A stretch of DNA of 35,335 nucleotides from Deltaproteobacteria bacterium (lineage in GTDB: Bacteria; Desulfobacterota; Deferrimicrobia; Deferrimicrobiales; Deferrimicrobiaceae), in the NCBI GenBank assembly GCA_030668225.1, contig DAOUUI010000007.1:1-35335 (forward strand), in the 5' to 3' direction. The position numbers and the translations under genes were made by a program. A model generated the notes under the pieces. The model searched no databases and was not told where the DNA came from. It was given only the letters and a program-made list of their open reading frames with translations. Shown in pieces: positions 1 to 35,335 of the stretch (position 1 is its first letter; every line of letters starts with the position of its first letter).

Positions 1-214
1 AGCCACCCCCCCCTTTTGTTTGTAATTTTGTTCCCTGTTTTGTTTTGCTTTTTAAAATTTATTCCCCCCGTCCCGCCCCGCCACGCCGCATTCACGACAT
101 GTGCAGGGAGAGCAACGAAGCGCATGGCCGCACGGAGCCCGGTTTTCCGAGTATAGTAAACCGCTCCGTTGCGCCTTTCACGGGACATCATACAGGGAAA
201 TTCCCCTACGATAT

Positions 215-248
215 CATGTGGATTTCTATTGACATGTGGAGTTCTATT
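215..248 (+). promoter_or_regulatory. Tandem 16-bp direct repeat overlapping a candidate sigma70 promoter upstream of the XRE-cupin regulator
   Basis: CATGTGGATTTCTATT (215-230) and CATGTGGAGTTCTATT (233-248), 15/16 identical, 18-bp period. TTGACA at 229-234 with TAATAT at 252-257 (17-bp spacer). Confidence 0.55.
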
Positions 249-298
249 TCATAATATCTGGACAGTTTTACTAAACGGGAGGTTTAAATAAAAGTGCC

Positions 299-835
299 AT
301 GATCGATATCGGGGCAAGGATCAAGCATCTGCGGCAGATCAACGGCCTCTCCCAGGCCGATCTCGCCGAGCGTGCGGGCCTCACCAAGGGAACGATCTCC
401 CAGATCGAGCGGAACCTGACCTCCCCGGCGGTCGCGAATCTTCTCGAGATCCTTTCCGCGCTGAGCGAAACGCCCTACTCCTTTTTCGCCGAGGACGACG
501 AGGAGAAGGTTCTCTTCCGCAAAAGCGACTCTCTTCCCTCCGACGTCACGGGCTACCTGTCCTTCGATACCCTTCTTCCCAGGAGCCGATACCGCACCAT
601 CGTGGCGTATCGCGCCGTGATCCGGTCGGGAAGAGAGGCGCTGGCCGAGCCCGCGCACGAGGGAGAGAACTACCTGTTCGTCCTGTCCGGCAGGCTGGGC
701 CTCCGCCTGGGAACAGTGACCTACATCGCAAGGAAGGGCGACAGCCTCTACTTTCGCGCCGAGCAGGAGTACGCGTTCTCGAACAAGGGGAAGCTCCCCG
801 TCGATTTTCTGTGGGTCAAGGCAAGCGGACGGTGA
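299..835 (+). CDS. XRE-family HTH transcriptional regulator with C-terminal cupin domain
   Basis: N-terminal HTH (IGARIKHLRQINGLSQADLAERAGLTKGTISQIERNLTSPAVANLLEIL) and C-terminal cupin-like region (HEGENYLFVLSGRLGLRLG...GDSLYF). Confidence 0.92.
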   Translation: MIDIGARIKHLRQINGLSQADLAERAGLTKGTISQIERNLTSPAVANLLEILSALSETPYSFFAEDDEEKVLFRKSDSLPSDVTGYLSFDTLLPRSRYRTIVAYRAVIRSGREALAEPAHEGENYLFVLSGRLGLRLGTVTYIARKGDSLYFRAEQEYAFSNKGKLPVDFLWVKASGR

Positions 836-842
836 TCTTTAG

Positions 843-2210
843 ATGATCCACACCAAACCGCCCAAGACGCGGAAAAAGACAAGGAGGATCATGGAGACGA
901 ATCGGGAAGACGGTTCGATCCCATTGCGCAGCGCGGCGAGCCACACCAACCCTGTCGGGCTTCCGTGGCCCCAGGTGACGAGGGAGGAGTGGAACGACTA
1001 TCGATGGCAACTCTCCCATCGCATCACCTCCATCGGAGATCTGTCCGGGCTCCGTTACTTCCCCCGCGAGGAGGCGGCGCTGCTTACGCGCGTGACTGCC
1101 GCTTACCGTCTGTCGATCACCCCCTACTACCTGTCGCTCATCCGCCTCGACGACCCCGATGACCCGATCGCGCGACAGGCGATCCCGTCTCCCGACGAGT
1201 ATTACGGAATGGAGGTGGGGGAGGACGACCCGCTCGAGGAGGAGAAGGACATGCCGGTCCCCGGGCTTACCCACCGCTACCCGGACCGGTGCCTGCTCGT
1301 GGTGACGAACTTCTGCTCCATGTACTGCCGTCATTGCACAAGGAAGAGGATCTGGCCCCTCGGGGAAATGGCGAAGACGGAATTCGAGCTGAACAAGATG
1401 TTCGGATACATTCGGCGGCACGAGGAGATCCGGGATGTCATCGTATCGGGCGGCGATCCGCTCACGCTCCCCACGTCGCGCATCGAGTTCATCCTCAAGG
1501 GACTCCGGCGGATCCCGCACGTCGAGATCATCCGGATCGGCACGCGCGTGCCGGTGGTCCTCCCGATGCGGATCGACGACGAGCTGTGCGCCGTCCTTGA
1601 AAAGTACGGTCCGATCTGGGTGAACACCCAGTTCAATCACCCGCGGGAGGTGACCGCCGAGGCGAGAAGGGCGTGCGACCGCCTACTCCGCTCCGGAATT
1701 CCCGTGAACAACCAGTCGGTGCTCCTGAAGGGCATAAACGACCACCCCGAGATCATCCGGACACTCAACACTCAGTTGCTCAAGGCGAAAGTCCGTCCCT
1801 ACTACCTGTTCCAGTGCGACAATGTGCGCGGGCTGGAGCACTTCCGGACCCGCCTTTCCAAGGGAATCGAGATCATGGAAGCGCTTCGGGGACACACCTC
1901 GGGGCTTGCCATCCCGTCCTTCGTGGTCGACGTCCCCGGCGGCGGCGGGAAGATCCCGCTCATGCCCAACTACATCCTGTCGCTGGGAGAGCAGAGGACG
2001 ATCCTGCGCAACTACGAGGGGATCATCGTGAGCTATGAGGAACCGCAGAACGACGGACGCCCCTCCGCCCTTCCCGAGACGGACCTTCCGGCCCTGCGAC
2101 CGGACGTCTACCGCCTTATGACAGGAGAGATCAAGGCGCTGATCCCTGCGGGAAACGAGCGGATGGCCAAGAGAAGGAGACGGTGCGAGTCGGGCTCGCC
2201 TACAACATAA
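843..2210 (+). CDS. kamA: KamA-family radical SAM enzyme, lysine 2,3-aminomutase
   Basis: Radical SAM CSMYCRHC (CxxxCxxC), PLP-lysine motif PGGGGKIPLMPNY, and LFQCDNVRGLEHFRT plus FVVDVPGGGGK, which keep both aspartates associated with lysine specificity. Confidence 0.92.
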   Translation: MIHTKPPKTRKKTRRIMETNREDGSIPLRSAASHTNPVGLPWPQVTREEWNDYRWQLSHRITSIGDLSGLRYFPREEAALLTRVTAAYRLSITPYYLSLIRLDDPDDPIARQAIPSPDEYYGMEVGEDDPLEEEKDMPVPGLTHRYPDRCLLVVTNFCSMYCRHCTRKRIWPLGEMAKTEFELNKMFGYIRRHEEIRDVIVSGGDPLTLPTSRIEFILKGLRRIPHVEIIRIGTRVPVVLPMRIDDELCAVLEKYGPIWVNTQFNHPREVTAEARRACDRLLRSGIPVNNQSVLLKGINDHPEIIRTLNTQLLKAKVRPYYLFQCDNVRGLEHFRTRLSKGIEIMEALRGHTSGLAIPSFVVDVPGGGGKIPLMPNYILSLGEQRTILRNYEGIIVSYEEPQNDGRPSALPETDLPALRPDVYRLMTGEIKALIPAGNERMAKRRRRCESGSPTT

Positions 2211-3175
2211 AACCGGCCGACCACCCCCCCGACCTGCCGGCAGACGCCTTCGAGGAGTACGACTCCGAAGCGACCGTCATTCATCTGTGCAAAGCGCTTG
2301 CCAGCCTGGGACACGAGGTGATCCGCCTGGGCGCCGGTCCCGGGATGATCGACGCCCTCCGGGAGAGCCGTCCGGACATCGTATTCAACATCGCCGAAGG
2401 AGAGGGGGGACGCTGCCGCGAGGCCCATGTCCCGGCCCTGCTCGAGATGCTCGGCATCCCGTATCTGGGATCGGATCCCTTGACGCTCTGCGTCACGCTC
2501 GACAAGCCGGTGGCCAAGAGGCTTGTCTCTTCGGAAGGATTTCCCACACCGAGGTTTTGCACGTTCCGTTCGGCCGACGAAGTCGAGGAACTGGGGCTGG
2601 CGTTCCCGGTCATCGTCAAGCCCGCATTTGAAGGGTCGAGCAAGGGGGTGCGCCTCGCCTCCCGGGCCGTCACGCTCCCCGAGGTGCGAAAAATGGTCTC
2701 TTTCGTAACCGGGAAATATATGCAGAATGCCATCGTCGAGGAATTCGTCTCCGGCCCCGAGGTGACGGTGGGACTGGTCGGCAACGGAGCCCCCAGGGTG
2801 GTCGGCGTCATGGAGATCGTGCCGAAAACGGTGCCCCACGAGGAGTTCGTCTACTCCCTCGAGGTCAAGCGCGACTGGGAAAACCAGGTCGAGTACCGGT
2901 GCCCCCCCTCCTTCCCGCCGGAGACCGTCGCCGAGATCGAACGGTGTGCCGTCGGCATCTACGGGCTCCTCGGCTGCCGGGACTTCTCCCGGATCGATTT
3001 CCGGCTCGACGGAAACATGATTCCCCAGTTCATCGAGTGCAATCCCCTCCCCGGCCTATCCCCCGGGTATGGAGATCTCCCGATCATGGCCGGGAAGATG
3101 GGAATCCCCTACACCGAACTCATCTCCGAGATCCTCTCCCACGCCATGACCCGCTTAGGGCTGAGGGATCGGTGA
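2183..3175 (+). CDS. D-alanine--D-alanine ligase-like ATP-grasp protein (1)
   Basis: ATP-grasp features: FPVIVKPAFEGSSKGV, IVEEFVSGPEVTVG, FSRIDFRLDG...FIECNPLPGLSPGYGDLP. GTG start overlaps the kamA 3' end by 28 nt. Confidence 0.88.
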   Translation: MRVGLAYNIKPADHPPDLPADAFEEYDSEATVIHLCKALASLGHEVIRLGAGPGMIDALRESRPDIVFNIAEGEGGRCREAHVPALLEMLGIPYLGSDPLTLCVTLDKPVAKRLVSSEGFPTPRFCTFRSADEVEELGLAFPVIVKPAFEGSSKGVRLASRAVTLPEVRKMVSFVTGKYMQNAIVEEFVSGPEVTVGLVGNGAPRVVGVMEIVPKTVPHEEFVYSLEVKRDWENQVEYRCPPSFPPETVAEIERCAVGIYGLLGCRDFSRIDFRLDGNMIPQFIECNPLPGLSPGYGDLPIMAGKMGIPYTELISEILSHAMTRLGLRDR

Positions 3176-4197
3176 TGCCGGACCTCTCCCCCAAACGCGT
3201 CGCGGTTCTCTACACCTCCGTGGAAGAGTCCCTCGAGGGCGTCGAGGGACAGATGAGGATCGAGATGGACCTCGCAGTGAGTGCGCGCGAGGTCACGGAG
3301 GCGCTCTCCTCCTTCGGGCACACCTCCCGGTGCTTCACATTCGGCAAGGATCCCGCGGCGCTGGCATCCTCGCTTCGGGAGTTCGAGGCCGATGCGGTGT
3401 TCAACCTGTCGGAGTGCCCGATGAACTCCGCACAGAAGGAACCGCACGGCGCCGCCTTCCTGGAACTGCTGAATTTCCCGTACACCGGGAACGGACCGCT
3501 TCCCCTCTCGGTGTGCAACGACAAGGCTCTCACCAAGCACATCCTGTCGTCGGTCGGCATTCCCACCCCCTCCTTCCGCCTGTATGCGGAGGTTCCCCGG
3601 GGGCGTTCCAGGCTGCGCTTTCCGGTCATCGTCAAGCCTTCCAAGGAAGACGGGTCCGCGGGGATCTCCGAGGAGAGCGTGGTCGACGATGAGGCGGGGC
3701 TGAAAATAAGGGTTGCCTACGTGATCGAAAAATACGGGCAGGAGGCGCTTGCGGAGGAGTACATCGGCGGACGGGAGTTCAACGTGGGAGTGCTCGGCAA
3801 CGGCTCCGTGGAGGAACCGTATCGCCCCCTTCCGCCCGCGGAACTCGTCTACAGGAACCCGAAGTGGCGTGTCTGCTCCTTCGAGTCGAAGTGGGACGCG
3901 GACCACCCGGCATACAACGAGATCGCGCCCGAATGCCCCGCAAAGATCCCGGACACACTCCGCGACCGGCTGGCCCGGCTGACGCTTGCGTCCGCAAACG
4001 CGTTCGGACTGTGCGGATACGCCCGCGTGGACTTTCGCATGAACGGGAACGGGAAGGCGTTTGCCCTCGAGGTAAACCCGAATCCCGACATATCGAGCAA
4101 CGCCGGCCTTGCCCGCGCCGCCAGAACCGCGGGCTTTTCCTACAAAGGTCTCATCCAGGAGATCCTCCGTCTGGGACTTTCCCGCGGGGCGCGATGA
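3175..4197 (+). CDS. D-alanine--D-alanine ligase-like ATP-grasp protein (2)
   Basis: MPDLSPKRVAVLYTS...; FPVIVKPSKEDGSAGIS, LAEEYIGGREFNVGVLG, YARVDFRMNGNGKAFALEVNPNPDIS. Start overlaps the previous stop (TGATG). The provided ORF 2899..4197 is over-extended upstream. Confidence 0.88.
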   Translation: MPDLSPKRVAVLYTSVEESLEGVEGQMRIEMDLAVSAREVTEALSSFGHTSRCFTFGKDPAALASSLREFEADAVFNLSECPMNSAQKEPHGAAFLELLNFPYTGNGPLPLSVCNDKALTKHILSSVGIPTPSFRLYAEVPRGRSRLRFPVIVKPSKEDGSAGISEESVVDDEAGLKIRVAYVIEKYGQEALAEEYIGGREFNVGVLGNGSVEEPYRPLPPAELVYRNPKWRVCSFESKWDADHPAYNEIAPECPAKIPDTLRDRLARLTLASANAFGLCGYARVDFRMNGNGKAFALEVNPNPDISSNAGLARAARTAGFSYKGLIQEILRLGLSRGAR

Positions 4198-4673
4198 GCA
4201 GGATCCGCCGGATCGAGGCAAAAGACCGGGAGGCGATCCGGAGCCTCATCGAGGGGACGAAAGCGTTCAAGGCGCACGAGGTGGAGGTGGCGATGGAACT
4301 CGTCGACATCGCCCTTACGCAGCCCGTGCAGGACGACTACCATCCGTTCGTCCTGGCCGAGGAGGATGGCGGGATTGTCGCGTACGCCTGCTTCGGCAAG
4401 AACGAGATGACCGCCGCCACCTTCGACCTGTACTGGCTCGCCACCCGCGCCGACCGGATGGGGAAGGGCTACGGGCGCACGATCGTCTCCTTCGTCGAGG
4501 AGGAGATTCGGCGGCGGGGAGGCCGCCTCCTCGTGATCGAGACGTCCTCGAAAGAGTCCTACGGCGATACGCGGGCGTTCTACGAAAAGATCGGCTGTAC
4601 CCTCGGCGCGCAGCTCCCGGACTACTACGATGAAGGGGACGACAAGCTGATCTACCTGAAACCCCTGAAGTAA
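4194..4673 (+). CDS. GNAT-family N-acetyltransferase
   Basis: MSRIRRIEAKDREAIRSLIEGT...; acetyl-CoA-binding region RADRMGKGYGRTIVSFVEEEIRRRGGRLLVIETSS...ARAFYEKIGC-like. ATGA overlap with the preceding stop. Confidence 0.85.
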   Translation: MSRIRRIEAKDREAIRSLIEGTKAFKAHEVEVAMELVDIALTQPVQDDYHPFVLAEEDGGIVAYACFGKNEMTAATFDLYWLATRADRMGKGYGRTIVSFVEEEIRRRGGRLLVIETSSKESYGDTRAFYEKIGCTLGAQLPDYYDEGDDKLIYLKPLK

Positions 4674-4674
4674 A

Positions 4675-7600
4675 TTACCGACTGCCCCCGTCGGGGATTC
4701 TTTCCTGGCGGCCCACATCGAACGTCTCACCCGTTTCCACGTACCAGACAAATCCGCGGGCAGGGACGTTCCATGCCTCCGAGAGGATCTCCATGTACCC
4801 CCGAACCTGTTCCGCGTAGGTCTCCTCCTGCTCCCTGTCCCGCTTTCCCGTCTTGTAGTCGATGACCCAGTGCTCCCCGGAGGCGATTCCGTCCTTTCCC
4901 GCCGCCCTCATCGGAAACCGGACGACGAGGTCGGCACGCTCCTGCTTCGACCATCCTCCCCGGCACGAAAGCATCGGGAGTTCGGTCCCGACCAGGACCG
5001 CACGGCAAAGATCCCGGTAGATCCCGCTCGCCACGATCGTGCGGCAAATCTTCCGCCATCGCTCCTCCTCCCCGTCACCCCACCGGACGGGGGAGGATCC
5101 GGGGGGAGGCCACGGGGCGAGGACCGGCGGGGCCGCCTCGAGAGCAAGGTGAACCTTGTCGCCAAACTGCCTGCCGCGCCCCCTTTCGTAAAATTCCTTG
5201 AGCGTCACCGTCGCAAGAAGCAGCGGAGGCGGCTCGGGGGTATTGGGGGTCCACTCCTTCGCGAAGGACAGGTCGGGAGGAGACGCCGGGGGAGAAGCGG
5301 CAACCGGGAGGGGCGATGATACCGCAACCTGGAGCAAGTCGCCGCCGGGGTCGTCCGGAGAGCGCTCGGAAACAAATTTACGCTTTTCCCCGGAAAACCC
5401 CGTGACCTCGCACCGGGCCGCCTCCCCGTCCGCTGCGCGGGACAGCCCGGCATGCAGCGATTCCTTAAGGACGGACCCTCTCCCCTTTGCCCCTTCCACG
5501 AGGAAAAGCCTGTCGCGTGCGCGGGTGGCTGCGACGTAGAGGAGGCGTTTCTCCTCCGCGTCCTGCTTCTTCCTTTCCCACCTTTCAAACGTTACCGTCG
5601 TTGCGCCCCCGGGAACCTGCCGGAACGCGGAGTAGGTCCGAAAACCCGGGAAGATCACCGCCGAAAGCCCGCGTACACGGTCCACCCGCAGGCCCTCCGG
5701 CGGTTTCTTTCCCCCGCGTGCCAGGTTGGCGAGGATCACCACCGGAAACTCCAGTCCCTTCGACAGGTGGATGGTGGAGATGCGCACGGCATCCTCCTTC
5801 TCCTCGAAGGAAGGGAACTCGTGCTCCGGCCTCTCTTCCTCCGTCTTCCTCCGGATCTCGGCGAGAAACGCCTTGACGGAACCCCTGGCCCCCCACTCGA
5901 AACTTCGGGCCAGCTCGGCGGCTTTGGCCAGATTCGCAAGGATCCTTTCCCCCTCGGGAAGCCGCGCTGCCACGAACTCCACGCCGGACTCCCGGAAAAG
6001 GTCCGCCAGAAGCTCCGGAAGGGACGCCCTTCCCCGTCGCGCGGAAAGCCTCGCAAGCAGGGAGAGCGCATCCCTTGTCCGCGGGGAAGAACCGTCCTCT
6101 CCCCTTGCAAGGACAGGCAAAATCTCCTCGTCCGACAGCCCGAAAAAGATCGTCTTGAGCGCAGCGTACCGGGCCGACGGGTCCGCGGGAGCGTCGATGG
6201 CGGAAAGCACCATGCGAAGGTCCTGCACCTCCTGTCTCACGAAAAACCCTTTCCGCGACGGGACCACGTGGGGAATCCCCGCCTTGTTCAGGGCGTCCCG
6301 GTACGAAGCCAGGACTTCCCCCCCCGTATCGGACCGGTACAGTACGGCGATATCACGATACGAAGCCGCTCGCTCCGGGGCTCCGACCTTATCCCTCACT
6401 GCCACCTTTCCCGCAATCTTCCGGATGAGCCCGCATAGAAATTCCGGTTCGGGAACCTCTTCTCCCAGGGAGAAGAGCGTCACGGGGGCACTCTCTCCCG
6501 CATCCTCCCGGTGGGGGACGACCGGGGAGTACGCGGGCTGGAAGTCCTCCTCCCCGGACAACACGTGGCCGAACAGACCGTTGATGGAGGCGATCAGGTC
6601 CGGACGGCTCCGGAAGTTGCGAACGAGGCCTATGGCTTCCCCTCCGCGGGCAATGAGCTCCTCCCGGAACCGGTGGTACACCTGGACGTCCGCCCTGCGG
6701 AACCCGTAGATGGACTGCTTCGGGTCGCCGACCAGAAAGAGTCGTCCGGCCCCCGACAGGGAGGAAGAGGCTTGAGCCGCCCCGCTTTCCACGTTCCCCG
6801 CAGAACCGCCGCCTGTCGAGAGAACGTTCAGCATCCCGGCCTGCAGGGGATCGGTGTCCTGGAATTCATCCACGAAAATGTACCGGAAACGCTGCGACAC
6901 CCTTTCCGCAACCTCCCGGTTGCCGCACAGAAGCCGGTTGGCGCGAAGCAACAGGTCCATGAAATCGAGCCTGCTCCCCTTTGCCTCCTCGTATGCGCTG
7001 GCCGCGACGCGGGATCGCTCGACGAGAAACCGGGCGGCCGCGTCACCCGACGGGACCTCCGCAAGCTCCCTCCAGAACCCTTTCAGGACGTCTCTCGTTT
7101 CCGCAAGCGTTGCGCCCGGCGGCATGGGGAAAAGCTTCCTGCTCCTCGTGCGGTCGGCACGGAACCCGAAGGCGGACATCCCGTCACGGGCCAATGCGCA
7201 GGCGGCGTCAAGGTCGTCCCTTTCCACCGCCTCCCAGGCCCGGGAAAGGATTCCGAGGGCCGCCTCGAAAACCGGGGTCATCTCGTGGCTTCGGTCGGTG
7301 ATCCCGCCGACGAAATCCCGAAACCACCCGGCCGCGCCGGCATATTCGCGTCTTGCATAATCGAGGAAATCGGACGGGGTCCCGAAATCGAGCGGGCCCT
7401 CCCCGAGCAGGTCGCGCTGGTAAAGACACAGCCGACGGATCATTCCGAAGACCGACTCCTGGTTTGACGTCCGGGAGAGGACACGTTCCCACATCGGGTC
7501 CGTTTCCGGTCGCCCGAACTCGGACCGCAGGAATTTCCGGAACGCGTCGTCCCAGGCATCGGACGCCTCGCCTTCCGGGATGACCTCGAAACGGGGGTCG

Positions 7601-8037
7601 ACGCCCGCCTCCGCAGGGAAGGAGAGCAGGATCCGCCGGCAGAAGGAGTGAAACGTGGTGACCGAGAGCCTCCCCACGCCGTCCACCATCTCCTCCACCC
7701 GTATCCGGAGGTCTGTCGGCACGGCATAGCCGTCGACCGGGACCCGCACGAGGGAATTCCACGAAAGGACCTGGTCCCGGATTTCGTCCAGCGATTCGGA
7801 GGACCGGCAACTGGATAACAGGAGCTCCCACCCCTCCACGACCCGTGATTTCATTTCGGCCGCCGCCTTCTCGGTAAACGTCAGCAGAAGCACCCGGTCC
7901 GGCAGCAGCTCCTTCTTCGCAAGAAAAAGGTTTGTCACGCGGGCGATGAGGGTGGCCGTCTTCCCCGTGCCGGCGGAGGCGTCCAACGCCATGTCGCGGG
8001 AAAAATCCGTGACGGCTACGTACCGGTCGCGTTCCAT
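4675..8037 (-). CDS. addA: UvrD/Rep-type helicase with C-terminal PD-(D/E)XK nuclease, AddA/RecB-like
   Basis: Walker A (DASAGTGKTATLIARV), motif II FVDEFQDTDPLQ, GDPKQSIYGFRRAD, VRISTIHLSKGLEFPVV, LLYVAATRARDRLFLV, nuclease WVIDYKTGKRDREQEETYAEQVRGYMEIL. Likely start MERDRYVAV. Confidence 0.85.
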   Translation of the reverse strand: MERDRYVAVTDFSRDMALDASAGTGKTATLIARVTNLFLAKKELLPDRVLLLTFTEKAAAEMKSRVVEGWELLLSSCRSSESLDEIRDQVLSWNSLVRVPVDGYAVPTDLRIRVEEMVDGVGRLSVTTFHSFCRRILLSFPAEAGVDPRFEVIPEGEASDAWDDAFRKFLRSEFGRPETDPMWERVLSRTSNQESVFGMIRRLCLYQRDLLGEGPLDFGTPSDFLDYARREYAGAAGWFRDFVGGITDRSHEMTPVFEAALGILSRAWEAVERDDLDAACALARDGMSAFGFRADRTRSRKLFPMPPGATLAETRDVLKGFWRELAEVPSGDAAARFLVERSRVAASAYEEAKGSRLDFMDLLLRANRLLCGNREVAERVSQRFRYIFVDEFQDTDPLQAGMLNVLSTGGGSAGNVESGAAQASSSLSGAGRLFLVGDPKQSIYGFRRADVQVYHRFREELIARGGEAIGLVRNFRSRPDLIASINGLFGHVLSGEEDFQPAYSPVVPHREDAGESAPVTLFSLGEEVPEPEFLCGLIRKIAGKVAVRDKVGAPERAASYRDIAVLYRSDTGGEVLASYRDALNKAGIPHVVPSRKGFFVRQEVQDLRMVLSAIDAPADPSARYAALKTIFFGLSDEEILPVLARGEDGSSPRTRDALSLLARLSARRGRASLPELLADLFRESGVEFVAARLPEGERILANLAKAAELARSFEWGARGSVKAFLAEIRRKTEEERPEHEFPSFEEKEDAVRISTIHLSKGLEFPVVILANLARGGKKPPEGLRVDRVRGLSAVIFPGFRTYSAFRQVPGGATTVTFERWERKKQDAEEKRLLYVAATRARDRLFLVEGAKGRGSVLKESLHAGLSRAADGEAARCEVTGFSGEKRKFVSERSPDDPGGDLLQVAVSSPLPVAASPPASPPDLSFAKEWTPNTPEPPPLLLATVTLKEFYERGRGRQFGDKVHLALEAAPPVLAPWPPPGSSPVRWGDGEEERWRKICRTIVASGIYRDLCRAVLVGTELPMLSCRGGWSKQERADLVVRFPMRAAGKDGIASGEHWVIDYKTGKRDREQEETYAEQVRGYMEILSEAWNVPARGFVWYVETGETFDVGRQERIPDGGSR

Positions 8038-8039
8038 CG

Positions 8040-11000
8040 TCAACTCTCCCTCCCCGGGCGGAACCTGGCGATCTTGCGAAACGCAGGCTCCGTGATCACC
8101 CGGCGCACAAGCGCCTCCGTCTCCTCCTTCGTCCCCTCGAAGGATGGCGACACGCGGCAGTGATCCTTGAAAGGACAGGCGTCGCAATACCGGGGGGGGT
8201 ATTTCCCCGCGAAGGTGAACCGGTGATGGGGAAGCGGAGGAAACGTTCCCGAGGAGACAAGACCAAGCCATTCGGCAAGCGCGGCGGCCCACTCCCCGCG
8301 TATTTCCTCCCACTGGGAGCCGGTAACCGTCACGGTCCTGACCCCTCCTTTCAAAAAGAAGAGGGAGGCGCGGACGGAAGGGGAAAGGGTCCCGGCGAAC
8401 ACCAGGTAGACCGGGATCTGGTGGGAAAGGCCGTTGCGGATCCCGTCGATGGGAGCCTTCTCGTTCTTCCCGTCGCGGTATTTGTAATCGATGATCTCCG
8501 TCTCGCCGGATGGGCCGCGGTCTACCCGGTCCACCCTCCCCCGGAACGACGGGAGGCCTTTTTCCCCGACCGTTTCGAAGGCACGCTCCACGTCCTCGAC
8601 ACGGGTTGTATCAGGGGACTCCTGCCGGGAGCGCTCCCACTCCACGAAGCCCGCGACGTCCGTTTCGATTCCCCGGCACTGGAGACGGAAAAGACCCGGC
8701 AGGCCTGTCGGGTTTTCGCGCGCGAACCGCTCGAACGCCCTGCGCGAGGCAACCGTGGGGTCCCCCCAACCTTTCCCTTCTGCAACGTCCCTTCCGATCC
8801 GGCGAAGGACGTCATGCAGGATCGTCCCCATCTCCTGGGGGTTAAGGGAAAGACCCTCCTCCGGCTCCTCGACCGGCAGGAGTTTCACCATGTACCGGAG
8901 AAAATACCGATAGGGGCACTTCGTCAGTTCGTCCAGAGCAGAGGCACTCGCAACCCGGGGGACCGGGTTGCCGGTCCACGGGTCCGGAAAGAGCGCGTTT
9001 CCCGCTCCCCTGTGGCCCCACGCCGAAAGGGTCCCCGCAATCCGGTGCCAGGGTACCCCTTCCGCCCGGCCGGACGGCCGGAGTCCTTTGCGCCAATCCC
9101 GGAGCTCGGTCTCCCGCAGGCTCAGCGGCCCCGGTCCGGAAAGCGCCGCGAACGGGGAGCGGGGCAGGGAAAGGATGGAGATCCCGGACTCCGCCGCCCA
9201 ATCCTCCGAAAACACACCCGGACCGGTAAACTGCGAGATCAGCAGAAGCAGGTACCGGGACGGCCTTCTTGCGGTCCCATCCGCATCGGCCCGAAGCACG
9301 CTGTATGCGACCTCTTCCCTCGACGATGCAGCCGGGAGCGAGAACAGGAGTTTTTCCTCGGCGGCGTTCCCTCGCCGAAGCGACAGTGCATCGGGCATGC
9401 CCGGCTGCCGCGAAAGCCGGTTCAGTTCCGCGCGGTCTTCGTCGGGCAGGAGGGGATCTTCTTCGATCTGGGCCGGGACCAGATCCTCGTTTACGGAAAG
9501 AAAGAGAATCCGGTCGGCGGTTACCCCCCGCAGGGAGAAGAGGTCACCGGCGATCACCGCCCCCGGGGTGCGCATCGCCCCCCTTTCCCCCAGGAACAAC
9601 CGCTGCCCGGATAAAAGCGTGCGGAACCATGGCAGGGGACCCTCGGCCGGGGGCCACGGTACTACCCTCTCCGGGATACGTTCGATGTCGTCCAAAAGCG
9701 CAAGAAGCGCCGACACGGCCCGGCGGTCGCGTTCCGCCTCCCCGGTATCGTCGGTCGTCATCCGGAATTCGGAAAGCAGCAGGGAACGTATCGCCCTGGC
9801 AAGGTCCCGGTATCCGCCTGCCTCTCTTACCGGGCGCAGGGATTCCCTGAGAGACCGGATCTCGCCTTGCAGGAGCGCCAGCTGCGCCTTCCGATCTCCC
9901 TCTCCTTCTTCCGGCTCCTCCCCGGTCCTCCGCAGACCGCTTACGGCAAGGCGCTTTTCCCAGTCATCGCCCGACACCACCATGAGTTCCCGGCTCCACA
10001 CGTCCCACAAGTCGGGACGCGGCGCAACGCCCGATCCCTCTCCCGCCTGCCGCCGGTAGGGAGAGGAAAGGACATCGATCACTTTTCGCCTCGGGAAACT
10101 CTCTTCTGAAGTCTCGATCATCTGGAGCAGGACGCGGACCGGGGGAACGGACGCGAGTGGAACGGCAAGCCTTCCCGCCGTCCTGATCCCGTACTCCGCA
10201 GCAATCCTTTCCCACGCGGGGACCGCATCCTCCGCAAAGTTTCGGCAAACAAGGAGAATATCCTCGTCCGGGCGGCTGTCCAGCCACTGCCTCACTCTTC
10301 TTGCCGAAAGCCGGAACTCCCCTTCCTCATGGGGAGCAGAGAGTACGGGGAAAGGGAACGGATCGGAAGTTTCCGGCGGGAAAGGGGAGAAGGTTCTCTC
10401 CCGGAGAGTCAGGACCCCGGGAGAAGCGGCATCCCGGAGAAATTCCACGTTCCCCTCGAATGCACGAAGCAGCCGCTCCCACGTGAGCGCAGCGTAGGCA
10501 TAGGCGGGAGAGATCGCTCCATCCTCGCCAAAGACGGCAGGAAAGTAGACCGCTTCGAGCAGGCCGCTTGCCAGGAGGGCGTCAACGAGCGTCCACTGCA
10601 GGCGGGTGAAGTCGTAGAATCCGTAGAGGGTGGCGCGGAACGGATACCCGGGCTGCTCGAACCCGGCGACAGCCTCCTGGAAGATCCTCCGGCGGGACAT
10701 CCCGCCTGCGGCCGTGATCTTCCTCTCGACGGCGCGGAAGAGAAGGCGCCACTCGCCCCACCGCCTGGCCTTCGAACCCTTCCCTTGCGCGCGGGCCCTC
10801 CCTTCCGCCTCGCGAAGCGCCTCTTCCCCCAGCCACCCTTCCTCGAAGTCCGCCATGGTGCGGGAAAGGGCAGGCACGAACCCGGGCATCGCGGAAATCG
10901 CCGCGAAGTCCCCATAGCCGCCTCCGTAAACCTCCCGGACCGCGGCCATCATGGCCGCGGATGCATGCGCGGGCGGGAGCTCGCAAGGGAAGATTCCCCG

Positions 11001-11258
11001 GTGCTTGAGCAGCCGTACGGTGAAATCGTACAGCGTCATGATCGAGGAGCCGGCGGCGCTCCCCTCCCACTTGGCCGCCAGGCGTCGCAGGAGGTGCTCC
11101 CTGAGCTCGTTGGACGGCACGAGGAGCACATCCTCCCGGCCGGGTGAGCGGCCGAACGCCTCCGGGAGGCGGGAGAGGAGCCTTTCTTCGATAGCCGGGA
11201 AGGGACCGGCAAAGAGGCTGGATATTGCTTGATTACGCTCCTCCATGGTCCTCCCCAT
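8040..11258 (-). CDS. addB: AddB-like PD-(D/E)XK nuclease/inactivated helicase subunit
   Basis: Adjacent to addA-like gene; C-terminal nuclease motif GETEIIDYKYRDGK and Fe-S-type cysteines CDACPFKDHC. Start at MGRTMEERN (11258) or MEERN (11246); the longer ORF is over-extended. Confidence 0.78.
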   Translation of the reverse strand: MGRTMEERNQAISSLFAGPFPAIEERLLSRLPEAFGRSPGREDVLLVPSNELREHLLRRLAAKWEGSAAGSSIMTLYDFTVRLLKHRGIFPCELPPAHASAAMMAAVREVYGGGYGDFAAISAMPGFVPALSRTMADFEEGWLGEEALREAEGRARAQGKGSKARRWGEWRLLFRAVERKITAAGGMSRRRIFQEAVAGFEQPGYPFRATLYGFYDFTRLQWTLVDALLASGLLEAVYFPAVFGEDGAISPAYAYAALTWERLLRAFEGNVEFLRDAASPGVLTLRERTFSPFPPETSDPFPFPVLSAPHEEGEFRLSARRVRQWLDSRPDEDILLVCRNFAEDAVPAWERIAAEYGIRTAGRLAVPLASVPPVRVLLQMIETSEESFPRRKVIDVLSSPYRRQAGEGSGVAPRPDLWDVWSRELMVVSGDDWEKRLAVSGLRRTGEEPEEGEGDRKAQLALLQGEIRSLRESLRPVREAGGYRDLARAIRSLLLSEFRMTTDDTGEAERDRRAVSALLALLDDIERIPERVVPWPPAEGPLPWFRTLLSGQRLFLGERGAMRTPGAVIAGDLFSLRGVTADRILFLSVNEDLVPAQIEEDPLLPDEDRAELNRLSRQPGMPDALSLRRGNAAEEKLLFSLPAASSREEVAYSVLRADADGTARRPSRYLLLLISQFTGPGVFSEDWAAESGISILSLPRSPFAALSGPGPLSLRETELRDWRKGLRPSGRAEGVPWHRIAGTLSAWGHRGAGNALFPDPWTGNPVPRVASASALDELTKCPYRYFLRYMVKLLPVEEPEEGLSLNPQEMGTILHDVLRRIGRDVAEGKGWGDPTVASRRAFERFARENPTGLPGLFRLQCRGIETDVAGFVEWERSRQESPDTTRVEDVERAFETVGEKGLPSFRGRVDRVDRGPSGETEIIDYKYRDGKNEKAPIDGIRNGLSHQIPVYLVFAGTLSPSVRASLFFLKGGVRTVTVTGSQWEEIRGEWAAALAEWLGLVSSGTFPPLPHHRFTFAGKYPPRYCDACPFKDHCRVSPSFEGTKEETEALVRRVITEPAFRKIARFRPGRES

Positions 11259-11316
11259 TGTAATCGTTCCCGCACAGTCGGAAAATGGGAACGAAGGAAC
11301 AGGAGGAACGGGGGAG

Positions 11317-12093
11317 ATGAAGCCGCCGACGAAACGGGAGACGAGAGACCAGTTCGCGGGGGTCGCCAAACGGTACCGGACGAGCATCGACCACAGTGAC
11401 GCCGACGATAGGGAGATCCTCCGTTCACGCCTCGCCATGGACCCCTCCCACCTCCTTCTCGACGTGGCCACGGGAGGCGGGCACACCGCGGCGGAGTTTT
11501 CCCCCGACGTTCGGAAGGTCGTCGCCTCCGACCTCACGCCGGAAATGCTTTGCGAGGCGAGAACGCTGTCCGCCGAGCGGAAATGCCGCAACATGTCGTT
11601 CGTCGCGGCCGACGCGGAGAGCCTCCCCTTCGCATCGGAAGCGTTCGACCGCGTCACCTGCCGCATCGCGCCGCACCATTTCCCGGACCTCCCGGCGGCC
11701 GTGAGGGAGCTCCTGCGCGTTACCCGCTCCGGGGGGCTTGTCGGCATCATCGACAGCGTGGTTCCCGACGACCCTGCTCTCGACGCATTCCTCAACGGGG
11801 TAGAGAAGGTACGCGACCCTTCGCACGTGCGCAGCTACCGGATCGAGGAGTGGAACGAGGTTCTTGCGTCGGCGGGCCTTTTCCTCCTGCACGTGTCCCG
11901 CGCGTGGAAGGAGCACCCGTTCGCCGAATGGGTGTCCCGTACCGGCAAGCCGCAGGAGGTGCAACGGGAGATCGAATCCCTGTTCCTTACGGCGTTCCCC
12001 CGGGCCAGGGATTACTACCGCGTAAGGATCGAAAACGGGAAGGTGGTTTCCTACTCGGACGAGAAGGGGATCTTCGTCGGGAGGAAGACGTAA
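11317..12093 (+). CDS. Class I SAM-dependent methyltransferase
   Basis: MKPPTKRETRDQFAGVAKRY...LLDVATGGGHTAAEF...VVASDLTPEMLCEAR...VAADAESLPFASEAFDRVTCRIAPHHFPD; UbiE/MenG-like layout. Confidence 0.88.
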   Translation: MKPPTKRETRDQFAGVAKRYRTSIDHSDADDREILRSRLAMDPSHLLLDVATGGGHTAAEFSPDVRKVVASDLTPEMLCEARTLSAERKCRNMSFVAADAESLPFASEAFDRVTCRIAPHHFPDLPAAVRELLRVTRSGGLVGIIDSVVPDDPALDAFLNGVEKVRDPSHVRSYRIEEWNEVLASAGLFLLHVSRAWKEHPFAEWVSRTGKPQEVQREIESLFLTAFPRARDYYRVRIENGKVVSYSDEKGIFVGRKT

Positions 12094-12135
12094 GGTCCCC
12101 CCGCCCCCCCGGTCATCGTGCGCCAAAGGGTGTGC

Positions 12136-12182
12136 GGGGACACTCCTCTCCCGTATTCCGGAGATGAATCAGGAATGTCCCC
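12136..12182. repeat. REP-like palindromic element, copy A (47 bp)
   Basis: GGGGACACTCCT-ctcccgtattccggagatgaatc-AGGAATGTCCCC; 12-bp terminal inverted repeats with 1 mismatch; 44/47 identical to copy B in inverted orientation. Confidence 0.8.
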
Positions 12183-12231
12183 GGTTCCGAAAAGGGGTTG
12201 CCCTCTGCGGCTCACGAAATCTTTCTGTAAT

Positions 12232-14391
12232 ATGGAATCCATGGAGACCGACGGGCAGATCACCGTCTCGCGGATCTTCGTCCCTGCGATGGATTGCCCG
12301 GACGAGGAGAAGGAGATCCGGGCAGCACTGGGACGGGTCGCCGGGGTGGGCGAACTGACCTTCCACCTTTTTTCCCGCCAGGTCGAGGTCCGCCACCGGT
12401 GCGATCTGGAGGAGGTCCTCTCCGCGCTTCGCGCCATCGGCATGGAAGGGCACCCGGTGGATGAATCCCTGCGGAAAGCCGGCATCCCGGAGGCCGACAG
12501 AACCCACCTCACCACGTTCTACCTCTCCGCGGCGCTTATCATCGCGGGGGCATTCTTCCTCCTGCTTTCCCCGGGTACTCCCTGGGGGGACGGGTTCTTC
12601 CTCGTCGCGGTCCTCGCGGGAGGAGCAGGCATCGCCGTCCGGGGAGCACGGGAGATCCGCAACCGGTCCCTGGGGATGAACGCCCTCATGACGGTCTCCA
12701 TCGGCGGTGCGACGTTGATGGGGGAGTGGGCGGAAGCGGGAGTCGTCGTCACTCTTTTCGCCCTGGCCAACTACCTCGAAGCCAGGAGCCTGGACCACGC
12801 GCGGAAGGCGGTCGCCGACCTTTTCGCCTTCTCCCCGGAGACGGCCATCGTGCGCGTAGGCGGCGTGGGAGGACAGGAACGGAGCGTCGCGGCGGAAGGG
12901 GTATGCCCGGGCGACATCCTCGTCATCCGTCCCGGCGCCCGCGTGCCGGTCGACGCGAAAGTCTTCAAGGGCAGTTCCGACCTCAACGAAGCCATGCTGA
13001 CGGGGGAGGCCCTCCCCGTCGGCAAGACGGTGGGAGACCCTCTCTATGCCGGGACCGTGAACGGACGGGGCCTGCTGCTTGCGGAAGCGGTGAGGCCGCT
13101 ATCCGAATCCACCTTCGCCAGGATCCTTCGCCGCGTGGAGGAGGCCCAGTCCCGGAAAGCCCCCATACAGACCTTCATGGAGCGGTTCGCCAAGGTCTAC
13201 ACCCCCGCGGTCCTTCTCGGGGCGATACTCGTGGGAGCATTACCCCCAATCCTGGGATACGGGGCCGTGGGAACGTGGGCGTACCGGGCGCTCGTCCTCC
13301 TGGTCATCGCGTGCCCCTGTGCGATCATACTGGCCGCACCGGTGGTGACCGTCACGGCGCTGACCCGCGCAACGCGGGACGGGATCCTGGTCAAGGGGGC
13401 GAATCATCTCGAAGTCCTGGGGAAGGTCCGCGCCGTGGCGTTCGACAAGACGGGTACGCTCACCAGCGGGAAGCTCAAGGTTACCCGTGTCGGAACGATG
13501 GAAGGAGTGGACGAAACGGACGTCGTCCGGATGGCGGGGGCCGTGGAGGCGGGGTCGGCGCACCCGGCGGCCGAGGCGGTCCGGCACGAGGCCAGGCGGA
13601 GAGGGATCGCCCAGGCGGCACGGGGCACGCTGGCGCGCACGTTCGAGGTCCTCGAAGGGCGGGGCGTCTCCGCGGAGGTCGAGGGCAGACGGGTGTACGT
13701 GGGGAACCGGCGCCTCTTCGCCGAAATTGGGATTTCCTCCTCCGAACTGGATGCGTTGCTCTCCCCCCTGGAGGAAAAAGGTTCCCGAATCGTATCCCTC
13801 GTGGGCACCTCGAACGGGGTGGTGGGGACCCTCGAGATGGAGGACGAAATTCGGGCCGAGGCAAGGGAAGCCGTGCGGCGGCTTCGTTCCTTGAGGGTTG
13901 AGCACGTGGTCATGCTTACCGGGGACCACGCAGACGTCGCAAAGGAGACGGGCCGGGCGGTAGGAATCGACGAGGTGCTCTCCGGCCTGCTGCCCGACGA
14001 CAAACTGGAGAAGGTGCGGGAACTGGTCAAATCCTACGGCACGGTGGCCATGGTCGGAGACGGCGTGAACGACGCCCCGGCGCTGGCCCTTTCCTCCGTC
14101 GGCATCGCGATGGGCGCGGCCGGTTCTCCCGCCGCCATCGAGACGGCGGACGTGGCGCTCATGACCGAAGACCTGCGAAGGGTCCCGGAGGGGATCGTTT
14201 TGGGGCGCCGCATGGTGTCCGTGATCCGGCAGAACGTGGTCGCGTCGCTTACGATCAAGGCGGGGTTTCTCATCGCCGCAACGGCAGGGTTTGCCACCCT
14301 CTGGATGGCGGTGGCAGCCGACATGGGGACGACACTTCTCGTCATCTTCAACGGTCTGCGCCTTTTGCGAAACAACGGTACGGCAGGTTGA
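12232..14391 (+). CDS. Heavy-metal translocating P1B-type ATPase, probably Zn/Cd/Pb class
   Basis: HMA-like N-terminus (FVPAMDCPDEEKEIRAAL), CPC motif VIACPCAIILAAPVV, DKTGTLTSG, MVGDGVNDAPALA, TM8-type ADMGTTLLVIFNGLRLL. Confidence 0.92.
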   Translation: MESMETDGQITVSRIFVPAMDCPDEEKEIRAALGRVAGVGELTFHLFSRQVEVRHRCDLEEVLSALRAIGMEGHPVDESLRKAGIPEADRTHLTTFYLSAALIIAGAFFLLLSPGTPWGDGFFLVAVLAGGAGIAVRGAREIRNRSLGMNALMTVSIGGATLMGEWAEAGVVVTLFALANYLEARSLDHARKAVADLFAFSPETAIVRVGGVGGQERSVAAEGVCPGDILVIRPGARVPVDAKVFKGSSDLNEAMLTGEALPVGKTVGDPLYAGTVNGRGLLLAEAVRPLSESTFARILRRVEEAQSRKAPIQTFMERFAKVYTPAVLLGAILVGALPPILGYGAVGTWAYRALVLLVIACPCAIILAAPVVTVTALTRATRDGILVKGANHLEVLGKVRAVAFDKTGTLTSGKLKVTRVGTMEGVDETDVVRMAGAVEAGSAHPAAEAVRHEARRRGIAQAARGTLARTFEVLEGRGVSAEVEGRRVYVGNRRLFAEIGISSSELDALLSPLEEKGSRIVSLVGTSNGVVGTLEMEDEIRAEAREAVRRLRSLRVEHVVMLTGDHADVAKETGRAVGIDEVLSGLLPDDKLEKVRELVKSYGTVAMVGDGVNDAPALALSSVGIAMGAAGSPAAIETADVALMTEDLRRVPEGIVLGRRMVSVIRQNVVASLTIKAGFLIAATAGFATLWMAVAADMGTTLLVIFNGLRLLRNNGTAG

Positions 14392-14399
14392 CTTAAGGT

Positions 14400-15590
14400 A
14401 TGACCCGTCCCCGGCTTCACCGAAACGTCGTCGCCCTCGGACTGGTATCCCTCCTCACCGACCTCTCCGCACATATGATCTATCCCCTTCTTCCCGTGTT
14501 CCTCACTGTCACCCTCGGGGCGGGCCCCGTCATCCTCGGGATCATCGAGGGAGTTGCGGAAGCCACCGCCTCGCTTCTCAAGCTCTTCTCGGGTGTTTGG
14601 TCGGACCGGCTCGGGAGAAAGAAACCGCTCGTGCTCGCGGGGTACTTCCTATCGTCGGTGGCAAGGCCGCTCATGGGACTTGCCTCTACATGGGGGCACG
14701 TGCTCGCGGTGCGATTCTCCGACCGGATCGGAAAGGGGATCCGAGCGTCGCCGCGGGATTCCCTTCTCGCCGCCTCCGTTGCCGTGGACGACCGGGGCCG
14801 GGCGTTTGGACTGCGGAAGGCGATGGACCACCTGGGGGCCGTGTTCGGACCCGTCGTCGCCTTTCTCCTTCTCGCGGGGGCCGGACTGTCCTACAGGTCG
14901 GTCTTCTTCCTCGCGGCGATTCCCGGGGTCGCATCTGTCGCGGCAATCCTGTTCCTGGTGCGGGACACCGGAATACCGGCACCCCGGCACACCGGGGAAT
15001 CGCTTTCCGACGGGAGCTTTCCCTCCCCTTTCCGACGCTACCTGCTGATCGTCTCCCTGTTCACCCTCGGCAACGCAAGCGACGCATTCCTCATCCTGCG
15101 GGCGGTGGACTCAGGAGTGCCCGCCGCCTGGGTGCCGCTGCTCTGGGGGGCGTTCCACTTGGTGAAGTCGTCCTTCTCCACCCACCTGGGGATCCTCTCC
15201 GACCGCTGGGGCAGGAAACGCCTGATCGTTGCCGGATGGATTCTGTATGCGGCGTGCTACGCAGCCTGGGGAATGGTGGAAGGAGTAGCTTGGATGGTGG
15301 GGCTCTTCCTCGTCTACGGGCTCTACTCGGCGGCCACCGAGGGCGCGGAGCTGGCGCTGGTTGCCGACTTCGTCCCGCCTTCGCTGCGGGGGACCGCCTT
15401 CGGATTGTTCCACCTCGCCGTGGGGATTTCCGCCCTGCCGGCAAGCATTCTGTTCGGCGCCCTGTGGGCCACGTTCGGCGCGCAGGTCGCCTTCGGGGTA
15501 AGCGCGGGGCTCGCGATCGCGGCGTCCGTTCTTTTGCTCCTGCTTACCCTCCCCAGTGCACCTCCGGAGAGCGGCCCGGCGCCTCGATGA
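14400..15590 (+). CDS. MFS transporter
   Basis: 12-TM-like hydrophobic profile; IIEGVAEATASLLKLFSGVWSDRLGRKKPLVLAGY and RFSDRIGKGIRASPRDSLLA signatures. Confidence 0.9.
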   Translation: MTRPRLHRNVVALGLVSLLTDLSAHMIYPLLPVFLTVTLGAGPVILGIIEGVAEATASLLKLFSGVWSDRLGRKKPLVLAGYFLSSVARPLMGLASTWGHVLAVRFSDRIGKGIRASPRDSLLAASVAVDDRGRAFGLRKAMDHLGAVFGPVVAFLLLAGAGLSYRSVFFLAAIPGVASVAAILFLVRDTGIPAPRHTGESLSDGSFPSPFRRYLLIVSLFTLGNASDAFLILRAVDSGVPAAWVPLLWGAFHLVKSSFSTHLGILSDRWGRKRLIVAGWILYAACYAAWGMVEGVAWMVGLFLVYGLYSAATEGAELALVADFVPPSLRGTAFGLFHLAVGISALPASILFGALWATFGAQVAFGVSAGLAIAASVLLLLLTLPSAPPESGPAPR

Positions 15591-16590
15591 CCTTGAGGAT
15601 GAACGGACGGCGGCGGCCCGGCACCTCACCGAACCGCAGATCGGAGAACATCAGGATCGTTTTCTCTCCCGCGTAAGAGGTCTGCACTACAGGGAAGCGG
15701 GCGAACCACAGGTATGTTCGCACGTCCGGGATGTTCTCGACTTCCCTCACTTCCGGCACGTCCCGCCCCCTGCGGACGCGCTGTTTCCAGGAAACCGCAC
15801 CGGAAAACGGGTCCACCTCGGCCCGGATGTAGGTCTCCCCGTCGTCGATGAATCCGTTCCACGCGAACGGACCCGCCGGGAGAGGATACCGTCCCGGGCG
15901 GTCTGTAATCGGCAGGTTCGGCATCCCGTCCATCTCCTGCTGCGCCCACGCCTCCCTGACCAACCTGACGGCCGAAAGACCGTTGCCGATGTGAACTTCC
16001 CCGAGGCGGGGCAGAGCCGAGGAAGAGACTACGCGGACCCCGTGCTGCTGCGCCGCGCTTCGCACCGCATCCTCCACCCGGAGATGAAGGAAGGTCGCGA
16101 ATCCCACGTAGACGCAGAGCGCAACCATCGCGACCTGCGCAGGCGCGGCCCGGCGGCGCGACAGGAGAAGACCCGCCACGATGATCCCGGTAAAGACCAG
16201 ATCCACGACAAACAGGATGTCGAAGGACACACGGGCATCGTAAAACGGCTGGAAGATCTGCGTCCCGTAGGAATTGAGCAGGTCCAGGGCGATGTGCGAG
16301 AGCTGGCCGAGAAGCACAAGCAGGTAGAGTTTTTTCAGGTCCTTCCACTTCCCGAACTTGTAGAGCAGCAGGGCAACCAGGAGGGAAGTCACGGCGATAC
16401 CGGCGAACCCGTGCGACACTCCCCGGTGAAGCCTGAGATACATCTCGCTTCCGAGAAGGGACATCACGTTGTCGGCGTCGGGCAGGAGCGATCCTACGAT
16501 CACTGCTGCCGTTGCCTCCCGCCCGCCTCTATCCATGGGAATGGCCCGGGAGATGAGCCACCCCGTAAGTCCGTGCGTAACCGTGTCCAT
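15544..16590 (-). CDS. YdjM/DUF457-like membrane-bound metal-dependent hydrolase
   Basis: MDTVTHGLTGWLISRA...VGSLLPDADNVMSLLG...LHRGVSHGFAGIAVTSLLVALLL...LSHIALDLLNSYGTQIFQPF. Confidence 0.85.
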   Translation of the reverse strand: MDTVTHGLTGWLISRAIPMDRGGREATAAVIVGSLLPDADNVMSLLGSEMYLRLHRGVSHGFAGIAVTSLLVALLLYKFGKWKDLKKLYLLVLLGQLSHIALDLLNSYGTQIFQPFYDARVSFDILFVVDLVFTGIIVAGLLLSRRRAAPAQVAMVALCVYVGFATFLHLRVEDAVRSAAQQHGVRVVSSSALPRLGEVHIGNGLSAVRLVREAWAQQEMDGMPNLPITDRPGRYPLPAGPFAWNGFIDDGETYIRAEVDPFSGAVSWKQRVRRGRDVPEVREVENIPDVRTYLWFARFPVVQTSYAGEKTILMFSDLRFGEVPGRRRPFILKVIEAPGRSPEVHWGG

Positions 16591-16602
16591 AGGAACCCGG
16601 GA

Positions 16603-16761
16603 TTATATCATAGTGCGCGGGTCAAGAATCTTTTCGCTCTCGACCTCCGGAAGAACCTTTTTTCCTCGGAGGACAGCCCGGATCGTCCTGCCCGAATGGT
16701 ACGCCTCGTGGGTGATCTCCGCCGCCTTGTCGTAGCCGATCTTGACCGCCAGGGGAGTCAC
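16603..16761 (-). pseudogene. Remnant of a fumarase (FumC) 3' end, about 53 C-terminal residues in frame with stop
   Basis: Encodes VTPLAVKIGYDKAAEITHEAYHSGRTIRAVLRGKKVLPEVESEKILDPRTMI*, versus intact FumC VTPLAVKIGYDKAAEIAHEAYHSGRTIREILMERKILPPEEIEKILDPGKMV*. An 85-bp core (16677-16761 vs 17788-17872) has 4 mismatches. Confidence 0.85.
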
Positions 16762-17222
16762 TTTTGCATGCGGGGATCGAAGGTAAACGGCTCCGGGCTT
16801 CCGATCCGGATATCGCGGAACTCCGGGTGGGACGGATTGAGCAGGAAATTGAATTCTTCCGGGACGAGGACAGACGGCACGCGCAGAACGACAGAGGTTC
16901 CCGCCTTGGCCCACCTTGTTCCAAGGTCTTTCGTTGCGTCGGGCGGCGGCTCGTCCCTCCAGTTCGCGGGGAGCTCTTCGACGGGAATCGACTCGACTCT
17001 TACGTCGTCCGGGATCTCTATCCGGAAGGACACGAACGACAGTGCGAAGCGTGCCTTTCCCAGGTGGATGAACAACTCGAGGGCGGCCAAGGCCAAGCTG
17101 TCGCTTGCATACACGACCGCCGTCCCCCGATTGTTCCACCGACCGCCCGCAAGGCGAGCCCCCTCGCCCAAAAAAGCGTCGCCCGCATGCCGCGCCTTGA
17201 CGATCCGCCAGGCGCGGATCAC
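16758..17222 (-). CDS. RES-domain toxin (RES/Xre-type toxin-antitoxin)
   Basis: MIRAWRIVKARHAGDAFLGEGARLAGGRWNNRGTAVVYASDSLALAALELFIHLG...; typical RES N-terminus (GGRWN, YAS, ALE). ATGA overlap with upstream antitoxin. Confidence 0.9.
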   Translation of the reverse strand: MIRAWRIVKARHAGDAFLGEGARLAGGRWNNRGTAVVYASDSLALAALELFIHLGKARFALSFVSFRIEIPDDVRVESIPVEELPANWRDEPPPDATKDLGTRWAKAGTSVVLRVPSVLVPEEFNFLLNPSHPEFRDIRIGSPEPFTFDPRMQK

Positions 17223-17695
17223 GACAGGACGCTGTGCTCGATGCGAAGGAGAAGGTCCTCCACCTCCCGCGACCCGGCCTCCGTGCCCATCAACTCAAGG
17301 GGAATCCGGTTCCCCAGGCCGACCTGGCGCTCCCGGAGCCAGTCGCGTGCGGCATCCGCGCTTTCCAAGACCTCCTCCGCCAACGCGAACAACCGCGCAA
17401 TCCGATACAGGCGATCGCTCGTGGCGGGGGAAAGCCGCCGCAAGGGCGCACCGCGCAGCCGACCGATGGTCTTCTCGCTGACCTGAAGCGCAAAGGCGAC
17501 CTCCCGGGTAGTCAGAGCCAGAGCGTCCTTTACGCGCTCCAGGACCGGTTCGGGGAAACCCATCTCGATCAAATGGGCCATATCCATCGCCCCGGAAACT
17601 CTCTTCCCGAGGACCTTTCGTCCTCCGAGTACCTCCACGACATCCCTGCTTCCCATCTCCGCCCTCCAGACATTTGTCTTTATTATATCAGACAA
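17219..17695 (-). CDS. Xre/MbcA/ParS-type antitoxin (DUF2384)
   Basis: LALTTREVAFALQVSEKTIGRLRG...LSPATSDRLYRIARLFALAEEVL...ARDWLRERQVGLGNRIPLELMGTEAGSREVEDLLLRIEHSVLS; C-terminal toxin-binding signature, paired with RES gene. Confidence 0.9.
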   Translation of the reverse strand: MSDIIKTNVWRAEMGSRDVVEVLGGRKVLGKRVSGAMDMAHLIEMGFPEPVLERVKDALALTTREVAFALQVSEKTIGRLRGAPLRRLSPATSDRLYRIARLFALAEEVLESADAARDWLRERQVGLGNRIPLELMGTEAGSREVEDLLLRIEHSVLS

Positions 17696-17698
17696 ATG
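17671..17698 (-). promoter_or_regulatory. Candidate autoregulatory operator/promoter of the toxin-antitoxin operon
   Basis: Perfect 9-bp inverted repeat CATTTGTCT-ttattatatc-AGACAAATG; the reverse strand of the spacer provides TATAAT. Confidence 0.7.
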
Positions 17699-17713
17699 AT
17701 GGTCAGCATACGA

Positions 17714-19096
17714 TCAAACCATCTTTCCCGGATCGAGGATCTTCTCGATCTCCTCCGGGGGGAGAATTTTCCTCTCCATGAGGATCTCCCGGATCGTCCT
17801 GCCCGAATGGTACGCCTCGTGGGCGATCTCCGCCGCCTTGTCGTAGCCGATTTTGACCGCCAGCGGGGTCACCATGGCAAGACTCTGCTCGATCAACTCC
17901 TCGCACCGCTTCCTGTTCGGAGTGATCCCCGACACGCACCGCTCCGAAAGAAGTGTGGCCGCGGAGGCAAGGATCCCGATCGATTCCAACAGGTTGCGCG
18001 CCATCACCGGGAGCATGACGTTTAACTCCAGCACCCCCAGCGATCCGCCAAGGGTCACCACCGCGTCGTTGCCGATAACCTGCGCCGATACCTGGATCGC
18101 CATCTCCAGGATGACAGGGTTCACCTTCCCCGGCATGATGGAGGACCCGGGCTGCAGGGAGGGCAGAGTGAGCTCCCCGATCCCGCACCGGGGGCCCGAC
18201 GACAGAAGCCTGATGTCGTGTGAGATCTTCATCAGGGAGGCGGCGATCCCCTTGAGCGTACCGCTGGCCGCGACGAGGGGGTCCTGCGCGCCGATCGCCT
18301 CGAACCGGTTCTCCGCGGGCCGAAAAGAAATCCCGGTGGCGGCGGCGATCTCGGCGATCGTCCTTACGCCGAATTCCGGGTGGGCATTCAGGCCCGTTCC
18401 TACCGCGGTCCCCCCGAGGGGGAGTTCCTCGAGGTCGGCGAAAGCGGAATGCACCCGCCGGATCCCATGGTCGATCTGTGACGCGTACGCGGAGAACTCC
18501 TGCCCGAGCGTGACCGGAATGGCATCCTGCAGATGGGTTCGCCCAATCTTCAGAATATCGGAGAACTCCTTCGACTTCCCTGACAGGGCGTCCCGCAGGT
18601 GCGAAAGCGCCGGGACGAGTCTCTCCGACAGCTCCCGCCGCGCCGCGATCCGGATCGCGGACGGAACCACGTCGTTGCTGGACTGGCACCGGTTCACGTG
18701 GTCGTTGGGGTGAACGGGGGAGTTTCCCCCCAGGGGCTTTCCAAGAAGTTCGTTGGCCCTGTTGGCGAGCACCTCGTTGACGTTCATGTTGGTCGAGGTG
18801 CCCGAGCCGGTCTGGTAGACGTCGAGGACGAACTGGTCGTCGAAATTCCCCTCCAGCACCTCGCGGGCGGCCCGCGAAATCGCTTCCGCCAGAGGGGGGT
18901 CGACAAGTTTCAGCCCCGCGTTGACCTCGGCGCCGAATCCCTTGATCATCGCGGCGGCATGGACGACCGGAAGCGGCATCCGTACCCCGCTCACCGGAAA
19001 GTTCTCGAAGGCCCGCTGTGTCTGCGCCCCGTAGTACGCATTCGCCGGGACGCGAACCTCCCCCATGGAGTCTTTTTCCGTTCGGAAACCGCCCAT
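17714..19096 (-). CDS. fumC: Class II fumarate hydratase
   Basis: GSSIMPGKVNPV signature, SGTSTNMNVNEVLANRA, NDHVNRCQSSNDVVPSAIRIAA, GGTAVGTGLNAHPEF; full length 460 aa. Confidence 0.96.
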   Translation of the reverse strand: MGGFRTEKDSMGEVRVPANAYYGAQTQRAFENFPVSGVRMPLPVVHAAAMIKGFGAEVNAGLKLVDPPLAEAISRAAREVLEGNFDDQFVLDVYQTGSGTSTNMNVNEVLANRANELLGKPLGGNSPVHPNDHVNRCQSSNDVVPSAIRIAARRELSERLVPALSHLRDALSGKSKEFSDILKIGRTHLQDAIPVTLGQEFSAYASQIDHGIRRVHSAFADLEELPLGGTAVGTGLNAHPEFGVRTIAEIAAATGISFRPAENRFEAIGAQDPLVAASGTLKGIAASLMKISHDIRLLSSGPRCGIGELTLPSLQPGSSIMPGKVNPVILEMAIQVSAQVIGNDAVVTLGGSLGVLELNVMLPVMARNLLESIGILASAATLLSERCVSGITPNRKRCEELIEQSLAMVTPLAVKIGYDKAAEIAHEAYHSGRTIREILMERKILPPEEIEKILDPGKMV

Positions 19097-19263
19097 CGCT
19101 GCACCCTCCCGTTAATTCGATTCCCTGGCGAGCCGCCGGGATTCCGCCGCCCTGTCGCACCCCTCGAATACACCCCGGACCGAGAACGCTAATCGGCTTC
19201 GCAGCCTCCCCCTTCGCTGCCCACGCAGCTATGGAGGACAAGTCGGAGGGGGCGCATGCCGGG

Positions 19264-19905
19264 CTACTCCTCCTCCAGGTGGAGCGGCTCGTACTGGCCC
19301 TTCTCGGGAGAGTAGCCGTAGACCTTCCCCTCGCCGACCTCGAAAAACCATGCGTGCACCATGAGGCGCCCCTCCTGGGCCGCCTTCCGGACCACGGGGT
19401 AGGTTCGCAGGTTCTCCATCTGGACCAGGACGTTCTCCTCGGCGGTGATCGCCAGCCTCTCCTCCTTCGACTTCTCGGGGTAGTTGTCCTCCACGACCTT
19501 TAGCGTCCCGTCCCCGTGCTTCAGCCACTCCGTGATGTGCGGCGTCTCCGCGAAGGCCTTCCGATCCTTGTAGAGCGCATTCATCGCCCCGCAGTCGGAG
19601 TGGCCGCAGACGATGATGTCCCCGACGCGCAGGTGGTCCACGGCGTATTCGATGGCGGCACCGACCCCCGTCCCGTCGAGCGTACCGTCCGAGTACGGCG
19701 GCACGAAATTCCCGATGTTCCTGTAAATGAAAAGGTCCCCCGGCTGCCCTTGCGTGAACACCGACGGGACCACGCGGGAGTCGCAGCAGGTGATGAACAG
19801 CGCATCCGGGGACTGGCCGTGCTCGGCAAGCCTTTGGAATAGATCCCTGTTGTCGCTCCAGTACTGCTTCCGGAACTGGTGGATCCCGCTGATCAGCTTC
19901 TCCAT
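19264..19905 (-). CDS. Beta-carbonic anhydrase
   Basis: ALFITCCDSRVVPSVFTQGQPGDLFIYRNIGNFVPP, AIEYAVDHLRVGDIIVCGHSDCGAM zinc-binding motifs. Confidence 0.95.
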   Translation of the reverse strand: MEKLISGIHQFRKQYWSDNRDLFQRLAEHGQSPDALFITCCDSRVVPSVFTQGQPGDLFIYRNIGNFVPPYSDGTLDGTGVGAAIEYAVDHLRVGDIIVCGHSDCGAMNALYKDRKAFAETPHITEWLKHGDGTLKVVEDNYPEKSKEERLAITAEENVLVQMENLRTYPVVRKAAQEGRLMVHAWFFEVGEGKVYGYSPEKGQYEPLHLEEE

Positions 19906-20045
19906 GGCTTCCCCTCCTCCCGGCGAGGATAAGCGATGCCGCGGAAGTCTCAAGCGCTGGCGGCAAGGCGTACATCGTTCCGTTTGACATGCATTTTATC
20001 CGGAATTTCCCATTCCTCAAATTGGATATTATACGGGCAGCACAA

Positions 20046-20059
20046 TTGACGTACATCAA
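20046..20059 (+). promoter_or_regulatory. FNR/DNR (CRP-FNR superfamily)-like binding site
   Basis: TTGAC-GTAC-ATCAA, one change from TTGAT-N4-ATCAA. Candidate -10 elements TATCCT (20082-20087) or CATAAT (20091-20096) downstream. Confidence 0.6.
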
Positions 20060-20147
20060 TGCGCACGGCGAACGGGACGTCTATCCTTGCCATAATATGG
20101 CTTTGCCAACTCGAGGGGAGTGTCCCCGATAACGATAGGGAGGAACG

Positions 20148-21083
20148 ATGGATCGGTACACCAAGGCATTTGTTGTCGCTGCGCTCGTATACTTTTTCCT
20201 GGCGGCCGTGCTGGGCGCCTGGATGGGGTCCGCCGCGGCTGCGGGGTGGGTTCAGTTCGCCCACGTCCATTTCAACATGCTGGGCTTCATGTCGATGATG
20301 ATCTACGGGGTGGGGTACTTCATCCTGCCCCGGTTCAACGGCCGCACTCTTCACTGGCCCTCGTGGGTGCCCCTGCACTTCTACGCAGCCAACGTCGGCC
20401 TGATCGGGATGGTGGCCACGGCGCCGGAGCGCCCCTCGACGGGATTCGCCCTGTTCGCCGGGCTGTCGGTCGTGTCGGTGGCGATGTTCGTGATCAACCT
20501 CGGCGCGACGATGCTCATCGCGCCGGCGGAGGAAGAGGAAGAAGAGGAGGAGGAGGCGCCATCCTTGCGACCGCAGGCTCCGCCGCCTCCTCAGGTGGAT
20601 ATCCACCCCGATATGCGGGTGGGGGAGATCCTGACCCGGTGGCCCCAGACGGTGGAGGTTTTCGTGGCAAACGGATTCGCCTCCCTGGGGAACCCGGAGC
20701 ACAGGGAACAGGTGAAGCAGATCCCCATTACCTTGCGGATGGCGTGCCAGCGGCACAACGTCGAACTCGGGCCGATGGTCGCCCGGCTGATTGCGTCCGC
20801 CTCCGGGACACCGGCACCCGAACCGGCCGGGGCAGGGGTTCCGCGTGGGACGGCAGGCCGAAAAGGCAAGCTTTCCCGTGGGGAGCCGATCCGCCCGGAC
20901 AGCGTTTTGGGCGATATCCTCGCCGCGTATCCGGAGACGGAGAAGGTGTTCAGGAAATATTACGGGGACGGGTGCTTTTCATGCCCCGGCCAGGCGACCG
21001 AGAGCGTCAAGCAGAGCGCGATGATGCACAACGTAAGCGAGAAGGAGATTCTAACCGACCTGAACCGGGCGGCCGGCTTCTGA
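20148..21083 (+). CDS. Membrane protein with CcoN/NnrS-like TM domain, acidic linker and two DUF1858 domains
   Basis: TM helices with AHVHFNMLGFMSMMIYGVGYFILPRF; (Glu)9 linker; DUF1858-like repeats VDIHPDMRVGEILTRWPQTVEVFVANGF and EPIRPDSVLGDILAAYPETEKVFRKYYGDGCFSCPG. RBS AGGGAGG. Confidence 0.8.
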   Translation: MDRYTKAFVVAALVYFFLAAVLGAWMGSAAAAGWVQFAHVHFNMLGFMSMMIYGVGYFILPRFNGRTLHWPSWVPLHFYAANVGLIGMVATAPERPSTGFALFAGLSVVSVAMFVINLGATMLIAPAEEEEEEEEEAPSLRPQAPPPPQVDIHPDMRVGEILTRWPQTVEVFVANGFASLGNPEHREQVKQIPITLRMACQRHNVELGPMVARLIASASGTPAPEPAGAGVPRGTAGRKGKLSRGEPIRPDSVLGDILAAYPETEKVFRKYYGDGCFSCPGQATESVKQSAMMHNVSEKEILTDLNRAAGF

Positions 21084-21117
21084 TAGTGGACCGTCTCTGG
21101 ATCTGACGGAGGGTGCG

Positions 21118-21519
21118 ATGATCGACCGGATGCAGGAACTGCTCGAGGCGGAACGGGCGGGGGTACGATGCCTCGCTGCGATGGCGGACGAGACCCCGGA
21201 GGGGGAGAAGAAGGATTTCCTCGTTTTCCTCCGGAACGACGAGGGGCGATTTTGCGCCGGGCTGTCCCGGCTCATCCAGGAGCGGGGAGGGGTCCCTACC
21301 GACAGGGTCGGATCTTTCGCGGAAAAGGTTCTCTCCATCGAGGGAGAAGCCGAGAGGCTGGCGCTCCTCGTCAAGGGGCAGGCGTGGGTCGTCCGCAAGA
21401 TCGACGAGATCCCGCCGGGAGAGACGACCCCCGGAGAAAAGGCGTTCTTCTCCGACATGCACAAAGCCCACGTGGTAAACATCGAGGCGTGCCGGAAATA
21501 CCTCCCCGCCGCCGGATGA
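21118..21519 (+). CDS. Small ferritin-like/four-helix protein of unknown function
   Basis: 133 aa; LLEAERAGVRCLAAMADE...FLRNDEGRFCAGLSRLIQERGG...HKAHVVNIEACRKYL. Starts 34 bp after the DUF1858 gene. Family assignment tentative. Confidence 0.7.
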   Translation: MIDRMQELLEAERAGVRCLAAMADETPEGEKKDFLVFLRNDEGRFCAGLSRLIQERGGVPTDRVGSFAEKVLSIEGEAERLALLVKGQAWVVRKIDEIPPGETTPGEKAFFSDMHKAHVVNIEACRKYLPAAG

Positions 21520-21699
21520 CCCGTATCCGGCCGCGGCCGGGGGGGCGTTCGTGGCCGGCGCAGCAGCCGCAGGAGGGGGACCGGGGCGATGCAGGGGGCC
21601 TGCGGAGGAAGAGGTGCCTGCACAACACTTCAGGCGTCGCGGAGCGGGAAAACCCGGCGGGATAACCGATCGTGGCACCCTCGGGACGAACAAGATTGT

Positions 21700-21726
21700 A
21701 GTTCTTAGGAACGTCCCTGTTCTTGG
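21700..21726. repeat. 27-bp dispersed repeat, copy 1
   Basis: AGTTCTTAGGAACGTCCCTGTTCTTGG; exact reverse complement at 31703-31729. Confidence 0.8.
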
Positions 21727-21770
21727 GACAGTGGTATCCTGATCGAGGAAACCGGCCGAGGGGGGGAGCC

Positions 21771-22124
21771 ATGTACACGGCGAAGTGGAGCGACATCGAG
21801 GGGAAGACGGTCACCGACCCCGAGGCGGAGGGGGTCACCATCCGCGTCCTGATGGGGGAGAACGTGGGCGCGCCGACGTTCACGATGCGCCACTTCGAGA
21901 TCGCCCCCGGCGGCCGCACTCCGTTCCACACCCACGCGTGGGAGCACGAGGTCTACGTCCTCTCCGGCAGGGGGAAGGTCCGGAATAAAGACAGTGAGCG
22001 GGAGATCGGCCCGGACTCCTTCGTCTACGTCCCTCGGGAAGAGGAGCACAACTTCGAAAACACGGGAGATTCTCCCTTCACGTTCCTCTGCGTGATCCCG
22101 TCCGCGAAACCCTGCCTGAAGTAG
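21771..22124 (+). CDS. Small cupin-domain protein
   Basis: Cupin motifs GGRTPFHTHAWEHEVYVLSGRGKV and DSFVYVPREEEHNFENTGDSPFTFLCVIP. Confidence 0.9.
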   Translation: MYTAKWSDIEGKTVTDPEAEGVTIRVLMGENVGAPTFTMRHFEIAPGGRTPFHTHAWEHEVYVLSGRGKVRNKDSEREIGPDSFVYVPREEEHNFENTGDSPFTFLCVIPSAKPCLK

Positions 22125-22163
22125 CGGAACCCGCTCTGAGACGTTTTTCCTCCCGTTGCTAGG

Positions 22164-22325
22164 GGCTCGCGGGGGAGTCCACGAGGCGGCGGGGACATTC
22201 CTGGTTCATCTCCGGAATGCGGGCGAGGAGTGTCCCCACCAAGCGGTCCCAATCTCGGCGAGCGGAACCGGCAGCGAGCGGGCGAAGATCGCGAGCGTAG
22301 CCGAGGGGACTTCCCCCCGCGAGCC
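22164..22325. repeat. Composite intergenic element: outer inverted repeats enclosing REP-like copy B
   Basis: GGCTCGCGGGGGAGTCC (22164-22180) and GGACTTCCCCCCGCGAGCC (22307-22325) are imperfect inverted repeats around the 47-bp palindrome. Confidence 0.6.
22191..22237. repeat. REP-like palindromic element, copy B (47 bp)
   Basis: GGGGACATTCCT-ggttcatctccggaatgcgggcg-AGGAGTGTCCCC; 3 mismatches to the reverse complement of copy A. Confidence 0.8.
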
Positions 22326-22358
22326 AGGGTCCCAGGTCGTCCCCGATGGGGTGAGGAA

Positions 22359-23411
22359 CTACGCTTCGAGGACGCTCTCCCCGGGTTCCCGTTTCACCCT
22401 CACGAGAAGGACGAAAAGGAGAAGGAAGCAGAGGAAGTGGATCGCCAGCACTCCGAAGCGCACCGGGACGATGGGGGCAAGATAGACGAACCGTTCGACC
22501 AGGATCCCCAGCAGGATGGAGAGAGACGCGGCGAACACCACGAACGGGTTCGTCTTTGACCTGCCGGGCAAGAGAATGAAGAAGGGGACGAAGAAGTAGA
22601 AGGCGAGGATCGAGAGGGAAAGCTCGCGGAGAGGCGACGAGGATATTCTCGCCAGGAGATAACTCACCTCCTCCGGGATATTCCCGTACCAGATCACGAG
22701 GAACTGGGCAAAAAACAGCCCCACCCACAGAATGCTGAACCCGAAAAGCAGGATGGCAATGTCTTTCAGGTCGGAGCGGCCTGTCGGCCCGTGTGTCGGG
22801 GCGGGCCTTCCATGGAGAAAAGCGTAGAGGATGCCCGACAGGGCGAACCCCGCGAACAGGGACTCGATGAAGAAATAGCCTCCCAGCAGCGTGTTGACCC
22901 AGGGATACGCCAGCGACATGACCCAGTCGAACGCCATGAAGGACTGGGAAGCGACGAAAACGAAGAGATAGATGGCCGCGAACCGTTCCCTCCCCTCTTC
23001 GTCCCTGTGGGAAGCGATGGCGAATCTTCTCGCCGCAAGGTAGGCGAGCAGCAGCAGGACGAAATTTCTCCCGACGAAAAATCCCTTGTCGAACCAGATC
23101 CCCTCCCTGCCGACCCAGGGATAGGAATCCACGAAGGGCGTAAGGAACAGGAAGAGGACCGAGACGAACAACAGGAGGGGATGGACCGAGAGGAGCTCCC
23201 TCTTCACGGATGCCACCCACTTGGCCTTGATCAGGGTGCACGCCGCAACAGCGGCGATGCAGCCCTCGATGACCGAGGCCCAGAACAGAAGGGCCAGGAG
23301 AAGCGAGCCGCCGTCTTTGGCCAGGGGACCGAACTGGGTAAGCGCCACGATTCCCCCTGCGAGGACGAACAGTACGATCCGGCCGCCCGTCATTTCCGGC
23401 AACCCCTTCAT
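22359..23411 (-). CDS. actF: Alternative complex III-like quinol:cytochrome c oxidoreductase membrane subunit, ActF-like
   Basis: Multi-TM protein at the end of an Act-type cluster; MKGLPEMTGGRIVLFVLAGG... ATGA overlap with actD. Confidence 0.75.
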   Translation of the reverse strand: MKGLPEMTGGRIVLFVLAGGIVALTQFGPLAKDGGSLLLALLFWASVIEGCIAAVAACTLIKAKWVASVKRELLSVHPLLLFVSVLFLFLTPFVDSYPWVGREGIWFDKGFFVGRNFVLLLLAYLAARRFAIASHRDEEGRERFAAIYLFVFVASQSFMAFDWVMSLAYPWVNTLLGGYFFIESLFAGFALSGILYAFLHGRPAPTHGPTGRSDLKDIAILLFGFSILWVGLFFAQFLVIWYGNIPEEVSYLLARISSSPLRELSLSILAFYFFVPFFILLPGRSKTNPFVVFAASLSILLGILVERFVYLAPIVPVRFGVLAIHFLCFLLLFVLLVRVKREPGESVLEA

Positions 23412-23845
23412 TCCGTTTCCCCCGGCTCCACGGTGATCACGAACGCGTTCCCGAACTCCTCCTTCGGGACAAAACCGGAAACGCTCGGCAGACGAGCAAG
23501 GATAAGAAACCCGAAAAACGTGGACAGGGCCCCGAACAGGATCGTGAGGGCGAAGGCGATGATGACAAACGGCGGAAGGGAGACGATCGGCTTCCCCCCG
23601 ACGATGAGCGGCCAACTGAGGGACGTTAGGATCGTGAAGGCAAACCCGGTAACTGTGCCGCTCGCGGCGCCCAGGAGGGCGAAATTTTTCACCTTCGCCG
23701 GCTTCGTCGGCAGGATCTCGTCCACCTCATGGACGTGGAAAGGGGTTTCCACCTGGATTCTTTTTTGTGAAACCCCCTCCCGGGCCAGGTCGCGCAGGGC
23801 CGCGAGGAACTCCTCCCTGTCCTGGAAAACCATCCGCCTCTCCAT
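23408..23845 (-). CDS. actD: DUF3341/ActD-like membrane subunit
   Basis: Soluble N-terminus followed by two TM segments; HVHEVDEILPTKPAKVKNFALLGAASGTVTGFAFTILTSLSWPLIVGGKPIVSLPPFVIIAFALTILFGALSTFFGF. Confidence 0.85.
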   Translation of the reverse strand: MERRMVFQDREEFLAALRDLAREGVSQKRIQVETPFHVHEVDEILPTKPAKVKNFALLGAASGTVTGFAFTILTSLSWPLIVGGKPIVSLPPFVIIAFALTILFGALSTFFGFLILARLPSVSGFVPKEEFGNAFVITVEPGETE

Positions 23846-25141
23846 TTAGAGGTGCTCCATGATTTCCGTAATCGACAGCACGGGCAAGGTTTTCAGGAAA
23901 ATCAGATACGCCGTAAAGAACAGCCCGAAGCTGCCCAGGGTGATCCCCACCTCGACAAAACTGGGGGAGTACGTCCCCCACGCGTAAGGGTCGAAATCCC
24001 GGGCAAGAGACGAGACGATGATCACGAACCGCTCCACCCACATTCCCACGTTCACGAAGAGGGAGAGGACGAACAGGTATTTCACGTTGCGCCGCAGGCT
24101 CCGCACGAAAAGCGTAAGGGGGATCAAGGAATTGCAGGAGATCATGATCCAGAACATCACGGTGTAGTCCCCCAGGGCGCGGTACCGGAACTGCTCCATC
24201 TCGAAGGGGTTCCCGCTGTAGGCGGCGAGGCCGAACTCGACAATGTAGGAGTAGCTCACGATGAGGGAGGTAAAGAGGAGGATCTTCGCGATGCTCTCGA
24301 AATGGTCGTCGGTGATGTACCGGTCGAGGGCCAGGATCTTGCGCATGGGAACGACAAGCGTGATGACCATCGCCGTGCCGGAGAAGATCGCGCCGGCCAC
24401 GAAGTAGGGGGCGAAGATGGTGGTGTGCCACCCGGGGATGATGCTCATGGCGAAGTCCCACGAGACGACGGAGTGGACCGACGCCACGAGGGGAGTGGCG
24501 AACGCGGCCAGGAACAGGTAAAGCTGGTTGTAGTTCTTCCACTGCCTTCTCGTCCCCGTCCAGCCGAGGGAGAGAAAGCCGTAGATCCGTTTTGCCAACC
24601 CCTCCTTGTGCCTGCGCACGATGGCGAAGTCGGGGATCAGCCCCACGTAGAAAAAGACGACGCTCACGGTGAGATACGTGCTCACGGCGAAGACGTCCCA
24701 GATCAAGGGAGAGCGGAAATTCACCCAGAGCATCCGCTGCGTCGGGTAGGGGAAGAGGTAGTAGAACTTCCAGGTCCGGCCGAGGTGGATCAGGGGGAAC
24801 AGTCCCGCGACGAGCAGCGCGAAAACGGTCATCGCCTCGGCGGGACGATTGAAGCTGGTGCGGAACCGGGCGCGGAACAGGAACAGGACCGCCGAGATCA
24901 GCGTCCCCGAGTGGGCGATACCGACCCAGAAGACGAAATTCGTGATGTAGACCCCCCATCCCACGGGATTCATGAGGCCCGACACCCCCATGCCGGTCGT
25001 GATCTGGTAGCCCCATAATCCGAGGAGGGTGAGAAAGAGGGTGGCGGAGCATCCGAGGGCCGCAAGATACCCGATCCCCGGCCTCTTCATCGCGGCGAGG
25101 ACGTCCTGTTCCACCCGGGCCAGTTTGTCGTGTTTATCCAT
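23846..25141 (-). CDS. actC: NrfD/PsrC-like quinone-interacting membrane subunit, ActC-like
   Basis: MDKHDKLARVEQDVL...; WGVYITNFVFWVGIAHSGTLISAVLFLFRARFRTSFNRPAEAMTVFAL...GRTWKFYYLFPYPTQR. Confidence 0.9.
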   Translation of the reverse strand: MDKHDKLARVEQDVLAAMKRPGIGYLAALGCSATLFLTLLGLWGYQITTGMGVSGLMNPVGWGVYITNFVFWVGIAHSGTLISAVLFLFRARFRTSFNRPAEAMTVFALLVAGLFPLIHLGRTWKFYYLFPYPTQRMLWVNFRSPLIWDVFAVSTYLTVSVVFFYVGLIPDFAIVRRHKEGLAKRIYGFLSLGWTGTRRQWKNYNQLYLFLAAFATPLVASVHSVVSWDFAMSIIPGWHTTIFAPYFVAGAIFSGTAMVITLVVPMRKILALDRYITDDHFESIAKILLFTSLIVSYSYIVEFGLAAYSGNPFEMEQFRYRALGDYTVMFWIMISCNSLIPLTLFVRSLRRNVKYLFVLSLFVNVGMWVERFVIIVSSLARDFDPYAWGTYSPSFVEVGITLGSFGLFFTAYLIFLKTLPVLSITEIMEHL

Positions 25142-27965
25142 GGCTCTTCTTCCCGGGGTCGCCTTTCTCTCCACTCAGATAGTACACGGAAGGATCCGTT
25201 CCCAGGCCCTCGAAAACCCGGTAGGCCCTCCCGGAGTGCGCCAGCCGGTACACCCGCGACTCCGGATCGAGGAGGTTACCGAAGGTGATGGCGCCCGTGG
25301 GACAACTCTCCGCGCAAGCCGTCGTTACCTCCCCGGACCGGACCGTGCGGGACCCGTCTTTCGCCTTGTCCTTGGCGGCACGGATCCGCTGAATGCAGAA
25401 GGTGCACTTCTCCATGACCCCCGCCCCCCGGGCCTGCAGTTCGGGGTTCAGCATTCTGTTCAATGGCTTTTCCCACCGGTGCCAGAACCAGTTGAACCGC
25501 CTCACCTTGTAGGGGCAGTTGTTCGAGCAGTACCTCGTCCCCACGCACCGGTTGTACACCTGGACGTTCAACCCCTCGGGGTTGTGATAGGCGGCGTACA
25601 CCGGGCACACCGTCTCGCAGGGAGCGGAATGGCACTGCTGGCAAAGCATGGGGAGGAAATCGACGTTCCCCGCCTCCCCGTAGAAGGGCTCGATCCGAAG
25701 CCACGACATCTCCCGGCCCTTCAGGTGGTCCTTCTTCCCGACGACGGGGATGTTGTTCTCGATGTAGCAGGCGGCAACGCACGCGGAACAGCCGTTGCAA
25801 AGCGCCAGGTCGATGGCCATGGCCCACCGGTACTCCTTGTGCACGTGCTCCGGGTAGAGGCTCTCCCTTCCGTGGTGTTGTTTTTCGTCCCTGTGGACGG
25901 GATCGGGAATCAGCCCCCGCCCCTGCTGGGAAGGGGAGCCGGAGAGGATGGGGATGGCCGCCATCTTTCCGGTTTTTCCTATGGTGACTTTCTCGATGTA
26001 CTCGATTGTCCCTCCCGTCCGTTTCTCCGTCCGAAGGGGGGGAGATTCGCCGAAGTCGCGGCAGGCCACGAAGACTCCTGCCGGGAGGCCCGGCTGAACC
26101 TTCACCGGGAGAACCTGCGACCAGCCGGAGGAGGAGGAGACGGTTACCTCCTGCCTCTCCTTGAGTCCCGCTCCCGCCGCCGTCTCCGGCGAAACCGAGA
26201 GCCAGCGCCCGTAGGAGATGGTGGTCAGGGGGTCGGGAATCTCGGAGAGGAGCGGTAATCCCCGGCTCCGCCCGTCGAAGGTCCTAAGAGACGGGGCCAG
26301 CACGAGGACGGGCTCGCCCGGTTTCATCCCTGCCTGCGCCCCCTTGAGAAGGGAGGCCGCCTTTTTCCCGTCGAGGGAGACCCGTTTCGCGGGGAGGGGT
26401 TCCTCGAAATAGCCCTGCTCGAGAAACGCGCTTCTTCCGCTTTCCCCGAACCGTTTCCGCCACGCGTCGAACAGGAAGTCCCGGTACCCTGACGCGGTCC
26501 CTTCCCCGGCACTCCCGTGGAGGAGACGGAGCAGCATGTCTCCTTCGGAGAGCGTGTCGTGAAGGGTTTTCAGCACGGGCTTCTGAAGGGAGACGATCCC
26601 CCGCCTCGGCTCGACGTCCCCCCACGACTCGAGGGAGTGGGAGAGGGGGAGGAAAAGGTCTACCTCCTGCATCGTCTCGTCCGGGAGATCGCCTATCCCT
26701 ACCGACAGCTTCGCTTTTTTAAGATTCTCCCTGAACCCGACCTCTTCCGGCAGGGAGAATACGGGGTTCGTCCGCGACAGGAACAGGACCCCGACCTCTC
26801 CCCCGCCCAGCCGGGCAGTGAGATCTTCCATGTCCCGAAAGGTCCCCACACTTTCGTAGTTCTCCCTCCTCCTGAAATCGACCAGGTCGGGGACTGCCCC
26901 CGTGACCCACTGGATCACGCAGGCCGCGCCCGCCACCTCGAGGCCTCCCGGGTGGGCCGTGGAAACTCCTCCGGCGATCACCAGGGGGCGCCTCGCGTGC
27001 GCAATGCGGTCGGCGACCTCTTGCAACGTACCGGCGGGGATCCCCGTGGCCTCCGACACGCGCTCGACGGACATCCGGGGGAGGGCTTCGGAAATCTCCC
27101 GGGGAAATTCGCCCCTGCGGGGCCCTTTTTCCATCAGATGCCGGAGTAAAAACGAGAGGAATACCGCTTCCTGCCACGGACGGACCACGATTCTCCTGTC
27201 GGCGTTCGCACCGGTCAGCGACAGATGGGGCTCCACGTGGTACCACCGGAACCCCTCCTTGCTCTTTGCCCGGGACAGCTGCCGGGTGTAGGAAACGGGG
27301 CTTACGTGCGTCTCGAGAATATCCGCTCCGACCGTCAGGAGAAAATCGGCATTCTCGATCCGGTAGCGGGGAACGTCGCGCTCTCCGAAGAGCAGGCCGT
27401 TCGCCTCTTTACCCTCGGAATGGGAATAGACCTCGAACTCGGGAAGCCTCTTAACCCCGACCTTCCCGCAGAACATGCCGATCAGCCCGGAGAGGGAGCC
27501 GGTGGTCCTTCCGGACAGGAAGAGGTTTGTCCGCCCGGAGGCACGGGAGGCGTCAAGGGTCTCCGAAACCGTGGAGAAGGCCTTCTCCCAGGAAATTCTC
27601 CGGACCTTCCCACTGCCGTTTCGCAGCATGGGAGAACCGATCCTCTTCGGGTGATACAGGCGGGTTATGGAAGACTGCCCGCGGATGCACAACCCGCCGT
27701 CGTTTACCGGATGCCCCGGGGAACCTTCGAGCTTGATCGGCCATCCTTCCCTGATCTTCACCGACACGCCGCACCCGGCGGGGCATTCCGCGCACGTGGA
27801 CGGGGAAAAGGTCGCTTCTCCGGGAAGGATCCCCTCTTCCGGGGGGAGAATGTAGGAGATGAATTTTTTCGGCCCGTTGCCGGAGCCGCAGGAGGACACC
27901 AGGGTGGAGCCCGACACCCCCCCCATGATCCTCAGGAAATCTCTTCGCTTCAACCGTCGCTTCAT
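25134..27965 (-). CDS. actB: ActB-like subunit: Tat-signal molybdopterin-oxidoreductase-like domain fused to [4Fe-4S] ferredoxin domain
   Basis: RRDFLRIMGG Tat-like motif with lipobox-like LVSSC; CAECPAGC...C; C-terminal CNGCSACVAAC, CQQCHSAPCETVCP, CVGTRYCSNNCPYKVRRFNWF, CTFC. Confidence 0.92.
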   Translation of the reverse strand: MKRRLKRRDFLRIMGGVSGSTLVSSCGSGNGPKKFISYILPPEEGILPGEATFSPSTCAECPAGCGVSVKIREGWPIKLEGSPGHPVNDGGLCIRGQSSITRLYHPKRIGSPMLRNGSGKVRRISWEKAFSTVSETLDASRASGRTNLFLSGRTTGSLSGLIGMFCGKVGVKRLPEFEVYSHSEGKEANGLLFGERDVPRYRIENADFLLTVGADILETHVSPVSYTRQLSRAKSKEGFRWYHVEPHLSLTGANADRRIVVRPWQEAVFLSFLLRHLMEKGPRRGEFPREISEALPRMSVERVSEATGIPAGTLQEVADRIAHARRPLVIAGGVSTAHPGGLEVAGAACVIQWVTGAVPDLVDFRRRENYESVGTFRDMEDLTARLGGGEVGVLFLSRTNPVFSLPEEVGFRENLKKAKLSVGIGDLPDETMQEVDLFLPLSHSLESWGDVEPRRGIVSLQKPVLKTLHDTLSEGDMLLRLLHGSAGEGTASGYRDFLFDAWRKRFGESGRSAFLEQGYFEEPLPAKRVSLDGKKAASLLKGAQAGMKPGEPVLVLAPSLRTFDGRSRGLPLLSEIPDPLTTISYGRWLSVSPETAAGAGLKERQEVTVSSSSGWSQVLPVKVQPGLPAGVFVACRDFGESPPLRTEKRTGGTIEYIEKVTIGKTGKMAAIPILSGSPSQQGRGLIPDPVHRDEKQHHGRESLYPEHVHKEYRWAMAIDLALCNGCSACVAACYIENNIPVVGKKDHLKGREMSWLRIEPFYGEAGNVDFLPMLCQQCHSAPCETVCPVYAAYHNPEGLNVQVYNRCVGTRYCSNNCPYKVRRFNWFWHRWEKPLNRMLNPELQARGAGVMEKCTFCIQRIRAAKDKAKDGSRTVRSGEVTTACAESCPTGAITFGNLLDPESRVYRLAHSGRAYRVFEGLGTDPSVYYLSGEKGDPGKKSHG

Positions 27966-27977
27966 CTTCCGTTCCTC

Positions 27978-28505
27978 TTACTTGTGGCAGGTGGCACAGT
28001 CCCGGGGAGCCCCCCTGGCCCTGTGGCAGGAAACGCACCACCCCATTTTCAACGAGCTTACCCTGCGGATCTTTTCCATTGCCCCCACCTGTCCGTGGCA
28101 ATTTTTGCAGTCCACGCCCGCCTTGACATGCCTCTTGTGCGAAAAGTAGACGTGCTCCGGCAAGGAGTATACCCGGTTCCACTCGATCGGCTTTTTCTCC
28201 TCGTAATGCCGTGTGAGCTTCCGGATCTCTTCCCTCTCCGTTGCGATCGTCCTGTGGCAGGACATGCATTTTTCCACGGGCGGAGCCCCCGCGTGCTTCG
28301 ACCGGTCGACGAAGATGTGACAGAAATTGCAGGGCAGGTTCAGTTTCGACACGTGGATCGTGTGGGGGAAAGCGATCGGCTGGTCGGGGCTAAGCCCCGC
28401 GCGATGCCAGGAAATCCAAAGGCCCACAGTGCCCAGGAGAAGGACCCCGAAATATGCCGATACGGCAAGAAGGGTAACCGTTTTTCTCACTTCCCCTGTC
28501 CCCAT
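27978..28505 (-). CDS. actA: Pentaheme c-type cytochrome, ActA-like
   Basis: Five CxxCH motifs (CNFCH, CMSCH, CKNCH, CVSCH, CATCH) plus one N-terminal TM segment. Confidence 0.9.
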   Translation of the reverse strand: MGTGEVRKTVTLLAVSAYFGVLLLGTVGLWISWHRAGLSPDQPIAFPHTIHVSKLNLPCNFCHIFVDRSKHAGAPPVEKCMSCHRTIATEREEIRKLTRHYEEKKPIEWNRVYSLPEHVYFSHKRHVKAGVDCKNCHGQVGAMEKIRRVSSLKMGWCVSCHRARGAPRDCATCHK

Positions 28506-28527
28506 GTTCCCTTTCGTCCGGGAAGGT

Positions 28528-29832
28528 TCACGGCGAACCGCCGGGTTTTACCCGCCCGATCAGGTACCTTGCGACGGCATCGATCTCTTCCTCCGGAAGC
28601 CCGAGATTGGGCATCGACGGGAGGTCCGGGTTCACCTTGACCGGGTTCCGGATGAATCCTTTCAGCTTCTCCACGTCGCCTGCGTATTTCGGCACCACTT
28701 CGTTTAACGGCGGACCGACGACCCGGATGTCGAACTGGTGACATCCCGCGCAGTTCGTTTCGAACACGGCTTTCCCCGTTTCGGCCGCCGTCTTTCCGCC
28801 CGCAGCCGGTTCTTCCCGGGGCGCCTCTTTCGCGTGTTCCGCCTCGACCGCCTTGGCCTGCATGTTCAGGGAGGCGATCCGGTCCTGGTAGGCGTTTCCG
28901 ACCGCCGCGTGGTCGTGCACGAGTACCGCGAGAAAGATCAGGACATACAGGGTGGCTATCCGCGCGCCCGGGCCGCCTTCCTTTTTGCCGGAAGGAAGAG
29001 AGAGGATCAGGCAGACCGCAAGCGACAGGAGCAGGACGATCGCCGCAGTCGCGAACACTGTCGCGGAAAGCGCGATTTCCGGGAGGGTAACCAGATCGAG
29101 CAGCACGAAAACAGGGAGGACAAGCGTCGCAAGAAAGGTGAGTTTCGCGCCAATGTCGCGGACCAACCCCCGGTAGGAAGCGTCCGGCGCTTCCTTCCCT
29201 TCCGCAGACCGGCCGCCAAGAAGGAGAATCCCCCCGCCGGTCATCCCGAAAAAAACGGCGAGGAACAGAAGATATTTCACGACCGCGTTCCAGGAGAGGA
29301 AAAACCGGATATGTTCCCGGAGAAGGGAAAGCTTCTCCGGATTGAAGAGGACTCCGTACCCCTGGGAAAAGAGGAAAAAGGCGAAGAACAACGCCAGCAG
29401 CCCGGCGGCGCCGGACATGACATGGAACGGGGAAGGGGAAGGCGGGCGCCTCCAGGCCGACCGGTACACGTGGAGAAGGGCGAAACCGGCGACCAGGACC
29501 GCAAGGACAGCGGACCAGAAATGCCACGGCAGCGGAGTCGCATCAAAGAAAATCCGTGCGTAGATAAACCAGACGAGCAGGACAGGGACGAGGCCGAACA
29601 TGAAAAGGGCGGACTTGCCCGTCATGACGGTCTCCATCATCTCCTTCGAGAAGCGCAGATAGGCCGGGTCCCGCTTTTCCTTTCCGAGAAAGGAAAGGAG
29701 GAGAGAGACGGTCGATCCGCCGATGATGACCCCGAGGAAAGGGAGGAAAAAAAACAGGACGAGGAACAGCCCGTACTGAAGCAGGGTGTATAATTCCGTG
29801 GATAGCGGTTGCAGATTCCCCCAGGAGGCCAC
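28528..29832 (-). CDS. Polytopic membrane protein fused to C-terminal monoheme cytochrome c
   Basis: Multiple hydrophobic segments; C-terminal ETNCAGCHQFDIRVVGPPLNEVVPKYAGDVEKLKGFIRNPVKVNPDLPSMPNLGLPEEEIDAVARYLI. Confidence 0.85.
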   Translation of the reverse strand: MASWGNLQPLSTELYTLLQYGLFLVLFFFLPFLGVIIGGSTVSLLLSFLGKEKRDPAYLRFSKEMMETVMTGKSALFMFGLVPVLLVWFIYARIFFDATPLPWHFWSAVLAVLVAGFALLHVYRSAWRRPPSPSPFHVMSGAAGLLALFFAFFLFSQGYGVLFNPEKLSLLREHIRFFLSWNAVVKYLLFLAVFFGMTGGGILLLGGRSAEGKEAPDASYRGLVRDIGAKLTFLATLVLPVFVLLDLVTLPEIALSATVFATAAIVLLLSLAVCLILSLPSGKKEGGPGARIATLYVLIFLAVLVHDHAAVGNAYQDRIASLNMQAKAVEAEHAKEAPREEPAAGGKTAAETGKAVFETNCAGCHQFDIRVVGPPLNEVVPKYAGDVEKLKGFIRNPVKVNPDLPSMPNLGLPEEEIDAVARYLIGRVKPGGSP

Positions 29833-30178
29833 TTAGATCCTTTCTCCGAAAGATCTAATACCCTTATGACATAAGCAAAATTCCATGGCGTCCCCTGGTC
29901 GAAGAATCCGGCCCATGGCAATAATATCGCTTCGGTAATGGCCCGATCGGGAGAAATCGGATCTTTCTACTATAAGGCAGTTTCTTTCACCCCGTTTACA
30001 TTTTTTCTTTTGGCTTTTTCGCTTGATAATATGGAGCATCCGCGCCGGGAGTCCCCGACGAAACGGGGAGGGGATCGTACTCATCTATTTACCGGTGTCT
30101 CCAGGCAGGCAAGCGCCGATGCCTTGAAGGAGGGAAAACCCTGATGTGCCGCATGGTCCCATCCCAGCGTGACCGGCC

Positions 30179-31228
30179 ATGACAGCTCCCGTAGATCTTA
30201 GATCCGACACCGTCACGCTCCCCTCCGCGGGGATGCGGAAAGCGATGACCCACGCGAAGGTCGGTGACTCGCAGCGGGGAGAGGACCCCTCCGTTCGGGC
30301 GCTGGAGCAGTACGCGGCCTCCCTGTTCGGCAAGGAGGAGGCCCTCTTCGTCCCTTCCGGGACGATGGGGAACCTGGTCTCGGTGGCCTCGTGGACCCGG
30401 CCGGGGGACATCATCGTCGCCTCGGAGTCCTCCCACGTCGCAGGGCGCGAGGGACCGGGCATCTCGAACCTGGCCGCCGTCGCGATCCTGGGGATCGACA
30501 CCCCCGGCGGGATCTTCACGGCGGACGACGTAGCCAGGGCAATCGAGGAGGCTCCGCTGCGAAGCAGGGCGAAAGTCCGGCTGGTCACCGCGGAAAATAC
30601 CCACAACGCCGGCGGGGGTACGATCTTCCCCATCGCCTCCCTGCGGCGCATCCACAGTCTCTGCCGAAAAACCGGCATCCCGGTCCACATCGACGGGTCC
30701 CGGATCTTCAACGCCTCGGTCGCCTCCGGGGTTACGCCCGCAGACTACGGGAAGGTTTGCCGCTCCCTGATGTTCTGCCTGTCCAAGGGGCTGGGGGCGC
30801 CCGTCGGATCGATCGTCGTAGGCTCCCGGGACTTCCTCGAAGAGGCAAGGAGCGTAGGAGTACGCATCGGCGGGGGGATGCGGCAGTCCGGAATCGTCGC
30901 CGCAGGAGGTCTCTATGCGCTGCGGAACAACGTCAGGCGGATGGCCGAGGATCACGAGCACGCAAAGGCGCTCGCGCAGTCACTCGCCGACCTCCCCGGG
31001 ATCGAGGTGATCAACGCACCCGTGGAGACGAACATCGTACTCTTCCGGTGGAGGATGCCCACCGTCTCCCTCCCCGAATTCCAGGAAGCGTTGCACGAGC
31101 GGGGCGTCCTCGTAGACGACCGGTCGTTCCCGTTCTTCCGCGCCGTAACCCATTTGGGGATTGGAAAAAAGGAGATCGCCCGGGCCGTCCGGGCATTCCG
31201 CCAGGTCTTCGGGCGGGCCGCCGCATAG
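30179..31228 (+). CDS. ltaE: Low-specificity L-threonine aldolase
   Basis: DLRSDTVTLPSAGMRKAM, VPSGTMGNLVSV, ENTHNAGGGTIFP, HIDGSRIFNASVASG, FCLSKGLGAPVGS. Confidence 0.93.
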   Translation: MTAPVDLRSDTVTLPSAGMRKAMTHAKVGDSQRGEDPSVRALEQYAASLFGKEEALFVPSGTMGNLVSVASWTRPGDIIVASESSHVAGREGPGISNLAAVAILGIDTPGGIFTADDVARAIEEAPLRSRAKVRLVTAENTHNAGGGTIFPIASLRRIHSLCRKTGIPVHIDGSRIFNASVASGVTPADYGKVCRSLMFCLSKGLGAPVGSIVVGSRDFLEEARSVGVRIGGGMRQSGIVAAGGLYALRNNVRRMAEDHEHAKALAQSLADLPGIEVINAPVETNIVLFRWRMPTVSLPEFQEALHERGVLVDDRSFPFFRAVTHLGIGKKEIARAVRAFRQVFGRAAA

Positions 31229-31252
31229 GAGGCGTTGCCGCTGGGTTTGGGC

Positions 31253-31296
31253 GGGGACACTCCTGGTTTTCTCGTCGGAATAAAAGGAATGTCCCC
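31253..31296. repeat. REP-like palindromic element, copy C (44 bp)
   Basis: GGGGACACTCCT-ggttttctcgtcggaataaa-AGGAATGTCCCC; same terminal arms as copies A and B with a diverged centre. Confidence 0.75.
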
Positions 31297-31313
31297 GGTG
31301 AGAGTGTACCCGC

Positions 31314-31583
31314 TCAGTGGCCCTTCGATCCTCGGGCGATATCCTCGGCCACCTCGCCCACCGTCTGCTTCATCATCCGGTCCGTGATCTTCTTCGAGCT
31401 GTCGCCCGGGGAGGACATCTTGGAGACCCAGTTGCCCCCTTTTCGGATGAATCCGCCGCCTCCGCCGACCTGCTTCGTGACCTTCCCGCCGCAGTGCGGG
31501 CACTTGGAAAGCGCCGAATCCGTGATCCGCTGATCCTTCTCGAACTCCCCGCACTTTCCGCACAAGTATTCGTAGGTCGGCAC
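31314..31583 (-). CDS. FmdB-family zinc ribbon protein
   Basis: MPTYEYLCGKCGEFEKDQRITDSALSKCPHCGGKVTKQVGGGGGFIRKGG. Confidence 0.93.
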   Translation of the reverse strand: MPTYEYLCGKCGEFEKDQRITDSALSKCPHCGGKVTKQVGGGGGFIRKGGNWVSKMSSPGDSSKKITDRMMKQTVGEVAEDIARGSKGH

Positions 31584-31702
31584 GTCGTCCCCCTCGCGTT
31601 AATTCGCAACGGTTGTATTATCGCACGATCCCGAATGCGCCGCCACACACATCAGTCCGCGTGATGCTCGCGGACGGTCGCAGGTCTCGCTCCCGCGAAA
31701 CT

Positions 31703-31729
31703 CCAAGAACAGGGACGTTCCTAAGAACT
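31703..31729. repeat. 27-bp dispersed repeat, copy 2 (inverted)
   Basis: CCAAGAACAGGGACGTTCCTAAGAACT; exact reverse complement of 21700-21726. Confidence 0.8.
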
Positions 31730-31873
31730 CATTCTCCCCTGCGGCGGGCGCAGAGGTTTTGCGATCGGTTGCGAGTACACTGACGACGGAAGGACCCGCA
31801 TCGCTGCAGGTCCCCGGTGAGCCGGTCGGAGAAGGGGCGGAAAAGGCGTCCTGCCTGCACGGAATCATGGATA

Positions 31874-33067
31874 ATGGAGAGAAAAATCTCGCGCGGAGGT
31901 TCACGCTCCTTGTCCCTGTTCCTCATCACCTTCTTCCTGATTTACGGAAGCGCCCACGCCTATGCGCTCCTCAAAGCGAAATCGGCCCTCGGATTCGGGT
32001 GGGGGACAGTAGGCATCCTCGCACCGGCTCTCGTCGCCCTCACCTGCGCCCCCCTCATCATCTATTTCCTCGGGAAGCACGGGATGGAAGGAGCGGCCCG
32101 GGCCGTCTCCTGGGTCGGGTATACCTGGATGGGGCTTCTCTTCTTCTTCCTCTGGACGAACCTTGCCGTGGACGCGATCAACCTCGTCTTTCGCCTGGCG
32201 GGGGCGGTCTCGGGAGGCGAAAGTCCCCCCTTCCTTATCTCCGGGAAGCAACCTTTTCTCGCCCTGGTCGCTCTTTGCGTGGCGCTTGGGACCTACTCGT
32301 TCTTCGAGGCCCGGGACATCGGCGTCGAGCGGATTACGATCCGCACCGACAAGCTCCCCGCATCCACCTCCCGCATACGGGTTGCGCAGATCTCCGACGT
32401 TCACCTCGGCCTGCTCGTGCGCAACGCGAAGGCGGAGAAGATCGCCGAGGTGATCCGCCGCGTCGATCCCGACATCCTCGTCTCCACGGGGGACCTGGTG
32501 GATGCGGAGATCAACCACCTCGAGGGGCTGGCGGAGATCTTCGAGAAGATCCACCCCCGCCTCGGGAAGTTCGCCGTCACCGGGAACCACGAGTTCTACG
32601 CAGGGATAGACCAGGCGCTCCAGTTCACGCAGCGGGCGGGGTTCTCCGTCCTCCGGGGGGAGGCCGTCCAGGTGGGGGAATTCTTGCGGATCGCGGGCGT
32701 CGACGACACCGTGGGCGCGGCGCTCGGCGCTGTTCCCGGTCGCCGGGAGGCGGCGATTCTCGGGGGGACGCCCACCCCGTTGTTTACGATTTTATTGAAA
32801 CACCGGCCCCGGATCTCCAAAGGTTCGCGGGGCCTGTTCGACCTCCAGCTTTCCGGCCACACGCACAACGGGCAGATCTTCCCTTTTCGCTACGTGGTCG
32901 GGCGCCCCTATCCGAACCTGTCGGGCCTCTTTCCCCTGGGAGGATCCTTCCTGTACACCAGCCGCGGGACGGGGACCTGGGGTCCCCCGATGCGCTTTCT
33001 CTCCCCCCCCATCGTAACGGTCATCGACATCGAACGGGCGCCACGCAAAGAAGGGGGACGATCTTGA
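31874..33067 (+). CDS. Membrane-anchored metallophosphoesterase (YkuE-like)
   Basis: N-terminal TM helices, then RVAQISDVHLGLLVRN, DILVSTGDLVD, FAVTGNHEFYAG, LSGHTHNGQIFP. Start may instead be 31817. Confidence 0.9.
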   Translation: MERKISRGGSRSLSLFLITFFLIYGSAHAYALLKAKSALGFGWGTVGILAPALVALTCAPLIIYFLGKHGMEGAARAVSWVGYTWMGLLFFFLWTNLAVDAINLVFRLAGAVSGGESPPFLISGKQPFLALVALCVALGTYSFFEARDIGVERITIRTDKLPASTSRIRVAQISDVHLGLLVRNAKAEKIAEVIRRVDPDILVSTGDLVDAEINHLEGLAEIFEKIHPRLGKFAVTGNHEFYAGIDQALQFTQRAGFSVLRGEAVQVGEFLRIAGVDDTVGAALGAVPGRREAAILGGTPTPLFTILLKHRPRISKGSRGLFDLQLSGHTHNGQIFPFRYVVGRPYPNLSGLFPLGGSFLYTSRGTGTWGPPMRFLSPPIVTVIDIERAPRKEGGRS

Positions 33068-33105
33068 AACCTTTCATCCTCCCTTGGCTGGTTCACGGGG
33101 CCCCT

Positions 33106-33180
33106 AGGGCTCGCGAGGGGGTCCGGCTACGCTACGCGAGCGACCTTGCGCCCGCTCGCTGCGGTTGCGCTCTTCGAACC
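33106..33180 (+). repeat. GC-rich intergenic repeat related to the right half of the composite element at 22241-22325 (inverted)
   Basis: Shared blocks with reverse complement of 22241-22330: GGCTCGCG(A/G)GGGG, GTCC, GGCTACGCT, GCCCGCTCGCTGC, GGTT-CGCTC in the same order. Confidence 0.6.
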
Positions 33181-33307
33181 GACCCCCGCTTTGCGGGAAT
33201 GCTTTCTTTCTCGCTCCACACGCCGCTTCGCGGACCACCCCGCATCGCCTGCGGGTCCCCGGCGAAAAGTTTCAAGAACATCCCTTCGCTTTGCTAACCT
33301 GGGACTC

Positions 33308-34141
33308 ATGGGACCTTTCCTCTACGTCACCGACCTGCATGGAAACCAGCGGAAGTACGAGCGTACCCTGGCTCTGGCCGTAGAAACCGGCGCATGGCTG
33401 GTCGTAAACGGCGGCGACATGTTCCCCCACAGCAGGACGCACGGGGACCAGGAGCGGTTTCTCCAGGAATTCCTCGATCCCCACTTCGCGAAGTACCAGG
33501 AGGCGGGGATCCGGCACTTCGGATTTCCCGCCAACGACGATCTCCGCACGCATGATCCGCAATTCGACGTCATCTGCTCGCGGTATCCGCTGGTGGAAAA
33601 TCTCGCCGGCCGGAAAGTCCCGGCGGGCCCGTATGAATTCCTCGGCTTCAACCTGGTGTCCGATTTTCCCTTCCGCCTCAAGGATCGGGCCCGGATGGAC
33701 GACGGCGAATTCGCCTTCCCGGTGCAGTTCGGCACCGGGATCCTCTCCCGGCCCGGAGGGTGGGAGGAGATCCCTGACTGGATGGCGTACGCGGGGACGC
33801 TCCCCACGATCGAGGAGGAACTGGCCGCGCTCCCCGCACCGGACGATCCGGGCCGGGCCGTCTACGTGATCCACGGCCCCCCCGCGGGGCTGGGGCTGGA
33901 CGTCGTCCGGGGGGGGCAGCCGGTGGGCTCTCCCGCCACTGCCCGGTTCATCGGGAAAACGCAACCTTGCCTCACGCTCCACGGCCACATCCACGAATCC
34001 CCGGAAGAAAGCGGCGTCTGGATGGCAAACGTCGGGAAAACCGTGTGCATCCAGCCGGGCCAGTCTGCCTCCGGCCTCTCCGTCGTCGTGGGGGATCTGG
34101 AGGAGATGCGGTTCGAAAAGCGCATCCTCCCGGTCGACTGA
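33308..34141 (+). CDS. Metallophosphoesterase-family protein
   Basis: MGPFLYVTDLHGNQRKYER...LVVNGGDMFPH...VYVIHGPPAGLGLD...LTLHGHIHESPEESG. Confidence 0.88.
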   Translation: MGPFLYVTDLHGNQRKYERTLALAVETGAWLVVNGGDMFPHSRTHGDQERFLQEFLDPHFAKYQEAGIRHFGFPANDDLRTHDPQFDVICSRYPLVENLAGRKVPAGPYEFLGFNLVSDFPFRLKDRARMDDGEFAFPVQFGTGILSRPGGWEEIPDWMAYAGTLPTIEEELAALPAPDDPGRAVYVIHGPPAGLGLDVVRGGQPVGSPATARFIGKTQPCLTLHGHIHESPEESGVWMANVGKTVCIQPGQSASGLSVVVGDLEEMRFEKRILPVD

Positions 34142-34142
34142 G

Positions 34143-35330
34143 GTGGGAAAGAGGCGAAAGACCCGTTCCCGTAAAGGCTCGAAGCGCGCCGCACTCGTCC
34201 AGATGCCGATCATCCCGACGGTCGCGGATTGGATCGCCGGGACGCCGGGTACGATTTCCCTGGGCCAGGGAGTCGTCCACTACGGCCCACCCCCGGCAGC
34301 GCTGCGGAAAATCCCCGCTTTCCTGAAAAACTCCGCCCACCACAAGTACGTCCCGGACGCCGGTCTGCCCAGGCTCAGGAAGGCGTTCGAGGAGAAGCTT
34401 CGCGCCGAGAACGGGATCGACGCCTCCGGAGGCCGCAGGATCTTCGTCACCGCCGGTGCGAACCAGGGCTTCCTGAACGCCCTGCTGTGCCTGTGCGACC
34501 CCGGCGACGAGGTCATCCTGCTGTCCCCCTACTACTTCAACCACGAGATGGCGGTGGGGCTTGCGGGCTGCCGGGCCGTCTGCGTCCCGACGGACGGCAA
34601 CTACCAGCCGCGGCTTGCGGCGATCGAGGCGGCCATAACGGCCAGGACCCGCGCCGTCGTGACGGTGTCGCCGAACAACCCGGCGGGCGTTGTCTACCCC
34701 CCCGATACGCTGCGGGCGATCAACCGGCTCTGCGCCGGACGTGGGATCTATCACGTTAGCGACGAGGCGTACGAGTACTTCACCTACGACGAGGCGACGC
34801 ACTATTCCCCCGGCTCCCTCGACGCGGAGCACACGATCTCGCTTTTCAGCATGTCGAAGTCCTACGGCATGGCGAGCTGGCGCGTGGGGTTCCTCGTGGT
34901 CCCCGAGCATCTCTTCGACGACATGATGAAGGTACAGGACACGGTGATCATCTGCGCCCCCGCCGTCTCCCAGGCCGTCGCCCTGGAAGCCCTGAAGGAA
35001 GGCCGCCGGTACTGCCTTTCCCGGCTCCCCGCCATCGCCCGGGTACGGGAGGGGATGCTCGCCGCATTTTCGCGCATCCCCGACCTCGTGACGGTCCCCC
35101 CTTCCCGGGGGGCGTTCTACTTCCTGGCGAAGATTCACACCTCGATGGACGCCCTGCCCCTCGCAGAACGGCTGGTCCGGGAGCACAAGGTCGCCGTCAT
35201 CCCCGGGGAGACGTTCGGGATCGGGAAAGGATGCTCCCTGCGCGTCTCGTACGGGAATCTTTCCGGCGAGGCTGCCCTGGAGGGGACAAAGCGCCTGGTG
35301 CGCGGCTTGATCGAAATCGTCGGCCGGTAG
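34143..35330 (+). CDS. Class I/II pyridoxal-phosphate-dependent aminotransferase
   Basis: ISLGQGVVHYGPP, VTAGANQGFLNALL, VTVSPNNPAGVVYP, VSDEAYEYFTYD, FSMSKSYGMASWRVGF. GTG start directly after the preceding stop, or ATG at 34203. Confidence 0.92.
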   Translation: MGKRRKTRSRKGSKRAALVQMPIIPTVADWIAGTPGTISLGQGVVHYGPPPAALRKIPAFLKNSAHHKYVPDAGLPRLRKAFEEKLRAENGIDASGGRRIFVTAGANQGFLNALLCLCDPGDEVILLSPYYFNHEMAVGLAGCRAVCVPTDGNYQPRLAAIEAAITARTRAVVTVSPNNPAGVVYPPDTLRAINRLCAGRGIYHVSDEAYEYFTYDEATHYSPGSLDAEHTISLFSMSKSYGMASWRVGFLVVPEHLFDDMMKVQDTVIICAPAVSQAVALEALKEGRRYCLSRLPAIARVREGMLAAFSRIPDLVTVPPSRGAFYFLAKIHTSMDALPLAERLVREHKVAVIPGETFGIGKGCSLRVSYGNLSGEAALEGTKRLVRGLIEIVGR

Positions 35331-35335
35331 GGGAA

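Follow-up and report, generated by a model that had tools for sequence, protein, structure and literature searches.

A RES/Xre toxin-antitoxin module between fumC and a duplicated fumC 3' end, and its probable entry on homologous DNA

Introduction

How a toxin-antitoxin pair can come to lie between an intact housekeeping gene and a second copy of that gene's own 3' end, leaving both neighbours whole, is the question raised by one locus in a 35,335-nucleotide stretch of DNA from a member of the Deferrimicrobiaceae (hereafter, the window). An earlier note on this DNA had read the arrangement either as an integration that re-supplied the end of its target gene or as recombination between fumC alleles. 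The locus is known from one metagenome-assembled genome, a draft of 266 contigs with contamination listed as 0, and was compared with 24 genomes of the family and with a 395-genome sample of the phylum.

Results

Anatomy of the locus

The intact fumC gene (17714-19096, minus strand) encodes a class II fumarase of 460 residues, with Pfam Lyase_1 and FumaraseC_C domains and 90% identity to the corresponding protein of relative G004. It is followed on the same strand by the Xre/RES pair, in total spanning 16758-17656, and then by a 165-bp fumC 3' remnant (16603 to ~16766, minus strand) of about 52 codons, in frame and with its own stop codon, which by itself still matches FumaraseC_C at 1e-15. 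A ydjM-like gene comes next (15544-16590, minus strand; Pfam YdjM, 2.5e-33). Open reading frames and Pfam matches thus confirm the toxin-antitoxin module between intact fumC and a duplicated fumC 3' end that had been described from the letters alone.

The xre antitoxin gene (17219-17656, minus strand) presumably starts at the ATG at 17656, behind a GGAGGG sequence; as a mechanical open reading frame it covers 17219-17695 (minus strand), its TTG start at 17695 falling within the operator. Its product matches Xre_MbcA_ParS_C (1.6e-15) and Xre-like-HTH (9.8e-9), and is 61% identical to the G018 protein. The RES toxin gene (16758-17222, minus strand) overlaps xre by 4 nt, and its product matches Pfam RES (1.6e-30) and the ParT structure 6d0h (E = 9e-32). 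The window protein ends in FDPRMQK*, at the same endpoint as the FDPRMWK* of its nearest family relatives (G018 and G008), so that the toxin is complete and its stop codon (16758-16760), correctly placed by the earlier note at the edge of the duplicated segment, is its natural end.

Upstream of xre, a palindrome with perfect arms, CATTTGTC-n12-GACAAATG (17671-17698), contains TATAAT and forms a putative operator/promoter; comparable palindromes are found ahead of xre in G018, G008, G233, G211 and G254 and at loci L063 and L088. Considering that the Xre-RES pair of P. putida represses its own promoter through such a palindrome (PMC12204516), the module is predicted by analogy to be autoregulated. 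Likewise, NAD+ depletion is reported for free RES toxins of the family in the account given in PMC8065639, and the RES protein here would act on NAD+ when free of Xre. Domains, antitoxin-first order, gene overlap and palindromic promoter are all those of known type II RES/Xre modules (ParT/ParS, COG5654/COG5642); the module itself is ordinary, and only its insertion is notable. RES was absent from the viral contigs searched, and every plasmid RES protein was less than 60% identical to that of the window.

Duplicated core and diverged tips

The two fumC 3' ends form a repeat at 1111-bp spacing, with 78% identity over 168 nt that is very unevenly distributed. An 85-bp core, present within intact fumC (copy 1, 17788-17872, minus strand) and at the start of the remnant (copy 2, 16677-16761, minus strand), differs at only 4 positions (95% identity), while identity falls to 59% over the next 74 nt, a difference in mismatch rate with p = 3e-8. 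Both the near-identical core and the strong divergence beyond it, as claimed earlier, are therefore borne out. The last 36 bp of the core (17788-17823) are identical in both copies, and the core match is not due to chance, since the best other ungapped match to it within the window reaches only 45/85. Each copy is 82-86% identical to G001, G002, G004 and G009 but 95% to the other copy, and at 14-15% divergence 4 or fewer mismatches between them would be expected with P = 0.003-0.005.

Ancestry was followed at discriminating sites, that is, positions at which G001 and G002 agree and differ from G004. Their states are nearly the same in both cores, G001/2-like and G004-like sites standing at 7:5 in copy 1 and 6:5 in copy 2. 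These features are most simply read as a duplication of 85 bp of native fumC, both cores being of native type.

Native and foreign fumC ends

The stretch at 23.8-25.9 kb of the window is 92-94% identical to G001 and G002 and 82% to G004, and because of this closeness the native type is most likely G001/2-like. The end of the remnant (16603-16676, minus strand), which includes its stop codon, is of that type, with 80% identity to G001/G002 against 64% to G004 and 14 G001/2-like sites to 3 G004-like ones. So are ydjM and its spacer (153 sites to 57), ydjM being 80-81% identical to G001/G002 versus 72% to G004. The last 74 nt of intact fumC (17714-17787, minus strand) show the opposite pattern, with 85% identity to G004, 64% to G001/G002, and 17 G004-like sites to 2. 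As to which C-terminus represents the ancestral allele, a comparison called for in the earlier note, the remnant groups with the congeners G001 and G002 and the intact tip resembles G004; most likely, the remnant is the displaced native fumC end and the intact gene carries a foreign tip. In addition, the remnant carries Ser where aligned relatives have Ile (Val in G024), a substitution that may be taken as a sign of lost constraint.

The optimum for a single breakpoint lies at 17834-17828, positions 17801-17789 being nearly equal, with a gain in lnL of about 8. On the upstream side no edge of the foreign DNA is visible: beyond the core, fumC is 86% identical to G001 and G004 alike, and the MFS and ATPase genes favour neither.

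The fumC-ydjM junction in relatives

The gene order ATPase-MFS-ydjM-fumC-carbonic anhydrase is largely conserved across relatives of the same family. An empty site, with ydjM within ~50 bp after fumC, was found, as the earlier note had suggested looking for, in 14 of them (G001, G002, G004, G009, G007, G012, G013, G014, G018, G023, G008, G016, G022 and G006); the junction of G021 also appears empty, its contig stopping there. Among the family loci inspected, none had a tandem full-length fumC, and the junction was occupied only in the window and in G017, which belongs to another genus. The G017 insert (L056, 8439-9269) comprises an RHH-like gene (8439-8651), an assignment that is weak and falls just below the Pfam cut-off, a PIN gene (8684-9088) and a fragment of a 4Fe-4S ferredoxin domain (9141-9269), and no fumC duplication lies beside it.

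Similar modules and scars elsewhere

No further copy of the compound structure, a module integrated at fumC, was present in the family (24 genomes) or in the phylum sample (395 genomes); the RES/Xre modules flanked by fumC tails that the earlier note had suggested looking for were thus found in neither. A donor with the order fumC-xre-RES was likewise not found in them. Gene-derived direct repeats flanked none of the other RES loci among the 52 screened, the only repeats detected being those of an insertion sequence in G003, and a broader repeat screen over 576 kb returned a handful of unrelated repeats. Both screens indicate that a scar of the fumC type is not typical of RES modules.

Three candidates were set aside. 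The G003 locus (L037/L108, 7290-8821), of the same genus, holds a RES/Xre module whose RES is 41% identical to that of the window, between 131-bp direct repeats that are 98% alike; these were interpreted as the left ends of an IS3-like element, and the locus was rejected as a second case. On G009 contig C31, 45 bp that match the foreign tip belong to a thioredoxin-like C-terminus and were rejected as chance. Finally, four genomes of family f9, within the same phylum, carry a distantly related RES/Xre module immediately upstream of fumC (L109 of G233, 4277-6687, plus L110, L111 and L112), RES being degraded in G313. The f9 order xre-RES-fumC was rejected as donor on sequence, RES being 42-44% and fumC 58-59% identical, and appears to be a second, independent neighbourhood with fumC.

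Discussion

A route of entry for the cassette

The best reading of this locus is an insert formed by the foreign fumC tip, the operator, xre and RES, which lies between two 85-bp copies of the native target. We consider it probable (at roughly 0.6) that the cassette entered the fumC-ydjM junction on DNA of a related species, with a homologous anchor at fumC and illegitimate joining at the RES stop. In the donor, the cassette would presumably have lain downstream of the related species' fumC. The incoming fragment, formed by the related fumC 3' end followed by xre and RES, would have paired with resident fumC, and a crossover inside the 36-bp run of identity, or at its end, would have given the intact gene the donor's 74-nt tip. 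At the other end, the RES stop would have been joined illegitimately to a point in fumC lying 85 bp upstream of the anchor. This joint would have copied an 85-bp piece of native fumC and displaced the native tip, leaving both flanking genes whole.

Features at the distal joint are consistent with this route. There, the RES stop codon runs directly into fumC (AAGTGACTCC). The end of RES in G008 reads AAGTGACACC and fumC at the counterpart position reads GGTGACCCC / ATGGTGACCCC; GTGAC is common to RES ends and fumC, in a comparison that reaches to the end of RES and includes no donor sequence beyond it. This motif (16757-16761, minus strand; fumC counterpart 17868-17872) is thus a plausible candidate microhomology. 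The genome also encodes ComEC and DprA, which is compatible with DNA uptake and does not prove it. Counting against the proposed route, neither the family genomes nor the phylum sample yielded a fumC-xre-RES donor, and the diagnostic foreign tip is only 74 nt long and comes from one draft genome.

One homologous and one illegitimate junction, as proposed here, characterise homology-facilitated illegitimate recombination (HFIR; PMC3240628), a process also put forward for Vibrio effector modules (PMC5361080). As in HFIR, foreign genes were gained, a displaced 3' gene end was left behind and a foreign homologous tract, the G004-like tip, is found on one side of the insert; experimental HFIR joints show 3-10 bp of microhomology (PMC3240628). 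On the contrary, the usual by-product of classical HFIR is the deletion of recipient DNA (PMC3240628), whereas the window locus shows an 85-bp duplication instead. Such duplications recall restriction-modification genes, which insert with long target duplications, of the order of 100 bp (Nobusato et al. 2000, as summarised in PMC3874152). Within the scope of that summary, those insertions also share with this one a selfish-type pair lacking mobility genes, an empty site kept by relatives and a direct duplication of comparable length. They differ in that the pair here is a toxin-antitoxin one and one flank carries the tip of a foreign allele, 74 nt of which separate core copy 1 from the cassette; this tip implies that the cassette was accompanied by homologous DNA when it entered.

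In open-access text, no toxin-antitoxin pair was found to insert with a long target duplication, and no title or abstract pointed clearly to fumC as a site of integration. The toxin-antitoxin version with a foreign tip would therefore seem to be a new variant of a pattern known for restriction-modification genes, which it would extend to another type of gene pair. Its scar is readable, since the two junctions, the native end that was displaced and the foreign tip all survive. One specific route, through flanking homology and microhomology, can thus be tested by comparing genomes and by transformation assays.

Alternative explanations

The main rival, which results in the same topology, starts from a piece of donor DNA (the 3' end of fumC with xre and RES) that lost its ends, re-circularised by joining the RES end to fumC and then integrated through one RecA crossover in the core. 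Most products of an E. coli assay, duplications of 109-950 bp, were explained in this way (PMC3240628). Such a circle should have left donor-type states in one core, to one side of the crossover. Both cores show instead the mixture of the native type (7:5 and 6:5; the donor tip has 17 G004-like sites to 2), which makes this route rather unlikely here, even if the objection is weak should the donor core have resembled the native one. Site-specific integration at the fumC 3' end, by a recombinase acting in trans or since lost, with the element re-supplying the gene end, would also account for the foreign end of the intact copy, for the displacement of the native end and for the close match of the cores at the two edges. 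No recombinase, transposase or integrase was, however, detected in the cassette or the window by a Pfam scan of all but six of its open reading frames, which weakens an attachment-site reading. Moreover, the core was not found in viral contigs, both cores appear native and no second element occupies fumC in the 24 family genomes or the phylum sample, so that this mechanism is improbable. Hence, a supplied foreign tip and a displaced native end are supported and, of the two options offered in the earlier note, recombination between fumC alleles fits better, while the protein-gene attachment site finds no support.

The two remaining explanations appear very improbable, to a similar degree. One is a tandem fumC duplication or second allele, of which an internal deletion left only the final 52 codons, the cassette lying between the two copies; the remnant being in frame with its own stop agrees with it, as does the unrelated RES module just upstream of fumC in family f9. 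Nevertheless, no inspected family locus has tandem full-length fumC genes, the two tips differ in their nearest relatives, and the deletion would need to have ended exactly at the RES stop codon. The other is that two strains were joined into a chimera when the draft metagenome bin was assembled; the 266 contigs and the 36-bp exact run at the core/tip boundary speak for it. A chimera could alter the fumC body attached, but not the RES-remnant-ydjM junction; the ~5 bp shared at the RES/fumC joint would not suffice for a k-mer join, and contamination is listed as 0.

The junction as a landing site

The proposed entry by homologous anchoring and illegitimate joining concerns a junction that resembles relA-mazG and folA-apaH, plastic loci of enterobacteria where toxin-antitoxin pairs also lie between co-directional housekeeping genes that most relatives keep uninterrupted (PMC7167474, PMC7232551). 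As at those loci, differing pairs occupy one junction, RES/Xre in the window and RHH/PIN in G017; no readable scar of the entry route is reported for them, whereas the fumC-ydjM locus of the window keeps one. That fumC-ydjM might be a recurrent landing site, at which unrelated pairs spread without an integrase through a short anchor from the neighbouring gene and microhomology, leaving host genes intact, is a doubtful proposition. If true, toxin-antitoxin pairs on chromosomes would have a general means of moving.

Other features of the neighbourhood

About 5 kb from the insertion, the window encodes an AddAB-like large UvrD-helicase and a PD-(D/E)XK nuclease (4675-11795). On the other side of fumC, two NorB/NorC-type nitric oxide reductase-like genes lie in G002 (L049, 4738-6778) between carbonic anhydrase and a DUF1858/DUF542 gene, encoding a 442-residue haem-copper-oxidase-like protein and a 233-residue cytochrome c-like one. 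The window lacks this pair (19954-20147), while several other relatives have a similar gap of 2.2-2.4 kb there. In G013, 71-bp imperfect direct repeats edge the NorB/NorC-type segment, and deletion between them is possible.
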